The notes under the pieces: generated by a model
Told to the model about the DNA's origin: nothing
Seen by the model: the letters and a program-made list of their open reading frames with translations, nothing else
Databases searched by the model: none
Assembly (NCBI GenBank): GCA_030430205.1
Contig: JAUIGE010000001.1
Span: 372,001-436,000, forward strand
Direction of reading: 5' to 3'
DNA: 64,000 bases
From: Bacteroidia bacterium
GTDB lineage: Bacteria; Bacteroidota; Bacteroidia; J057
Part shown: piece by piece, positions 1 through 64,000 of the stretch
Position numbering within the stretch: the stretch's first letter is position 1
Layout of the letters: each line of letters begins with the position of its first letter
Translations under genes and position numbers: made by a program

Positions 1-1
1 A

Positions 2-1024
2 GAAGCCAAAGCCAGAAAGATTTATGAGTTGGTTTGTAGCCAAATGTCTTTTAATGGAAACGCTTTTCCCATCCCTTCTAAAGACACAAAGGAGCTACTG
101 AAAGAAGGTACAGGCAACTGCACAGACATCAACCTTTGGCTTTGCAATATGCTTCGCGCAGCAAAATTCGATGCTCACCCCGTCCTGCTCAGTACCCGAA
201 GCCATGGACGTATCAACGAATCTTATCCCTTCCTCACCGATTTTAATTTTACCATTGTTTACCTCGAAATGGAAGGGAAAAGTTATTTACTGGATGCAAC
301 CAGTACTTTCCTGCCTTTTGGTATGATCAGGCCTTCCTGCATGAACGGCAAGGGGCTTATTATGATTAAAGATAAATCTCTTTGGGCAAACCTGGACCGC
401 GGCCTATCGGGCATAAGCAGAATCTATGTGAAAGTGCAATTTCAAGCGGAAGAGGAGAAGTTTGTTGCTCAGGTCAGACAAGTATATAATGGCTTTGATG
501 CGGTGCTCTTGCGAGACCTTTATTTTGAAGATACCGAAACTTTCCGAACAGACTTGATGGATGGGGAAGCAAGCAACATTGAAGTAAAAAATGAAAAAGA
601 AATAAGCAGGCCATTTGAGATAGCCTATCAGGCAGAATGGCCCGCCAATATCTCGGAGGATCATATCTATATTTCGCCCTTTTTTCTTACCCAATTATCC
701 CAAAATCCCTTCATGTCAACAGAAAGAAGTTTTCCTATGGATTTCAATTATCAAAATCTGCGGAGTGTTTTCTTTACCCTGGAAATTCCCGAAGGCTATG
801 AAGTTGAAATATCTCCCCAAAAAATGTCCCTTACTGTCGCCAACAGCAAAGTGAAGTACAGTGTTAACAAGGTCGAAAATGGAGATAAAAGGCTACAGAT
901 ATTAGAGGAGTTTCATATATTGGAAAGCCTCATTTCCCCCGATTACTACCAGGAAGTCAAGGGTTTATATGATGAAAGAGTGAAGAAAAATGCGGAGCAG
1001 ATTGTCTTAAAAAAGAAGCCCTAA
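2..1024 (+). CDS. Transglutaminase-like (DUF3857-type) protein, C-terminal part; 5' end outside window
   Basis: The reading frame is open from base 2, so the gene begins upstream of the window. A transglutaminase-like core is visible: the segment GTGNCTDINLWL carries the presumed nucleophilic Cys, and LLDATSTFLPFG carries the Asp. Where active transglutaminases have the catalytic His, this protein has DFNFTIVYL, so the triad looks degenerate, as I recall for many Bacteroidota members of the family. The remaining C-terminal part is beta-rich and ends in a basic tail. Such proteins are usually exported DUF3857 proteins of unknown substrate. The stop abuts the convergent pdxJ stop. The family call is good; enzymatic activity is doubtful. 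Confidence 0.75.
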   Translation, partial: EAKARKIYELVCSQMSFNGNAFPIPSKDTKELLKEGTGNCTDINLWLCNMLRAAKFDAHPVLLSTRSHGRINESYPFLTDFNFTIVYLEMEGKSYLLDATSTFLPFGMIRPSCMNGKGLIMIKDKSLWANLDRGLSGISRIYVKVQFQAEEEKFVAQVRQVYNGFDAVLLRDLYFEDTETFRTDLMDGEASNIEVKNEKEISRPFEIAYQAEWPANISEDHIYISPFFLTQLSQNPFMSTERSFPMDFNYQNLRSVFFTLEIPEGYEVEISPQKMSLTVANSKVKYSVNKVENGDKRLQILEEFHILESLISPDYYQEVKGLYDERVKKNAEQIVLKKKP

Positions 1025-1740
1025 GCCTTCCCCAGGCAAGCCTGGTACCGCTTTATCGTCTCCTCAAAGCCCAGATAAAGCGCATCGCACACCAGCGCAT
1101 GGCCGATGGACACCTCCGCCAGATGCGGCACCTGCTGGGCAAAGTATGCCAGGTTATCCAGATTCAGGTCATGCCCGGCATTGACGCCGAGGCCGATCTC
1201 ATGTGCGAATGCCGCTGAGCGGGCATAGGGCTCTACAATCTCTTTTTTGCCTGCGGCAAAGAGACGCGCATACGCCTCTGTATAGAGTTCGATGCGATCG
1301 GTACCGATCTCACTGGCCATGCCGATACGATCGAGATCGGTCTCGATAAAGATCGAGCAACGCACGCCCGCAGCTTTGATGCGGTCTACGATTTCTGCCA
1401 GAAAATGCTTGTGCCTGAGCGTATCCCAACCTGCATCGGAGGTAAGTACGCCCGGTGGGTCCGGGACCAGTGTGCACTGCGCGGGTTTTACTTCCTCTAT
1501 CATCCGAAGAAAATCTTCGGAAGGATAGCCCTCCACATTCAGCTCTACGCTGAGGATTTTTTTCAGCTCGTAGATATCCGACCTCTTCGCGTGGCGCTCG
1601 TCAGGACGTGGATGCAAGGTGATGCCATCAGCACCCAAAGCGACCACATCCTGTGCGACTTTTTGCAGGTCGGGCAGATTGGTTCCCCGTGAGTTTCGTA
1701 TCAGGGCAACCTTATTCAGGTTTACGCTGAGCTTTGCCAT
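1021..1740 (-). CDS. pdxJ: Pyridoxine 5'-phosphate synthase PdxJ
   Basis: PdxJ condenses 1-deoxy-D-xylulose 5-phosphate with 3-amino-2-oxopropyl phosphate, the last ring-closing step of the DXP-dependent vitamin B6 pathway in the cytoplasm. The 239 residues match the family length of about 240. Recognisable motifs are the N-terminal LSVNLNKVALIRNSRG, the LHPRPDERH segment (His43, Arg45, His50), Glu70 in ELNVEG, and VNAGHDLNLDN near residue 190, which corresponds to the second catalytic His region. The ATG at 1740 is the natural start. The 5' end overlaps the stop of the upstream membrane-protein gene by 29 bases, so the two are probably co-transcribed. Confidence 0.95.
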   Translation of the reverse strand: MAKLSVNLNKVALIRNSRGTNLPDLQKVAQDVVALGADGITLHPRPDERHAKRSDIYELKKILSVELNVEGYPSEDFLRMIEEVKPAQCTLVPDPPGVLTSDAGWDTLRHKHFLAEIVDRIKAAGVRCSIFIETDLDRIGMASEIGTDRIELYTEAYARLFAAGKKEIVEPYARSAAFAHEIGLGVNAGHDLNLDNLAYFAQQVPHLAEVSIGHALVCDALYLGFEETIKRYQACLGKA

Positions 1741-4321
1741 AGTAATTTTTTACTTCCAAAAATATGATGCCTAAAGCTGCCAGGAGCAGGATAAGCGAAG
1801 CTATCAAAGAGATCGCTTCTCCAAGCTGGTAGCTTCGTGGCTCCATACGGAACTCTATGGTCGAAGTTCCTGCCGGTATCCGCGCTGCGCGCAGGATATA
1901 GTTGACGCGGAAGTGAGGCACTTTTTCTCCATCTATATACATCAACCAGCCTTTGGTGCCGCCATTGTAGTAAATGTCAGAGAAGACAGCAAGCTGCTCC
2001 TGGCTCGTAGTTGCCTGATACACAAGCTTATTGGGGGCATAAGATGTCAGAGAAATGCTGGCCGATGGGTCTGCCGATGGCGAAAAGCCTTCAACAAAAT
2101 CGCCATATTTATCCATATCAATCACCGCTTCCCGAGCCGGGTCTATCTCTCCCAGGACATTTATTTCGTCATCTGGTCCATTTACTTTCCGCAAACCGGA
2201 AACAAACCAGGCGTTGCCCAGGGCATAAGGGTTCTGGATAGGTGGCTGGTTAGGATCGAAGATAAAGTACTTGGTATTGAGCATATTCAGCACCCTTGCA
2301 TTGGCCATGGATGCCCTTTTGACAGAGTCGGAAGTACTGCTCACAAAAGGGGCCACCACCTGCACCATCTCAGGCTGGATATGCCTGCTGATCACATCCT
2401 GATAACGACGCAATTTCGCGGCATGATAGCCTCCCACAGAAAAGTGGAAGTTTGCCGTAACAGACTCATTGAAAGGTCCTTCCCAGCTGTTTCGGTTGCG
2501 CGGATCAACGCCCGTAACATTGAATACGCGGTAGTAAGGATCACTGTCCTGCAAAATTTGGCGATCAGCCGGAGACGCTTGTGGCGTGGTAATCTGGCGT
2601 TTTTCCACAAAAACACTGTTATCCAAATAGCGTTTGTTGACGCTCCACATATCGAGCAGCGACAATCCAAGTAAAACAGCGATGGCGATGGGCCATTTGA
2701 TCCTGTTTTTCATATAGAGCCATATCATGGCTGTGGAAACTGCGACCAGGCCGAAGGCGCGCAGCGCATCTGCCCGCAACAGATCTATTCTCACTTCTTT
2801 GAGAAGGTCTACCACATTGGGGGGGTAGCCATTATCACTTCTGCCCGTTAAGGGCAGAACCTCAGCCCCCATGGCAAACCAGAAAAGGGCAAGGCCGCCC
2901 GTGACCCCACCCGCTATGAGCACAGAGCGGGTGATCCGCTCAGGAGAAAGATTGTATTCTTTCCTTTTGTAGATACGAAAAAGCGCCAATATGCCCAGCA
3001 AAGGCATGGTAAACTGCGCAATCACCAGCGTCATCGCCGGTGCCCGAAATTTGTTGTAGGCAGGCAAAGTGTTGTAGAGAAATTCATTGAATTCGCCCAT
3101 ATGCCTTCCCCAGGAAAGCACCATAGAAACGATCGTCGCCATGAGCAACCACCACATCATCGGCCCTTCTACCACAAACAAGCCCAGCACAAAGAGGAAG
3201 CAAATGATCGCTCCAAGATAAACAGGCCCGGAAGTAAACGGCTGGTCGCCCCAGTAAGTAGGCAGGACATTAGTCTGCAGCTGACGTGCTACGGGATGAT
3301 CTTTGTCTATTTCCATCCCGCTTTTTCCTCCCATGAAATTAGGGATCATGAAGGTAAAAGTCTCCGAAGCCCCATAGCTCCAGCGCATGGCGTATTCATA
3401 ATCCAGGCCATCGCCCTGTGGCTCGCCCGGCTCAGCTTTGAGTTCGCGCGGTCCGCGGATGGTCTCCTTGGCATATTCCTGCGAAGTCCAGAGCAAACTC
3501 ACACTGGGCCCTACGGCCAGTATGGCCGCGAGCACCAACATGCCCGTTGCCTTTGCAAAGTCAGGCAGTGTCTTTTTGGTGATTGCATCAATCAAAAATG
3601 CCAATCCCAACAATACGATGATGATCGCCAGGTAATAGGTGATTTGAAAGTGGTTGGAAGCCAGGTTGAGGGCGAGGCTGAGTGCCGTCACCACGCTGCC
3701 CAGCAGCAGCTTGCCCCGATAGGCCCAAAGCACCCCCGCAATGGTGGGGGCCATAAATGCCAAAGCGGCAGCTTTGGAGGTGTGGCCTGCCGCTTGTATG
3801 ATGAAGAAATAGGACGAGAAGGCAAAGCAAAAAGCGCCCAGAGCGCCCAGCCAGGGTCCTGATTTCAGGGAAAGCATCAGTATATAAAAGCCTACAAAAA
3901 ACAGGAAAATAAATTTCACTGGATTGGGCAATCCCAAAAAGGCAATCTTTTTCGCCTTGACCATCAGGTTTTTGGGATAAGGAAGTCCCATGTGGTAGGA
4001 AGGCATACCGGAGAACTGGACATTGGTCCAGGTAGAGTGCTCTCCTGATTCTTCATAAAAGTCCAGCACCTCATGCGCCATCCCGCTAAATTGCTGTATA
4101 TCGCCCTGTTTGATCACTTTTCCACTTATCAGGGGACTGAAATACATAAACAGCAAGGCCAAAAATCCCACCACTATTCCGACATGAATCAGAGGGGAAG
4201 AATACTTGCCCAAAGGGGAACTCGAACCCGCAACCTTTTGGGGTGCAGAAGTTGCCTGAGGGCTTGATTTGCGGCTAGCTTTAGCTTGAGGACGAGAAGG
4301 TCTTTTACTTGATTTTGCCAT
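1712..4321 (-). CDS. Large multi-pass membrane protein, YfhO-like
   Basis: This is an integral membrane protein of about 869 residues with a basic, Ser/Lys/Pro-rich N-terminal cytoplasmic tail. Roughly a dozen hydrophobic segments follow, then a soluble extracytoplasmic region (about residues 590-830) and a final membrane helix before a lysine-rich C-terminus. The N-terminal pattern (FSPLISGKVIKQGDIQQF, then WTNVQFSGMPSYHM) is the one I associate with Bacteroidota proteins annotated YfhO, a GT-C-like fold implicated in glycosylation in Firmicutes. I chose the ATG at 4321 because an upstream in-frame start would run into the preceding aminotransferase gene. Together with that gene it suggests a surface-glycan context, which is inference. 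Confidence 0.75.
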   Translation of the reverse strand: MAKSSKRPSRPQAKASRKSSPQATSAPQKVAGSSSPLGKYSSPLIHVGIVVGFLALLFMYFSPLISGKVIKQGDIQQFSGMAHEVLDFYEESGEHSTWTNVQFSGMPSYHMGLPYPKNLMVKAKKIAFLGLPNPVKFIFLFFVGFYILMLSLKSGPWLGALGAFCFAFSSYFFIIQAAGHTSKAAALAFMAPTIAGVLWAYRGKLLLGSVVTALSLALNLASNHFQITYYLAIIIVLLGLAFLIDAITKKTLPDFAKATGMLVLAAILAVGPSVSLLWTSQEYAKETIRGPRELKAEPGEPQGDGLDYEYAMRWSYGASETFTFMIPNFMGGKSGMEIDKDHPVARQLQTNVLPTYWGDQPFTSGPVYLGAIICFLFVLGLFVVEGPMMWWLLMATIVSMVLSWGRHMGEFNEFLYNTLPAYNKFRAPAMTLVIAQFTMPLLGILALFRIYKRKEYNLSPERITRSVLIAGGVTGGLALFWFAMGAEVLPLTGRSDNGYPPNVVDLLKEVRIDLLRADALRAFGLVAVSTAMIWLYMKNRIKWPIAIAVLLGLSLLDMWSVNKRYLDNSVFVEKRQITTPQASPADRQILQDSDPYYRVFNVTGVDPRNRNSWEGPFNESVTANFHFSVGGYHAAKLRRYQDVISRHIQPEMVQVVAPFVSSTSDSVKRASMANARVLNMLNTKYFIFDPNQPPIQNPYALGNAWFVSGLRKVNGPDDEINVLGEIDPAREAVIDMDKYGDFVEGFSPSADPSASISLTSYAPNKLVYQATTSQEQLAVFSDIYYNGGTKGWLMYIDGEKVPHFRVNYILRAARIPAGTSTIEFRMEPRSYQLGEAISLIASLILLLAALGIIFLEVKNYYGKAQRKPE

Positions 4322-4355
4322 GATTGTGTAGCTATTCGAGGATTTGCGACCAAAG

Positions 4356-5501
4356 CTACTTAAAAAAATCATTTATCGCTTCAATAACCCGCTGCTGATC
4401 TGCTTCTGTCAGTTCATAATAAAAGGGCAATCGCAGCAGGCAGTCAGCATATCGATCACAGTTGGGCAAGCTTCTCCCATCGTGTTTGTCTGTATAAAAA
4501 GGGCTTGAATGCAGGGGCAAATAGTGAAAAACTGCGTGAATATTGTGCTGATCTACCAGGTAGCGAATCAGGGCCGACCTTTTTTCCAAGGAAGGCAAAA
4601 GGAGGTAAAACATATTGCCATTGTTGGAAGTGTGTGGCGGATAAAAGGGGAGGGAAAAATGCCGTTCTCCCGCCAGGGGCTGCAAGCCCTGCTCATATCG
4701 CTTCCATATCGCCTTTCGGCGAGTTTGTATATCTTCCATTTGCTCCAGCTGCGCAAAGAGAAAAGCCGCGATCGTCTCCGTCGGCAAAAAAGAAGAGCCG
4801 ACATCCACCCAACTGTATTTGTCCACCTCCCCCCGGTAAAAAGCGGCCCTGTTGGTCCCTTTTTCCCATAGTATCTCCGCCCGCTCAAAAAAGCGCGCAT
4901 CATTGATGGCCAGCATGCCGCCTTCGCCGGAGATGATATTTTTCGTCTCATGAAAGGAAAAAGCGGCCAGATGGCCGATGCTGCCCAAAGGCTTGCCTTT
5001 GTAAGTAGCGTCTATCGCCTGGGCGGCGTCTTCGACGACGAAGAGGCCATGGCGCTCCGCCAGAGAGATGATGGCGTCCATCTCGCAGGCTACGCCTGCA
5101 TAATGCACCAGCACGATCGCCCTGCTGCGATCTGTGATCAGCGCTTCGAGCTGCTTCTCATCGACATTGGGCTGGTCCGCCCTGCTATCTGCAAAAACGA
5201 TTTTTGCGCCGCGCAACACAAAGGCATTGGCCGTGGAAGGAAAAGTAAAAGAAGGCATGATGACTTCATCGCCGGGCTGTATGTCGAGCAGCAGCGCTGC
5301 CATCTCCAGCGCATCGGTGCAGCTGGTGGTCAGCAGGCAGCGGCCAAAGCCGTAGCGCTCCTGCATGAAGCGATGACATCGCTTGGTGAAGTCGCCGTTG
5401 CCGGCGAGCTGGCCGGAGTGGACTGCCTCGTAGAGGTAGTGGACTTCCTTACCTGTAAGGTGGGGCAGATTGAAGGGGATTTTTTTTAACTTGTTTTCCA
5501 A
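4356..5501 (-). CDS. wecE: dTDP-4-amino-4,6-dideoxygalactose transaminase (WecE/RffA type)
   Basis: This is a DegT/DnrJ/EryC1 PLP-dependent sugar aminotransferase with extensive resemblance to E. coli RffA/WecE, which makes dTDP-4-amino-4,6-dideoxy-D-galactose. Shared segments are IPFN near the N-terminus, CTDALEMAALLLDIQPGDEV, VHYAGVACEMD, VEDAAQ (PLP-phosphate Asp) and FSFHETKN, whose Lys (about residue 187) forms the Schiff base. The start is not ATG: in-frame TTG codons occur at 5501 and 5543, and homology to the short family N-terminus favours 5501. The stop lies 35 bases before the YfhO-like gene, so they probably form one operon. A partial second copy of the 5' end lies at 6495-6583. 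Confidence 0.9.
   Translation of the reverse strand: MENKLKKIPFNLPHLTGKEVHYLYEAVHSGQLAGNGDFTKRCHRFMQERYGFGRCLLTTSCTDALEMAALLLDIQPGDEVIMPSFTFPSTANAFVLRGAKIVFADSRADQPNVDEKQLEALITDRSRAIVLVHYAGVACEMDAIISLAERHGLFVVEDAAQAIDATYKGKPLGSIGHLAAFSFHETKNIISGEGGMLAINDARFFERAEILWEKGTNRAAFYRGEVDKYSWVDVGSSFLPTETIAAFLFAQLEQMEDIQTRRKAIWKRYEQGLQPLAGERHFSLPFYPPHTSNNGNMFYLLLPSLEKRSALIRYLVDQHNIHAVFHYLPLHSSPFYTDKHDGRSLPNCDRYADCLLRLPFYYELTEADQQRVIEAINDFFK
5377..5487. repeat. Direct repeat copy 1 (within the wecE 5' coding end)
   Basis: This 111-base stretch is the 5' coding end of wecE. It is nearly identical to 6495-6583 in the same orientation. Two 8-base direct repeats AGTGGACT inside this copy (5417-5424 and 5438-5445) are 21 bases apart and mark the ends of the segment missing from copy 2. 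Confidence 0.85.
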
Positions 5502-5558
5502 AAGTGTTGATCTAAAATTGAGCCCTACGTCTAATATGGTCAAATAAGTCCCATCCCT

Positions 5559-6485
5559 ATGAAGATCAACGAATATCTACAGAAATTTGAACAATCACAT
5601 TTCCCCATGAAAAAAACAATTATTCAAGGATTGGTTTCTTTTTTGGTAGGATTCCTTTTTTGGATTGGAGCTTCCGCAACAAATGCCACCTTAAGTGTTG
5701 GGCTTTCTTTTGCCTGGTCAATTCCTATTTATTTTTTATTGGGGTTGGTTTTTCGCTTAATATTAAAATACCCGGTCAAAACTTCCTTGTGGTCACTTGC
5801 TCCATTTTTAATTAATGGCTTTATCGCAATATTTGGCAATCCTTCGTTGATTCCATTTGATATTCCTATTGGCGTAATCGTTTGGGGCTTGTCCTTTTTT
5901 TGGGGCTTCTACTTTGTCAATTTTCCCCTAAAAAAACAGCTCATGGGAAGTCTTGCTTTCGCTATCACAGCTCTGCTTTTTCTCTATATTATTATCCCTC
6001 ATGCTGATTTTAACAGCAATAGCTATCAACTGTCAAAACCATTTCCATGGTCAGAATTAAAAGGGGTCAATGTGGCAGACTGGCAGGCAGCAAAGCATCA
6101 GGGAAAGGTTTTGTACATCGACTTTTGGAGTACCACTTGTGGGCAGTGCATCGATATGTTTCCCGATGTTCAGGCTACGTATGATAAATACAGGGATCAC
6201 CCCTGTTTTGAGATGTTGGTATTGGGGAGCAAAAAGTATGATACGTTTGAAAAATTAAGCGATTCGCGCTGGCACAAGCCCTATTCTTTTCCCAAGTACT
6301 ATGATGAAACAGGGGCTTTCACCGATAGCCTGGGCGTTCGTTACTTACCCCGTACATTTTTGGTGAGCGCTGAAGGGAATGTGGTGTTTTCACATATAGG
6401 CTATTTGCCGGACGATGCACGGGTGCATAAAAGTCGTATGGAAAAGGAAATAGAGGCTCTTTTAAGGGAATGTGAAACTCAATGA
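5559..6485 (+). CDS. Membrane-anchored thioredoxin-fold (TlpA-like) protein
   Basis: The 308-residue protein has four or five hydrophobic segments (about residues 21-150) followed by a periplasmic thioredoxin-like domain. The redox motif CGQC is at residues 194-197 in FWSTTCGQCIDMFP, and the cis-Pro segment YLPRTFLV is near 265. This is the TlpA/ResA-type fold of membrane-tethered thiol-disulfide oxidoreductases, so a role in extracytoplasmic disulfide handling is likely; partners cannot be named. The gene is visibly AT-richer than its neighbours and sits between two directly repeated copies of the wecE 5' end, which suggests it was inserted. It is transcribed away from wecE with almost no intergenic space (start 16 bases from the longest wecE frame). 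Confidence 0.8.
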   Translation: MKINEYLQKFEQSHFPMKKTIIQGLVSFLVGFLFWIGASATNATLSVGLSFAWSIPIYFLLGLVFRLILKYPVKTSLWSLAPFLINGFIAIFGNPSLIPFDIPIGVIVWGLSFFWGFYFVNFPLKKQLMGSLAFAITALLFLYIIIPHADFNSNSYQLSKPFPWSELKGVNVADWQAAKHQGKVLYIDFWSTTCGQCIDMFPDVQATYDKYRDHPCFEMLVLGSKKYDTFEKLSDSRWHKPYSFPKYYDETGAFTDSLGVRYLPRTFLVSAEGNVVFSHIGYLPDDARVHKSRMEKEIEALLRECETQ

Positions 6486-6494
6486 TAATCTGCT

Positions 6495-6583
6495 CATCGC
6501 CTGGTGAAGTCGCCGTTGCCGGCGAGCTGGCCGGAGTGGACTTCCTTAGCTGTAAGGTGGGGGAGATTAAAGGGGATTTTTTT
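6495..6583 (-). pseudogene. wecE 5'-end remnant (direct repeat copy 2)
   Basis: Read on the minus strand this segment encodes IPFNLPHLTAKEVHSGQL followed by AGNGDFTRR. That matches the start of the intact WecE, less seven residues (YLYEAVH). The missing 21 bases lie exactly between two AGTGGACT direct repeats present in the intact gene, so a slippage or recombination deletion explains them. The reading frame then runs into the end of the thioredoxin gene and has no further wecE sequence. It is a remnant, and lies in direct orientation about 1.1 kb from the intact 5' end. Confidence 0.8.
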
Positions 6584-6678
6584 CAAATTAAACGGAAAGA
6601 ATTGAGTGTCTGAGGGTTACAATTTATTCACTTATTGTTTTTAATCTTCAAAAATAGCAAAAGCTACATTCTTATTTG

Positions 6679-6686
6679 TACCTTTG
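6679..6686 (+). promoter_or_regulatory. Putative -7 element for typA
   Basis: TACCTTTG matches the Bacteroidota -7 consensus TAnnTTTG and lies about 50 bases upstream of the typA ATG. A clear -33 TTTG partner at the usual spacing was not seen, so this is a moderate call. Confidence 0.5.
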
Positions 6687-6737
6687 CACCGCGAAAAAAT
6701 CGCGCCTTCTTTTTTGGAAGGAATTTAATTGAAAGAT

Positions 6738-8585
6738 ATGTCTCAGAATATACCTGTTTCTACATTGCCAAATACGAAAACTGCTTTGCAAAACCTTCGC
6801 AATATCGCCATCATCGCTCACGTAGACCACGGAAAGACCACCCTGGTAGATAAAATCCTCTACCAGTGTAACCTCTTCAAGGATCACGAAGAGAAGAAGG
6901 AACTGATCCTCGACAACAACGATCTTGAAAAAGAAAGAGGGATCACCATTTTGGCAAAAAACGTTTCTGTTACTTACAAAGGTACCAAAATCAACATCAT
7001 TGATACCCCTGGTCACGCCGACTTCGGCGGTGAGGTGGAGCGTGTTCTCAACATGGCCGATGGCGTGTTGCTGCTCGTAGATGCCTTTGAAGGACCTATG
7101 CCTCAGACACGTTATGTATTGAGCAAAGCCATACAACTGGGCCTTAAGCCCATCGTAGTTGTCAACAAAGTAGACAAACCCAACTGTCGTCCCGACGAAG
7201 TACATGAAGCCGTATTCGACTTGATGTTCGTTCTCGAAGCTTCAGAAGAGCAACTCGACTTCCCTACCATATATGGATCAGCCAAAAATGGCTGGATGAG
7301 CAATGACTGGACAGAGGAGACAGAAAATGTAACGCCTCTGCTGGATGCTATTTTGGAGCATATTCCTGCACCTGAAGTAGTAGAGGGCACCCCACAGCTC
7401 CAGATTACCAACCTGGATTATTCTCCATTTGTGGGTCGTATTGCCATCGGCAGGGTGACCCGAGGCAGCCTCAAGGCTGGCCAGAGGGTGAGCCTTGTCA
7501 AGCGCAATGGCAAGATTGTCAAATCTCAGATAAAAGAGCTTTTTGCTTTTGAAGGCCTCGGGAAAATCAAAATCGACACGGTCGAGTGTGGTGACCTCTG
7601 TGCCATGACAGGCCTGGAAGGCTTTGACATCGGCGACACAGTCGCTGACTTTGAGGCGCCGGAAGGACTTCCGCCGATCTCGATAGATGAGCCTACCATG
7701 AGCATGCTCTTCACTGTGAACAATTCCCCTTTCTTCGGAAAAGAAGGCGATTATGTCACCTCTCGTCACCTGCGCGACCGCCTGATGAAGGAGACCGAGA
7801 AAAACCTCGCTCTCAAAATTGAGGAAACCAACTCTGCGGATTCTTTTATGGTTTATGGCCGGGGAGTATTGCACCTTTCTGTTCTTGTAGAGACCATGCG
7901 CCGCGAGGGCTATGAGTTGCAATTGGGACAGCCACAGGTATTGCTCAAAGAGATTGACGGCAGAAGGCACGAACCCATTGAAACACTGACCATAGATACA
8001 CCTGAAGGACCTGCAGGAAAAATCATCGAAGCCGTTACCCACCGCAAAGGTGAGCTGGTGATCATGGAGCCCAAAGGCGACTTGCAACACCTGGAGTTTC
8101 ATATTCCTTCCCGTGGCATCATGGGCCTGCGTACCCTTGTGCTCAACCTGAGCGCTGGTGAAGCTGTGATGGCTCACCGTTTCAAGGAGTACGGCCCATG
8201 GAAAGGCGAGCTTCCTGGCCGCAACCAGGGTGCTTTGATCGCCCATGAAACAGGAACCATCATTCCTTACGCTTTGGATAAACTACAGGATAGAGGCAAG
8301 TTTTTTGTCAAACCTGGAGATGATGTATATATGGGACAGGTTGTGGGAGAACACACCCGCGCAAATGACCTCCCGGTCAATGTGATTCGTCTCAAGAAAC
8401 TGACAAACATGCGTGCCGCAGGTTCTGATGACAAAATGAGGCTGGCTCCTCCACAGCTTTTCAGCCTGGAAGAAGCCATGGAGTATGTCAGAGAGGACGA
8501 GTACGTAGAGGTTACCCCCAAAAATATCCGCATGAGAAAAATCATGTTGGATGAAAACGACAGAAAACGAGCCGCGAAAAAATAA
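6738..8585 (+). CDS. typA: Translational GTPase TypA/BipA
   Basis: This is a ribosome-associated GTPase of the EF-G-like family involved in ribosome assembly and stress or cold adaptation. All G motifs are present: G1 AHVDHGKT (residues 27-34), ERGITI of switch I, G3 DTPGHADFGGEVER, and G4 NKVDK. The beta-barrel, EF-G-like and BipA-specific C-terminal regions follow, and 615 residues is the normal family length. I chose ATG 6738 because it is preceded by a GGAAGGA-type purine stretch; a TTG at 6729 is possible but unlikely. The gene is monocistronic in appearance, with its own -7 element upstream. Confidence 0.97.
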   Translation: MSQNIPVSTLPNTKTALQNLRNIAIIAHVDHGKTTLVDKILYQCNLFKDHEEKKELILDNNDLEKERGITILAKNVSVTYKGTKINIIDTPGHADFGGEVERVLNMADGVLLLVDAFEGPMPQTRYVLSKAIQLGLKPIVVVNKVDKPNCRPDEVHEAVFDLMFVLEASEEQLDFPTIYGSAKNGWMSNDWTEETENVTPLLDAILEHIPAPEVVEGTPQLQITNLDYSPFVGRIAIGRVTRGSLKAGQRVSLVKRNGKIVKSQIKELFAFEGLGKIKIDTVECGDLCAMTGLEGFDIGDTVADFEAPEGLPPISIDEPTMSMLFTVNNSPFFGKEGDYVTSRHLRDRLMKETEKNLALKIEETNSADSFMVYGRGVLHLSVLVETMRREGYELQLGQPQVLLKEIDGRRHEPIETLTIDTPEGPAGKIIEAVTHRKGELVIMEPKGDLQHLEFHIPSRGIMGLRTLVLNLSAGEAVMAHRFKEYGPWKGELPGRNQGALIAHETGTIIPYALDKLQDRGKFFVKPGDDVYMGQVVGEHTRANDLPVNVIRLKKLTNMRAAGSDDKMRLAPPQLFSLEEAMEYVREDEYVEVTPKNIRMRKIMLDENDRKRAAKK

Positions 8586-8626
8586 GGAAGACGGTGAGTC
8601 GTATGATTAAAGAGATGATTTTTTCT

Positions 8627-8634
8627 TATTTTTG
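8627..8634 (+). promoter_or_regulatory. Putative -7 element for the PD40/OmpA gene
   Basis: TATTTTTG fits TAnnTTTG and lies about 40 bases before the ATG at 8673. No convincing -33 element was seen. Confidence 0.4.
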
Positions 8635-8672
8635 ATCAACGATTCACCGGCTTTTCCAAATTTAATTTCGCC

Positions 8673-10910
8673 ATGTTAGTACGTATCTTTTCTTTCGTAT
8701 TCTTTTTTCTCACATGGCTTGGTTCGTCAGCATTAGCTCAGGGTACTATTCCCATTAGCCCTAAAGAAGATAATGTCCTGCTTAGCAAAGCCGTTTTTCT
8801 CGTAGAAGCAGACTCTAACAGAGGCTATTATTTCAATAGTGAACAGGGCGCGCCCAATTTCCCAAATATCAATAAAGGCAGGGTCTATTTTAACAAAAAG
8901 AACCTCATAGAGCTCCAGAGGCTCGAAAAAAGCAAAGACACCCTTGCCTATAGCCAGGCGCTTTGGCGCTATGTCAGCCTCTTTGGCATCGAGAATTTTC
9001 GCGATAGCTCAGGCGTAGCCATGATCTGGAAACTGGGGCGCTTGCGCCAGATTATGGGCGACACTTCCGAAGCCGTATTTTTTTATGAAATCGCCACCAA
9101 GCACACCCGCTCCTGGGGCGCTCCCCGCCTTTCCTATGACTCCCTCACGGCTTCTACCAGAAGTGAATGGCTTCCCATAGACGAATACTACAAGCTCCTT
9201 GACCTCCGAAAAAAAATAGATCCGCTCATTCCGCCCAAAAATGTGCTGCAAAATATGGGCAAGGTCATCAATTCCAAATTCCCGGATTATGCACCCTATA
9301 TGCACCCTTCAGACAGTGTCCTGATTTTCACTTCGCGCAGAGACAATACAGATGTGATTGACCCTTTCGGAAACGAAAATGAAGAGCTGTATTTTTCTGT
9401 CAAAAATTTCATCACAGGAAAATGGGAGCTGGCTGAAAAATTTTCTCCAGACATCAACTCCAAGTTTAACGAGGGCTCGGCCACCCTGAGCCCTGATGGC
9501 AAAACCTTGTTTTTTACGCGCTGCAATTCTGATGACCCCAACGCCAGCGGCGATTGTGATATTTATGTCGCGACATACGACCGCGGCAACTGGAAAGATG
9601 TCAGAAATATGGGCCCCGTGATCAATACCAGTTCCTGGGATTCGCAGCCCAACCTATCTGAGGATGGAAAAATCCTGTTTTTTGCATCCAACCGCAAAGG
9701 CGGTTTTGGGGGGATAGACATTTACTTTTCCGTTTTGAGAGAAGATGGTCTTTGGACAAAAGCAAAAAATATCGGCCCCGTGGTCAACACTTCTCAAAAT
9801 GAACTTTCGCCCTTCTTTCATTCCATCAATAAGACACTCTACTTTGGCTCCACCGGTCAATTGAAAAACTACGGTGGTTTTGACATTTTCAAAACCCGCT
9901 GGATGGGGCAGCAATGGGAGGAGCCCAAAAACGTAGGGCCCCTGATCAATACCGTTGTAAATGAATATTACTTTTCTATAGATGGAAAAGGGGAAAATAT
10001 TTTTTATGCCAGTTCCAAAAGAGGCACAGAAACCTTTGAAGATCAAGACTTTGACCTTTACTCCTTTCCTATGCCGATGGAGTCTCGCCCTGATGCAGTC
10101 ACCAAGCTTAGCGGTTTGCTGATAGACTCTATTTCGGGTTACCCGCTGGTTGGTGCAGTCATGGTCGTAGACCTGGACAATGGGGTAGAGATCGCCCCTA
10201 AAAAGATTAACAAAGAGGGATATTTTGAATTTGACCTGAAGAAAAACAACAAATACCGCATCTATGTGATAGGGGAAAACTTCCTCACCATCCGTGAAGA
10301 CATTGTCCTGGGAAGTGATACCTCTTTCAATATCATCACAGAGAGCATAGATAAGGCGAAGCCTTTGGTCTTTGAGTCGCTGGAATTTGAGGCAAACAGC
10401 TATCGGCTGTCAGGAGGCGTCAAGCCCAAGCTTGACTATATCGTGCGCTTCCTGGAGCGCTATCCCATGTACAAACTGTCGATCGAAGGCCATACCGACT
10501 CCGATGGCAACCCGGATTACAACCGGGAGCTTTCTCTCCAGCGTGCCATTCAGATCAAGGTTTATATTGACAAAGAGGGTAACTTTGCCCCTGATAGGGT
10601 GGAGCCCATAGGCAAAGGAGAGACAGAACCTCTGGTACCCAATGACTCCTACGAAAACAAGCGTAAAAACCGGCGGGTAGAATTCCGGATGACCTTAGAC
10701 CCTGACTTTAAGGGAGATATGTTTTTGCCGATGAAGGAAGAGTTGAAGTTTAATGAAGATTTTCTGGAAGATGACATGTACGATCCTGAAGAGTTTTTGA
10801 GGGAATTTGACCTCCTGGATGAAGATGAGGACGAGCTTTTGGATCTGGACAAAGAATTGGAAAAGGAAATGCGGGAGCTTCAAAAAGATGGAGATGGGGA
10901 CTCAAAGTAA
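8673..10910 (+). CDS. PD40/carboxypeptidase-regulatory/OmpA family protein, PorE-like
   Basis: The 745-residue protein has a signal peptide ending near LAQG and a helical TPR-like region (about 60-190). A PD40/WD40-like propeller follows (about 205-450; repeated LSPDGKTLFF, LSEDGKILFF and FHSINKTLYF blades), then a carboxypeptidase-regulatory-like domain (LSGLLIDSISGYPLVGAVM) and an OmpA C-terminal peptidoglycan-binding domain (IEGHTDSDGNPDYN, RRVEFRM). This order matches PorE, the T9SS component that anchors the system to peptidoglycan; other Bacteroidota paralogues share it, so PorE itself is only probable. The last 65 residues are an unusual Asp/Glu/Leu-rich tail. The window also holds two T9SS cargo proteins, consistent with the role. 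Confidence 0.8.
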   Translation: MLVRIFSFVFFFLTWLGSSALAQGTIPISPKEDNVLLSKAVFLVEADSNRGYYFNSEQGAPNFPNINKGRVYFNKKNLIELQRLEKSKDTLAYSQALWRYVSLFGIENFRDSSGVAMIWKLGRLRQIMGDTSEAVFFYEIATKHTRSWGAPRLSYDSLTASTRSEWLPIDEYYKLLDLRKKIDPLIPPKNVLQNMGKVINSKFPDYAPYMHPSDSVLIFTSRRDNTDVIDPFGNENEELYFSVKNFITGKWELAEKFSPDINSKFNEGSATLSPDGKTLFFTRCNSDDPNASGDCDIYVATYDRGNWKDVRNMGPVINTSSWDSQPNLSEDGKILFFASNRKGGFGGIDIYFSVLREDGLWTKAKNIGPVVNTSQNELSPFFHSINKTLYFGSTGQLKNYGGFDIFKTRWMGQQWEEPKNVGPLINTVVNEYYFSIDGKGENIFYASSKRGTETFEDQDFDLYSFPMPMESRPDAVTKLSGLLIDSISGYPLVGAVMVVDLDNGVEIAPKKINKEGYFEFDLKKNNKYRIYVIGENFLTIREDIVLGSDTSFNIITESIDKAKPLVFESLEFEANSYRLSGGVKPKLDYIVRFLERYPMYKLSIEGHTDSDGNPDYNRELSLQRAIQIKVYIDKEGNFAPDRVEPIGKGETEPLVPNDSYENKRKNRRVEFRMTLDPDFKGDMFLPMKEELKFNEDFLEDDMYDPEEFLREFDLLDEDEDELLDLDKELEKEMRELQKDGDGDSK

Positions 10911-11032
10911 ACGAATGAACATTTTTTTCCGTTATCCCAAAAATCGCCTAAATTGGGGCAGTTCTTTTTTTAGGAATGGTTTTTGAATTTAGCTAAGCTA
11001 ATCACAAAAAAGTAGAACTATTATAAAGCCTA

Positions 11033-12172
11033 ATGGCCAAAACAGTGATGTCGAAACTGGTGTCTGTTCCAAAACGGACCTTGCCTCTGCCCGAACTTCT
11101 AGTCCAACGTCTAAAAGATACGCCCCAAAATCCGCGTTATCACGCGGAAGGCAGCGTCTATAACCATACCCAGCTGGTGCTGGACCAGTATTTTCAATAC
11201 GCTGAGAACCATTCCCTTACACAGTCGGAGAAACTTATTTTCTACTGGGCTGCCGTCCTGCATGACCTCGGCAAGATCGAGGTGACTCGCTGGGAGTGGG
11301 GCCGCTGGCGCGCCAGTGGACATGAAGAAGCCGGCGTCTCTATCGCCCGGGATATCCTGATGGGCAGACCGGAGGTCAGTGCTACGGAGCGCAAAGCGAT
11401 CCTGGAATTGGTGCGCTGGCATCATATCCCCCTTCGGTGGGGATTGCAGCAGCGAAGCCTGGAAGACTACCTGCTGCTGGGTACGCAGGTAGACCTGCGG
11501 ATGATCGGCCTTTTTGGTTCCTTCGACCTGAAAGGTCGTGAGTGTGAAGACAAAGCCCATGTGCTGGAGCTCAGCAGACAGTTTATCGAAAAGATTGTTC
11601 CAGAGGTGAAAGCCGTTCTCGGCTCCTACAAGCAGCTTCAAAATCGCTACCAGAGCGTAGGCATACGCCAGAAAGATGCCCTTTGGGCAGCCGTTTCCAA
11701 TCGCGAGCCAGAATTGCTGGCCTACCTGATCAAGGTGAAAGTAGAAAAGGTGGATGAGAAAATTCCGCACTGCGTGATGACGATCGGCACGCCAAGAGCA
11801 GGCAAAAGCCACTATATCGCGGAAAAATATCCGCATTATAATCGAATAGATACTTCAGCTTTTGATTTCAAAAGCCCTCCAAGTGACGTATTGCTGCGCT
11901 TGAAGCGCGACCTAAGCCTGCAATTGAAAGGCCAGGCGTGCCTGGTGCTGGATGGCACTCACCTCGACGAAAACCTTCGTCAGAACCTGGCAGAGCATAT
12001 TCGCCAGCAGGGAGCCCGGCTGCATTACCTCTTTTTTGAGCGCAGCCTATCGCAGATGAAAGTGCAAAACCGCATTTCTACCAATCCTATGGAAGAAAGC
12101 AAATTGCTGGCCGCACACAAACAACTACACCTCCCGCATCCCTGGGAAGCGCATAGCATACAGATCGTTTAG
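11033..12172 (+). CDS. HD-Pnk: HD phosphoesterase fused to polynucleotide 5'-kinase
   Basis: The N-terminal HD domain has its metal ligands in order: His45, His77-Asp78 (LHDLGK), His97, His130/131 and Asp154. The C-terminal P-loop kinase has Walker A GTPRAGKS at 252-259, an acidic residue at Asp273 and LVLDGTHLDE near 304. The same order, HD then Pnk, defines the bifunctional HD-Pnk end-healing enzyme characterised from Runella slithyformis (Bacteroidota): the HD part removes 2',3'-cyclic or 3' phosphate ends and the kinase phosphorylates 5'-OH ends of RNA or DNA. Activity here is inferred from architecture. No ligase gene is adjacent, so it would act as a stand-alone end-healing enzyme. Confidence 0.85.
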   Translation: MAKTVMSKLVSVPKRTLPLPELLVQRLKDTPQNPRYHAEGSVYNHTQLVLDQYFQYAENHSLTQSEKLIFYWAAVLHDLGKIEVTRWEWGRWRASGHEEAGVSIARDILMGRPEVSATERKAILELVRWHHIPLRWGLQQRSLEDYLLLGTQVDLRMIGLFGSFDLKGRECEDKAHVLELSRQFIEKIVPEVKAVLGSYKQLQNRYQSVGIRQKDALWAAVSNREPELLAYLIKVKVEKVDEKIPHCVMTIGTPRAGKSHYIAEKYPHYNRIDTSAFDFKSPPSDVLLRLKRDLSLQLKGQACLVLDGTHLDENLRQNLAEHIRQQGARLHYLFFERSLSQMKVQNRISTNPMEESKLLAAHKQLHLPHPWEAHSIQIV

Positions 12173-12539
12173 CCCCACCCCCCAAAATACCTACTGATCG
12201 TTGAATAGTACCGAATCAGGGTAAAATAGAAACAGTTCACACAGGAGGACTTTCTATCCTATCGGGAATTGCGCAATTTTGATTAAGCAAGAAGGAGAAA
12301 AGAGCTTTGTTTACTGCTGTAAATCAGCATTTTACAACAACATTCCTTTTTCAAGCATTGATTTTTTTCTCTAAAAATTTACCCAAAAAAGACAAAGAAA
12401 TAAAGACCGCCAATCCTGTTTTGGCGCAGGAAAACTATGCCTTGAAGGCTCTCTAAAAATTCAACCATTATATCAACCCAAAAGCCATTCTTTGTTAGAA
12501 AACGCCCGACGCCAAAGTACTTATTACCCTGTTGCTTAT

Positions 12540-12574
12540 GCATGTGTGTCTTTGGCACACATGCCCTTTTTTTT
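12540..12574 (+). terminator. Rho-independent terminator
   Basis: A perfect 9-bp stem GCATGTGTG/CACACATGC with a 7-base loop is followed by CC and eight T residues on the plus strand. It lies 370 bases downstream of the HD-Pnk stop, so it ends either a long 3' UTR or a separate short transcript. Confidence 0.8.
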
Positions 12575-12662
12575 GAATGACGAATGACGAACAAGGAAAT
12601 ACGAATGAAGAAGTGAAAGAAAGAAGTAAAGACACAATCGTCTTCCCTTCGTCATTTACTGT

Positions 12663-12689
12663 TGATAAAGCTCACAGGTCTTATCCCGA
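12663..12689. repeat. Dispersed 27-base repeat, copy 1
   Basis: Identical over 27 bases to 15015-15041. Its core ATAAAGCTCACAGGTCTT is the right arm of the hairpin at 14985-15034. Here it occurs without the left arm. Confidence 0.75.
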
Positions 12690-12696
12690 AGTAGGC

Positions 12697-14942
12697 CTAC
12701 TCGTCCTGGAAGAATTTTCTTCCGGAGAAGGAGATGAAGCCGGATCGGCCATTTTGGAGGACATGGATGAGGGGTGCTAACGAATTGCCATTTTCATCAT
12801 GAAAGAATACCTCCTCAAAATAATCATCCAGCAATAAACTTGCATCTCCGCGATAAATTTGAAATCCTTTTTCTCGCTTATAGGCATAATATTGATGACC
12901 TGGACTCCTAAAGGTGTCAGTTGTTGGATTCGACAAAATCGTCCCATCCCTGAGAATAACGGTATGATGCTGCCCTTGAGTAACTTGCAATGGTCCTGTC
13001 CCGGGAGGCTTGTAAAAATCGTTTTCAAAAAGTATTGCCCCTGAATCATTGTATACATAGTTATTTCCTGTTGTGGCATCACCAGCAAGCCAGATATCAT
13101 TTTTATATGAAAAAGGGAAGGCATAGGTTCGTTGGGGAACCTCATTCCCGCTAAATTCTCGAAACACATAAGGCATGAGTTTTTGAGGGACAGGTATGAG
13201 CTTTCGGCTTTCAGAGTCGACCATTATTTCCAGAGATTTTCCATCAGGAGAAAAGACATAAATCCATTTATGGAAGGACTGAATTTGATCAAAATCATAT
13301 TTGAATTCAATCAAAATACTGCCCTTGAAATCAATGACTCCCCATTTTCCCTCTTTTTGGGTAGGGTGAAATGAATTTAAAACAGGCCATTTAAAGAACC
13401 TTAAAAAACTTCCGTCAATATCATCTGGTTGCTTTTTATAAGGCTGTACTGACGGAGGTAATGGAAGTTTTTGCGCTTTACCGTAGGCTTTAAAGGCTGC
13501 TATTTCTTCAAATTGAGGAAGAACAAGTATATCCAGATCCCAGTTCATTATTCCCCATAAGCTATCTTGCATAAACAAAATGTGATTTCCTCGGAGATAA
13601 TTATTATTCGGCCATTCTATTACCTCCTCATATTCACTTTTATGAAACCGTTTATCAGCATAAATAAAAAATTCCTTTTTTCCAGTAGTAGCATTTTGGC
13701 CTACAAAAAACTGTGGCTTGTTAAATGAAACCCTATTTGCAGAAATATATCCAAATCGCTCAAATTCAAATGGAAGCATTTCCCTTCCTGAATTGTCAAT
13801 GATTCCCGTTTTCTCACCCTTCTTCGCAGCAAAAGAGTCTCACCATTGTACACATGCACCCATTTACTTTGAAACTTGCCCACTTTTACCCATGGCCTTA
13901 GAGGACTCTCTCTATTTTCAGCCAGGATTCCTTCGGCAGAGAAAATACTGATTCCCAATGGATTGCCTTTTAGATCATGAAGTTGCCAGACAAATGCCTG
14001 GTCTATATCACAAACGGCAAGTACGTTTGGCGCTATTTGTTTTATTCCATTAAATCTTCTATCAAAAACCTGGTTGCCCAGGCTATCAAATAACAGGTAT
14101 TCCCAAACGGCATCGTATTCTTCTTCGGGTCGTTTCCAGATCTTTACCTTTAGGAATCCCGGAATGGGTTCTTCATTAATATCAGGTGGCCACCTGGGTG
14201 AAAATTTTATTGCTTCATTATGCTTTTTGGGTATTTCGATTATGCGACCATCAAGATGTACCACCCTGCTTTTTCCTTTAGGAGTTCCTTTTCGCTTTTT
14301 ATTCCAGGTGAGAAAAAAATATTTCCCCAATGCTTCCAATTCTCTTATGCCTTCAGGAAGATGGCATATTTCATTACCGAAAGTATCGATAACTACTTCT
14401 ATTAACTCCCCATCAGTTTTTGAAGCAATAAAAAAAGGAGATCGGTAGTGGAGACTGACATATATGGGTTCAGTAAGTAATTTGCCCTCCTGCGTGGCTA
14501 AAGCATATTTTTCGCCATTATACAAAGCGAAAAAATGGCTGCTCAAATGAAACGCATGGCTGTACCCTGTTACCTGAGGTGGAATGGGCGAATTATAACG
14601 ATTCAACTTATACCTGTAGCGATAGTGGCGAGCAAAGTCCTCCGGCCAAATGAACTGTATCTCCCTGCTTCCCCTAATTGCTTCAACAGAGTCCAAAATC
14701 GTGTTCCCTTCTTTATCGAAGAGTTTCCAAATACCTTGCTCTTTTACGTGCGCATAATCACGGACAAAAAAAGTTACTGTATCATATATGCAAGGCCATT
14801 TCACCTCCCCCAGCGAATCACTATACCCCCACTTATCGCCTATGCGATAGGGAATAAGTTCAGGTAATCCAGCATGTGTCTGCTGCGAAAAAAGCGGAAG
14901 CGCCAAAAGCGCCAGCATTAGGGTCATCAGGTACTTCTTCAT
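12697..14942 (-). pseudogene. WG-repeat exported protein gene split by one frameshift
   Basis: Two long overlapping minus-strand frames (13701-14942 and 12697-13779) form one protein of about 745 residues. The first begins with a signal peptide (MKKYLMTLMLALLALPLFSQ) and WG-repeat motifs such as DKWGYSDSLGEV. The second contains GKWGVIDFKGSILIEF. At about 13831-13834 the upstream frame leaves the family pattern (VYNGETLL then basic nonsense), while the other frame reads FAAKKGEKTGIIDNSGREM, a textbook WG repeat. Adding one base to the A4 run restores YNGETLFAAKKGEKTGIID. Both halves are otherwise intact, so the lesion is very recent or a sequencing error. WG-repeat proteins are exported and of unknown function. 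Confidence 0.8.
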
Positions 14943-14984
14943 GGGATGGGTGATTTTGCTTAAAGCAAAATACGGTTTTTTCGG

Positions 14985-15034
14985 AAGACCTGTGAGCTTT
15001 ATAAGAAGTACTGGTGATAAAGCTCACAGGTCTT
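14985..15034. repeat. 18-bp inverted repeat (hairpin) upstream of the WG-repeat gene
   Basis: The arm AAGACCTGTGAGCTTTAT (14985-15002) pairs perfectly with 15017-15034 around a 14-base loop. It lies between the lipoprotein gene stop and the WG-repeat gene start, both on the minus strand. There is no strong U-tract after either side, so a simple terminator is not obvious. The right arm is part of a 27-base repeat also present at 12663-12689. Confidence 0.75.
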
Positions 15035-15041
15035 ATCCCGA
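15015..15041. repeat. Dispersed 27-base repeat, copy 2
   Basis: Identical over 27 bases to 12663-12689. The two copies bracket the frameshifted WG-repeat gene in direct orientation. Confidence 0.75.
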
Positions 15042-15072
15042 GTACGTATATGAATTCTCGTATTTCAAATCC

Positions 15073-15651
15073 CTACTCGAAAATGTATGTTATATCTATT
15101 GCAAAAGTTGAACTATTAGTTGATAGGACAATGGATTGAGGATAATTCTTGGCTAATTCACCCGGAGAGAACCAAGTTCCAGAAACGAAATCACCAGGGC
15201 GTCCCCGCTCAGTTTCGTTTAAAAGATAAATCCGATATTTTTCGAATTGGGATGTGATATTTAACGAATCGAAGTAGATATCTTCATTAGGTATGAAATC
15301 ATAATCCTTGGAAGGATCAACATCCATATAGGTAGTAGGATGTATATAAATAGTGTCCAAAAAAGCTCTGGTAACTACAATATAAAGATTCCAATCGATT
15401 GTTGTATCACTACCTATATAATTAGGCATCTCCGTTAATCTGATATTATCGATTTTAAGCCTTTTAGTAGTCAACCTTTCCCTACATTCATCTCCAGTAT
15501 AGCCAGTTAAACACTCACACTCTCCATCCACACAAGTTCCTCTGAAGCATTCGACGTCTTCGCAGGGATCTTTACATGCAGAGAAAAAGTTCAGGATCAG
15601 GAGAAGGGAAAGGAATGAAATGATTTGGAATCGACTAGCCTTATGACTCAT
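15073..15651 (-). CDS. Lipoprotein with an EGF-like domain
   Basis: A 192-residue exported lipoprotein: the N-terminal hydrophobic segment ends in the lipobox FFSAC. A Cys-rich EGF-like module follows directly (CEDVECFRGTCVDGECEC, then LTGYTGDEC) with the usual six-Cys spacing. The rest is beta-rich with no family I recognise. EGF-like modules directly after the lipid anchor recur in Bacteroidota surface lipoproteins and usually act in binding rather than catalysis. It precedes the WG-repeat gene on the same strand, separated by the 18-bp inverted repeat. Function unknown. Confidence 0.75.
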   Translation of the reverse strand: MSHKASRFQIISFLSLLLILNFFSACKDPCEDVECFRGTCVDGECECLTGYTGDECRERLTTKRLKIDNIRLTEMPNYIGSDTTIDWNLYIVVTRAFLDTIYIHPTTYMDVDPSKDYDFIPNEDIYFDSLNITSQFEKYRIYLLNETERGRPGDFVSGTWFSPGELAKNYPQSIVLSTNSSTFAIDITYIFE

Positions 15652-15822
15652 AATCAGGGTTTATTAGGTTGAAAACGCCACGATAACATTTTCATAAATG
15701 GATAATAGTTTACAATCCCAAAATTAGGTTTTTTATTCTATTTACCATTCAATCTCAACCACAATTTCTTAGCTATTTTCCCTTGAGAAAGTAGCGATAC
15801 CTGAAAACTCAAACCTGAATCA

Positions 15823-16527
15823 TCACTCCACCACCAGCCGAAATCCCTTCCCATGAATATTCTCAATCCGAATACTCGGATCGGGCTTAAAATGCTTGCG
15901 CAATTTACTGACAAAGACGTCCATGCTGCGCGCATTGAAGTAGTTGTCGTCGCCCCAAAGGCGGAAGAGGGCTTCTTCGCGGGGGAGGACTTCGTTTTGG
16001 CGAATGCAGAGCATGTATAGCAGGTCTGCTTCTTTGGGGGAAAGACGTACGCCTTCCTCTTTTTGGTAGCTGAGGATGCGCAGGTTGTGATCGAATGAAA
16101 AATCGTTGATCTGGAATTGCTCTGGCGTCGGCTCTGGCTCCTCGGAGGGCTGGCTCCGCTTGAGGATCGCCTTGATGCGATAAAGCAATTCTTCGGAGTC
16201 GAAGGGCTTTGTGATATAATCGTCTGCGCCGATTTTGAAGCCGTTGAGGACGTCTTCCCGCAGCGAGCGCGCGGTGAGGAAGATGATGGGCTGGCCGGGA
16301 TTGTGCTCCCGTATGTCTTTGGCGAGGGAGAAGCCGTCTTTCTTCGGCATCATGATGTCGAGCAGGCAGATGTCGTATTCGTCCTGGCGATAGGCTTTCC
16401 AGCCTGCTTCGCCGTCCTGCGCCCAGTTGACGGTGTAGCCGTTCATCATGAGGTAGTCCCGGAGGACTGTTCCGAAATTGCGCTCGTCTTCGACGAGTAG
16501 GATTTTATTTTCTGCTGACGGATTCAT
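15823..16527 (-). CDS. OmpR/PhoB-family response regulator (RprY-like)
   Basis: A receiver domain (ILLVEDERN acidic pocket; phosphorylated Asp in CLLDIMMPKKDG, about residue 57; Thr85; Lys107 in ITKPFD) is joined to a winged-helix DNA-binding domain (LSPKEADLLYMLCIRQNEVL, SMDVFVSKLRKHF, GKGFRLVVE). Length is 234 residues from the ATG at 16527, chosen over the one at 16542 because the sequence between is atypical for the family. It lies just downstream of the histidine kinase, separated by a 95-base inverted-repeat element. The pair resembles Bacteroides RprX/RprY. The target genes are not evident. Confidence 0.92.
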   Translation of the reverse strand: MNPSAENKILLVEDERNFGTVLRDYLMMNGYTVNWAQDGEAGWKAYRQDEYDICLLDIMMPKKDGFSLAKDIREHNPGQPIIFLTARSLREDVLNGFKIGADDYITKPFDSEELLYRIKAILKRSQPSEEPEPTPEQFQINDFSFDHNLRILSYQKEEGVRLSPKEADLLYMLCIRQNEVLPREEALFRLWGDDNYFNARSMDVFVSKLRKHFKPDPSIRIENIHGKGFRLVVE

Positions 16528-16543
16528 CTTTTTTGCTAACATT

Positions 16544-16638
16544 TAAGAGTGGACGCAGATTTGTTATGATACGTATGATTGACGCCATTTTTACATAATT
16601 CTTATCATAAAAATCAGTGTAAATCTGCGTCAATTCTT
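16544..16638. repeat. MITE-like inverted-repeat element, copy A
   Basis: The left end TAAGAGTGGACGCAGATTTG and the right end AATCTGCGTCAATTCTT are imperfect inverted repeats, and the element shares its ends with 39034-39171. It fills the gap between the histidine kinase stop and the response regulator start. It is non-coding and would fold into a long hairpin in the shared transcript. Confidence 0.7.
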
Positions 16639-16640
16639 CC

Positions 16641-18173
16641 TCAACGCGGCAGCCGCACGATAAACGTACTCCCTTCTCCTAATTTGCTCTCCAAAGAAAG
16701 CAAGCCGCCATGCGCCTCCACAATCTCTTTCACATAGCTCAGGCCCAGGCCAAAGCCTTTCACATCGTGCAGGTTTCCTGTGGAAACGCGGAAAAAGCGT
16801 TCAAATATCTTTTCCTGATCTGATTTACTGATGCCTTGCCCTTTGTCAGAAATACTGATTGCCATCCAGCCTTCTTCTTCCCAACTGCTAACAGTAATCA
16901 TCGGTGCCTGCGGGCTGTATTTATTGGCATTATCAAGGAGATTGGAGATGAGATTGGTCAGGTGTACTTCGTCTGCTTCAATAATAGGATTTTCGGCATC
17001 CAGGACAAAGTCCACCTGCCCATCGCGCTGCTCCACATGCAGGCGAATATTTTCTACTGCTTTTTCAATGATATCATTGACATTCAGAGAAACAGGGCGA
17101 AGCTTGATCTCTGACCTGGCAATCTGCAGGACGCGTTCCACCTGCATATTCATCCGCTGGTTTTCTTCCTTGATGATGCGGGTGTAATAATTCATGCGCT
17201 CTTCGTCGCCCCGGATCATGGGCGAACGCAAGGCGTCCGTAGCAAGTGAAATCGTCGCCAATGGCGTCTTGAACTCATGCGTCATATTGTTGATGAAATC
17301 GCTTTTCATCTCCGAGAGTTTCTTTTGCCTTAAAATGGTTTTTACCACATACAAAAAAGAAAACAGGATAATCCCTGTAAACAGCAAAGAGGCCAAAACC
17401 ACGCCCCAGACTTCGCCCCATGCATACATACCGCGATTGGGAAAGTCTACAAAAAGATAAGTCTGACTCATTCGGGCGTTGGGGTACAAACGCGACCGAT
17501 AAGGCGTCATGAGCAAATCTTCCTCTTTTGCATTCGCTGTTTTGTAAATATATCCGCCTTCGGGCTGGTTGTACACCAGGTATTGATACTTGAGATTAAT
17601 GCCTGCCTCTTTCAGCATTTCTCCAAGCAATGAGTCCAATCTTTCCTGGCTCAAGCGATCTCTAAGCCCCCTTTGGGGCGAAATGATAAACTGAAGACTG
17701 CGCGTAAGCATTTGCTCTATGTCTGGAACTGATCCGGGAAACATGCTGCGGGAAGCCCAATTGCGTACTGTCCTAAACTCTTGTTCGAGAAGCAATGAAG
17801 AATCCTCATGCTGATCCAAAAAGTGCTTTATCCATAGCATGGTATCCTCTTCATTCATATGGCCATCTATGCGAATTCGCAATTGCTCCTCATGCATTTC
17901 ACGTCTCGGTCTCATCTGTTCTCTTCCATGGGGGCCTCTGGCGTTAATCGTATCTAGTCTCCGGTTGAATGAGGTTTTCCCCTGAATCATGTCCAGTTGC
18001 ATACCATTCGTTGCAAAAACAACATAGCGATTCATCTCTTCCTGCTCCAGACGCGCCGCGACTTGTAGCATGGCGTGGTATACCTGCTTGTCAAATTGGG
18101 CATCATTGATGCGGATCGCCTTGCTGATCCAATAGACCTGCAAGGCAATGATCCCTATGAGTGCTGTACTCAT
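16641..18173 (-). CDS. Membrane sensor histidine kinase (RprX-like)
   Basis: A 510-residue inner-membrane kinase. TM1 is at residues 2-18, an extracytoplasmic sensor at about 19-255, TM2 at about 257-281, then a HisKA domain with the phospho-accepting His299 in MTHEFKTPLATI. The HATPase domain follows (N box NLISNLLDNANKYS around Asn415; DKGQGIS; GFGLGLSYVKEIVEAHGG). The sensor region resembles no named ligand domain. The ATG at 18173 is the first in-frame start after the divergent promoter region. It is upstream of and co-oriented with the response regulator, and presumably phosphorylates it. Confidence 0.92.
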   Translation of the reverse strand: MSTALIGIIALQVYWISKAIRINDAQFDKQVYHAMLQVAARLEQEEMNRYVVFATNGMQLDMIQGKTSFNRRLDTINARGPHGREQMRPRREMHEEQLRIRIDGHMNEEDTMLWIKHFLDQHEDSSLLLEQEFRTVRNWASRSMFPGSVPDIEQMLTRSLQFIISPQRGLRDRLSQERLDSLLGEMLKEAGINLKYQYLVYNQPEGGYIYKTANAKEEDLLMTPYRSRLYPNARMSQTYLFVDFPNRGMYAWGEVWGVVLASLLFTGIILFSFLYVVKTILRQKKLSEMKSDFINNMTHEFKTPLATISLATDALRSPMIRGDEERMNYYTRIIKEENQRMNMQVERVLQIARSEIKLRPVSLNVNDIIEKAVENIRLHVEQRDGQVDFVLDAENPIIEADEVHLTNLISNLLDNANKYSPQAPMITVSSWEEEGWMAISISDKGQGISKSDQEKIFERFFRVSTGNLHDVKGFGLGLSYVKEIVEAHGGLLSLESKLGEGSTFIVRLPR

Positions 18174-18258
18174 GAGGCCGATGATGATATGGAGATGGGA
18201 ACGTTTGATATTTTCTTTTTTACAAAAGTCTTCTTTTGCTTCCGCAAAGTCTATTACT

Positions 18259-18273
18259 TTAACGTTCCGTTAA
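18259..18273. promoter_or_regulatory. Perfect 15-bp palindrome between divergent genes (putative operator)
   Basis: TTAACG-TTC-CGTTAA lies in the 119-base gap between the histidine kinase start (18173) and the aminotransferase start (18293). Placement and symmetry suit a repressor or activator site, possibly for the adjacent response regulator. This is inference only. Confidence 0.45.
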
Positions 18274-18292
18274 CAAAGAATATAAAGTGGCT

Positions 18293-19369
18293 ATGCAAAA
18301 AATCTTCTTCACACCCGGGCCCGCGCATTTGTACCCCACAGTGGGAAACCACTTGAAGCAAGCGCTTGATTTACAGCTATTTTCGCTTTCGCACCGCAGC
18401 AAGCGCTACGAGGCTATTCACCAAAAAGCGGTGGATGGTGTCAGGGCATTGATGGCTATTCCACAAGATTTCCACATCTTTTTCCACAGTTCTGCCACAG
18501 AGATATGGGAGCGCCTGATACAAAATGCTGTGATGGAAAAAAGCTTTCATTTTGTGAACGGCTCCTTCTCCAGTCGCTATTATGAGATCGCCTGCGAATT
18601 GCAGGTGGATGCCCGGAAAGAAGAGGCTGCCTGGGGAAAGGCATTTGATTTATCACAGGTGAATATCCCTTCAGATACAGAATTGATCAATTTTACCCAC
18701 AACGAAACCAGTACGGGTGTGATGCTGGATTTGGGAGAAATATATGCCTTGAAGAAAAAGCATGCGAATGCGCTGTTGACGCTGGATCTGGTGTCTTCGG
18801 CTCCCTATGGGCAGCCCGATTGGACACAAACAGATGCGGCTTATTTTTCCGTTCAAAAATGCTTCGGCCTGCCGGCCGGACTGGGGGTGCTGATTCTCAG
18901 CCCGACGATGCTCGCAAAAGCTGCACAAAAAACGGCCGCAGGCCATTCCACCGGCTCTTACCACAGCTTCGCTTCCCAGCTCAGCAAAGCCCAAAAATCT
19001 CAGACGCCAGAGACACCCAATGTGCCCAACATCTACCTGCTGGGGCAGGTATGTGAGGACATGCTCAGGAAGGGAATCGAGACGATTCGCCGGGAGACAG
19101 AGCAAAAAGCAGCTCTGCTGTATGATTTTTTCGATCAGTATCCAGTCTACCAAAATTTTGTCAGAGAGAAAGCTTATCGTTCCCAAACGGTAATTGTGGC
19201 AGATATCCCATCGGGTTCAGGCCCTTTGATAAAGCGCCTGGTGGAGCAGGGAATGGTCCTGGGCGATGGCTATGGTGCGATGAAGGGCAAGCAGATTCGC
19301 GTGGCGAATTTTCCGGCGGTGAGCGTGGCGGATGTGGAAGCCTTGATCAGCAAATTGGCAGATGGGTAG
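18293..19369 (+). CDS. Class V PLP-dependent aminotransferase, SerC-like
   Basis: This is a 358-residue fold-type I enzyme of the class V family. The N-terminal FFTPGPAHLYPTV and the NFTHNETSTGV segment resemble phosphoserine aminotransferase (SerC). The PLP-binding Lys is in YFSVQKCFGLPAGLG (about residue 189), with LTLDLVSSAPY carrying the cofactor-ring Asp. SerC converts 3-phosphohydroxypyruvate and glutamate to phosphoserine; other class V members act on alanine/glyoxylate or aspartate, so substrate is uncertain. A 2-hydroxyacid dehydrogenase that could act in the same pathway lies at 27.3-28.3 kb. ATG 18293 is preferred over the GTG at 18287. Confidence 0.85.
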   Translation: MQKIFFTPGPAHLYPTVGNHLKQALDLQLFSLSHRSKRYEAIHQKAVDGVRALMAIPQDFHIFFHSSATEIWERLIQNAVMEKSFHFVNGSFSSRYYEIACELQVDARKEEAAWGKAFDLSQVNIPSDTELINFTHNETSTGVMLDLGEIYALKKKHANALLTLDLVSSAPYGQPDWTQTDAAYFSVQKCFGLPAGLGVLILSPTMLAKAAQKTAAGHSTGSYHSFASQLSKAQKSQTPETPNVPNIYLLGQVCEDMLRKGIETIRRETEQKAALLYDFFDQYPVYQNFVREKAYRSQTVIVADIPSGSGPLIKRLVEQGMVLGDGYGAMKGKQIRVANFPAVSVADVEALISKLADG

Positions 19370-19381
19370 ATTCACAACCTG

Positions 19382-20833
19382 CTATTCACCCTCTGCTAAA
19401 CCCTCAAGCTGCGCCTGAAGCCACTCGCGATGCGCGAGGTCACTGCTCAGATCAAGCTGCTTTTGCATCGTCTGAAGGCGCTTTCGCCTTTCATCTGCGG
19501 AAAGAATAGCCCATCGTTCTATCAGGCGATTGAGTTTTTTGAGCAGACGGAGAAAATTCAAATAGGGATTGCGGTTTTGGGCAGATAGGTGCTTCTGGCG
19601 TTGCAAATAGCGTTTGAAGGCTTCAATGTGATAGGTCAAGGCCTCATACTCTTCACTTTCAAAATAAACTTTTGCCAACAATATACGGGCACTGAGGTCA
19701 TAGAAAGATTCTGCAAAGTCGATCTGACTCAACTCCCGAATAGCTTCGCGATAGGACTTTCCATGGTAATGATAAAGGGCCAACGCATAGCGGTAGGAGG
19801 AGTCCTGAAAGGCTAAGGCAAGATGGGATTTGTAGCTTTCAATGAATTCCCGTGCCCAGGAGCGCTCCCCTAACCTCACCGCTGCCGCGGTGATATTGGT
19901 GTAATCTGTATACGAAATCACGTTTTCGCGGAGCAGGATAGCTGTCTCAAGCTGATGCTGGTACAATGCCAGCAAATCTTTCATGTATGGCTGCTCGCCG
20001 CGATTTATGCCAGCGATGCAGTGATTTTGGGCATATTTGTATAGAGCGCGGGCCTCTTCCTGCGGAAAGGCATGTACTTGCTGTGCCAGCAAACTGACCA
20101 AAGCCTCAAAAGCATCCCGCTTAGAGGAATCATTCAGCATCTCCCATACCAACTGGTAAGCCGCAATGGCGGGAGTATCGACAAAATTTTCCTGCCGGAT
20201 GCCTTCCAGCAGAGAAGTAATTAAACTGAAATTGGCAGAGGTGCCAAAAATATTTTGCCTGTTGAGCAATTCGCAAGCGCCGCGCAGCTTCTGCACGAGG
20301 TACCAGCGATCGAGTTGGTCGAGCATTTCCTGCAGGTTGTTGTCTACCATGCGTTTTTGGCTATAGCCAAAATGCTGGTTGGCGATTTCGGCAAGGCGAA
20401 AGCGCGTGAAGCGCAGTTGATCGTCTTCGGCCGCCTGCGGGGCGCATTGGCGCCGCAAAGCATCGGACTCCGTCCGCAGGAGGCGTTCACTTCCCCGCTG
20501 CCGGATGGCAGCGAGGCTGAGGAGCGAAAGCTCCTGGGGGCGCTGCTCCAATTCCTTAAAAGCCAAAAAGGCTTTTGCCAGGTCGAAAAGGGCTTTCGTC
20601 TCTAGTTTCAAGCGTGTATCTGCATAAGGCTCCGGGGAATACAATTGGCTCCAAATGATTTCTTTGTCCAGGTCTACGTGCTGATAAGTTGGCGCAAATT
20701 TCAGGATGGCATGTAGCAGCCTGACATTTCCTTTTCGGCCACGGGCGATTTCCTTCTCTACCCATATCGTGAATAGCCCGGTTTCTGCCGGAGAAAAGCT
20801 TTTTAGGAGTTCTATGAATTTAGTATTCTGCAA
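19382..20833 (-). CDS. Hypothetical all-helical protein
   Basis: A 483-residue cytoplasmic protein without signal peptide or membrane segment, rich in Leu, Ala, Glu, Gln and Arg. The predicted structure is almost wholly helical, and segments such as ALALYHYHGKSYREAIRELSQ and ARILLAKVYFESEEYEAL look like TPR-type helical hairpins. I do not recognise a named family; similar lone helical proteins are common in Saprospiraceae. It is convergent with the class V aminotransferase (12 bases apart) and divergent from the PKD/T9SS protein across an AT-rich gap. Scaffold or regulatory function is a guess. Confidence 0.7.
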   Translation of the reverse strand: MQNTKFIELLKSFSPAETGLFTIWVEKEIARGRKGNVRLLHAILKFAPTYQHVDLDKEIIWSQLYSPEPYADTRLKLETKALFDLAKAFLAFKELEQRPQELSLLSLAAIRQRGSERLLRTESDALRRQCAPQAAEDDQLRFTRFRLAEIANQHFGYSQKRMVDNNLQEMLDQLDRWYLVQKLRGACELLNRQNIFGTSANFSLITSLLEGIRQENFVDTPAIAAYQLVWEMLNDSSKRDAFEALVSLLAQQVHAFPQEEARALYKYAQNHCIAGINRGEQPYMKDLLALYQHQLETAILLRENVISYTDYTNITAAAVRLGERSWAREFIESYKSHLALAFQDSSYRYALALYHYHGKSYREAIRELSQIDFAESFYDLSARILLAKVYFESEEYEALTYHIEAFKRYLQRQKHLSAQNRNPYLNFLRLLKKLNRLIERWAILSADERRKRLQTMQKQLDLSSDLAHREWLQAQLEGLAEGE

Positions 20834-21024
20834 TAAACAAATTAGTTAAAAATATTTAATCTATTAAAAATCAATATTTTATAAGAACAAATGATAAATA
20901 CAAAATGAAATTAACATAATTTATTGTCATTGTTGCGGGGAAAGAGAATCCTTAAGCTTGTAAGGTAAATAAACTGCTCCAGCCAGGATTTTTTATCATG
21001 AATTAATAAAACCGAAACATCCCT

Positions 21025-23685
21025 ATGAAAGCCAAATATTTTTTCCTCTTTAGCTGCTTCCTATGTGGCTTCCTGTCTTTTTCAAAAGCCCAAACAAAAG
21101 TCCATCAGCTCCAGTTAAACTTGCCCGACACCATTTGTGCGGACATCAACCCGCTGGTTAGGCTCTCGACAACTTTAGGCTTTGGAGGCCCCTCGGGTCC
21201 TGTCAATGTCTTTACTTTCTGGGATTATGGTGATGGCACAAGCCAGGTGAGGGGGCTCATCCCCTCACATCATTACCATTATTTTGCTAAAGCGGGAACC
21301 TATAAAGTGAAAGTCTCTTTGCAGGCTTCTCTCAGTGGTGATTGGGAAACAGCCAGCGACTCGCAGTTGATTGTGGTGCAGAGAAACTGCCAAACAGGCC
21401 AGGCAGCTGACCTGAATATGAAGCAGGACACCGCCTGCGCGGGCTGGCCCGCCCAGTTTGGCGATAGCCTCGCCGGAGACTTCTCTCACCTCAGCTTCCG
21501 CTGGGACTTTGGAGATGGTACTTTCAGCCCGAAGGGTTGGGGGGTAAAACATGTCTACAGCCAGCCGGGCCTCTATGCTGCCAGCCTGTGTATCGTCGAT
21601 CACAACCTTCAGGACACCCTGTGTATACAGCAGTTGATACCTGTCAAAAGCTGTCAGCTTTTTCAATCCCTGGCGATTGACGGACCGGATACGGTATGCC
21701 TGGGTACGGAAAAATATCTTTTTTCCCCACGCATCACAGGAGGAAGTGGCCATTTCCACTATGGCTGGTCTGCCCTGGGCAGTGGGGTGTTATTCAGCAA
21801 CCCCGACACTACGAAACGGGTTTTTGGCGTAGCATTTACCCAGGCAGGAAATGTAAGTATCAGTCTGAAGGTGACGGATCTGGTGACAGGCATCGTGCTT
21901 GCGATCCGAGATACCCTCGTTACTCAGACAGGGGCTTCCTGCCCCTTATCTGTTAATATTGGGGGGCCGGGTACGACCTTTTGTCTTTCCAGTGGCTACA
22001 ACCCCTATTTCATAGCGAATGTGCGCGGGGGAAGTGGCCAGTATACCTATGACTGGCAGTCAAGCCCAGGGAACTTCAATGGATCAGGTTCTACCTTTTT
22101 ACCCGCATTTCAGCAAACTGGCTTGGTGGCTGTAGATATCACAATCACAGATCAGCTCACACTTCAGCAGGTACATGATACCGTTCAACTCACGCTTACC
22201 AAAGGTGACTGTGAGCCCTACGTTTCAACTCAGAATTTGGTCATCAATCCTGAAAGACTGTGCCAGGGAACTTCATTTAATTATTACAATTTTTCTCCTT
22301 CCTCTTCCTATACCGGTTTTTCGATAGATTTTGGAGATGGCACTGTCAAAAATTCCGCTAGCGGAGTACATACCTATGCCGCTGCGGGATTATATACCGT
22401 CGCCTATTGCCTGTATAATCCTACTTTGGGAGACACCTTTTGCCTGAGTCGTCAACTATATGTAGCTCCTGTTTGCGAGTTGAAAATCGCTGTTCTGACA
22501 ACAGATGATTTTGGAAATGACGACGGTACTGCTCATGCCTACATTCTCCAGGGAAATGGCCAGATAGAGCTGGAATGGGACAGCACAGGTACTTTTTCAA
22601 ATACCTTCGAAATCAGCGGCCTGGCCGCTGGCACCTATCACCTCTACGCCCGGGACGGGCAGGGGCGAAGCGATACGATCGCTTACCGCATCAACCCCTA
22701 CGCCACAGCTGTATTTCCCGGAGACTGCAACCACGATCAGGTTGCAGATATGAAAGACCTGCTGCCCATCGGGCTGAAATATAATATGACTGGATTTACC
22801 CGTCCCAATGCCAGCCTCAACTGGACCCCCCAGCCCGCCCTGCCCTGGGGCGACAGTCTGGCCAACGGCCGCGACATCCGCCACGTCGATACCGACGGCA
22901 ACGGCATCATCAATGATGCAGACACCCTTGCCATACAGCTCAATTATAGCTTTACCCATAACAACTTACGCACCGGCAATACGGGCCCCAAGCTCTTTTA
23001 CCAAATGCCCATGGGGCCTCATACTCCCGGAGATACCCTCCGCATTCCGATCCACCTCGCCACCATGGACACTCCTGTCGTCAGCCTCTATGGCCTGACC
23101 TTTGGCATCAGCTACGATACCGCTTTGATCCAGGGCGGAAGTATCCGCCTGGACTTCGGCAATTCCTGGCTGGGAACCAAAGGCAGCAACCTGCTGACCA
23201 TGTATCGGGAGGACAGCACAAGGGGGCAGGTAGCGGTCGGTTTTGTGCGCAAAGACCAGATGAATGTCTCAGGCTTTGGACGAATATGCGATATCATCGT
23301 GGTCGTGGACGACCATATCGGCAAGCGGAATATTCCGCTACGAATGGGCTTCCTATCGCCTTATGGGATAGACAAAGCCGAAGAGGAAGTAAACATTGGA
23401 TGGATCAATGGCGAAACGGATATAGCCACCGATATTTCGGAGGAAATGATGGCACAGATGGGACTGGCCGTAGGCCAGAGTGATAGAAATATCCTCCTCT
23501 ATCATCCAACCGAAAAAACGGGTGTAATGCAGCTGATTGACATCCGGGGTAATCAACTCATTCAGCAGAAGCTAAAAGAAACTGGGCAAACTGCAATCAG
23601 CACAAAGCATTTATCACCAGGTATTTACATACTCGAAGTCAGAATAGGAAATACCCTCTGGCGTAAAAAGGTCGCACTGTTGTGA
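21025..23685 (+). CDS. Secreted PKD/dockerin/cohesin-like protein with T9SS sorting domain
   Basis: An 886-residue secreted protein. Signal peptide (to about residue 22); several PKD-type domains with the hallmark xDFGDGT motif (DYGDGTSQ, DFGDGTFS, DFGDGTVK); and a dockerin-type duplicated Ca-binding segment (GDCNHDQVADMKDLLPIG and DTDGNGIINDADTL, about 565-640). A cohesin-like beta domain follows (about 655-795; PGDTLRIPIHLATMD, LYGLTFGISYDTALI). The C-terminal type A T9SS sorting domain (about 815-886) contains MQLIDIRGNQLI, LSPGIYILEV and a basic terminus. It is probably exported by T9SS and anchored or released at the cell surface. It precedes an outer-membrane barrel gene on the same strand by 38 bases. 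Confidence 0.88.
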   Translation: MKAKYFFLFSCFLCGFLSFSKAQTKVHQLQLNLPDTICADINPLVRLSTTLGFGGPSGPVNVFTFWDYGDGTSQVRGLIPSHHYHYFAKAGTYKVKVSLQASLSGDWETASDSQLIVVQRNCQTGQAADLNMKQDTACAGWPAQFGDSLAGDFSHLSFRWDFGDGTFSPKGWGVKHVYSQPGLYAASLCIVDHNLQDTLCIQQLIPVKSCQLFQSLAIDGPDTVCLGTEKYLFSPRITGGSGHFHYGWSALGSGVLFSNPDTTKRVFGVAFTQAGNVSISLKVTDLVTGIVLAIRDTLVTQTGASCPLSVNIGGPGTTFCLSSGYNPYFIANVRGGSGQYTYDWQSSPGNFNGSGSTFLPAFQQTGLVAVDITITDQLTLQQVHDTVQLTLTKGDCEPYVSTQNLVINPERLCQGTSFNYYNFSPSSSYTGFSIDFGDGTVKNSASGVHTYAAAGLYTVAYCLYNPTLGDTFCLSRQLYVAPVCELKIAVLTTDDFGNDDGTAHAYILQGNGQIELEWDSTGTFSNTFEISGLAAGTYHLYARDGQGRSDTIAYRINPYATAVFPGDCNHDQVADMKDLLPIGLKYNMTGFTRPNASLNWTPQPALPWGDSLANGRDIRHVDTDGNGIINDADTLAIQLNYSFTHNNLRTGNTGPKLFYQMPMGPHTPGDTLRIPIHLATMDTPVVSLYGLTFGISYDTALIQGGSIRLDFGNSWLGTKGSNLLTMYREDSTRGQVAVGFVRKDQMNVSGFGRICDIIVVVDDHIGKRNIPLRMGFLSPYGIDKAEEEVNIGWINGETDIATDISEEMMAQMGLAVGQSDRNILLYHPTEKTGVMQLIDIRGNQLIQQKLKETGQTAISTKHLSPGIYILEVRIGNTLWRKKVALL

Positions 23686-23723
23686 CAAAATTTCATCATT
23701 CCATATTTTAACAATAAACTCAA

Positions 23724-24398
23724 ATGAAAAACACATTCATCATCTGTCTCCTCTTTTCATGCCTGCAATTTGCCTGGGGGCAGGAAAACAGGTCCCAGTG
23801 GGGACTCAGTATTTCTCCTGGCTTTCACTACATGAAAGTAGATGGCAGCTCAACTATGGGCGTACATCGCCACATGCCTACGATGGGAATTAGCCTAGGC
23901 ATTGCAGGTCGGATTCAGGTGAGTAATAGATTGTATCTCGAGACAGGTTTGTTTGTCAAAAAACTTGCGTACGAATATTCGGTGGAAGAAATACTCCTTC
24001 CCGCAGGAATCGATGCCAAGGGCGATATCACCTACACTTCTGTGGAAGATAAATTCAGGCAAAGCATGGCCTCAATTCCATTAAGGGCAAAGTTTAGGGT
24101 TGGGAAGGGATTTTTCATTGGGGGAGGTCTCAATTTTGATGTGCCTGTTATAGGGAAGCATGAACGCGAGCTGACCCATTCTTTTGGAGAAGAAGATTTC
24201 CTTTTGAATCGCGATTTTTCGTCGAGCCTCCGTTTTTTCAGCTTCAACCTAGGCATTTCCAAAACCGTAAAAATTGCAAATACCCTGCTGGATTTTGGAC
24301 CTCAACTGGACATCTACCGCCATCAGCTAGAAATTCCTTTCGGCCTGAACAGCAGGCATCAATATGCAGTGGGGTTTCAGCTGAGCGTTTTGAAATAA
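23724..24398 (+). CDS. Outer-membrane beta-barrel protein (PorT-type)
   Basis: The 224-residue protein has a signal peptide (cleavage near FAWGQ), then alternating amphipathic strands typical of an eight-stranded OmpA/PorT-like barrel: RLYLETGLFVKKLAYEYS, FFIGGGLNFDVPV, and a C-terminal strand HQYAVGFQLSVLK. It follows the T9SS cargo gene by 38 bases in the same direction, so the two are probably co-expressed and the barrel may serve the secreted protein at the outer membrane. That pairing is inference. It is convergent with the DUF2807 gene across a strong hairpin terminator. Confidence 0.75.
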   Translation: MKNTFIICLLFSCLQFAWGQENRSQWGLSISPGFHYMKVDGSSTMGVHRHMPTMGISLGIAGRIQVSNRLYLETGLFVKKLAYEYSVEEILLPAGIDAKGDITYTSVEDKFRQSMASIPLRAKFRVGKGFFIGGGLNFDVPVIGKHERELTHSFGEEDFLLNRDFSSSLRFFSFNLGISKTVKIANTLLDFGPQLDIYRHQLEIPFGLNSRHQYAVGFQLSVLK

Positions 24399-24428
24399 AA
24401 AAATAGCCCGGCCTGAGCCGGGCTATTC
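24393..24428 (-). terminator. Intrinsic terminator between convergent genes
   Basis: An 11-bp perfect stem AATAGCCCGGC/GCCGGGCTATT (24402-24412 and 24417-24427) with a CTGA loop. On the minus strand it is followed by a T-rich run, so it terminates the DUF2807 transcript. The plus strand has CAAAA after the stem and would terminate less well. Confidence 0.9.
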
Positions 24429-24469
24429 AAAAGCACACATTGGAACGGTTGGTAGTAAGGGGAAAGTCT

Positions 24470-25255
24470 TTATCTCGGAATCACATTGCCGGAGCCAGTG
24501 ATATGAGTGGTTACGAGTGGGGTGCCATCATAGATGACTTTTCCGCTGCCGGTGATGTCCACTTCCAGTGTCTGTACTGCATGCACTTCTGCATCGCCAG
24601 AACCACCGACTTTGATGTAAACATTTTGCGCGATCAGGTCAAAGGCATGCAGGTCTCCTGAGCCGGTGATCCGATGATCCAGATTCTCAACAGAGCCTGA
24701 CAAAGTGATGTCACCAGAACCTGTCGTTTTGGACTCCAGGGTGGCCGCAGTCATGTCAGAGGTAATCGTTCCCGATCCTGAGATCGTTGCGATAACATCG
24801 GTTGCGTCATAATCCAGGTGGATATTTCCTGAGCCGCTGATCTTTAATTCCAGCTCATCCGTATTAAAGCGTGTTTCGCCTACGATGCTTCCAGAACCGC
24901 TGATTTTCAGGTAATTCAGGTCTTTTACGGAAATGTGAATTTCTACATCGCTCACTTTGCGTACACATCCGTCATAGTCTATGTCCCAAACACCGTTATC
25001 GTCTACATCCAGTTTGAGCAGGTCAATGATGTTTTCCTGAGCGATGATTTCTACTTTCTGCACGCTGTCCTGGGTGATGTAGACATCTGCAGCGATGGAC
25101 AGATTGAGGCCCGTCATTTCTGGCAAAAAGAGCGTTTCAGTAACACGCGTTCCTTTGCCCCTTTCGCAGATTTCATCTAAATCACAGCCTGTAAATACAA
25201 AGCTGGATGCGAGGACAAGGAGGAGGATCAGGTTTCTAATATTCATTGTTTTCAT
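24470..25255 (-). CDS. DUF2807 (head GIN domain) lipoprotein
   Basis: The 261-residue protein has a lipoprotein signal (ASSFVFTGCD). The body is a right-handed beta-helix-like domain in which ISGSGSI, ISGSGNI, ISGSGTI, TTGSGDI, ITGSGDL, VGGSGDA and ITGSGKV recur about every 20 residues. This is the signature of DUF2807, called the putative auto-transporter adhesin head GIN domain. The family is abundant in Bacteroidota, is exported and has no established biochemical role. A hairpin terminator lies just past its stop. It is followed upstream on the same strand by the serine hydrolase gene, with 155 bases between. Confidence 0.9.
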   Translation of the reverse strand: MKTMNIRNLILLLVLASSFVFTGCDLDEICERGKGTRVTETLFLPEMTGLNLSIAADVYITQDSVQKVEIIAQENIIDLLKLDVDDNGVWDIDYDGCVRKVSDVEIHISVKDLNYLKISGSGSIVGETRFNTDELELKISGSGNIHLDYDATDVIATISGSGTITSDMTAATLESKTTGSGDITLSGSVENLDHRITGSGDLHAFDLIAQNVYIKVGGSGDAEVHAVQTLEVDITGSGKVIYDGTPLVTTHITGSGNVIPR

Positions 25256-25410
25256 GATAATAGTTATTTTGTTTTTTGATGGTTTAATCTAATGGGGCTG
25301 TTGTGTGTTGTTTGTTTTTGATTTCGATACAAAGAACGGAGGTTGCTTTATTTTTGATTCAATGAGAAGTCATGAGTGCTGATTTTCAGGGAGTGAACCT
25401 GCGATTCTTA

Positions 25411-26595
25411 TTATTGGGAGATGAGTTCAAAGGCTTGAAACGTCAGTTCTTCATCTATTTCACTTATTTTACCTCCCACACCATTGATCAGCAAAACAAA
25501 GGTCATGTCTGTCTCAGGGAAATAATGTACGACAGAGGAAAAGCCAAATATGCCCCCTGTATGCCCTATGGCATCTCCTGCGGGGGTATAAAAATACTCC
25601 AGCCCATGTCCGTTTTTCGGTTGATCGTAGGCGGCATAGTCCGGGCCAAAGACTGGAAACCAGTCTGTCATGACAGCCAGAGAGCTGTCACTGACCAGCT
25701 TGCCTTTCATCAGGCTTTCGATGAATACCAGCAGGTCATGAGCCGAGGTGGAGATCCCCCCATCGCCTGTGCGCAGTTCATTTTCATAGAGATGCTCTGA
25801 CTGCATCAACTGGCCATTTCCATAGATGTCGAGATACCCTTTGACTGTTCCTGCCGGAATCGCCGGATCAAGTCCATAGTAGCTATTTTGCAAATTGAGC
25901 GGATCAAATACATACTTCTGATAAGCTTCTGCAAAGCTCAGGCCCGTTGCCTTTTCGATGATCATGCCCAGCAGGGTATAATTGGAGTTGGAATAATAAT
26001 ATGCTTCTCCCGGCGCATTTACCGCCTTTCGCGGCTTCGCGAACTTCATGATCGCTTCCTGCTCCCATTTCCAATAAGGTTGATTGAACAGGGCCAGGTC
26101 ATAATTAATGCCATCCAGGTAGTCTGGGATACCGCTGGTATGGGCCAGCATCTGCTGGATGCTTGCCTTATCAGCATTGGCGATGCGCTTTGTAAAATCC
26201 GTGTCCAGCCAATCGGTCGTTTTTTGATCCAGGCTCAGCAGACCTTCTTCAATCAGTTTAAAAATAATCGTAGCCGTAAACGGCTTGCTGATACTCGCGA
26301 TCAAATGCTTATGGCATTTCTCCATCTGTATCTGATGGCCGACATCGGCATAGCCGCTGGCACCTACCCACAAGCCATCGGCATCTTTTAGCAGCATGAT
26401 GGCGCCAGGTAGCCCTTTGGCTACTTCTGATTCCAGCAGATTTTGCAAGGCCGCTGCCTTGGGGTGGACATCACTGCTGTCAGCAAAGCTGACTTCACAA
26501 TCGTAGAAGCTTGCTTCTACGGGGGCGATCTCCTGTTTACATGCTGCAAAAAGCAGGAGAAGAAGCGTTAGAGAGATAATGTGGTTGTATTTCAT
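25411..26595 (-). CDS. Serine beta-lactamase-fold hydrolase (class C/DD-peptidase-like), lipoprotein
   Basis: A 394-residue protein with lipobox LLFAACKQ, so lipid-anchored in the periplasm or outer membrane. Family motifs are present: SISK as the SxxK nucleophile motif in ASISKPFTATIIFKL; YYSNSNYTLLG supplies the YxN motif; and HTGGIFGFSS replaces the KTG box with HTG, as usual in this group. Substrates of such proteins vary (D-amino peptides, esters), and beta-lactam hydrolysis should not be assumed. Upstream of it on the same strand is a small outer-membrane protein gene, only 26 bases away, so they are likely in one operon. Confidence 0.88.
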   Translation of the reverse strand: MKYNHIISLTLLLLLFAACKQEIAPVEASFYDCEVSFADSSDVHPKAAALQNLLESEVAKGLPGAIMLLKDADGLWVGASGYADVGHQIQMEKCHKHLIASISKPFTATIIFKLIEEGLLSLDQKTTDWLDTDFTKRIANADKASIQQMLAHTSGIPDYLDGINYDLALFNQPYWKWEQEAIMKFAKPRKAVNAPGEAYYYSNSNYTLLGMIIEKATGLSFAEAYQKYVFDPLNLQNSYYGLDPAIPAGTVKGYLDIYGNGQLMQSEHLYENELRTGDGGISTSAHDLLVFIESLMKGKLVSDSSLAVMTDWFPVFGPDYAAYDQPKNGHGLEYFYTPAGDAIGHTGGIFGFSSVVHYFPETDMTFVLLINGVGGKISEIDEELTFQAFELISQ

Positions 26596-26621
26596 GTTTT
26601 TTTTGAAAAAGGTGATTGACT

Positions 26622-27209
26622 TTATATGTTAAATCCTACCCCCAGGTGGATCGCGGTATGTGAAAAGACGGGGACGCCGTTTTTGTAGGCAAAAGGCGCT
26701 TCTGCAAACCATTGGTACCGACCAAAGACCGTGATACCACTGACTTCATAGTTCAGGCCAATATGGCTGTTTATCATGGCCTCTGGCCTCCCCCAATCGC
26801 GTTTTTGCACAAAACCACCCCCATCAACGGCTTCGAATGTGGGGTTGTCACTCCACTGGTGCATATAGCCCAGGCCTGCGGCAAACTCCGCCGATAAGCC
26901 GCCGAGTATCGTATAGCGCAAGCCATAGGTTCCGCTGATCGTAAGGGCATTTTGAAAAAAGTTGTGATGGTAGCCTGCAGCCTGTAACTCGACAAAGCTT
27001 GTCATGGGGCCTTTTTGCTTATGCGTCCAGGAGGTCGCGATTTGAATCCCCGGATGCAGATCCCCCCATTGGGAGCGGATGAAAGGCAGCGCCGTTGATT
27101 CGTTGAAGAGAGAAACTTTGAGCTGTTTGTCAAAGGTCAATTTTTGGGCAGTCGTTTGCCCTGCTGCTGTTAGCAAAATAGCCAACAGCAGCCCATAAAG
27201 CTTTTTCAT
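26622..27209 (-). CDS. Predicted small outer-membrane beta-barrel protein
   Basis: A 195-residue protein with a signal peptide (LLAILLTAAGQTTAQ). The body is aromatic, amphipathic strands (SWTHKQKGPMTSFVELQAAG, GLSAEFAAGLGYMHQW, ISGITVFGRYQWFAEAP in outline) ending HLGVGFNI, compatible with an 8-stranded barrel. No family recognised. It immediately precedes the serine hydrolase gene on the minus strand, which suggests shared transcription and a cell-envelope role. Confidence 0.7.
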   Translation of the reverse strand: MKKLYGLLLAILLTAAGQTTAQKLTFDKQLKVSLFNESTALPFIRSQWGDLHPGIQIATSWTHKQKGPMTSFVELQAAGYHHNFFQNALTISGTYGLRYTILGGLSAEFAAGLGYMHQWSDNPTFEAVDGGGFVQKRDWGRPEAMINSHIGLNYEVSGITVFGRYQWFAEAPFAYKNGVPVFSHTAIHLGVGFNI

Positions 27210-27324
27210 GCTTATAATGATTTTTAGGTTAAAATATAGCTTGTGATGTACCGGGGCAAAGGAAACACGCTAAGGCATGTAAATGCCAAAGGATGGGTTC
27301 GAGCGAATAAAATCACGGAGTGAA

Positions 27325-28254
27325 TCAGTCCAAAAGCCCCTTCACCGCTTCGATGATCATATCATCAATGTTTTGTAAAGACTCCCAGGTCCAGCCGCCG
27401 ATGTGCGGAGAAAGCATCACATTGGGTCTGCGAAAAAGATTTTCGTATAGCTTTTTCTCTTCATCAGCAAGTGAATCCATTTTTTCATTGGGCAAAACAT
27501 CGAGTGCCGCAGCGATTACACGCCCGCTATCCAGCGCCTGCAACAAATCTTCCACCTTAACAATGGGCCCTCTGGCGAGATTTAAAAGGTAGATAGGCCT
27601 GGAAAATTGTTGGAGAAAAGCGGCATCCACCCAGCCCTTTGTCTCCGCCGTCAGCGGAACATGCAGGCTGAGGACTTCTGCCTCTGCATATATTTGCGCC
27701 AGCTCCACCTCCTCGGTATAGGCATGGTCAAAGCCCGTTTTGTATTTGTCATAGGCCAAAATCCTGCAGCCAAAGCTGCTCAGCCGCTTCGCCACCTGGC
27801 TCCCGGTATTTCCATAACCGATGATCCCGACGGTCTTGCCAGTCAGTTCATTTCCGCGATTCTCTTCCCGCCGCCAGAGAAACTGGCGCACTTCCTGATC
27901 TGCTCTCCGCAGATGGTTGCGGATGACCAGGAGCATGCCTACCGTCTGCTCCGCCACCGCATCGGCATTGGAGCCCGCGCAATTGCGGAGTTGAATCCCT
28001 TTTTGGGCCAGATATGCTCCATCAATATGATCGGTGCCTACGCCCGCCCGGATCACCAGCTTTAGCTTGTGTGCCGCATCGATCATCTCCCGATCTACCT
28101 GCACTTTGCTATTGAGGATCAAAACTTCAGCCGTTTCGATCTCCCTCATCGTGATGGCCCGGTCTGCTTCAGGCAGGTACTTCATGTCTATGGGAAGCGT
28201 TCCCAGTTTTTCGATAAAAGGCGGGCGAAAACGATCAATGATAAGTATCTGCAT
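27325..28254 (-). CDS. D-isomer-specific 2-hydroxyacid dehydrogenase (SerA-like)
   Basis: A 309-residue NAD-dependent dehydrogenase. The Rossmann motif is GIIGYGNTGSQVAKRL (about 138-153). Catalytic elements are the Arg in NLARGPIVK, the Glu region in LDVLPNEK, and the His in LSPHIGGWTWES. Length fits the short phosphoglycerate dehydrogenase form without an ACT domain, so it may oxidise 3-phosphoglycerate; other 2-hydroxyacids are possible. The gene follows the DASS symporter remnant by 12 bases in the same direction, so it may once have been transcribed with that transporter. Confidence 0.88.
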   Translation of the reverse strand: MQILIIDRFRPPFIEKLGTLPIDMKYLPEADRAITMREIETAEVLILNSKVQVDREMIDAAHKLKLVIRAGVGTDHIDGAYLAQKGIQLRNCAGSNADAVAEQTVGMLLVIRNHLRRADQEVRQFLWRREENRGNELTGKTVGIIGYGNTGSQVAKRLSSFGCRILAYDKYKTGFDHAYTEEVELAQIYAEAEVLSLHVPLTAETKGWVDAAFLQQFSRPIYLLNLARGPIVKVEDLLQALDSGRVIAAALDVLPNEKMDSLADEEKKLYENLFRRPNVMLSPHIGGWTWESLQNIDDMIIEAVKGLLD

Positions 28255-28266
28255 CCTTCAGGATAT

Positions 28267-28631
28267 TTATAGCGATAAAATGGGTAAAACGTAGGTGTAC
28301 ATCAGCAAAGTCAAAAGTATGACACAAAGCAGGTTGAGTCCAAAGCCGCATTTGGCCATTTGGGGTATGGTGACGCGCTTGCTGCCAAAGATCACGGCAT
28401 TGGTGCCGGTGCCAGAGGACAGCATAAAAGAAAAATCACAATCGGCACAAAGGCCGTGGCATAGATGGGAATACATTCACTGATCCACCAGGTCGCCATC
28501 AGGCAGGCTACCCCCAGCGCTTTGAGCGCTTCCGGACTCATCCCCTCCGGTGAAGGGAGCAGGAGAGACAGCAGCAGGAATAATATTCCCAGCCAAAAAC
28601 CAACTTGCTTTGATTTGATCATATTCCGCAT
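28267..28631 (-). pseudogene. SLC13/DASS-type anion symporter remnant (internal deletion and frameshift)
   Basis: Two overlapping minus-strand pieces match opposite ends of a DASS (divalent anion:Na+ symporter) protein. The N-terminal piece reads GFWLGILFLLLSLLLPSPEG, then TWWISECIPIYATAFVPIVIF. The C-terminal piece reads SSGTGTNAVIFGSKRVTIPQ, then MAKCGFGLNLL. About 350 central residues are missing and the two parts are out of frame, with the junction near 28425-28445. The N-terminal codons begin about 28622-28631, right beside the TTCCGCA hairpin and the end of the AAA ATPase gene, so insertion there may have cost the gene its promoter. Confidence 0.85.
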
Positions 28632-28643
28632 CCATTTGCGGAA
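28624..28643. repeat. TTCCGCA inverted repeat at the 3' border of the AAA ATPase gene
   Basis: TTCCGCA and TGCGGAA flank a 6-base loop 13 bases beyond the ATPase stop codon. The same TTCCGCAA core makes up the four-repeat array on the other side of that gene (30099-30197). Confidence 0.6.
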
Positions 28644-28655
28644 ATATCAGGATTT

Positions 28656-30089
28656 TCATTTGATATCCGCAAATAAATCATCCATATCAACGACCTTCTC
28701 TATAAAACCCAGGCTATGCTTGTTTGGGATCAGGCCAAAAGTTGTAATCAGAATCAGTTGAAGCTGTTTCTTCGTCTGACTTATCTGCTGAAATGTACTT
28801 CTCTTTCTACGAAGTTTTGTAGCCTCTTCTTTCGTCAGGGCAAAATCATCATTGTAAAATTTGATCTCACAAAGTGAGATCACATGATCTTGTCTTTCAA
28901 TCAGCAAATCTATTTGGGCACCTTCCATTTCTTCTGATCCTTTTGTCAAAAAGCTAAATTGTCGCGTATGGACACCCGAGATTCCCAAGGCCATTTTTAT
29001 CTGATCAATATGCTGCAAACAAATATTTTCAAAAGCATACCCGCTCCAGGATTTCCAGGACTGAGTTTGACTTAAACTTTGCCAGTTTCCATGCTCTTTT
29101 TCAGGGATGGCATCGATGTATTTGAGATAAAAAAGGGAATAATTATCCGTCAAGCGATATATGCTTTCTTTCTTTTTTTTGTTGAAGGGAATATAGGAAG
29201 TGATGAAACCAGATTGTTCCAATTCTTTCAAAATCGTACTTAACCCACCACCATCTTTCATGCGGGTTGCTGCTAATATTTCAGTTCGGCTAAGGCCTTT
29301 CCAACTGCCCGCAAGTATCCTGGCGATTTTTTCGTATCGCTCTGGTCGGGAAAAAAGAGAACTATAAAGATTGCCAAACTCAGTCCTTAGAAGGCCATTG
29401 GGATGGAAACAAATATCATCAATATTTTGAATCGCGCTTTTTCCACCTTCCACCTGATCTAAATAATGTGGAATGCCTCCCATCGTCATATAAAGCAGCA
29501 GGAGTTGATATCTTCCGAAAGAAATATTTCTTTCCTCAAAGTAGGCTTCGGTTTCTGATAAGGTAAAAGCCGATAGCACCATTTTTCGGGTAACCCGATT
29601 ATGTAAGCCGCCTTTGTTATTGATGATCTTTTTGATCATCCAGGCCGTTGCAGAGCCGCATATGATGACAACGATATTTTGCCGGGAAGCGTAACTGTTC
29701 CAAAAATAGCTGAATCCGGTCAGGAAATCAGATTTAGCAGTTGCTACCCAAGGTAGTTCATCTATGAAAACAACTTTTTTTCTCCCTAAATCACCCAGTG
29801 AATCCATGTATTCTTTTAACCTGTGAAAAGCGGCTAACCAATCTTGGGGTACTGCTTCCAGCTCGTCCACTTGTGAGGCTTCTTTTAGGCTATAGGTAAA
29901 GTTTCTCAGTTGTTGTTCTTTATTCCCATCCTTCAACCCTACCATTTCAAAGTCCATTTTCCCTTCAAAAAAAGACCGAACAAGGTACGTTTTACCTACC
30001 CGACGTCTTCCTATTACAGCTATAAGCTCTGCTTTGGGAGAGGAGAATGCTTTATTTAAGGTTTCTTTTTCTTGTATTCTTCCAATCAT
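28656..30089 (-). CDS. AAA-type ATPase with C-terminal DUF234/PD-(D/E)XK-like domain
   Basis: The 477-residue protein begins MIGRIQEKETL, typical of archaeal-type ATPases of the DUF234 group. Walker A is GRRRVGKT (27-34), Walker B is KVVFIDELPW (Asp110-Glu111), a sensor segment IICGSATAWM follows, then a winged helix (LSRTEILAATRMKDGGGLST). The C-terminal domain contains QIDLLIE and LCEIKFY (Asp394, Glu408, Lys410), the D-ExK signature of restriction-like nucleases. This family is common, often multi-copy, and functionally obscure; defence or mobile-element roles have been proposed. The gene is bordered on both sides by TTCCGCAA inverted repeats, and the first repeat lies only 10 bases upstream of its start codon. 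Confidence 0.85.
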   Translation of the reverse strand: MIGRIQEKETLNKAFSSPKAELIAVIGRRRVGKTYLVRSFFEGKMDFEMVGLKDGNKEQQLRNFTYSLKEASQVDELEAVPQDWLAAFHRLKEYMDSLGDLGRKKVVFIDELPWVATAKSDFLTGFSYFWNSYASRQNIVVIICGSATAWMIKKIINNKGGLHNRVTRKMVLSAFTLSETEAYFEERNISFGRYQLLLLYMTMGGIPHYLDQVEGGKSAIQNIDDICFHPNGLLRTEFGNLYSSLFSRPERYEKIARILAGSWKGLSRTEILAATRMKDGGGLSTILKELEQSGFITSYIPFNKKKKESIYRLTDNYSLFYLKYIDAIPEKEHGNWQSLSQTQSWKSWSGYAFENICLQHIDQIKMALGISGVHTRQFSFLTKGSEEMEGAQIDLLIERQDHVISLCEIKFYNDDFALTKEEATKLRRKRSTFQQISQTKKQLQLILITTFGLIPNKHSLGFIEKVVDMDDLFADIK

Positions 30090-30098
30090 GTCTACTGG

Positions 30099-30197
30099 AT
30101 AAGTTGCGGAATCTATGCAAATATATATAGATTCCGCAACTTATGGTATATATAAGTTGCGGAATCTATATCAATCAGGGTACTTTCCGCAACTTAT
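30099..30197. repeat. Array of four alternating 18-bp TTGCGGAA repeats upstream of the AAA ATPase
   Basis: ATAAGTTGCGGAATCTAT occurs exactly at 30099-30116, inverted at 30127-30144 and direct at 30152-30169, with a 13-base inverted partial copy at 30185-30197. Neighbouring copies can pair into 18-bp hairpins with 10- and 7-base loops. The array lies between the ATPase start and the CoA-transferase stop, both on the minus strand. Confidence 0.9.
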
Positions 30198-30201
30198 CCC
30201 G

Positions 30202-30224
30202 TGATAAGCAAATAGCTTATCACG
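30202..30224. repeat. 9-bp hairpin at the CoA-transferase stop codon
   Basis: GTGATAAGC and GCTTATCAC pair around the loop AAATA and overlap the stop codon of the CoA-transferase. No U-tract follows, so it may stabilise the mRNA 3' end rather than terminate by itself. Confidence 0.45.
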
Positions 30225-31497
30225 AAATCATCATCTTCGCATTTTCGTACACCATCTTCGAAATAGCCTCCCTGTCATCGGGATGAGCGATTTTTATCAT
30301 TTGGCGAGCTCGCTCTTTCAGGTTTTTGGCATAGAGGTGCGCGATGCCATGCTCTGTGACGATATAGTGAACGTGAGCCCTGGTAGTCACCACGGAAGCC
30401 CCGGGCTTCAGGATCGGCACGATCCGTGCCAGCCCGCGGGAAGTCCTCGATGGCAATGCCAAAATAGCTTTTCCTCCTGCTGATAAGGAAGCGCCCCGGA
30501 TGAAGTCCATCTGTCCGCCTACGCCGGAGTATTGGTGCGTGCCGATAGAATCGGCGCATACCTGCCCAAAAACATCTATCTCAATGGCGCTGTTGATCGC
30601 CGTCACTTTCGGATTTTTGCGGATCGTCCGCGTGTCATTGACATAGCCGACATCCATCATGTTTACGATGGGGTTATTGTCAATGAAGTCATAGATTTTC
30701 CTCGTTCCAAAGGCAAAACCGGAGACGATCTTACCCGGCTCTGTGACTTTTTGGGAGCCGTTGATTACGCCTCTTTCAACCAGATCGACGATGCCATCGG
30801 AGCACATCTCGGTATGGATGCCCAGGTTTTTATGGTGAATCAATTGTTTGAGTGCGGCATTGGGAATGCCGCCGATGCCCATTTGCAGGGTGGCGCCATC
30901 TTCTACCAAAGATGCGATATGACTGCCGATTTTTGTCTCTACTTCAGTTGGTTCATTGATGGTCATCTCGGGTAAGGGATCGTTTACCTCGACAAAACTA
31001 TCAATCTGGCTCATGTGCAGGATACCGTTGCCATGCACAAAAGGCATATTGGGATTGACCTGAGCGATGATATGTTTTGCGGTATCTATCGCTGCATTGG
31101 AAACATCAACGGAGCAACCCAATGAACAAAAACCTTTTTCATTGGGCTGAGAAACAGTCACCATGGCCACATCTATAGGCATGAGGCCAGAGCGAAAAAG
31201 GTTAGGGATTTCACTCAGAAATATAGGAACATAGTTCGCTATGCCCTTTTGTACCTGCTTTCTGATATTTGCCCCGACAAAAAAACTATTGACGATAAAG
31301 CTGTCCTGATACGCATCATCTGCATAAGGAGCTGGCCCCTCGGTATGCAGGCTGACGATTTCGACATCCCGTAGTTCGGCATGCCGATCAGTCAGGGCTT
31401 TTACAAGCCGGATGGGGGTGGCGGCAGCGGAATGCAAAAAGACCCTATCGTGGGATTTAACAATTTTGACGGCTTCTTCAGGCGTTGTGGTTAGCAT
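30220..31497 (-). CDS. Acetyl-CoA hydrolase/transferase family CoA-transferase
   Basis: The 425-residue cytoplasmic enzyme resembles 4-hydroxybutyrate/succinyl CoA-transferases (Cat1/Cat2-like). The catalytic glutamate is Glu230 in GIHTEMCSDGIVDL, the GIGGIPNAAL motif precedes it at 207-216, and VHYIVTEHGIAHLYAKNL is the conserved C-terminal signature. The reaction is transfer of CoA between acyl-CoA and a free carboxylate, with substrate unknown. Nearby remnants of a CitE-like lyase (upstream, same strand) and a DASS anion symporter make a dicarboxylate or itaconate-type substrate plausible, since CoA-transferase plus CitE-like citramalyl-CoA lyase is the known itaconate route. That assignment is inference. 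Confidence 0.9.
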   Translation of the reverse strand: MLTTTPEEAVKIVKSHDRVFLHSAAATPIRLVKALTDRHAELRDVEIVSLHTEGPAPYADDAYQDSFIVNSFFVGANIRKQVQKGIANYVPIFLSEIPNLFRSGLMPIDVAMVTVSQPNEKGFCSLGCSVDVSNAAIDTAKHIIAQVNPNMPFVHGNGILHMSQIDSFVEVNDPLPEMTINEPTEVETKIGSHIASLVEDGATLQMGIGGIPNAALKQLIHHKNLGIHTEMCSDGIVDLVERGVINGSQKVTEPGKIVSGFAFGTRKIYDFIDNNPIVNMMDVGYVNDTRTIRKNPKVTAINSAIEIDVFGQVCADSIGTHQYSGVGGQMDFIRGASLSAGGKAILALPSRTSRGLARIVPILKPGASVVTTRAHVHYIVTEHGIAHLYAKNLKERARQMIKIAHPDDREAISKMVYENAKMMIS

Positions 31498-31606
31498 AAG
31501 TTATTTTTCTACAAATGAATTTCCCGCAAATGTAAGGCTGACTGTTTGTTTTTGAGAATACCTAAAAGCAGGGCCCTTTTGTGCTTTTTATGACTAATGT
31601 CATTAT

Positions 31607-31960
31607 TTAAAAGCAAACTCTCTTATTGGTCCGCATGATTTCATCATGAATCAACTTACCCAATTGTATACTCTCTCTTCAATTTTGGGAAGTACGACAC
31701 TTTTGATCTGCGCTTTTAAGCGTATTTATTCGCACATGGTACTTCCGATCTTGCGGGAGAAGAGAGAACAATTTGGCCAAATCCTGTCGGGCGATCGCTT
31801 TTAGTTCAGCATTTTTTTCAGGAAAATCTATGCTCTGAATGCTGTCTTCCAGGTCCAGCAGTATTTCAGGTGCACAAATGGAAGTGATCTGGAAGATCTT
31901 TCTTGCTGTTTGTAAAGGGTTTTTGGCTGGAAAGCATTGATATACAGTGATTGGGTTCAT
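31607..31960 (-). pseudogene. HpcH/HpaI (CitE-like) lyase remnant
   Basis: The first 75 codons match the N-terminus of CitE-like C-C lyases: PEILLDLEDSIQSIDFPEKN carries the LDLEDS metal/substrate region and KYHVRINTLKS the RIN motif. The frame is then lost. A second frame reads IKSVVLPKIEERV, the family segment with the VLPKIE motif, and a third reads LGKLIHDEIMRTNK, which resembles the CitE C-terminus and ends at 31607. Large central parts are missing. It is therefore a gene with at least two frameshifts and deletions. It lies directly upstream of the intact CoA-transferase gene. Confidence 0.75.
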
Positions 31961-32102
31961 GACAAATGGACTTTGTCTACCCTAACGTAGTTTAGCTGTT
32001 ATTTGCAGCTTTCCACCCAAAACTATTAAGCAAGTCATGCTTGCTGCTGAGCCTATTTATCTGGGTATGGCATCCTAAATCCAGAGTAAGTGCCATGCTC
32101 TG

Positions 32103-32699
32103 TTAATCTTTGGATTTGAGTTTTTTCCCTGGTTTCGTCCCTATCTTAAAGGACAAGCTTTGAAATTCACGATTTTCTATGCAGCACGTTTTTCCTTTTC
32201 CAAAAAAGGCCGAGGGGCTATAAGCAATTAAAAAGTCATCCAGGTTTTTTCCGTCCATTTGTTCAACGATGGGCCTTGAATAGGTTTTGTTAAAAGTCCA
32301 TTCATTTAAATACCCCATTCCATTGCTGTCAACAGTTAACACATTACCTTTTTCCTTTGATAGCACCAGGGTTATTTCGCCATTGTATCCATTTGGAACT
32401 TTAATTTTCAAGGTTGGAGAATACAATTGGTAATGAAATGCTATAAAAGAAAGGGTTGTCAGAATTAAGAAGGTTGTCATCCAAGCCATTTTCTTGAAAA
32501 TCAATTTAGCAATTGATGCAACAAGTAAGCAGCCAATCATAATTCCAAGGAGCACGATGCCTCCTAAAAATGTCCCAGACAGAATCATGCCTCCCGGCAC
32601 ATTTGATAGCTTAATTATCAAAGTCAGCAAAAGGGTAACTGATAGTACTGTCAGTAATATTTTCAGTTTTCGATTTGTCATTTTGAAATCGATCGGCAT
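32103..32699 (-). CDS. Hypothetical membrane protein with extracytoplasmic C-terminal domain
   Basis: A 198-residue protein with three hydrophobic helices in the first 90 residues (ILLTVLSVTLLLTLIIKL, MILSGTFLGGIVLLGIMIGC, MTTFLILTTLSFIAFHYQL). A C-terminal domain of about 105 residues follows, with IKVPNGYNGEITLVLSKEKG, a pair of Cys (KTCCIEN) and a Lys-rich end. No family recognised. ATG codons at 32699 and 32681 are both possible. It lies 13 bases downstream of the TylF-type methyltransferase on the same strand. AT-rich composition sets both apart from the core genes. Confidence 0.65.
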   Translation of the reverse strand: MPIDFKMTNRKLKILLTVLSVTLLLTLIIKLSNVPGGMILSGTFLGGIVLLGIMIGCLLVASIAKLIFKKMAWMTTFLILTTLSFIAFHYQLYSPTLKIKVPNGYNGEITLVLSKEKGNVLTVDSNGMGYLNEWTFNKTYSRPIVEQMDGKNLDDFLIAYSPSAFFGKGKTCCIENREFQSLSFKIGTKPGKKLKSKD

Positions 32700-32712
32700 G
32701 TCGGGTTATAAC

Positions 32713-33462
32713 CTACTTTATCTTAACTATTACCCCATGCCCATTCAAATTGTGGATCACGATTCTATCCTCCATTTCTCTTTGGCTTTCAACAAATTTG
32801 GTGACGCCTTGTGTTCCTGAAAAACCATAGTCATCATAAACAACCGTCCCCCCGATAACCAATTTATCCCATATCCACTCTGTGATCTCTTTTGCTCCCT
32901 GATATACATCTACATCTATGTGGCAAAACTTAAACTTCCTGTCTTTTACGAAAGACCCGGTATCATCAGGAAACATGCCAGTCAGGATTTCTGCATTCTC
33001 TATGTTTAAGCCTTTGAGCAGGTTCGAAACGACTTCTTCCGACGTATCAGCATGCTCTCCATTTACATATCTGTTGTCTTTCTCGCCAGCTTTTACGACT
33101 CCCTCAAATGTGTCACATATATATGTTTTTGAGCCTTTTGAGTATTTCTGAGCGGCCATGGCAATGATGGCCCCTGTGCCTCCTCTCCAAGCCCCGACCT
33201 CGATAAAATCTCCATCTAAGCTTCTCAAATCTTTACTGAGCTGCCAGAGTTCATAACATCTGTAGATACCAACCAATGTATGGGTTTTAACTTGTTGGTA
33301 TACTTCCTGAAAGTCCTGATCTGAAATCCAAGGAGAGTAGGTAGCTCTGGGCAAAACAACAGATTGGGGAAAATCCCCTTCCATCAATTTATATTTCCGC
33401 AATACGATCTCGTATCCCTTCCTTTTGTAGTAATTTTTAATTGCTTTTTGAATGATATTCAT
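32713..33462 (-). CDS. TylF/MycF-type SAM-dependent methyltransferase
   Basis: A 249-residue class I methyltransferase. The SAM-binding motif is DFIEVGAWRGGTGAIIAMAA (about 82-101) with YICDTFEGV as motif II. The metal and catalytic acids characteristic of macrocin O-methyltransferases appear in CHIDVDVYQGAKE and VVYDDYGFSGTQGV. TylF homologues outside antibiotic clusters often modify sugars of surface polysaccharides; here the substrate is unknown and no glycan gene cluster is adjacent. Confidence 0.85.
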   Translation of the reverse strand: MNIIQKAIKNYYKRKGYEIVLRKYKLMEGDFPQSVVLPRATYSPWISDQDFQEVYQQVKTHTLVGIYRCYELWQLSKDLRSLDGDFIEVGAWRGGTGAIIAMAAQKYSKGSKTYICDTFEGVVKAGEKDNRYVNGEHADTSEEVVSNLLKGLNIENAEILTGMFPDDTGSFVKDRKFKFCHIDVDVYQGAKEITEWIWDKLVIGGTVVYDDYGFSGTQGVTKFVESQREMEDRIVIHNLNGHGVIVKIK

Positions 33463-33606
33463 GTTTTCTTGATTATGCTCTATCTGAGCTAGAATGGGAT
33501 CTTCTCTTCAGCTCATGAAGCCTTGTAAAGGCGGCAAGATAGCGAGGGGGGAAAAATATCCCAAGGGGGCGCTTGTTTTTTGGCGGAAATTTATGATCCG
33601 GTCCTT

Positions 33607-33996
33607 TTACGTTGAGGCTTTTATCCATTCTCTTACAATTTCAATCACCTCTGTTCTCCCGTTTTCAACCTCTGTTAAATTCCTGAATGTTGCTACTGCT
33701 CTATCGTTTTCCTTCCAGGTCAAAAGGGTAGAATTTACTTGAATAAGTTTTTCTTTGGGTTGTTCCCGTTTTTTTGCTCCCCTGTGAAAAATCAATTGAA
33801 CTTGTTTCGGTGGTTGAATTCTCATTGTTATCCGGTCTTCATCGCCAAAGCAATAATTCGGTCCATTCCACTTGATGTTTTCTGTTAAGCCATTTACCGA
33901 ATTTAAAATTATCAGCCGTAATTGTTCAATTACAGCCCTGAAAGGGTGATTTAATTCATCTAGAAATTTTGTCACCTCGCTATTTAAGTTGTTCAT
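33607..33996 (-). CDS. DUF1801 (YdhG-like) protein
   Basis: A 129-residue cytoplasmic protein. The order of an N-terminal helix (VTKFLDELNHPFRAVIEQLRL), the signature ENIKWNGPNYCF and a beta core (ITMRIQPPKQVQLIFHRG) is that of DUF1801, a small alpha/beta fold of unknown function found widely in bacteria. It lies 10 bases before the stop of the large amidase gene on the same strand, so it may be read from a shared or neighbouring promoter. No further function can be given. Confidence 0.85.
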   Translation of the reverse strand: MNNLNSEVTKFLDELNHPFRAVIEQLRLIILNSVNGLTENIKWNGPNYCFGDEDRITMRIQPPKQVQLIFHRGAKKREQPKEKLIQVNSTLLTWKENDRAVATFRNLTEVENGRTEVIEIVREWIKAST

Positions 33997-34005
33997 TTAT
34001 TAAAA

Positions 34006-37000
34006 TTATTTCACCACCGTCTCCCGATAACTCGGGAGATACCAGCTATCGCTACGCGCCTGCTCCAGGGTATAGACCCTGGCCTTGCCCTTATACCGCC
34101 ACATATCTGTGGCCTGATTTCCGACTTTGATCGTGAAACGATCTGAGTAAGAGCGATACACTTTGAGGTCGTCAAAGAGGACTTCGGCGCTGCCGGTGCG
34201 GAAGGAAACATAATGCCCCGATTTGAGCGGGATGAGCGGATCTTGCCAGGCAAGAGCGATCTCGTTATTGAGGTAGATTTCTATTTTGCCCAGCACTGCA
34301 TCGTAGAGGATTTTCACATCGTACCAGATGTCAGTTTTTAGATCGATCGTGGCTGACCGTTTTTTATCTATCACATCGTCAGAAGAGCGATAGATTTCGA
34401 CTTTGTCGGCTTCGCTGTCATTTTTTCTGAACCATACAAAGTAGGAATCGCCGCGGTTGGGTTTGCTGGCATCACTGCAAAAGAAGTGAAAGCCAAAGCG
34501 TTTGTTGTCGCCGGTGCTCAGGATGCGCGCATCGAAGTTGTAGAGGTAGCTCGTATTGCCTGTCTGGAGCAGGCGGTGATGCAGGTTGCCGTTGGTGGCC
34601 TCGGGGTCGGATTGGCGAAGGTTGCCAAAGAGGTTGATTTCCCATTTACCGACTTCCTGCTTCCAGCCTTTTTCTATTTTGCCAAAGTTATCGTGCAAAA
34701 AGCCTTGCTGATCGTTGGCGGTCCAGTTGGCCCCGTCATAGTCCGACGCCAGCACAAAGCGCTGGTCTACGCCGTCTCTCGGCGGAAAGTCAATGATAAA
34801 ATCATGGCTGTAGCTGCTGCCCAGCCATACTTTCGAACTAGCAGCTCCATTCAAAGCCGCTTTGGCTTTGTTGGTCTCGCCGCCCCGGCTTGCGCCGCTA
34901 TTGGCGCTACCCGACGATCCGGAAGTACTTCCGGATGAACCGCCGGAAGTCGTACTTCCGCCAGTATTCCCGCCTGTACTTGTGCCCGTATTTCCACCGG
35001 AACTTCCGCCTGTGTTTCCACTTGTATTTCCTCCGGAACTTGTTCCGCCTCCTGAGTTTGCAATCGTTCCGCTATCAGCAGAAAAGAAAATTTTTGCGCC
35101 TTCAGCGCTGACAGGCGACCAAAGCAAGCGGTCGCCCCAGCCGACCACGAGGGTGCTGATGCGCACTGCGTCGGTGCGCTTATCGGGACTTTCGACCCGA
35201 ACGGTATTGGGTTCATTGGGTCCGACGGTAATGGTCACCGACTGCTGGCGATTTTGAAAAATTTGAATATCATCATATTCCGCCACGCAGCCGCCAGTGC
35301 GGAGAGAAATGGCTTTTCCCGTTTTGATTGGCTTCGGATCTGTCCATGCCACCCGAAATGCATTGTCCATATAGACTTCCATGCGCCCTTTGCGCGGATT
35401 ATAGACGACTTTGAAGTCATAAGCCTCGTTTTCATTCAAGGTGACACGCTGGTCTGCGCGCATGGTAAATTCGTCATTTCGCACTTCGTAAATCTCTATT
35501 TTGTCCCCTTCGTCCGTATCCCGTATCCACACAAAATAGGAGTCCCCTCTGTCTTCCTTTTGCGGGTCGCTGCAGAAAAAGTGCAACCCAAAACGCTTAT
35601 TGGTAGACGTGCCACTCACCCGCCCTATCCAATGGTAGATGTAGGTATGATCGGCATCTTGCGCGACTTCCGCATAGAGGTTGCTGTTTCCTTCATTTGC
35701 ATTCAATTGGGCGAGTCGCCCATCTCTTACTTCCCAGCTGCCCGCGACAGCTTTCCAGTCCGGGTGCAGGCTGCTCCCGGAAAAATCATCAAAAAGGAAG
35801 CCTTTTTCGGTTACGCCACGGAATCCCTGTGGCGTATAGGTCGCCACGGAGTAAAAGCGGTTTGCCAGGCCCCGGCCATTTCTATCCCTGTCGTTAAAAC
35901 CGACATTGAAAGATTTGTCATAGCTGTTTTTAAGGCTGGGAGTAGAAAGAGGAGATTTATTGGTAAAAACCAAATTGGGTTTGAATGCTTTCGAAGGCAA
36001 GCTGACATTGACAGGTGGCGGGGTATTGTTTCCGTTATTTGTTGGATCTCCGCCTGTCGTTCCGCCAGAAGTATTTCCGCTGTTGTCAATCACTACGGTA
36101 ACTTGTCCATCATCGCTGGTATTGTTACCTCCGATCGTATTCCATTGCGCAGCCCAACCTGGGGCCATCGTCCGTTTGTCGGAAGTGAATACCAGGGTCA
36201 TGGCATTGCCGGAAGAAGTGACGGTCCCGGGGTTTTTGTTCCCAGAATATTTGCCTAACAGCTTGCTGCGGTCGTTTTCGCCATCGTAGATGCTGAGGAC
36301 GTCCAGGCCGTCTTCGGTTTCGAAGGAAGAAAATTTCATCTGCACCCTGCCGCCATTGGGCGGCTTGATCGTGTAGGAATATTCCTCCTGATCGCTGTAA
36401 TCGGCTTCCCGCCCGCCTGTATCATAAAATCGTCCGGCATTGAGGGAGACAATATATTGTTTCGCCTGGCCTTTTCGGCTGATGACCGGGGTCTGAAAAT
36501 TATGCCCGACACGGGCAGAGGTGTCTTTTGCGGTTCCGCAAACTGCTTCGAGTTGCCATTGATAGGGCGCGTCAGCGGCCAGGCCTGTGATCGTAATTTT
36601 GTTGTTTTGCGGTTTAAAAAGCAAGGCCTTCCCTCCGGGAATATTCCGCCGAATCAGGTATAGTTGATAATAATCAGCTTTATCAACCTTGTCCCAACTC
36701 AAGGTTGCCGTGAGTGCCGTCAGGCTTTTATCCTCTACCATCAAATTGGCAGGCGATCCACAGTCTTCTTTCTTTTTGTCGGAAGAATAGGAAATCTTCC
36801 ATCCCTCGTGATTGAACTGGCAATCGGATTGAAATTCGATATAGGCACGGCCCGTTTTGGCGACCAGTTTATTGGGTTTGGGTAAAGCGTTACCACTGAA
36901 TTTGCCCAGCAAAACGCCGTTTCTGTTATCGCCATCATATATTTCGATGATGTCATATCCTGCCTCTGTATCCAGTGCATCGAATGTCAATTCGAGCTGG

Positions 37001-38394
37001 GTAGCGTTTTTGGGTTTGATCCACCAGGCTGTGCGCTCCATATCGCCATAGTTTTTTCCCGCTCCGCCGCTGTCGTAAATCGTTCCGCTCTTATCTGTAA
37101 GCTCCTGAGGCTTAGGCTCTCCATTTATGAGACGGTAGTAGCGATCCCAATCCCAGTACTGCCCCGGGTCGGTGTGGTTATTTCCACTGAAATGCTGGTG
37201 GCCTTTGATTTTTGTACATTGGTCTCCCAAAAAATTCACTCCCTGGGTACTTTTTCCCGAAAAAGTCCGCTTGGGGTCGATGCCATGCCGCTTGCAAAGA
37301 TCGCGGACCAAAGCCGCAGAACTTTCATACATGGGGGTGCTGTACCAGGTGGCACCATCATCAATATAGCCTTCATGCTCAATGCCAACGGCCGAGCTGT
37401 TGTAGGTGATTTGGGATTTGGAATTTCTTCCTTTAACGTGAATGGCTTTGTCATTCTCGCAGACCATCTGCGTGATCTGTCCATCAAATGAACGCACAAT
37501 ATAATGTGCAGAAACGCGCGCAGCCCTATTTTTGAACCAGGAAATGGCGCTGGCATAAGAGCCTTGTATGGTGTGAATAGCTATAAACTCAACCTCGTTT
37601 CCGTCGCGACCTTCGCGGTAGTTGTTGGGGTCGGCAGCGACCCAGATGGAGCCGAAGTATCCGGCATTTTGATCGCAGGCAGCTGCGCTGCGTTCGGTGG
37701 CTCCCGAGCTCTGCACGCGGTAAGCGTGCCCGTCACCGCTGACGCGGTTGCGGCTCATGGTCACTTGTGAGGCACTCACGACACGCAGATTTTCTCCGAA
37801 AATCTCTTCGTAGTCAATTTGAGGCGCTATGCGCCGGGCTGTCTGACCCGTAGGGTAGGACGGGTTTTCAATCTGCTTCAAAACCGCATAGTACTGCTGG
37901 TCATGGGCAAATTCATCTATCAGGTCTCCGCTATTGGGAATTTCACTCAAAGTAGAAACCACATCTTTGTACGCACTCAGGTTGCTGCGGCTGGCAAGCC
38001 GTTTGTTTTGCTGCTCTCTGGCAAAGGTTTTGGCATAGGCCAAAATATTGGAGCGGGGATCATTGATGATCTGATCGCGGGAAAAATCCGGTGCGGCATA
38101 TTTCACCACTGTATCCAATGTGCTTTTGAAGCCACTGCTAAAAATCGAGTCGTTCAGTTTTACCAGACCCATCACCCCATAATAATCTGGCAACTTGGCA
38201 GAGCAGCTCTTCTTTTGAGGTTGCACATGGGTCATGTGGGTATTGGTCCAGGCAATGGACTCCAGCATCCCTTCTGGGATAGAGGGAAAACGGTTATAGG
38301 CTTCCTGAAAATAGGAACTGTAATCTGTCTGGGCATGGATGGCATTTCCCGCAAAAACAAAAAAAGACAATAGAGCGATTAGCGTTTTTTTCAT
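34006..38394 (-). CDS. Giant secreted N-acetylmuramoyl-L-alanine amidase with CUB and LamG-like modules
   Basis: A 1462-residue exported protein starting MKKTLIALL (ATG 38394; a longer frame lacks a signal). In order: signal peptide; a helical N-terminal domain (about 30-190) reminiscent of lytic-transglycosylase-like folds (PEGMLESIAW, YGVMGLVKL); an Amidase_2 catalytic domain (about 265-420: zinc-site His in FIAIHTIQG, GHQHF and NHTDPG). Then follow CUB 1 (about 440-540), a fibronectin III-like domain, CUB 2, and two related LamG/jelly-roll units (each DDFG or DDFSG, RFGFHFFCSD or RFGLHFFCSD, GDSYFVW). Thr/Gly/Ser-rich linkers separate the modules. It probably cleaves peptidoglycan amide bonds outside the cell. 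I saw no T9SS C-terminal domain. Confidence 0.85.
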   Translation of the reverse strand: MKKTLIALLSFFVFAGNAIHAQTDYSSYFQEAYNRFPSIPEGMLESIAWTNTHMTHVQPQKKSCSAKLPDYYGVMGLVKLNDSIFSSGFKSTLDTVVKYAAPDFSRDQIINDPRSNILAYAKTFAREQQNKRLASRSNLSAYKDVVSTLSEIPNSGDLIDEFAHDQQYYAVLKQIENPSYPTGQTARRIAPQIDYEEIFGENLRVVSASQVTMSRNRVSGDGHAYRVQSSGATERSAAACDQNAGYFGSIWVAADPNNYREGRDGNEVEFIAIHTIQGSYASAISWFKNRAARVSAHYIVRSFDGQITQMVCENDKAIHVKGRNSKSQITYNSSAVGIEHEGYIDDGATWYSTPMYESSAALVRDLCKRHGIDPKRTFSGKSTQGVNFLGDQCTKIKGHQHFSGNNHTDPGQYWDWDRYYRLINGEPKPQELTDKSGTIYDSGGAGKNYGDMERTAWWIKPKNATQLELTFDALDTEAGYDIIEIYDGDNRNGVLLGKFSGNALPKPNKLVAKTGRAYIEFQSDCQFNHEGWKISYSSDKKKEDCGSPANLMVEDKSLTALTATLSWDKVDKADYYQLYLIRRNIPGGKALLFKPQNNKITITGLAADAPYQWQLEAVCGTAKDTSARVGHNFQTPVISRKGQAKQYIVSLNAGRFYDTGGREADYSDQEEYSYTIKPPNGGRVQMKFSSFETEDGLDVLSIYDGENDRSKLLGKYSGNKNPGTVTSSGNAMTLVFTSDKRTMAPGWAAQWNTIGGNNTSDDGQVTVVIDNSGNTSGGTTGGDPTNNGNNTPPPVNVSLPSKAFKPNLVFTNKSPLSTPSLKNSYDKSFNVGFNDRDRNGRGLANRFYSVATYTPQGFRGVTEKGFLFDDFSGSSLHPDWKAVAGSWEVRDGRLAQLNANEGNSNLYAEVAQDADHTYIYHWIGRVSGTSTNKRFGLHFFCSDPQKEDRGDSYFVWIRDTDEGDKIEIYEVRNDEFTMRADQRVTLNENEAYDFKVVYNPRKGRMEVYMDNAFRVAWTDPKPIKTGKAISLRTGGCVAEYDDIQIFQNRQQSVTITVGPNEPNTVRVESPDKRTDAVRISTLVVGWGDRLLWSPVSAEGAKIFFSADSGTIANSGGGTSSGGNTSGNTGGSSGGNTGTSTGGNTGGSTTSGGSSGSTSGSSGSANSGASRGGETNKAKAALNGAASSKVWLGSSYSHDFIIDFPPRDGVDQRFVLASDYDGANWTANDQQGFLHDNFGKIEKGWKQEVGKWEINLFGNLRQSDPEATNGNLHHRLLQTGNTSYLYNFDARILSTGDNKRFGFHFFCSDASKPNRGDSYFVWFRKNDSEADKVEIYRSSDDVIDKKRSATIDLKTDIWYDVKILYDAVLGKIEIYLNNEIALAWQDPLIPLKSGHYVSFRTGSAEVLFDDLKVYRSYSDRFTIKVGNQATDMWRYKGKARVYTLEQARSDSWYLPSYRETVVK
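34917..34936. repeat. 20-bp perfect palindrome inside the amidase linker
   Basis: ATCCGGAAGTACTTCCGGAT is a perfect palindrome in the stretch encoding a Ser/Gly linker. Related near-palindromes (CGGAAGTCGTACTTCCG) follow at once, and the linker DNA from about 34905 to 35055 is built from degenerate units of this kind. Confidence 0.7.
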
Positions 38395-38555
38395 AAAATG
38401 ATCAGTTGGTCGGCTTCCGGATAGCGGCATAACTCAAATTAACGTATTATTCGCAAAAGTTCGCAAAAGTCCTTCATCTTAACTTACACAAGTTTCAATA
38501 TTTCTTGAATCTTTGCTAGCTTTAGCACGTTTATATTACCCAATGTAATAAGCAG

Positions 38556-39029
38556 ATGGCAGTCGATTTCAAAAAGAAAACAGAATATTATATAAAAGAC
38601 CTACACGCACGTGAATACATGCGCCTGGGGATTTATCGGCAAGTCGGAAGTCACGGGGGAGTAGAAAAAACGGAATTGCTCCGGGAGCGAAAATCCCGTC
38701 ACGAAGCATTTTTGAGAGATTTACTTAGAAAACGTGGAATCAACCCTGCTTGGTATGCCTGGTACTTTTATATGATCGGCCATTGCTTTGGGCTCATGGC
38801 GCGTATTCTCCCGCTCAGTTGGCTGGACCGTTTTGAGCAAACGATGGAGTTCTGGCTCCTGATGCGTTACAAAAATTATTTCCGCAAACTCAAGCTCGAC
38901 GCTTCTCTCAAATCTATGGTGGAGTCCATTCAACTTCAGCGCTTTGCGCACGATGAGCCTGCTGTGGATGTGTTGAATTTGATTGAGAATTATATTTTGG
39001 AGCAGGAAAAGAGTTTGACGATGAGGTAG
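38556..39029 (+). CDS. COQ7-like ferritin-fold protein
   Basis: A 157-residue helical protein that follows the pattern of demethoxyubiquinone hydroxylase (COQ7). LHAREYMRLGIYRQ stands where COQ7 has its first Glu/YQGQ helix, and ERKSRHEAFLRDLLRKRGI where it has the E..H helix. WYAWYFYMIGHCFGLMARIL matches the WYAxxxxxGxxxG helix, and MVESIQLQRFAHDE the last di-iron helix. Candidate metal ligands are therefore present but not every one is certain. Bacteroidota generally use menaquinone, so a ubiquinone role is unlikely and the true substrate is unknown. The gene stands alone between the amidase promoter and an inverted-repeat element. Confidence 0.6.
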   Translation: MAVDFKKKTEYYIKDLHAREYMRLGIYRQVGSHGGVEKTELLRERKSRHEAFLRDLLRKRGINPAWYAWYFYMIGHCFGLMARILPLSWLDRFEQTMEFWLLMRYKNYFRKLKLDASLKSMVESIQLQRFAHDEPAVDVLNLIENYILEQEKSLTMR

Positions 39030-39033
39030 TTTT

Positions 39034-39171
39034 TAAGAGTGGACGCAGATTGACGCTGATCCTTATGAATTTTTATGTTTTAAGGCGTTTCCTTTCATAA
39101 ATTTTCAGCATCACTTACTACCCAAACATATTCTTAATCATAATAATCTGCGTAAATCAGCGTCAACTCTT
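39034..39171. repeat. MITE-like inverted-repeat element, copy B
   Basis: The left end TAAGAGTGGACGCAGATTGA and the right end ATCAGCGTCAACTCTT are inverted repeats (shared core AAGAGT, GACGC and GAT). Both ends match copy A at 16544-16638, while the centres differ in length and sequence. Non-coding, located between the COQ7-like and GHKL genes. Confidence 0.7.
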
Positions 39172-39196
39172 CAGCTAACTCCCCCAATAATATTCC

Positions 39197-39204
39197 TATA
39201 TTTG
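39197..39204 (+). promoter_or_regulatory. Putative -7 element for the GHKL-nuclease gene
   Basis: TATATTTG fits TAnnTTTG and lies 26 bases before the ATG at 39230, just outside the inverted-repeat element. No clear -33 element. Confidence 0.5.
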
Positions 39205-39229
39205 TTCTCCCATTTTTCTGCAAAAGGAC

Positions 39230-41206
39230 ATGAAGAACAAAGTAAATATTACCGACCGAAGCATCGAGTCGGCGGGGATTCCCAAGGACTACAAAGAAGC
39301 ATTGGCTGAACTTATCTGGAATGGCTATGATGCGGGGGCTTCCCGGGTCGAAATTCTTTTTGATACCAATGAGATTGAGCATGTTAACCAACTGACCGTC
39401 AAGGACAATGGCTGGGGAATTGATTACAGGAATCTTCCGATGACCTTTGGTACACTGCTGGATTCGGTCAAAAAACTCTCTTACCAGCGCTCTTCTTATG
39501 TCCGTGGGCAAAAAGGAAAAGGTCGCTTTTCGTTCACTACTTTTGCACGCCATGCCAACTGGTATACCGTCGTCAACCCCGAAGGCAAGGCCTACGCCTA
39601 CAATATCGCCATTGCCAGCAATAACAAAAACGAATACAACAGCACAGAACTGAAGGAGGTTTCAAAAGAAACTCCCACAGGAACGGAGGTCATTCTGACC
39701 AATCTGTTTGGCGTGACCGCATCCTCCTTTCAATCAGCGGATTTTCATGAGTTTCTTTGCCAGGAGTTTGGCTGGTTTCTCTTTTTGAACCGCAAAAATC
39801 AATTTAGCCTGCTGATCAATGGAGAGGAATTAAATTATTCCAGCATCATCGCTGAGTATGATGTGAAAGCCGTCATACTGGATGATGAAGACAAGTCTTA
39901 TTCTTTTGACCTGACATTTATCCGCTGGAAAACGCGCATAGGGGATCGCTACTATTATTATTTTCTCAATCAGAAAAAAAGAGAAGTAGCCAAGTTGCTG
40001 ACTTCTTTTAACAACAACGCCATAGATTTTCACCACAGCGTCTATGTGGAGTCCGATTTTTTCAATGATTTCAGCTATGATCGGGAAGATCCGGGCTCGC
40101 GCCTGATCGGCAAAAACCAAAGCCACCCTGTCTATCGCGAGTTGTTGCGCGAACTGCACGAATACCTCAATAAGAAGGAACAATTGTTCATTCACCGGGA
40201 AGCGGCGGACCGCTTGTTGCGTGAGTATCAGGTACTTGGCATCCTGCCTACCTTCTCCGGCAATCGCCTGGAGCAGGAAAAGACCCAAAAGCTGGAAAAA
40301 CTCATCAAGGAGCTTTATGCGCTTCAGCCCAAAATTTTCAAAAGCCTGCGCAAGGAGCAACAGAAGATCTTTGTGGGCATGCTGGAGATATTGATGGAGT
40401 CTGCTGACAGAACACGCCTGGTAGATGTGCTCTCCGAAATCACTGAACTGGACGAAAGCAGCCGCCATGAATTGAGGGCTTTACTGGAAAAAGACGAGCT
40501 TTTTGAAGCCAGCCAGAATGTGAGGATGATTGAAGATCGCAATAGCGCGATCACCATGCTCCAGCACTTTTCGGATTCAGATATTTTATTTGAAGCAGAA
40601 AAAGAAGAAACCCGCCGCATCATGGGCGAGCACTGCTGGATGCTGGGCGAAAATTATCACATGACTTCTCCCAATATCACCAGCGAAGCATTTTTACGGG
40701 AATCTCTGACCATCCTGGATGGGAAAAAGAAAGCCAGAAGCAAAAAGGAAGCGGAAGTTCCGCATTACCAAAGTCGCCCGGATGTCTTTGTCACCCGAAA
40801 AAGATTGCTTCCTTCTCCCGGCAAAGGGCCTTATGGTTTGGAGGAAAATATATTGATCGACGTCAAACGCCCTGCCTATACCCTGGGCCAGGGCGATCTC
40901 CGGCAGGCAGCAGCCTATCTGCGCTATGTCATCAAGGATCCACAGCATAATGGCGGCGATCAACTCTGGAAGTTTTTTCTCATCGCCGAAAAAGCAGATG
41001 CTTACATTAAGGAGCAGTACCACTCCTACGCCAGTAAAGGCAAACCCTACCTTATCCAGGGCCTTCGCAACTTTGAGATTTACGCGCTTTGCTGGAAAGA
41101 CATTTTCAACAATTACGCCCAGGCGCATAGCTACTTCCTGAGCCGCCAAAAAATGGACCGCTCCATTTTGGATCAGGCACTTTGGGAGAAGGGGATTAAG
41201 TTGTAA
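39230..41206 (+). CDS. GHKL ATPase fused to a RecB-like PD-(D/E)XK nuclease
   Basis: A 658-residue cytoplasmic protein. The N-terminal GHKL fold (MutL/Hsp90/MORC type) has the N box EALAELIWNGYDAGA, the G1 motif VKDNGWGID and the lid GQKGKGRFSF. A long helical middle follows (about 280-500). The C-terminus (from about 516) has RPDVFV, then ENILIDVKRP (Asp544, Lys546), then Gln559-xxx-Tyr563 in LRQAAAYL: the D, (D/E)xK and QxxxY motifs of RecB-family nucleases. GHKL plus nuclease suggests ATP-gated DNA or RNA cleavage, as in MORC-like conflict proteins; no named family is certain. Its stop is 3 bases from the convergent VWA-protein stop. Confidence 0.8.
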   Translation: MKNKVNITDRSIESAGIPKDYKEALAELIWNGYDAGASRVEILFDTNEIEHVNQLTVKDNGWGIDYRNLPMTFGTLLDSVKKLSYQRSSYVRGQKGKGRFSFTTFARHANWYTVVNPEGKAYAYNIAIASNNKNEYNSTELKEVSKETPTGTEVILTNLFGVTASSFQSADFHEFLCQEFGWFLFLNRKNQFSLLINGEELNYSSIIAEYDVKAVILDDEDKSYSFDLTFIRWKTRIGDRYYYYFLNQKKREVAKLLTSFNNNAIDFHHSVYVESDFFNDFSYDREDPGSRLIGKNQSHPVYRELLRELHEYLNKKEQLFIHREAADRLLREYQVLGILPTFSGNRLEQEKTQKLEKLIKELYALQPKIFKSLRKEQQKIFVGMLEILMESADRTRLVDVLSEITELDESSRHELRALLEKDELFEASQNVRMIEDRNSAITMLQHFSDSDILFEAEKEETRRIMGEHCWMLGENYHMTSPNITSEAFLRESLTILDGKKKARSKKEAEVPHYQSRPDVFVTRKRLLPSPGKGPYGLEENILIDVKRPAYTLGQGDLRQAAAYLRYVIKDPQHNGGDQLWKFFLIAEKADAYIKEQYHSYASKGKPYLIQGLRNFEIYALCWKDIFNNYAQAHSYFLSRQKMDRSILDQALWEKGIKL

Positions 41207-41209
41207 TTC

Positions 41210-43918
41210 TTACAATCCCACTTTGTGCCACACACTTTTCAAATCTCCCAGGAGGTCATTTGCCTGTAGGTAGTAAAATGATTGGGGGTTCTGGGCCAAA
41301 GCCATTAGGTATTTTTCAGCCAGGTCGCTATATCCTCTTTTCATAAAAGTCAGAGAAGTATACCAAATGCCCATTTCCTTCACATTTGTCTTGTGATTGC
41401 CCAGTTTGGAAATCCGGAGAAGGGCTTCATTGTATTGCTCTTTTTCCAGGTAAAAACAGCCCTCACTTATCCATAGGGCAATATCTGATGTCTCATTTCC
41501 CTTGAGTTCGTATGATTTATAGTATTTTTCAAAAAGGGCGTCCCGGCTATATTGCTGGGCCTGGTGTACAGAAAATATGCCGATGCAAGTGGGCAAAAAG
41601 CTAATAGCCACGACAACAAGCGCTTTTTGAAGCCGGACATCTGCTTTGTCCCAAAGTGTCCACAGCTTTTGCATCCAGCGCTCGCTCCAACCGACATGCA
41701 TTTCCTTAACTGGGACTGTCTGCTGTTTTTCATGGAGCAAATCATGCTGAAGCAAAAACTGCATTTGCTTTTGCAAAGCGCTATTTTCTGGCTGTGCCTG
41801 TGCAACAGCCATGGTGCGGTATGTTTCCCGCAGCTTCCAGGCGGCGCTGTTTTGCAGGAGATCCGCATCTTCAAGTGCGGCGGAGATGGCAAGCGTAGCT
41901 TGCTGAGCTGTGGCAGGCGCCATATTGGCGAGCAATTCTTTGCGAAGGGCTTTTGGCCATTCAGCCTGCTGAATCCAGGGAACAGAGGCCAATTTGCTCA
42001 GATTCTCTATTGTCAGGAGTGTCTGACCCTTTTTGTCTTTCACCAACAAATCCCCGGCATACGCATTTCTTTCCAGTGCCTCCCCTACTTCCATGATGAT
42101 TTTCCAATCGGGTTTCGGGTAGAGCATAGCTGATGTCAGCCATTCAAACACATCTTCGCCCAGAAAGGCGCGTACATTTTCTTCTTTTTCAAAATCAAGG
42201 GTTTCAAGAGAATGAAATTCCTGTAGCTGGGCAAAAACTTTTTCGCGCAAGTCATCAAAAGCGGCATGCTCCGGATCGAGCATGGCTTCGGTCAGCATTT
42301 GCTGGCTGGAAGTGTTGAATGGCAACAACAGAAAAAAGGAAGCCAGCGTTTCTTCACGCTTTCCCCATAGCCCCTGCGGCTGCGGGCTGAGCAAAATCCG
42401 CTGCTCAAATTCTGCAAATTCACCTGCAAGCCAATCAGCCATCTCCCGCTGATTGGGAGCCATCATATAGCTGCCTTTGCTGAATATGATCAGGCGATGC
42501 ATCCCATACCTTTGGGCGAGGGTAGAAAGCCCGATTTCCTGCTGAGTGCCGGGGACATAACATGTTCGGGGGTCGCTATTGAAGGTGTAAATGTGCAAGT
42601 GCACGCCCTCTTTGCGCAGCATGCGCATCAATTCCATAAACAGGCCTGCCTGTACTTCGGAAGGCGCGCTTTGGTCTACCAGAATCAGGTATTCTGCTTC
42701 TTTTTCAATCGGTGAATATTGAAGCATGGGATAGCCACCCGCACGGATGGTTTCATATAAAGTCGCATCAAAATCCAGGCGATCATGCTCGCTTGTTTGA
42801 GGATGTTTCATGGCCCGGGCCAGCGCATAAAATGCTGCTTCTGGCTCCAACTCATGGGTATTCTCATTTTGAGGAAGTTGATAGGGCGCGTCTTTTTCGG
42901 GAAGAAATTTATGGCTGAAAGCTCTTTGATAATAAGCAAAGCGATACCAGCGCATATAAAGTTCTGTCCCCAGAACGAGCAGGATGTATAAGCCAAAAAA
43001 CAGGAGTTTGACAAAAAATTGTTTTCTCTCCAGTTGAGCTTGTTTTTGGGCCCTATTGACAGTCAAAGTACTGTTTCCTTCCGGACTTACCAGTACGTGC
43101 ATGGTAGCGGTTGCATTTGGATTTCGAAATTCTACCCTTGCATAACTATCCCCATAACCTTGTGCAACTCCATCCTCTATTTCCAGTTTTATACTGTGAA
43201 TTCCTTTTTCTGAAAAAGTAACCCAAACTTCTTGTCCCTGATGAGGCAATTCTTTGTCATCCAAAAACCAGTGGTAGATATAGTTTTCTGCCTGATAGCG
43301 GTTTCTAAACTTCACCTGCTTCCCTACTTCAGGATAAAAGACATCAGAAACGATTTCTACCTTTCCGATCTTTTTCTCCTGCCCCTTATCTTCTTGTTTT
43401 TGTTTTTCACTGTCTGCTGCTTCAGGCGTTTTAGCTTTCGCTTTTTCTTCTTTATCAATGGTGATTTCCTGTTTCGATGGTTGGGGAACTTGTGGTTGAG
43501 GTTGGCCTTTGAAAAATAAAATCAAAAAGAGTAAAATCAGCAGCCCTCCAAAGGGATATACCCAAAGCCGCCTTTTGCGGGCAGCTCGCTGAAAGTCTGA
43601 ATCTACATTTTCTGCAATCCTTTCATTGTTCTCCTGTTCATCCCTTTCCGCCAATTGTGCTGTCCATGCAGCATTTCCCGCTAAAATTTCTTCATAAAAT
43701 TTTTCAAACACATCCCTGAAGCGGATTTGTTCTTCTTCCGACTTCGCCACAATGGGCGACAGAATTTCGGGTAATTTATCTGGATGATTGAGGTATTCCT
43801 TGCCAAAGGCATTGACTATCTTTTGCAGGCGGTAATATGTCGCTGCATCGATCTCAAAGTCCGCCGCTTTCAGGCGTTGAACCAGACTTTCCAGTGGAAG
43901 AACAAAAGTATTTGACAT
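41210..43918 (-). CDS. Membrane protein with CoxE-type N-terminus, PKD-like, VWA-like and TPR-like domains
   Basis: 902 residues. The first 80 (LESLVQRLKAADFEID, IVAKSEEEQIRFRDVFEKFY) match the helical N-terminus of CoxE-type VWA proteins that partner MoxR ATPases. Then come TM1 (about 113-131), a charged Lys/Glu stretch, a PKD/Ig-like domain (about 185-270), TM2 (about 300-322), and a VWA-like domain (about 390-480) whose metal motif is DQSAPS rather than the canonical DxSxS. A helical region, TM3 (about 765) and TPR-like repeats end the protein. A MoxR gene lies 92 bases upstream on the same strand, so the two likely form one complex. Function unknown. Confidence 0.75.
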   Translation of the reverse strand: MSNTFVLPLESLVQRLKAADFEIDAATYYRLQKIVNAFGKEYLNHPDKLPEILSPIVAKSEEEQIRFRDVFEKFYEEILAGNAAWTAQLAERDEQENNERIAENVDSDFQRAARKRRLWVYPFGGLLILLFLILFFKGQPQPQVPQPSKQEITIDKEEKAKAKTPEAADSEKQKQEDKGQEKKIGKVEIVSDVFYPEVGKQVKFRNRYQAENYIYHWFLDDKELPHQGQEVWVTFSEKGIHSIKLEIEDGVAQGYGDSYARVEFRNPNATATMHVLVSPEGNSTLTVNRAQKQAQLERKQFFVKLLFFGLYILLVLGTELYMRWYRFAYYQRAFSHKFLPEKDAPYQLPQNENTHELEPEAAFYALARAMKHPQTSEHDRLDFDATLYETIRAGGYPMLQYSPIEKEAEYLILVDQSAPSEVQAGLFMELMRMLRKEGVHLHIYTFNSDPRTCYVPGTQQEIGLSTLAQRYGMHRLIIFSKGSYMMAPNQREMADWLAGEFAEFEQRILLSPQPQGLWGKREETLASFFLLLPFNTSSQQMLTEAMLDPEHAAFDDLREKVFAQLQEFHSLETLDFEKEENVRAFLGEDVFEWLTSAMLYPKPDWKIIMEVGEALERNAYAGDLLVKDKKGQTLLTIENLSKLASVPWIQQAEWPKALRKELLANMAPATAQQATLAISAALEDADLLQNSAAWKLRETYRTMAVAQAQPENSALQKQMQFLLQHDLLHEKQQTVPVKEMHVGWSERWMQKLWTLWDKADVRLQKALVVVAISFLPTCIGIFSVHQAQQYSRDALFEKYYKSYELKGNETSDIALWISEGCFYLEKEQYNEALLRISKLGNHKTNVKEMGIWYTSLTFMKRGYSDLAEKYLMALAQNPQSFYYLQANDLLGDLKSVWHKVGL

Positions 43919-43954
43919 GGGAAAAAATTCAGTTACTCACAGATAATACACCAC

Positions 43955-43975
43955 TTATTCACATATTTATCCACA
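43955..43975 (+). promoter_or_regulatory. Two adjacent DnaA-box-like sequences in the moxR-VWA gap
   Basis: TTATTCACA (43955-43963, one mismatch) and a perfect TTATCCACA (43967-43975) lie in the short gap between the MoxR stop and the VWA-protein start. With only two boxes this is more likely a regulatory site or chance than an origin. Confidence 0.45.
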
Positions 43976-44010
43976 ATAGATAAAACTGTATCCTGCTTAC
44001 CGGATACTGC

Positions 44011-44973
44011 TTAGGCCAGCCACTTTTCGATTTCTTTCAAATCCTCCTGGGTTTTGGCGATCACGGCGTAGCTTTGGCGCAATAGCTGTTTTTGCTCAAT
44101 ATTGAGCCTGCTCCAGTTGGGGTTTGTTTTGAGGAAGTCATTCACTTCCAGTATTCGCAACCAGGCCAGCAGTTCGGCTGTAGCCGGTTTTTTCTTTTTC
44201 ATCAATGAGCGCAGCAACAAAAAGTGATCGAGCAATTCTCCATCGCTATAGGCGCTTTGCTCTCCCAATTGGCTTTTAACAATTTGAATCAAACTCTTTT
44301 TTGAAGGAAAAGGAATATGGTAAAAAACGCAACGCCGAAGGAATGCTTCTGGCAGGTGCTTCTCAGAGTTTGACGTCAGGACAACGACTATTCGCTGCGC
44401 TTCTCCTTTTTGGATAAGCAAATTATTCGCTTCCTTGATCTGAAAATTATAATGCTCGATTTCGTGCAAAATATCATTGGGGAAATCGCGGGGCGCTTTG
44501 TCAATTTCGTCAATCAGAACGACGGAGCTACGAGCTTCTTGCTGTGAGATAAATTGGCCTGTGGCCAGGGCTTGCTCATCAGTCATGGCAATGGCTTTTC
44601 CCAAAGCTTGTAACTGGATATAATGAGAAGTGTCAGGCGCTTCTTTTCCCTGGGTCTTGCTGAGGTTTGCATCATGAAAATGTCGCAAGGCGTCATAGGT
44701 GTAGAGCATGTCTGTCGCTTTGGAAGTCGTCTTGGTGTGAAACACCAGTGGCTCTGGCAGAAAATGGGCATCTTCCTTTGCCAAGTCGTGAGCGATTCGA
44801 TACGCGAGTAGCGTTTTGCCTGTACCAGGTTCTCCGGTTAGCAGCAAGGGCTGCCCAAGGGTAAGTGCAACTTGCACCGCCGCATGAAGCCCTTTATCCA
44901 AAACATAGTTTTCGGGAGAAAATGCGCCTTTGGAGAAGCTACGCTCGGGCAGGGAAATTTTGAAGGATGTCAT
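44011..44973 (-). CDS. MoxR-family AAA+ ATPase
   Basis: A 320-residue AAA+ protein with Walker A GEPGTGKT (about 47-54), Walker B SVVLIDEIDKAPRDFPND, sensor 1 VVLTSNSEKHLPEAFLRR and a C-terminal helical lid. MoxR ATPases act as chaperone-like remodelers for VWA-domain partners, and the partner candidate is the next gene downstream on the same strand. The length and the single-domain form match the family. It starts at the ATG at 44973 with MTSFKISLPERSF. Confidence 0.92.
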   Translation of the reverse strand: MTSFKISLPERSFSKGAFSPENYVLDKGLHAAVQVALTLGQPLLLTGEPGTGKTLLAYRIAHDLAKEDAHFLPEPLVFHTKTTSKATDMLYTYDALRHFHDANLSKTQGKEAPDTSHYIQLQALGKAIAMTDEQALATGQFISQQEARSSVVLIDEIDKAPRDFPNDILHEIEHYNFQIKEANNLLIQKGEAQRIVVVLTSNSEKHLPEAFLRRCVFYHIPFPSKKSLIQIVKSQLGEQSAYSDGELLDHFLLLRSLMKKKKPATAELLAWLRILEVNDFLKTNPNWSRLNIEQKQLLRQSYAVIAKTQEDLKEIEKWLA

Positions 44974-45029
44974 AAAATGGCTTTACGGGAAATCTCCCCC
45001 TCAAGATATGGAAATATTTCAGGAAGCGC

Positions 45030-45956
45030 TTAAGCCTTCTTCTTCGCCAGATAAATCACCGAGCTAGACCGATTCACATCTCTCCTTCCCTGCATCCAGG
45101 ATTTCAGTCCACTTATAAAAGCAGCGAATAAACGGCTGTTGCCATGTTTATATTTTTCGCTGAGCATGCTTACATAAAAGCTATCAAATGGCATCAACTT
45201 TTTCTGTACCAATTCAAATCCGTGTGCTTCCAAAAGCATCTCCATGCCTTTGGGGCTGAAGTGATAAAGATGCCGCGGCACATCATAAGCTGCCCAATGT
45301 TCCTGGTAGATGTCTGCATCTTTGGACTGGTAGTTGGGGACTGCGATGATCAGGCGGCCTTCCGGTTTCAGGACTTCCTGGATTTGATCCAGGTAAGGAT
45401 GAAGTCTGTGTACGTGCTCCAGCACATGCCACATACTGATGATGTCAAAATTTGCTTTGGACAAATCAAAAAGGTGGTCCTGTTCATGGACTTGAAGTCC
45501 ATGGTTGTTTTGCGCCTGGGCGCGGGCGCTAGGGTCGGGCTCGAGGCCGAGTGTCTCCCAACGCGCAGCTTTCATGGTTGAAAGAAACTCGCCGGTGCCA
45601 CAACCGATGTCCAGGATTTTTCCGGAATCCCGGCCACTGACTTTTTGCACCCAATTTCGCTTTTGCTTGAGCGTGAGGTTTCGGACAGTTTGGTAGAGTC
45701 GATTGACCAGACCTTTGCTGGTGTTGGAGTGGGAGATATATTCTTCCGATTGGTAGTAGGCTCCAACCTCTTCTTCAACTGGAATATGCTGAGTGAAACG
45801 AATTTCACATTGGGCACAATGCCACACCTCAAAATGCTCCGAAGAAACGGTATAATCTTTAGCAGAAAATTTCTTAGATATTTCTGATGATCCACAGGAT
45901 GGACATGCAGTATATTCTATATTTCTATTTTTCGTATTAGTATTCACTTTTTCCAA
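45030..45956 (-). CDS. SAM-dependent methyltransferase with N-terminal zinc ribbon
   Basis: A 308-residue protein. A CPSCGSSE...WHCAQC four-Cys zinc ribbon (about 18-53) precedes a Methyltransf_23-type domain with GKILDIGCGTGEFLSTM (about 112-128), a LEPDPSA acid for SAM ribose, and ISMWHVLEHVHRL. Methyltransferases with this Zn ribbon are often found in surface polysaccharide loci and modify sugars or lipid-linked intermediates. Here no such cluster adjoins; it lies upstream of the moxR gene on the same strand but 56 bases away and is probably independent. Confidence 0.85.
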   Translation of the reverse strand: MEKVNTNTKNRNIEYTACPSCGSSEISKKFSAKDYTVSSEHFEVWHCAQCEIRFTQHIPVEEEVGAYYQSEEYISHSNTSKGLVNRLYQTVRNLTLKQKRNWVQKVSGRDSGKILDIGCGTGEFLSTMKAARWETLGLEPDPSARAQAQNNHGLQVHEQDHLFDLSKANFDIISMWHVLEHVHRLHPYLDQIQEVLKPEGRLIIAVPNYQSKDADIYQEHWAAYDVPRHLYHFSPKGMEMLLEAHGFELVQKKLMPFDSFYVSMLSEKYKHGNSRLFAAFISGLKSWMQGRRDVNRSSSVIYLAKKKA

Positions 45957-46215
45957 TTTTTCTATTTCTGGGGCAAAAATCAGGGAAAGTAAAAAAAACG
46001 CCTATTTACTACCGTTTTTCGTACTTATTTTACCGCTCTTTGCATCCAGCACTTATCTAAAGTAAGGCTTCCGACATCAATATATAAAATACTGTAAATC
46101 AATTATTTACTATCAAAAAAGAAGACATCGGCGCTTCATTATAATTCATTATTTTTCAACAAACTGTACCCAAGGTCAAAAAGCATAATTATACGCGATT
46201 CTCAGGGCCATTTTT

Positions 46216-48078
46216 TCACCTTCCCAGGTGAACAAGCAGGACAGAAATGTCCGAAGCAGATACGCCGCTGATTCTCGAAGCTTGTCCGAGATTGGCGGGT
46301 CGTTGCTTGCTGAGTTTTTCCCGGCTCTCATTTGACAAAGCTGTAATGGTATGAAAATCGAAATTATCTGATAATTTGACGTTATCTAATTTCATCATAC
46401 GGAGAGCAAGTTTTTGCTCTTTCTCAATATAGCCCGCATACTTGAGTTGAATTTCTGCCTGCTCTTTTACCTCTATATCATAAGCTTCCAGTTTTTCTGA
46501 AAGCTCGGAGCTCTGCGAAATCAAACTTTCCAAATTTACCTGAGGTCTGGTTAATACAGAAACTGCTTTCACTTTTTGCTTCAAGGCTGTGCTGCCTAAA
46601 CCTTCCAAATAGGAATCCATCTCCTCCGGAGCAACGGAGGTATTCTGAATGATTTCCATCACTTCTTCTACTGCTTCTTTTTTGGAAAGCATCTTTTGGT
46701 AACGATCATCAGATGCCAATCCGATGTCATGCCCAATTTGGGTCAGGCGCAAATCTGCATTATCCTGACGCAGGAGCATGCGATATTCCGCCCGGGAAGT
46801 GAACATCCGATAGGGCTCATCTGTCCCTTTGTTGACCAGGTCATCTATCAAAACACCGATATATGCTTCATCTCGTTTGAGAATCAAAGGCTCATTTTCC
46901 TGCAATTTACGGGCAGCGTTGATGCCTGCCATCAGGCCCTGGCAAGCAGCTTCTTCATATCCTGTAGTTCCATTGATCTGGCCCGCAAAGAAAAGGTTCT
47001 CTACAAACTGAGTTTCAAGGGAAAGTTTCAATTGAGTTGGTGGGAAGAAGTCGTACTCCACAGCATAACCCGGACGAAACATTTTCACATCCTCCAATCC
47101 TGGAATAGTTCTCAAGGCCCGCATCTGCACATCTTCAGGAAGGGAGGAAGAAAAACCATTTATGTATACCTCTTCTGTGTTCCAGCCTTCTGGTTCCAGG
47201 AACAATTGGTGCCTGTCTTTATCAGCAAAGCGGGTGATTTTGTCTTCAATTGACGGACAATACCTGGGCCCCAATCCTTTGATTCGTCCATTAAACATGG
47301 GCGATCTATCAAAGCCTTTTTCCAACTCTGCGTGGGTTTTCAGGTTGGTATAGCTAATATGACAAGGTCTTTGCTTGCTCAGTATCTCCGTATCAGTAAA
47401 GGAAAATTTGGATGGGTTTTCATCTCCTGGCTGCTCCTCCATTCGATCCCAATGGATACTTCTGCCATCGAGGCGAGGGGGCGTACCGGTTTTCATCCGG
47501 TTACTTTCAAATCCAAGCGCTTCGAGCTCGGCAGTCAAGCCGACAGAAGCACGCTCACCAGAGCGTCCGCCTCCAAATTGTTTCTCTCCTATATGAATCA
47601 ATCCATTGAGAAAAGTACCATTAGTCAGCACTACAGCCCTTGCTGAAATCTCCAATCCCAGCTGTGTTTTTACCCCAGTCACCCGGCCATCTTTCACTAC
47701 AAGGCCTGTGATCATCTCTTGCCAGAAGTCTACCTGAGGTGTTTTTTCCAACATCAGACGCCACTCTTCGGCAAATCTCATGCGGTCACTTTGTGCGCGC
47801 GGGCTCCACATGGCGGGTCCTTTGGAGCGATTGAGCATACGAAATTGGATCATGCTTCTGTCTGTGACGATCCCGGAGTACCCTCCGAGTGCGTCGATCT
47901 CGCGGACAATCTGTCCTTTGGCCACGCCACCCATGGCGGGATTGCAAGACATTTGGGCGATGGTGCCCATGTTCATGGTGGCAAGCATGACGCTCATGCC
48001 CATATTTGCCGCTGCTGCGGCAGCCTCACAGCCGGCATGGCCGGCACCTACTACTACTATATCGTATGTTGGAAACAT
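46216..48078 (-). CDS. mnmG: tRNA uridine 5-carboxymethylaminomethyl modification protein MnmG (GidA)
   Basis: MnmG with MnmE installs the cmnm5 group on U34 of certain tRNAs, using FAD, NADH and methylene-tetrahydrofolate. The 620 residues match the family. Motifs: FAD-binding VVVGAGHAGCEAAAAAANMG (residues 8-27), MSCNPAMGGVAKGQIVREID, TGTPPRLDGRSI, PGYAVEYDFF, and AGQINGTTGYEEAACQGL. The C-terminal helical domain that contacts MnmE is complete (YIEKEQ, LSNESREKL, QASRISGVSASDI). Two parS sites lie just upstream of the start. mnmG next to chromosome-partition sites near oriC is a recurrent bacterial arrangement. Confidence 0.97.
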   Translation of the reverse strand: MFPTYDIVVVGAGHAGCEAAAAAANMGMSVMLATMNMGTIAQMSCNPAMGGVAKGQIVREIDALGGYSGIVTDRSMIQFRMLNRSKGPAMWSPRAQSDRMRFAEEWRLMLEKTPQVDFWQEMITGLVVKDGRVTGVKTQLGLEISARAVVLTNGTFLNGLIHIGEKQFGGGRSGERASVGLTAELEALGFESNRMKTGTPPRLDGRSIHWDRMEEQPGDENPSKFSFTDTEILSKQRPCHISYTNLKTHAELEKGFDRSPMFNGRIKGLGPRYCPSIEDKITRFADKDRHQLFLEPEGWNTEEVYINGFSSSLPEDVQMRALRTIPGLEDVKMFRPGYAVEYDFFPPTQLKLSLETQFVENLFFAGQINGTTGYEEAACQGLMAGINAARKLQENEPLILKRDEAYIGVLIDDLVNKGTDEPYRMFTSRAEYRMLLRQDNADLRLTQIGHDIGLASDDRYQKMLSKKEAVEEVMEIIQNTSVAPEEMDSYLEGLGSTALKQKVKAVSVLTRPQVNLESLISQSSELSEKLEAYDIEVKEQAEIQLKYAGYIEKEQKLALRMMKLDNVKLSDNFDFHTITALSNESREKLSKQRPANLGQASRISGVSASDISVLLVHLGR

Positions 48079-48129
48079 TGTTTTTTGTTTTGACGCCTAC
48101 AAAAGTAAGCAGAAAATCCTTTTAAGAAA

Positions 48130-48199
48130 GGAGGATTGGAGTTTTGGGTTTCGGGTTTTGAGTTTCGGGTTTTGAGTTTCGGGTTTCGGGTTTCGGTTA
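48130..48199. repeat. Low-complexity G/T-rich tandem repeat next to parS
   Basis: Degenerate tandem units of GGGTTTTGAGTTTC and GGGTTTC fill about 70 bases between the mnmG start and the first parS palindrome. On the opposite strand this encodes only low-complexity peptide. Confidence 0.6.
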
Positions 48200-48201
48200 A
48201 G

Positions 48202-48217
48202 TGTTCCACGTGGAACA
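48202..48217. other. parS site 1
   Basis: TGTTCCACGTGGAACA is a perfect 16-bp palindrome matching the bacterial parS core recognised by ParB (nGTTYCACGTGRAACn). It lies between mnmG and ybeY and is identical to the second site 67 bases away. Confidence 0.9.
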
Positions 48218-48268
48218 AATGTGTAAGGTATTCGGAACTTAAGAAACGAAACAGCCCACTGCCCCTTC

Positions 48269-48284
48269 TGTTCCACGTGGAACA
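48269..48284. other. parS site 2
   Basis: A second exact TGTTCCACGTGGAACA palindrome, just before the ybeY stop. No parA or parB gene is present in the window. Confidence 0.9.
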
Positions 48285-48288
48285 TCGC

Positions 48289-48720
48289 TTAACGAGAAAT
48301 GAAATCTCTTAAAGACAAAGCCATTTCCTCCTGCTTTCGCATCAGTTCTATATCATTTTCTTCATGGTCATCATAGCCTAAAATATGCAATACGCCATGT
48401 GCCATGACCCTATGCAACTCATCAATGAATGGAAGTTGAAGCTGTTGAGCATTATCCTGCACCCTTTCAATACTGATATAGATGTCTGCCATGATAGGGT
48501 TTTCTTCATAAGCAAAGGTCAAAATATCCGTGTAGTAGTCATGTTCCAGGTGCTTCTTGTTCATCTCCAAGAGGTACGTATCAGAGACAAAAATAAAGTT
48601 TAGCTCCTCGATCCCGCGCTTATTTTGCTCAATTAAATAAGCAAGCCATGCTTTTTCAAAGGATTCATCCTCCAGTTCAAAAGCTATTTCTTCGGCAAAA
48701 AAGTGAATAGGTACTTCCAT
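48289..48720 (-). CDS. ybeY: Endoribonuclease YbeY
   Basis: YbeY is a zinc-dependent endoribonuclease needed for 16S rRNA 3' maturation and ribosome quality control. The zinc motif HRVMAHGVLHILGYDDHE (H-x3-H-x5-GxDxxH form) is near residues 107-124, and DTYLLEMNKKHLEHDYYTDI is the conserved central segment. Length is 143 residues from the ATG at 48720; the longer frame would need a TTG start. The gene lies near the anti-sigma-like kinase on the same strand, with about 88 bases between. Confidence 0.95.
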   Translation of the reverse strand: MEVPIHFFAEEIAFELEDESFEKAWLAYLIEQNKRGIEELNFIFVSDTYLLEMNKKHLEHDYYTDILTFAYEENPIMADIYISIERVQDNAQQLQLPFIDELHRVMAHGVLHILGYDDHEENDIELMRKQEEMALSLRDFISR

Positions 48721-48807
48721 TATATGCAAAGAAGAAGCTCAAAGCAGCTATGGAGAATCCCCAAAAAGCCTGCTTTGAGCCAGTAAAAAAAGAGTGAATA
48801 TCTAGAA

Positions 48808-49236
48808 TCAGATATTAAATATCATCTCTACTTGTCTGCCATTGTCTGTATAGAAAATCTGATCAGACAATTGTTCCATCAGAAATACGCCCCGGCCTCC
48901 AATTTTTCCAACATTATCCGGTGCGGTAGGATCGGGAAGCATACCTGGCTCAAAGCCCACTCCTTCATCATGCACGCGGATAAGTAGTCTGTAATTGTTA
49001 GGGATTTCAAACTCTACATACACTTTTTTACTCGCATCGGAGTCATTGCCATGTATGATAGAATTGTTGACAGCTTCTGTCAAAGCTACCATGATGTTTG
49101 CATAAACATCGGCCTTCACTTTCAACTCCTGCCGAATTTCTTCAATGACAGCCTCGACCTCTGTGATGGATTCGACTGTGCTAGGCAGGGCTAATTGTTT
49201 GTAAATCATGGGGCGAAGATTTGCGCTGCTACTCAT
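48808..49236 (-). CDS. RsbW/anti-sigma-type HATPase regulatory protein
   Basis: A 142-residue single-domain GHKL serine kinase-like protein. N box: ALTEAVNNSIIHGN; G1: RVHDEGVGF; G2: GGRGVFLMEQL. RsbW/SpoIIAB homologues bind sigma factors or phosphorylate STAS-domain antagonists. No sigma or anti-anti-sigma gene lies beside it, so the partner is unknown. It overlaps the DUF4175 gene stop by 8 bases (ATG at 49236 against stop from 49229), which indicates translational coupling. Confidence 0.9.
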   Translation of the reverse strand: MSSSANLRPMIYKQLALPSTVESITEVEAVIEEIRQELKVKADVYANIMVALTEAVNNSIIHGNDSDASKKVYVEFEIPNNYRLLIRVHDEGVGFEPGMLPDPTAPDNVGKIGGRGVFLMEQLSDQIFYTDNGRQVEMIFNI

Positions 49237-52200
49237 TAGATTCTTCTAATTTTTTGTAGTACTGCTCTATCAATTTAATAAAATCACTGGAGTATTCCAG
49301 CTGGTTTGACTTGAGTAGTTCCTGTCTCAATTTGTTTTTGTACTCTTCCTCAGAAAGTTTTTCCGGGCTTTTTCGCTCATCGACAAAGCCTGATTTGGAC
49401 TCTCTTTTTTCATCAAGGTCACGCTCTCTGATGGCTTTATCAGAATGTAACAAACGAGTCAGAATCTTTTTCTGGCGTTCTATGGTCTCTTTTGTCAGCA
49501 TTTTCTTGAGCAACTCCTGCTCTGTCTCCTCCATATCTTCCATCACTTTTCCCATGTCTCCCAGGCCTTTTCCCCCTTCTTCCTGTATCTTTTGGTGGGC
49601 TTCTTTTAAGGCTTTGCGAATAGCTTCCTGCTGCGCAGCCATCTGAGCCAGTTTACCTGGGTCCATGCCTCCCTTTCCTTGCCCCCCTTTCATCATCTGC
49701 ATCATTTGCTCATTGAGCTGCTGTTGCTGCTGAATCATCTTCTCCATACCTTCCCCAGAGGAACCCGGTTTCGGGCACATCCCCTGCCCTTGCATGGCAC
49801 TCATCATCTGCTGCTGTATCTGCTTCATCACTTCAGAGAGCATATTCGCCAGCTCATTGATGCTGGTCATCGCCGTCTGCTGGTGATAGTTGATCATCGG
49901 AATCTGCTTATTGCGGAAAAACTCCTGAGATTTTTTCATGTTCTCAGTGATGTTTTTCGTCTCATCCAGAACCTTTTTCTCTATCTGAAACACCTTCTTA
50001 GCCAGGGCTTCCAGGCTATCTTTTACCAGCCCCATATCATCCTGAAGCTTCTTCTGGCCTTGTCCCTTTTCCTTTAGAACGGGGTCGCCATACTTCAGGC
50101 TCTTGACTTCATCACGTAAATCTTCCTGGTCAAATGACAGCTTCAATAAGTTTTCGAGAAGCTCACGAAGGTTCTCCAGGTTTTGCTGATCCTGCTGCTG
50201 CTGCATATCCATTTGCATTCCAGACAACTGCTCAGACATCTCCTGCATCTTTTGCTTCGCATCTTTTTGCTTTTGAGAAGCACTGCTTTTAGAGGATTTT
50301 GATTGACTCTTTTTGCCTTCCTGGCTCTTTTCAGACGCATCTTTCAACTGCTCAGAAGCATCTTTCATATCCTCTTTTGCCTCATCTCCCTTCTTATTGA
50401 TGTCATCCATTTTCTCCTTATCAGGCGTCTTCGTCTCTTCTTTCATCTTATTCAACTCCTCCAAATCCTTCTGGATTTCCTCCATCTGCTTCTCCAATTC
50501 TTTCTGACGCTCTGCATTTTTCTCTAAGCCTTCATTATCCTTTGGATCTGTATTCTCTGTCTTTTCATTCAGGTTTTCCTGCTTGGCTTCGAGATTTTCA
50601 AGCTTATTTCTGATTTCATCTATCTTGGCTTGTACCTCCAATTGCTTCAGCAATTCAAGTGTCCGCTCCAGGCTTTTCTGGATTTCTTCATCACTCATCT
50701 CCAGGTTTTCCAACTGCTCTTTGATCGCTTCGGGATCAAGTTCTTCCATCTCCTCCTGCATCTTCTTGAGCATTTCTTCGACCTTGGTGTCCTTGAGTTT
50801 TTCCATAAACTCATTGAGCTGCTCGTATTTCTCAAGCGTTTGCTCTGAGATCATTTGGTTCTTTTCAAGCTCTTCTTTGGTTTCTTCAAACTTCTTTTGC
50901 GCATCTTCTATCTGCTTCATCATGTCCTCATGCTCCTTGATCATCTTTTGAAGCTGCTTCTTATCATCAAAAGAAAGCTGTTTTTTATCAAGTAGCTCGC
51001 GCTGAAATTTCTTGTACTGCTCCTTAAGGTCTTCGGACTTGCGCTTGAGGTTTTCAAGGTCGTCTTTGACATCATCCTGCTTGGCAGCCAGTTCATCATA
51101 CTTATCATCCAGGGTAGGATATATAACTTTGAAAGTGGCGCTGGTACTTGCCTTTGCACCTGATACCCCATCATTGTCCCAAACCTTGATATAGTATTCC
51201 AACTCATCTCCTTCCCGCAATCCCAATTCAGTCAGGTCAACCAGGTAATTGAGTGGCTGGAGTAAAGTCTTCTTTTGTATTTTCAAGGCATATTCCTTGT
51301 AAGAAGTAGAGACATCATTCTCCCCACCTGACTTGGTGAATCGGTAGAACAGGCTCATTTTGGTGAAACCAAAGTCATCGGCAATCTCCAACTCCAGCGG
51401 CATGCTGGGGTCAAGATCAACGAGAAAATCGTTGTTGGGAGAAAATACATATACAGATGGATAGCGATCCAGCAGCACATCTGCACGGTACTTGACCGTG
51501 TCAATATTGGATATGCCTTCTGATGAATTCAGGGAAATAAAATATTCCAGGTTATCCATCAGGCGATGGTTATAGCGGAACATTTCTGCATTTTCCTGAA
51601 GTTTAAATGGCTGAACAGATTTGTCAATATCATTGACCAGAAAAGCTTCAGAAAGGGCACCTTGTGGTTCCATCTCCCAGCTGATGCTGCTGCCTTTGAT
51701 GGCTTTGAAATCTCCCACATTATCTTCCAGCACTTCTGATCCCAAGCCTGTATATGCGGGGTAATTTATCTTAATTTTGAATTTTTTAATAAATGGTCTT
51801 TTCAGTACTTTGATATTATACTGATCAAAATCAACTCGCTCAAAAGCGGGATTGGTGACATAGAAAGAGAAGTCTTCCTTCAGATCAGAAAGCACATAGG
51901 AAAAGGAAGCATTGGATTCCTTCTCCAGGGTATAATCCAGAAACTGGGTTTCTGAAGATTTTTTCATGTAGATGAAAAGCTCTTCAGGAAGTTCACGGCC
52001 TTCCACTTTTACCTCTACTTTATAGTCCTGTCCGGCAACCATCTCTGAGGGAACCTCAGTAAGGATAACAGTGAAAGATGCCGGTGGCACAAAGTCATCC
52101 TTATAATTGATCAGGTGGGCCGCACTGGAGCTTAGCAGGTCTTTATCTGCCAGGTAAGTCATTCCGAAGAACAGGAAAGGAATCAATAACAACAACAAAT

Positions 52201-52657
52201 ATTTGCGGTTCACATTGAGGTTGATCGCACGGCTCAAAGGAACAGGGGCAATTTCTGCCGCTTTTTGATCTACAGCTGCCAAAGCCAGCTGATTGTCTCG
52301 CTGGCTGCTTCTCAGTTGAAGCAGGTTAATGAGTTTGTCATTGATGTTGGGAAAATAGTTTTTGACCATCCCAGCGATCTGGAAGTCAGATATGGTCTTA
52401 GACAAGCTTAAGAGCTTGCTTAAGGGCCAAAGGACCATAAAGCCAAGGGTCAATAGGAATATACCTCCAAGGCCAAATACGATGCCCGTACGCACGCCTG
52501 AGGAAAAGCCAAAAAGGCCTTCACTCAAAAGTGCGACAAAAATCATCGAACTAAAGAGCAAAAGAAGGATCAAACTCCCCCGCAGAATCTTGTCTGTGTA
52601 GTACTTCTTTCTGAAGTTCTGAAGTTGTTGATCAAGTTGTGATGTTGATTGATTCAT
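49229..52657 (-). CDS. DUF4175 membrane protein with long coiled coil
   Basis: A 1142-residue protein. Two N-terminal TM helices (about 25-90) and a third near 155-172 anchor an extracytoplasmic Ig-like region (about 190-500) with Bacteroidota DUF4175 hallmarks. A coiled coil of more than 350 residues, rich in Lys/Glu/Asp (about 510-880), follows, then a Gln/Met-rich segment (LNEQMMQMMKGGQGKGGMDP). The C-terminal segment has ETEQELLKKMLTKETIERQK. The family is conserved across Bacteroidota; its exact role is not established. It is coupled to the RsbW-like gene by an 8-base overlap. Confidence 0.9.
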   Translation of the reverse strand: MNQSTSQLDQQLQNFRKKYYTDKILRGSLILLLLFSSMIFVALLSEGLFGFSSGVRTGIVFGLGGIFLLTLGFMVLWPLSKLLSLSKTISDFQIAGMVKNYFPNINDKLINLLQLRSSQRDNQLALAAVDQKAAEIAPVPLSRAINLNVNRKYLLLLLIPFLFFGMTYLADKDLLSSSAAHLINYKDDFVPPASFTVILTEVPSEMVAGQDYKVEVKVEGRELPEELFIYMKKSSETQFLDYTLEKESNASFSYVLSDLKEDFSFYVTNPAFERVDFDQYNIKVLKRPFIKKFKIKINYPAYTGLGSEVLEDNVGDFKAIKGSSISWEMEPQGALSEAFLVNDIDKSVQPFKLQENAEMFRYNHRLMDNLEYFISLNSSEGISNIDTVKYRADVLLDRYPSVYVFSPNNDFLVDLDPSMPLELEIADDFGFTKMSLFYRFTKSGGENDVSTSYKEYALKIQKKTLLQPLNYLVDLTELGLREGDELEYYIKVWDNDGVSGAKASTSATFKVIYPTLDDKYDELAAKQDDVKDDLENLKRKSEDLKEQYKKFQRELLDKKQLSFDDKKQLQKMIKEHEDMMKQIEDAQKKFEETKEELEKNQMISEQTLEKYEQLNEFMEKLKDTKVEEMLKKMQEEMEELDPEAIKEQLENLEMSDEEIQKSLERTLELLKQLEVQAKIDEIRNKLENLEAKQENLNEKTENTDPKDNEGLEKNAERQKELEKQMEEIQKDLEELNKMKEETKTPDKEKMDDINKKGDEAKEDMKDASEQLKDASEKSQEGKKSQSKSSKSSASQKQKDAKQKMQEMSEQLSGMQMDMQQQQDQQNLENLRELLENLLKLSFDQEDLRDEVKSLKYGDPVLKEKGQGQKKLQDDMGLVKDSLEALAKKVFQIEKKVLDETKNITENMKKSQEFFRNKQIPMINYHQQTAMTSINELANMLSEVMKQIQQQMMSAMQGQGMCPKPGSSGEGMEKMIQQQQQLNEQMMQMMKGGQGKGGMDPGKLAQMAAQQEAIRKALKEAHQKIQEEGGKGLGDMGKVMEDMEETEQELLKKMLTKETIERQKKILTRLLHSDKAIRERDLDEKRESKSGFVDERKSPEKLSEEEYKNKLRQELLKSNQLEYSSDFIKLIEQYYKKLEESNE

Positions 52658-52790
52658 GGTAAGTGCGAATTACCCAGCTGTATTAATAATAAAAAAATGT
52701 AAATCTGTAAGCCTCAGCCCATTCTTGCTTTTTACGTAGACCCCTAATAGGAAGGTTTTGTTGCAAAAATCAATTTTAAAACAATTTTGC

Positions 52791-53561
52791 CTATAAATCC
52801 ATGCTCAGCTTAATCGGACAATGGTCAGAATGTTTCACCTGATCCAGAATTTCCGCTCCCTTACACTTTTCCTCCAGGCTTTTTGTGAGCATTTGGTAGT
52901 CAATCCTCCAGCCTTTGTTATTTGCCCGGGCATTGGCCCGGTAACTCCACCAGCTGTATCGATCCGGTGTTTCGGGATGGTGTAAGCGGAAAGAATCCAC
53001 AAATCCCATATCCAAAAACTTACTCACCCACTCCCGCTCATGCGGCAAAAAGCCTGAACTCGTTTTGTTTCTCACCGGATCATGAATATCTATCGGACGA
53101 TGGCAAATGTTATAATCACCCGATATGATAAGATTGGGAAAAGTTTTTTTCAAATTCTCGATATAAACATAAAAATCTTCCAGAAAATCCTCTTTAATCG
53201 CCTGTCTATGGTCTCCACTGGAGCCCGAAGGGATATATACGCTGATAATCGAAAAATTATCATAATCAGCTCTCAGGATGCGTCCTTCCAGGTCATATTT
53301 TTCCATTCCACTGCCTACTTCGACATGCTTAGGCTTTTCCTTTGTAAAAATTGCCACCCCACTATAGCCTTTCTTTTCTGCTGAATGCCAATATGTATGG
53401 TAGCCTTCAGGTTGGAGAAAGCTTTCATCTAACTGGTCTGGCTGAGCTTTGGTTTCCTGCAAACAAAGAATATCCGGACTTTCCTGCTGTAGCCATTCAA
53501 AAAAATCTTTTTTGGCGGCAGCCCGGATGCCATTAACATTGTAAGAGATGATTTTTTTCAT
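52791..53561 (-). CDS. xthA: Exodeoxyribonuclease III (AP endonuclease family)
   Basis: A 256-residue member of the exonuclease III family, which removes nucleotides at 3' ends and cuts at abasic sites in base-excision repair. All motifs are present: IISYNVNGIRAA (Asn), LQETKAQ (metal-binding Glu), SVYIPSG (Tyr), IISGDYNICH (Asp-x-Asn), WRIDYQM, and the terminal VKHSDHCPI with the catalytic Asp-His. The ATG at 53561 gives the standard N-terminus MKKIISYNVNG. Confidence 0.95.
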   Translation of the reverse strand: MKKIISYNVNGIRAAAKKDFFEWLQQESPDILCLQETKAQPDQLDESFLQPEGYHTYWHSAEKKGYSGVAIFTKEKPKHVEVGSGMEKYDLEGRILRADYDNFSIISVYIPSGSSGDHRQAIKEDFLEDFYVYIENLKKTFPNLIISGDYNICHRPIDIHDPVRNKTSSGFLPHEREWVSKFLDMGFVDSFRLHHPETPDRYSWWSYRANARANNKGWRIDYQMLTKSLEEKCKGAEILDQVKHSDHCPIKLSMDL

Positions 53562-53718
53562 AGAAAATTGAAAAATACTTGACCAAATTTAAAGGTATAA
53601 AACTTCAGTTACTATTTTCACTTTATCAGTCAAAAAAGCCAGACTGCACTTTCGGCATACATCAAGCGTTTTTAAATTTGGCCGATAGCTTTTGCAATGA
53701 ATTTTTAACACAAATTGT

Positions 53719-54177
53719 ATGAAAATCAAAGAATCCCTTGTCTGTAGCATTCTGCTCCTCTTCGCTCAATTTCTTTTTTCTCAAACTGCTGCCCAAACTC
53801 CTGTAGGAAAGTGGAAAACGATTGACGATGAGACCCATAAAGCCAAGTCTGTTGTCGAAATTACCAAAGATTCAAACGGAAAACTCCATGGCAAGGTAAT
53901 CCAACTATTTCGCGAACCAGACGAGGACCAGGATCCTATTTGTGACGAATGTTCCGGTGACAAAAAAGACCAAAAAATCATTGGGATGGAAATCCTTTGG
54001 GACCTTAAATGGGACAAAGACGACCAGGATTGGCAGGGAGGCGATATCATGGATCCTGATAATGGAAAGACCTATGATTGCTACATCAGCCTGGAAAACG
54101 CAGATAAGCTCAAAGTAAGAGGCTATATCGGCTTTTCTCTTTTTGGTCGTACACAATACTGGCACAGGGTCAAATAA
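53719..54177 (+). CDS. DUF2147 secreted protein
   Basis: A 152-residue protein with a signal peptide (SILLLFAQFLFSQ). The body begins TPVGKWKTIDDETHKAKSVV, with KLHGKVIQLF and DCYISLENADKLKVRGYIGF later, the layout of DUF2147: lipocalin-like beta proteins of unknown function common in Bacteroidota and Proteobacteria. Three cysteines (two in CDEC) are unusual and might bind metal, which is a guess. It is convergent with thiL. No hint of substrate from context. Confidence 0.9.
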   Translation: MKIKESLVCSILLLFAQFLFSQTAAQTPVGKWKTIDDETHKAKSVVEITKDSNGKLHGKVIQLFREPDEDQDPICDECSGDKKDQKIIGMEILWDLKWDKDDQDWQGGDIMDPDNGKTYDCYISLENADKLKVRGYIGFSLFGRTQYWHRVK

Positions 54178-54200
54178 CAGCAAGTAAGCTTCTCGCCTCT

Positions 54201-55235
54201 CTATCCATTCTCCCCCCTAAAATGATCCCAACCCTGAGCCTCAACATCAGCTATGCCACCTGTATCCAGTAAAATCTGGATTTGCTTTTCATCCGGGGTG
54301 ATTTTCCCGATAATATGAAAATTGCCCGATGATTTCACTTTATCATAATCCTTCAAGGGAAGGGTAAACATCAACTCATAATCTTCTCCTCCATTCAAAG
54401 CGAAAGTGGTAGCTCCAATTTGGAACTCCTCAGCCACTTTAAGTGTCTGATAGTCAAGGTTTAACTTGTTTGCATAGATCAAAGCACCTACTTTGCTTTG
54501 GTGGCAAATATGGTGTAACTCACTGGCGATACCATCGCTCACATCGATCATAGCCGAAGGCCTGACGCCCATCTCCCGCAGCTCCTGGATGATATCCCCC
54601 CGAGGTTCAGGCTTCAACTGTCTTGCCACCACATAATCGTAATCAGAAAGATCCGGCTGCAATTCAGGATTGTTTACAAAAGAATTTTTTTCCCTCTCCA
54701 GCACCAGCAAGCCTGCATAGGCTGCTCCCGCATCTCCGCTGACGCAGATCAGGTCATTGGGCTGCGCGCCAGATCGATAGACGATCTCTTCTTCTTTGGC
54801 CTGGCCAAAGGCTGTTACCGAAATCACCAGTCCCTGCCTGGAACTGGTCGTATCTCCTCCCAGCAAATCAACATGATAGCGCTCGCAAGCGAGCTTGATG
54901 CCTTCGTACAACTCGTCGATCGCCTCGACGGTAAAGCGATTGCTGAAAGCAATCGAGACCGTGATCCCAAAAGGGACTGCATTCATCGCAAAGATGTCGC
55001 TGAGGTTGACCGCGACAGCCTTGTAGCCGAGATGGCGCAGCGGGGCATAAGAGAGATCGAAGTGCACGCCTTCGGCGAGCAGATCCGTGGTGTATACCTG
55101 CACCAGGCCATTCCCAATGGGAACCACGGCGGCATCGTCGCCTATGCCTTTGATCACCTGGTTGTGGGTGGTCTTAAATTTATTTTTGATTCGTTCGATC
55201 AGACCGAATTCTCCTAAGGTTGAAATGGGGGTCAT
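54201..55235 (-). CDS. thiL: Thiamine-monophosphate kinase ThiL
   Basis: ThiL phosphorylates thiamine monophosphate to the active diphosphate, using ATP. The 344-residue protein shows FGLIERI at the N-terminus, KGIGDDAAVVPIG (Mg/ATP site), TTDLLAEGVHFD, LLGGDTTSS (Mg), VSGDAGAAYAGL and AMIDVSDGIASEL. NGGEDYELMFT is the conserved C-terminal sequence. The length is close to the family norm of 320-340. It is monocistronic here; 116 bases upstream is the stop of a small membrane-protein gene with its own hairpin terminator. Confidence 0.95.
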   Translation of the reverse strand: MTPISTLGEFGLIERIKNKFKTTHNQVIKGIGDDAAVVPIGNGLVQVYTTDLLAEGVHFDLSYAPLRHLGYKAVAVNLSDIFAMNAVPFGITVSIAFSNRFTVEAIDELYEGIKLACERYHVDLLGGDTTSSRQGLVISVTAFGQAKEEEIVYRSGAQPNDLICVSGDAGAAYAGLLVLEREKNSFVNNPELQPDLSDYDYVVARQLKPEPRGDIIQELREMGVRPSAMIDVSDGIASELHHICHQSKVGALIYANKLNLDYQTLKVAEEFQIGATTFALNGGEDYELMFTLPLKDYDKVKSSGNFHIIGKITPDEKQIQILLDTGGIADVEAQGWDHFRGENG

Positions 55236-55274
55236 ATCGTATGTTTTAATTCACGGCATTCTCAAGGCCTAAAA

Positions 55275-55348
55275 AAAGGAAAAAATCCCCCTGAGAATCT
55301 TGTGGCTGCAAAACTGCAAGCCTTTGGGCTTACATCAAAATCTCAGGG
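55275..55348 (-). terminator. Terminator downstream of the 55.4-kb membrane-protein gene
   Basis: On the minus strand CCCTGAGA (55341-55348) pairs with TCTCAGGG (55289-55296), followed by GGATTTTTT. A smaller AAGCCCAAAGGCTT hairpin sits in the loop. It begins only a few bases after the stop codon at 55352. Confidence 0.65.
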
Positions 55349-55351
55349 CCT

Positions 55352-55762
55352 TTATTGGCCGGGAAGGGGCATGGTACCCAGGCTGCCTGGGGAGAAAAAT
55401 CCGATCAAAAGCCAAATAAGCATCAGTCCTAATGCCAGAATAAGGATAATGCTGCCTTGCTGACGGGATTCTTTTTCCTTCTCAGGAATCTGTTCAGCGA
55501 TTTTGCTGGAGAAAAGGCGATGTATCGCCAGGCTCAAACGGGCATTTACCAAAAAAATCAGGAGATAATAATAATCCAGCTTGAAAGTCTGGTCTGTAAA
55601 TTTCATCAACACATAACAGCCCAGCATCACAAGACAAATCGCAAACAGGTTCCCCCTTTCCAATCTCTTGAGCCTGCGGCTGTCTGATTCATATTTTTTC
55701 ACGCTCCACCTACCGCCGATCCAGCTTATACAAAGCAAAAGCACAAGGATAATCCAGTTCAT
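55352..55762 (-). CDS. Small hypothetical membrane protein
   Basis: A 136-residue protein from the ATG at 55762 (MNWIILVLLLCI). I preferred this start because the longer frame adds an atypical, Gln/Thr-rich stretch. Predicted TM helices: about 3-16, 40-58, 65-82 and 112-130, with a charged loop (KIAEQIPEKEKESRQQGS) between the last two. Ends PGSLGTMPLPGQ. No family recognised. It lies beside the putative oriC, is transcribed away from it, and has a hairpin terminator after the stop. Confidence 0.65.
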   Translation of the reverse strand: MNWIILVLLLCISWIGGRWSVKKYESDSRRLKRLERGNLFAICLVMLGCYVLMKFTDQTFKLDYYYLLIFLVNARLSLAIHRLFSSKIAEQIPEKEKESRQQGSIILILALGLMLIWLLIGFFSPGSLGTMPLPGQ

Positions 55763-55777
55763 TCTGTTATTTAGTTT

Positions 55778-55851
55778 GCAGTAGGCAGTTTCTGTTTGCA
55801 GCTGGTCTGCGATAGCATGAGGCAAGACTGCCTACTGCCCACCAGAAACTG
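55778..55851. repeat. Pair of inverted repeats in the leader of the small membrane-protein gene
   Basis: GCAGTAGGCAGT (55778-55789) is inverted at 55827-55838, and CAGTTTCTG (55786-55794) is inverted at 55843-55851. The two pairs interleave rather than nest, so the arms would compete or form a pseudoknot-like fold. Confidence 0.55.
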
Positions 55852-56503
55852 CTAACTGACCCAAGGGCAAAGTTACGGAAAAGCAGCCAATTCTCAGGCG
55901 GCATTTTCTGCGAAAAAGGGCTTTGAGAATCTCCTGCATAATCTCTCTCTGTACCTTAGCACAGGCGCTGAAATGAGAAGCCAGCAAAATCCCTTTTAAA
56001 TCTTCCTTCTTAATATCATTAATCTTCTTTTTTTATATAAATAAAGAATAGTAATACTAATGGAGCTGTGGATAATAGGGATAAGTTTTTGAATTTAGGC
56101 TTGACTTGGAAGTTGCCAAAAGGTTGTACACATAATATTTGCTCGCTATGGATTTAGAGCTTGTTCATTTTCAGGCATCTAAGATATCCTTTCCACATAT
56201 CCACAGAGTCCGTTGTTTATAGCTTTTGGGATAAAAGAAAAAAAAGAAATTGTGAATATCAGGATGACAAGTGGGGGCTTTTTCCCCAGCTATTATCCAC
56301 AAGCCTGAGCTATCCACGAAATCCACACTAATCCACATAGGTGTGGAAAGAGTTTATCCATAGTTGCCTTACTTTTTCCCCACTTATCCCCAATGACTGT
56401 TGAAAAGCTTTGGCTGAAAATCAGGCAGTTAAGAAAGTTATCATAAATGCTGTGGGAAATCGCATCGGGGCTTGATCGGGAGTAGAGTTTTGATATGAAG
56501 GGC
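55826..56503. other. oriC: Gene-free segment, putative chromosomal origin oriC
   Basis: No coding frame is convincing over about 680 bases. An AT-rich tract (about 56003-56062, including long T runs and TATATAAATAAAG) is followed by DnaA-box-like 9-mers. Perfect TTATCCACA sites are at 56067-56075 (minus) and 56293-56301 (plus). One-mismatch sites are at 56197-56205, 56329-56337, 56354-56362 and 56384-56392. Weaker ones are at 56124, 56189, 56251, 56310, 56319 and 56342. Such a density, next to an unwinding-type AT tract and 8 kb from two parS sites, is typical of oriC. Functional proof is not available. Confidence 0.75.
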
Positions 56504-57193
56504 TTAGTTCTTTTTCAACAAATAATCCCGTCGATACTCAGCATAAGGTAAATGTGCGGGTTGTTCAAATAGCTGAAATGTCAGGTCCAAATCCGCCGCG
56601 ATGCGCCGCATTTCGCCTTCTGACCAGAATTTTCCCATATCACTATTGCCAAGCAATAGCTTCACCCGGTAGCGAAAGCGGTCTTTCGCCCTGCTATAAT
56701 AGCGATTCAAATATTTGAAATCCGGCACATCTCCGATGAAGATCATCCCATCATCCTGAAGATATGGCAGCATGGCTGCAATGGTTTTTTTCCCTTTTGA
56801 GAAATTTTCAAAATATTGAAAAGAGAAGTAAAGGTTGATTTTGGTGAACTTTTGTTCAGCTGTGCAATAGTTCCCCTCTGAAACATCAGCTGCGCTGTAT
56901 TGGATATTGGGCGCGGCAAATTGTGCTTTTGCCTGTTTTATTTGCTGAGGCGAAATGTCGATGGCGACCACTTCCTGGCAATGCTGGCTGAGCCGATGGC
57001 TAAGTAAACCGTTGCCGCAGCAAAGGTCCAACAAACGGTCCGTCGGACCGAGTTCCAGTTTTGCCACGATGTGTTGGACGATATCGTCCAGGATTTGCTC
57101 GGAGAGCGTGATGCCGGATTTTATCCGGCCGACTTGTATTTGCGGATTGGAATGAAGAAGGGCCTGGCGATCCCAAAATTCTTTCCAGTTCAT
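56504..57193 (-). CDS. Class I SAM-dependent methyltransferase
   Basis: A 229-residue enzyme. SAM motif LLDLCCGNGLLSHRLSQHC (about 56-74), VVAIDISPQQI for the ribose acid, IQYSAADVSEG, and INLYFSFQYFENF in place of the motif IV of better-known families. The CCGNG glycine-rich loop and the ending (AHLPYAEYRRDYLLKKN) are typical of uncharacterised Bacteroidota methyltransferases. No substrate can be named. It lies next to oriC and 53 bases from the tatD gene on the same strand. Confidence 0.85.
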   Translation of the reverse strand: MNWKEFWDRQALLHSNPQIQVGRIKSGITLSEQILDDIVQHIVAKLELGPTDRLLDLCCGNGLLSHRLSQHCQEVVAIDISPQQIKQAKAQFAAPNIQYSAADVSEGNYCTAEQKFTKINLYFSFQYFENFSKGKKTIAAMLPYLQDDGMIFIGDVPDFKYLNRYYSRAKDRFRYRVKLLLGNSDMGKFWSEGEMRRIAADLDLTFQLFEQPAHLPYAEYRRDYLLKKN

Positions 57194-57246
57194 AGAATTG
57201 ATTAGCAGATGGGTAAATTAGCAGATGAGCAAATGTTTTCCATTTT

Positions 57247-58023
57247 CTAGATAAATAACTCTTTCGCATTTCGATTGGTAGCTGCCGCAACTTCGTCGTA
57301 AGTCATGCCTTTCAGCTCTGCAATTTTTGCGCAGACATATTGGGTATAACTGCTCTCATTTCGGCGGGGTTTGTCTTTGCGGTGGGGTTCGGGAGGAAGG
57401 TAAGGACTGTCCGTCTCCAAAATGATCATATCCAAATCCGCTTCTTTTACCATAGCCTGCACATCTTTTCGGTAAGTGACGATACCACCGATGCCGATAC
57501 TGAAATTGCCCAATTGCTGAATGCGCTCTACCTGCGCGATGTTTCCATCGAAACAATGAAGGACGCCTTTCAGGGAAGCATCATGATGCTTTTCGATCAT
57601 CACGATGGTTTCATCGATGGCGTCGCGTGCGTGCAGGATGATGGGGAGCGCCCGCTCTTTGGCCCAGTTGATTTGAATAGCAAGAGATTGCTTCTGAATA
57701 TCCAAAGTTGATTTGTCCCAATATAAATCCAAGCCCGTTTCGCCTATGGCGTGATAGGCGAAGCCTGAATTTTCAAAATTGCGTTTCAATTTTTCCAGTA
57801 CTTCTTCAAAATCAGCTTTCACGCTGGAAGGATGCAGGCCCATGGCCGGGAAGAAAAAGTCTCTGTCCTTTTCCACCAAATCATGCATGGCCTGAACAGA
57901 GTCCAGGTCAATATTGGGGAGGTAAACGGCTTCGAGCACCTCTTTGGCGCGGCTGATTACCTCGTCTATATCTGGATTAAATTTTGAAGAATATAAATGA
58001 GAATGGGTGTCTATTACTTTCAT
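57247..58023 (-). CDS. tatD: TatD family metal-dependent deoxyribonuclease
   Basis: A 258-residue TIM-barrel hydrolase. Metal-binding motif DTHSHLYS at the N-terminus; AIGETGLDLYWD (Glu and Asp ligands); LHARDA and VLHCFDG with the metal His residues; LETDSPYLPPEPHRKDKPRR near the C-terminus with the terminal Asp and the basic signature. The family shows 3'-5' exonuclease activity in DNA quality control. The ATG at 58023 gives the usual MKVIDTHSH; an ATG three codons upstream is also possible. It is followed by two small co-oriented genes upstream. Confidence 0.93.
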   Translation of the reverse strand: MKVIDTHSHLYSSKFNPDIDEVISRAKEVLEAVYLPNIDLDSVQAMHDLVEKDRDFFFPAMGLHPSSVKADFEEVLEKLKRNFENSGFAYHAIGETGLDLYWDKSTLDIQKQSLAIQINWAKERALPIILHARDAIDETIVMIEKHHDASLKGVLHCFDGNIAQVERIQQLGNFSIGIGGIVTYRKDVQAMVKEADLDMIILETDSPYLPPEPHRKDKPRRNESSYTQYVCAKIAELKGMTYDEVAAATNRNAKELFI

Positions 58024-58043
58024 GTGCAGCATTTTGCTGCAAA

Positions 58044-58418
58044 TTAGTGGCTTTTCTCTTCAGCAGGCAACCCCCTGAGAAATTCAGAGATTTCCAGCGG
58101 GGAATAGTAAATCAGATAAATCGCTGAAAGCGGCAGGAGGATCAGGGCGATGATGAGAAAGAAGCGGTAGAATTTTTTGTCGAAAGCCCAGTTTTTATAT
58201 GGAAAAACAGCCGCCAGAAATGACAGCAAAGTTGCGCCGGAAAAAACGGTAACAAAGAGAAAGAGAAAGCCTACTAACCAAACACCTGCAATTTGGGTGA
58301 GCATATAGTATTTTTTCGCTCCATGATGCAAAGGCATCCAGGCGACACTTCCCAATATCCACAGACCGAGCAGGTACCTGAGTAGGCTGAGATTCTGTTT
58401 TAAATAATTTTTTGACAT
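58044..58418 (-). CDS. Small hypothetical membrane protein
   Basis: A 124-residue protein with three predicted TM helices (LLRYLLGLWILGSVAWMP; AGVWLVGFLFLFVTVFSG; FYRFFLIIALILLPLSAIYL), then a short basic/acidic tail. No family recognised. It lies 20 bases upstream of tatD and 30 bases downstream of the next small gene, all on the minus strand, so it probably belongs to the coaD-tatD transcription unit. Confidence 0.7.
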   Translation of the reverse strand: MSKNYLKQNLSLLRYLLGLWILGSVAWMPLHHGAKKYYMLTQIAGVWLVGFLFLFVTVFSGATLLSFLAAVFPYKNWAFDKKFYRFFLIIALILLPLSAIYLIYYSPLEISEFLRGLPAEEKSH

Positions 58419-58448
58419 ATCGGGCTTTCTTTCCCAGTAGATGTGTAG

Positions 58449-59009
58449 TTACAGACGGCTCAATAAGTCGGCCTTTTTTTCTTCATAATCCAGCATCGAA
58501 ACCTTGCCGTCATTGTATCGGGCATACAGCATGTCAATCGTGCGCATGATTTCATCACGCAGATTCAGCCAATCGAGCTCGGTATTGCTATACCCTTCGT
58601 AGGTTTTTTCTACCAAAGCATCGGAGGTGGGATCATAAGTTGACAAACCTTCGAAAACCCTTTTGAGGCTGTGGGCGACTTCTTCGCTTTTTACTTTGAT
58701 TCGGTGCTGAAGATACTGCCCTTTTTGGTTAACAAAAATCGTGATGCTTCGCCCATCCTGCTGGACCTCTTTGAGGTCCTCATACAGGAAAGCGCCATCC
58801 TCAAAAAAACATTTTTCATCCGTAAAAATGACCATTTCTGACCCAAACATTCCTCCCTCAAAATACATGGCCACCACATCATTGGGGCTGCTGATGCGGG
58901 TATCTTTCATCAGGGCTTTGCCCAATTTTACTGCGGGAAGTTTGGGCACACGGTAAAAGCCTTCATCTTCATTATGCGGAAAAAACTCTTTTAAATAGTC
59001 TCTATACAT
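58449..59009 (-). CDS. Hypothetical cytoplasmic protein in the coaD operon
   Basis: A 186-residue protein from the ATG at 59009, chosen because it overlaps the coaD stop by only a few bases, as coupled genes do. The longer frame would overlap coaD by about 70 bases. Features are GFYRVPKLPAVKLGKALMKD, a beta-rich middle (FGSEMVIFTDEKCFFEDGAF) and an acidic-helical C-terminus (KVSMLDYEEKKADLLSRL) where SHOCT-like ends are sometimes found. I do not recognise the family with confidence. Position after coaD suggests co-transcription, not function. Confidence 0.7.
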   Translation of the reverse strand: MYRDYLKEFFPHNEDEGFYRVPKLPAVKLGKALMKDTRISSPNDVVAMYFEGGMFGSEMVIFTDEKCFFEDGAFLYEDLKEVQQDGRSITIFVNQKGQYLQHRIKVKSEEVAHSLKRVFEGLSTYDPTSDALVEKTYEGYSNTELDWLNLRDEIMRTIDMLYARYNDGKVSMLDYEEKKADLLSRL

Positions 59010-59481
59010 ATTTTCGCTCTTTGATATAGTCAACAATTTCTTCTGGAACCAGGCCCTCCAGTTTGCCACCATAGCGAATCACTTCGCGGATAATGGTAGA
59101 CGAAATATGTATCGTCTCGGGATGGCTGTGTAGATAGACCGTTTCTATCTGATCATTGAGGTGACGGTTGATCAGGCTGGTAGGCTGCTCGTAGGTCAGG
59201 TCGGTATATGACCTGATGCCGCGCAGCAGGTTGGGCGCGCCATGTTCCATGGCGCAATCGACTGTCAGCCCTGTGAAGGAAACGACCTTCACGCGATCAA
59301 AAGCCGCAAAAGTGCGCCTCAACATTTCCATCCGTTCCTCTTCCGTGAAGAGGTATTTCTTCTGGCTATTGATGCCAATAGCAACAATCACCTCATCAAA
59401 AAAAGAGAGACCGCGCTTCACGATTTCCTCATGACCGATGGTCACGGGGTCGAAAGAACCAGGAAACAATGCTTTTGCCAT
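59002..59481 (-). CDS. coaD: Pantetheine-phosphate adenylyltransferase CoaD
   Basis: CoaD transfers AMP from ATP to 4'-phosphopantetheine, the fourth step of coenzyme A biosynthesis. The 159 residues match the family (about 160). Motifs: ALFPGSFDPVTIGHEEIV (residues 4-21, with T/H of the nucleotidyltransferase signature TxxGH variant), RGIRSYTDLTYE (substrate binding), and ISSTIIREVIRYGG (the ISSTxxR motif that contacts ATP). It lies 22 bases from rsmD on the same strand, the recurrent rsmD-coaD pairing of many bacteria. Confidence 0.97.
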   Translation of the reverse strand: MAKALFPGSFDPVTIGHEEIVKRGLSFFDEVIVAIGINSQKKYLFTEEERMEMLRRTFAAFDRVKVVSFTGLTVDCAMEHGAPNLLRGIRSYTDLTYEQPTSLINRHLNDQIETVYLHSHPETIHISSTIIREVIRYGGKLEGLVPEEIVDYIKERKYV

Positions 59482-59503
59482 GTTGATAGGTTTTTAACCA
59501 AAG

Positions 59504-60043
59504 TTAATCTGAAAAAAAGAAACTCAAACTGCTATCGCCATAAGTTCTGCAGAATTGAAAATCTTGCAAATGAGAGTAATCGCTCCCTTTGCGATGTTCC
59601 AGGATCAGCATCCCTTCTTCCGTGAGCAGTTGTCGCTCCTGGATAAGGCTAACTAAGAGTTGCTGATCTGGCATATCATAAGGGGGATCCATAAAGATCA
59701 ACTGAAAACGCTGGTCAGTGGTTTGTAAAAATTTTTTTACATCCATGCAAAAACTGTGAGAGATGGGGCCGATTTGCCATTCTTTCACGACTTTTTGCAG
59801 GAAGCGAATGCTTCCTTTGTGGTTATCTACAGAATAGACTGGATCAGCTCCCCGGCTGATACATTCGAGGCTGATATTTCCCGTTCCGGAAAAAAGATCC
59901 AAAACGGCGATGCCTTCAAAATCCATATAGTTATGGAGAATGTTGAAGAGAGACTCTTTGGTGCGGTCTGTTGTCGGCCTTGCCGGCAGGTTTTTGGGAC
60001 AATTCAACTGCCGGGAGCCGTATTTTCCTCCGATGATTCGCAT
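59504..60043 (-). CDS. rsmD: 16S rRNA (guanine966-N2)-methyltransferase RsmD
   Basis: RsmD methylates N2 of G966 in 16S rRNA within the assembling 30S subunit. The 179-residue protein has the family start MRIIGGKYGSRQL, the ARPTTDRTKESLFNIL segment, the SAM motif VLDLFSGTGNISLECISRGA and the catalytic FMDPPYDMP (DPPY). Length is normal. It is followed by coaD, 22 bases away. The upstream region is shared with a divergent outer-membrane protein gene. Confidence 0.95.
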   Translation of the reverse strand: MRIIGGKYGSRQLNCPKNLPARPTTDRTKESLFNILHNYMDFEGIAVLDLFSGTGNISLECISRGADPVYSVDNHKGSIRFLQKVVKEWQIGPISHSFCMDVKKFLQTTDQRFQLIFMDPPYDMPDQQLLVSLIQERQLLTEEGMLILEHRKGSDYSHLQDFQFCRTYGDSSLSFFFSD

Positions 60044-60134
60044 GCTTCAAATGTAGGGAAAATGTTTTCTAAGCTGTCTTTTTAACAAAAATTACACGCA
60101 AAGCTTTATATTAACACGTTTAATAAGAAAAAAA

Positions 60135-60169
60135 TCGCACTCCCAACCTTCGCATAGGTTCCTGCGATA
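60135..60169 (+). ncRNA. Structured leader (two stacked stems) before the beta-barrel gene
   Basis: ATCGCA pairs with TGCGAT and encloses AACCT/AGGTT around a TCGCAT loop, about 35 bases upstream of the ATG at 60204. Short stems, so this is a tentative mRNA leader structure and not a recognised riboswitch. Confidence 0.3.
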
Positions 60170-60203
60170 TGAGAGTGAAATTATTTCAAAATCGCTTTAC
60201 AAC

Positions 60204-60821
60204 ATGAAACGCAAATTATATATGAAAAAGAACATCTTTGTTGTCGCCTTATTTATGCTGGCATCTGCCAGTCAGCTTTCCGCTCAAATGACAGATCGGC
60301 TTGTGCCGCATTTTGGATATATGTATACACTCCTTACAATGGAAAACGCAGACTTCGAATCAGCTCCTTTTCCACTGGGGTTTAATGCAATATCAATTGG
60401 GACTTATTATACTTTGGCACAGACCAAAGATATCGTAAGTGTAGGTCTTGATCCTAATCTTAACTTTGGCCTTAATTTTTCTAATACCGGAAATGTGAAT
60501 TGGTATCTCCAGGCACCTATTTTTGTGATGGGGCGTTTAGGAGCAAATTCAACCTCCTACAATACCCAAAATATTGGATTAGGTGCTGGCCTTGGAATGA
60601 TAACATCCTATATGAGTTTTAAAGGCGGCCCTGTAAATGTGAAAGAATTGTATTCCAATCCGGCAGCGGTTATAGAAGGAACTGTCAATTCCCGAGGGAG
60701 CAATATCACAGGTCGCATAATGTTTTCCTTGGCACCAGCCAAAGGAACAGGCGATTTGTTTGCGATAGACGGAAATTTTCGAACCCGGATATTCGGTGTT
60801 GGATTGATCTACGGATTTTAA
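60204..60821 (+). CDS. Predicted outer-membrane beta-barrel protein
   Basis: A 205-residue protein with a signal peptide (second ATG, MKKNIFVVALFMLASASQLSA, is also a plausible start) and strands such as LVPHFGYMYTLLTMEN, INFGLNF-type repeats, and an IFGVGLIYGF C-terminal strand ending in Phe, as outer-membrane barrels do. No named family. It is convergent with the 882-residue T9SS cargo gene, with stops adjoining. Confidence 0.65.
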   Translation: MKRKLYMKKNIFVVALFMLASASQLSAQMTDRLVPHFGYMYTLLTMENADFESAPFPLGFNAISIGTYYTLAQTKDIVSVGLDPNLNFGLNFSNTGNVNWYLQAPIFVMGRLGANSTSYNTQNIGLGAGLGMITSYMSFKGGPVNVKELYSNPAAVIEGTVNSRGSNITGRIMFSLAPAKGTGDLFAIDGNFRTRIFGVGLIYGF

Positions 60822-60822
60822 G

Positions 60823-63471
60823 CTATCGCAGGATCATCCATTTCAAAAGCTGCTGTGCATTGCCTTTTGAGATGTGAATAAAATACATGCCTGTCTGCAT
60901 CGACTCAGTTCGAAGCAGCAGGCTTTTTTCATGTGGCAAGAGCAAATGCTCTTGCAGCAAACGCCCCTGCGCATCAAAGATGCGGATCGTCAGTTTTTCT
61001 GCGAAAAAACTGTCAAATTCAAGCCTGCTGGATTCCAAAGTAGGATTCGGAAAAAGACGCGCAGCAAAAGTATCGGAAGAAAGGATTTCTTCCACATCCG
61101 TCCTCACGCCTTCCGGCGCATACAGCATGGCAATGCCGGGGTCGGCAGGTTGCGTTTTACGCCCCAAAATGTAGAAATCCGTTTTCGCCAAATGAAAACC
61201 AAGATTGCCTCCAATTTTCCCCGGATTGTTGTTAACCGTCACCGCCTGCCAATTTTGCCCATTATTTTCCCTTCTGAGCAAACGGATTTCCTCTGTATTT
61301 CCAATAAAACTATACAGTATCCAGGGATTCATGAGAGGATCCAAAATGAGCTGTAGGGATTTTCCCAAAACATTTTGCGGAGATGCCAAAACAAGGTGGT
61401 TCCGCCAGCTGGAGTCTGGATATTGCTCGATCAGGTGAATGCAGCTATTGGTAATTTCGCGAAAACAAATGACAGGCCGACCATCTGTACGATTTCGGAT
61501 ATCCAAAGAGGCGGCATTATAGGCAAAAGAATCCGTCAGTGCTGCTATTTGCCAACTGCCATTATCATACACAGCATGCATCACTTTTTGGCCTATGCCT
61601 TTTATGTAAGTGAGGTGAATGCGATTGGAAAAATCTGTCGAAATGGCATGTGGCCTCCCCACTATAATGCTGCTATCTACCCGGTGCATTTGCCAAATGC
61701 CATTGCCTGCCGATTTTGCGTGCATCAGCATTTTTTGATTTCTATCGAGATAGACGGCATGTATGCTGTCATTGGATAAGGCAAGCGCGGGATATTCCAG
61801 CGGAGAGGATCCATACAATGTATCTATAGCCCAACTGCCGGTTTTTCTATTTGCGATAAAAAGGCTGTTTTCATTTTTTCGGGAAAAAGCAGCCCAGGGA
61901 ATGCCGTTTTCATCCAGCATCAAATCCGCTCCCTGAAATGGAATCGCCGAAGCATTCAAACTTTCATATAGCCAGCTTCCACTGCTATTTTCACCATATA
62001 TCAGTTCGCCTTTTACTTTTTCATCAAAAAGGATGTGGAGAGGATTTGCGCCGCTGCTTGTATCCATGGTCGAAGCAAAAACAGCAGCTCGTTGCTGTTT
62101 TTGTGTACCCAGCCCATAACGCCAGTTTCCACCAGAAATATGACGCGCCGCCATGTTAAAATTGTTGTTGTCAATATTATGTAAGCCTATAAAGAGGCTA
62201 TCTCCGATGATTTTACAAATCAAAGGTGCATCCGTTTTTATTTGCCTAAAAACAGTGTCCAGGTCCCAATTTTGTCCTTTGTCGCGGGAGAAAGTGAGGA
62301 TGGCAGTGTTGCTGCTCAGGTCGTAATAAGCGATATAAACAGAATCTTGCCCGATCGCAGAGAGTGCAAAATAGGACCGCATGCGGTTGTCACGCGGAGG
62401 TGGGACAAACTGATGAAACCCAACAGAATCAGCAGGGCGATGCAAGTTGATGGATGTGTAGAAAAAATTGCGGTAAGCACCCGGCCGGCTGCTTGTATTA
62501 TGGGTAGACACCAGGCCATAGGCCTCGGATAGACCATAGGTAATATGCAGGATGCTATCGTCTTGCAGATGGAAATCAGGATAATGAAATCCTTCTTCAT
62601 ACCGTATGGGCACAGCCAAATGCCTTTCTACAGAATCAAGCCGCAAAGCTTTCCAACTCTGTATACCTGAAGGAGAAGAAGAAAAAAGCATCAAATCGTG
62701 GTTGTACAGAGCATTGGTCAGGACGAGCAAGCTGTCGCCAGAAGAGAGAATTTTGCAAAATTCACCAAAGCGATCCTGGGGTTCGGGGATAAAAATATAA
62801 CAATTGGGCCAGGTCGTTATGGGGAGATCCAGGTCATCAACTTGCCAGGATCCTGATTTTCTGACAGCCACATTGAGGTCCATCTCATAATAGATCGGTG
62901 CGGTGGTCGTAAAAGCCGGGGTACAACTCCCAAAGTTATGAACGCGCGCATCAAAATATGCGATGGCGGGATTTCCATTTGAATCAAAAGTGAGATCAAG
63001 AGAAGGCTTTCTGTAACTGGTCCACTCAAAATCTGTACGATAAGGGCCAATGAGGCTATCTTCATGGACGTACTCAAGACTCCATGTTCCATTCAGGGAA
63101 GCATACACCAGATCGGCTTGTTCATTTTTATTTTGTAAAAATGCGATGTGTGGCTGCCCTGTATTGTCCAGGGCTATGGCTGACTGGAAGCCTGCTGCCA
63201 TCTGTGGCGCAACAGCTTCTTTTTGCCAGAGTCCTGTACTTTTTTCCCTTTTTGCAAAAAACAATTGATCTAAATCCTTTTCCCAATACGACATATAGAT
63301 GTCCCCATTGGGTGCAACAACAACATCCGCGTTGGCACCCGCGAAGAGGTCATCTGTTAGGATGTCATCATACTGCCAATTCAAAAATTGAGCTGAGGCA
63401 GAAGATGTTAGAAAAAGCAGGCAAATTGCCAGTATCCATCTGGGATTAGGAAATCTGTTGGTCATGGGCAT
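60823..63471 (-). CDS. Secreted beta-propeller-like protein with T9SS type A sorting domain
   Basis: An 882-residue exported protein: signal peptide (ICLLFLTSSASAQ), then repeated blade-like units with the pattern VVAPNGDIYMSYW, ALDNTGQPHIAFLQN, TFDSNGNPAIAYFD and FSNRIHLTYI. These are six- to eight-bladed-propeller features seen in BNR-like proteins. The C-terminus (about 805-882) is a type A T9SS signal: LFPNPTLESSRLEF, TIRIFDAQGRLL, GMYFIHISKG and a basic end. A cargo of the type IX system of unknown activity. Its 5' end overlaps the recJ stop by 26 bases, so recJ and this gene are likely co-transcribed. Confidence 0.85.
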   Translation of the reverse strand: MPMTNRFPNPRWILAICLLFLTSSASAQFLNWQYDDILTDDLFAGANADVVVAPNGDIYMSYWEKDLDQLFFAKREKSTGLWQKEAVAPQMAAGFQSAIALDNTGQPHIAFLQNKNEQADLVYASLNGTWSLEYVHEDSLIGPYRTDFEWTSYRKPSLDLTFDSNGNPAIAYFDARVHNFGSCTPAFTTTAPIYYEMDLNVAVRKSGSWQVDDLDLPITTWPNCYIFIPEPQDRFGEFCKILSSGDSLLVLTNALYNHDLMLFSSSPSGIQSWKALRLDSVERHLAVPIRYEEGFHYPDFHLQDDSILHITYGLSEAYGLVSTHNTSSRPGAYRNFFYTSINLHRPADSVGFHQFVPPPRDNRMRSYFALSAIGQDSVYIAYYDLSSNTAILTFSRDKGQNWDLDTVFRQIKTDAPLICKIIGDSLFIGLHNIDNNNFNMAARHISGGNWRYGLGTQKQQRAAVFASTMDTSSGANPLHILFDEKVKGELIYGENSSGSWLYESLNASAIPFQGADLMLDENGIPWAAFSRKNENSLFIANRKTGSWAIDTLYGSSPLEYPALALSNDSIHAVYLDRNQKMLMHAKSAGNGIWQMHRVDSSIIVGRPHAISTDFSNRIHLTYIKGIGQKVMHAVYDNGSWQIAALTDSFAYNAASLDIRNRTDGRPVICFREITNSCIHLIEQYPDSSWRNHLVLASPQNVLGKSLQLILDPLMNPWILYSFIGNTEEIRLLRRENNGQNWQAVTVNNNPGKIGGNLGFHLAKTDFYILGRKTQPADPGIAMLYAPEGVRTDVEEILSSDTFAARLFPNPTLESSRLEFDSFFAEKLTIRIFDAQGRLLQEHLLLPHEKSLLLRTESMQTGMYFIHISKGNAQQLLKWMILR

Positions 63472-64000
63472 TTCGAATATCTTTTAAAATGAGATTGATG
63501 CTGGTGCGGTCTTTCCAGGTATTGAAGGTCGGTTGAAAGGCGATATCAAGGGAAAGGCAGTTGAGTGCTTCCCATTTTTCAGCAAGCTGAAACCCCATTG
63601 CGGTAAATACTTTACCGTTTTGCTTCAGCAACAGCCGTACATGTGCTTCTTTCAGAATCATGGCTTCCAGAACTTCAACCTCGCGGCTGATAAAAACGGG
63701 GCGCATATTCATCGGGCCAAAAGGCCCCATTCGCTGCATCAGGCGGATAAAACGATCATCTAACTGATCAAAGCTGATCTGCTGATCGATCTCCAAAAGA
63801 GGTTCTTTTTGGGCGGGGGTGATTCTTTCAGAAACGATCGTTTCAAAGGCGAGGGAAAAAGCAGGAAGCATTTCTTCCTTGATAGTCAGGCCTGCGGCAT
63901 ATCTATGTCCTCCAAATTGGAGGATGTGCTCCTGGCAAGCTTCGAGTGCTTCATACAGATTGAAGCCTGCGACGGATCGGGCCGATCCGACCCATTTGCC
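63446..64000 (-). CDS. recJ: Single-stranded-DNA-specific exonuclease RecJ, C-terminal part (gene continues beyond window)
   Basis: The frame is open to the window edge and gives 184 codons of a longer gene. The DHHA1-type motif is present in the 5' part (GSARSVAGFNLYEAL, then FGGHRYAAGL), followed by the OB-fold domain (MGPFGPMNMRPVFI, then HVRLLLKQNGK). RecJ degrades 5'-ended single-stranded DNA in recombination and mismatch repair. Its active-site DHH region lies outside the window. The stop overlaps the start of the T9SS cargo gene by 26 bases. Confidence 0.9.
   Translation of the reverse strand, partial: GKWVGSARSVAGFNLYEALEACQEHILQFGGHRYAAGLTIKEEMLPAFSLAFETIVSERITPAQKEPLLEIDQQISFDQLDDRFIRLMQRMGPFGPMNMRPVFISREVEVLEAMILKEAHVRLLLKQNGKVFTAMGFQLAEKWEALNCLSLDIAFQPTFNTWKDRTSINLILKDIRNAHDQQIS

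Follow-up and report, generated by a model that had tools for sequence, protein, structure and literature searches.

The window analysed here, a stretch of 64,000 nucleotides, corresponds to positions 372001-436000 of the 476,865-bp contig C14, which belongs to a 7.24-Mb draft genome in 80 contigs. The original prediction had placed a putative chromosomal replication origin at 55826-56503, in a gene-free stretch with a small membrane protein and a methyltransferase as neighbours. This range contained no ORF of at least 80 aa, and its neighbours were an ORF of 157 aa, which has no Pfam match and whose sequence looks membrane-spanning, and a gene for a class-I methyltransferase; farther to the left lies thiL. 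The named relatives of ThiL belong to Bacteroidota, with the MAG HKST-UBA03 as the nearest of them. An Rfam search of the stretch produced no match near the gathering score, and an RNA gene was rejected. The range was right in being gene-free and in holding the element, but it was too wide, since the core occupies about 56000-56480 (Table 1).

Other details of the prediction held as well. The AT-rich tract proposed at about 56003-56062 is real (88% AT over 50 bp from 56012). Within the window it is unexceptional and not the most AT-rich stretch, which counts against an origin. Two perfect DnaA boxes on opposite strands and four one-mismatch boxes, all on the plus strand, were found as described. 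With 12 more sites at two mismatches, 'about ten' DnaA-box-like sites was a fair count. The two parS sites reported 8 kb away were confirmed, and the genome holds none elsewhere.

Table 1 Features of the candidate origin region and its surroundings, and dnaA and dif-like sites in relatives (window coordinates unless a contig is given)
Feature	Position	Strand	Basis or remark
parS sites GTTCCACGTGGAAC	48203-48216 and 48270-48283		only copies in the 7.24-Mb genome
thiL (thiamine-monophosphate kinase, AIRS domain)	54201-55235	-	in the family, oriC is found on its 5' side
AT-rich tract, probable duplex-unwinding element (melting predicted)	56003-56066		AT tract conserved in family relatives
Seven consecutive DnaA-trio-like triplets AAT-AAA-GAA-TAG-TAA-TAC-TAA, then 6-bp spacer TGGAGC	56040-56060	+	published criteria
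Conserved module for probable unwinding, comprising trios, spacer and boxes	56043-56092	+	position-matrix match
Perfect DnaA box TTATCCACA, BUS anchor adjoining the trios	56067-56075	-	column-by-column alignment in relatives
Second tandem DnaA box TTATCCCTA, weak (2 mismatches), within the conserved GGGAWAASTT stretch	56076-56084	-	alignment
Paired boxes CTTTCCACA and ATATCCACA within motif TCCACATATCCACA	56189-56205	+	box scan
One-mismatch DnaA boxes	56197, 56329, 56354, 56384	all +	motif scan
Perfect DnaA box TTATCCACA	56293-56301	+	motif scan
Array of weaker boxes: 56310, 56319, 56329 (1 mismatch), 56342 (minus strand), 56354 (1 mismatch), 56374, 56384 (1 mismatch)	56310-56392	+	box scan
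Conserved right-hand element TTATCAT...TGTGGGAAA...GGGGCTTGA	56440-56478		alignment with G001
dnaA and dif-like site, G003:C1	dnaA 25-1431; dif-like 16275		14.9 kb apart
dnaA and dif-like site, G005:C1	dnaA 2671019-2672413; dif-like 2686886		14.5 kb apart
dnaA and dif-like site, G008:C186	dnaA 101792-103180; dif-like 87293		14.5 kb apart

Density of DnaA boxes

The two perfect and four one-mismatch boxes lie within about 330 bp, against an expectation of 0.1. Over 408 bp, 6 sites differ from the box by one mismatch or none, whereas 2000 composition-matched Markov simulations yielded a mean of 0.145 and never more than 2; a Poisson estimate gave about 2e-4 stretches of this density in the whole genome. 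When 1.59 Mb of the genome was scanned, a portion that includes every place where two perfect boxes fall into a 400-bp span, the cluster ranked first with 6 sites in 350 bp versus 4 in the next, as the original prediction had expected of an origin. Another perfect box was observed about 12 kb to the left of the candidate origin, at 43955-43975 of the window, with a one-mismatch box 12 bp from it.

The probable unwinding module and its conservation

Elements of the basal origin unwinding system (BUS) have been searched for as a DnaA box with at most two mismatches, a spacer no longer than 16 bp and three or more.A. triplets (PMC8287927). Here the perfect box at 56067-56075 is followed, across a spacer of 6 bp, by seven such triplets in the correct orientation. 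The element matches a BUS in its sequence, and DnaA-dependent strand separation is predicted. It shares with the BUS of Bacillus subtilis and relatives (PMC8287927) the DnaA box, the 6-bp spacer, the seven.A. triplets, the AT tract and a weak second tandem box, whereas the triplet nearest the box is TAA instead of TAG in most members, and a family-specific GGGAWAASTT block follows the box. The unwinding assays in PMC8287927 included no Bacteroidota DnaA. AT-rich DNA readily yields.A. triplets; their conservation speaks more strongly for the trios.

Conservation was followed across 60 genomes with thiL as the anchor. In eight other genomes of the family (G001-G008) a box cluster homologous to the element lies 5' of thiL, with a common module: after an AT tract come triplets of the kind TAGTAGTAA, then GG with a few further bases, then TGTGGATAA and finally GGGAWAASTT. 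A sequence-only profile built from eight family genomes, that of the window included, found one strong site per genome, always adjoining thiL. A position matrix built without the genus of the window scored 42.4 bits at 56043 and at most 22.9 bits elsewhere in 1.59 Mb of the same genome. The similarity extends to the right of the module: motif TCCACATATCCACA (56189-56205), aligned with G001 and compared by eye in the relatives, reappears there as CTTATCTACATATCCACA, and a TTATCAT...TGTGGATAAG element in relatives is similar to the one at 56440-56478.

Among held-out genomes, the module was matched at the thiL locus of G015, which belongs to another family of the same order, and 1.4 kb from the only parS site of G036, a member of the same class. 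Class-wide profile matches above E 0.01 were mostly set aside as chance, except those in G036 (box cluster and parS) and G015 (thiL). In genus g9 of the same family (G009, G011 and G012) no DnaA-box cluster was found beside thiL; this counts against the origin call, and the location is therefore not universal. A weak module match together with two perfect boxes was seen at C46:24889 (L237) of G012, possibly a relocated origin.

GC skew, parS and dif-like sites

The cumulative GC-skew minimum of the whole contig C14 was located at contig position 428027, i.e. at 56027 of the window and inside the AT tract. At the scale of this contig, the skew check attached to the original prediction thus came out in its favour. 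Two observations count against it: the part of C14 to the right of the element measures just 49 kb and has weakly positive skew, and the strongly skewed gene at 49229-52657 contributes to the slope on the left. Because the right side is short and weakly positive, the skew of this genome alone is suggestive, not decisive.

Skew was also considered in relatives with longer contigs. On the 7,538,910-bp contig of G003, skew was sampled in twenty 20-kb stretches, and its sign was negative in all ten left of the element and positive in all ten on the other side (p = 9e-5). A continuous profile over 400 kb reached its minimum at 3,787,707, some 0.3 kb away from the module (3,787,398-3,787,445). Sparse sampling of G005 gave a non-significant result (p = 0.14) with more than two sign changes; the two extra changes, at about 1.2-4.3 Mb of C1, suggest a rearrangement, an integrated replicon or an assembly error.

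The palindrome GTT[TC]CACGTG[GA]AAC of ParABS systems occurs near the element. In all seven family relatives that carry both on one contig (G001-G007), parS lies 6.5-7.5 kb from the orthologous element, the range across the family being 6.5-8 kb, and the reversed control pattern had no matches in these genomes. The locus resembles a ParABS centromere in the GTTCCACGTGGAAC palindrome and its two copies near the origin, and differs in that 7.24 Mb contain only two of them. A different picture was seen in G054, where six of 11 parS-type palindromes are spaced about 99 or 198 bp apart at C24:13203-13809 and look like a tandem array.

The opposite side of the chromosome was located with a dif-like pattern, ATAA-N6-TTATGTWAA, taken from general knowledge of XerCD sites. 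It matched once on the main contig of G003 and once on that of G005, and the dif core ATAATTTAYATTATGTTAA occurs in the majority of the 60 genomes, as a rule in a single copy. From the element to the predicted dif, the two arms measured 3,771,137 and 3,767,773 bp in G003 and 4,082,403 and 4,081,619 bp in the 8.16-Mb G005, so that the predicted dif falls within 1.7 kb and 0.4 kb, respectively, of the opposite point. The near-equality of the arms supports both the origin and the dif calls. Arms equal within 0.1% (G003) and 0.02% (G005) are unusually precise for chromosomes of 7.5-8.2 Mb. Further dif-like sites were noted on other contigs of G005 (C2:63541, C3:220289 and C5:54690); these contigs could be secondary replicons that XerCD resolves, or the sites may be chance matches.

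Identity of the element

Box-cluster rank, the contig skew minimum and the relatives support the reading put forward in the original prediction, and we regard 56003-56480 as almost certainly the chromosomal oriC, with initiation predicted at this site. The features of a DnaA-type oriC found here are a box cluster beyond chance, an AT-rich region beside the boxes, a skew minimum (judged on the 477-kb contig and the sampled whole chromosome of G003) and a position opposite the predicted dif (judged on G003 and G005 only). Adjacency to dnaA is common for bacterial origins and not required; here dnaA lies on another contig. Compared with DnaA-dependent bacterial origins (DoriC / Ori-Finder; PMC10225481), the element is alike in its box cluster, AT-rich unwinding region, skew minimum, nearby parS and intergenic position, and differs in lying away from dnaA, between thiL and the methyltransferase gene. 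It is a well-supported oriC of an ordinary kind, the class of DnaA-type origins being already known. For this family of large-genome Bacteroidota, no published origin was found in the literature searched.

A cluster of this kind need not initiate replication: datA- and DARS-type loci of E. coli are also built of DnaA-box clusters, and the window could hold such a DnaA-titrating or DnaA-reactivating locus. Loci of this type are, however, unexpected at a skew minimum, opposite dif, by the sole parS pair and adjoining an AT tract that has trios, which makes this assignment very improbable.

It is extremely unlikely that the origin lies instead beside dnaA (C73:76809-78203) and that the cluster in the window is something else. 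A perfect DnaA box is indeed present about 390 bp upstream of dnaA, but only two boxes were found near the gene, and the 175-kb contig C73 carries no parS and shows a cumulative skew that rises throughout, with no minimum near dnaA. In G003 and G005, moreover, dnaA is opposite the locus marked by skew and parS, near the dif-like site. An origin at dnaA was rejected on the box count and the skew of C73.

Three further clusters of the same genome, at C43:215690, C20:55647 and C38:43242, each have two perfect boxes within 350 bp. Their totals are 3-4 boxes against 6, parS is missing from their contigs, the conserved module scores weakly there or not at all, and no skew minimum occurs at the cluster on C20, so that it is hardly credible that one of them is the origin; together with a cluster on C6 they were rejected for having fewer boxes and no parS. 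The clusters on C43, C20 and C38 may be gene-regulatory or DnaA-titration sites.

Finally, a chance box cluster combined with a skew minimum created by local gene orientation, for which the steep slope from the gene at 49229-52657 alone would speak, has a practically negligible probability, as chance is excluded by the simulations and by conservation across eight genera, and the relatives refute this reading, with the same skew switch extending over the whole chromosome of G003.

With oriC as the assignment, the course of initiation can be outlined from established BUS and DnaA biology. DnaA-ATP would occupy the strong box (56067-56075) as well as the boxes arrayed on its right. From the strong box, the anchor, a DnaA filament would extend leftwards along the single strand in which the trio-like triplets lie (56040-56060), thereby melting the AT tract (56003-56066). 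DnaB helicases would be loaded after melting, and two forks would depart in opposite directions. The box array at 56189-56392 would raise the local DnaA concentration or control timing. Once copied, the origins would be segregated by ParB bound to the parS pair at 8 kb distance.

Position of dnaA

In three genera dnaA was found about 14.5 kb from the dif-like site, and in the two near-complete chromosomes, G003 and G005, it lies opposite the origin (Table 1). In the genome of the window the contigs differ (C73 for dnaA, C75 for the dif-like site), and the two must be at least 76 kb apart. We give an even chance to the idea that the family, as seen in G003, G005 and G008, keeps dnaA across the chromosome from oriC, at the terminus and at a distance of about 14.5 kb from dif; at that position the initiator gene would be copied last and have the lowest dosage. 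The usual arrangement is an oriC-proximal dnaA, and a terminal dnaA is the reverse of it. No description of a terminal dnaA was found in the open-access papers searched. The arrangement in the relatives is unusual and might surprise a specialist; it remains a lead.

Implications

For a whole family of large-genome Bacteroidota, this work fixes where the origin and the probable unwinding site lie and in which direction melting is likely to proceed, and the sequence profile supplied locates the element in relatives. Rotating such genomes to dnaA makes the record begin near the terminus, not the origin, and would mislead growth-rate estimates based on read depth. Should the terminal position of dnaA prove real and maintained, the family would offer a natural test of whether the position and dosage of dnaA time initiation.
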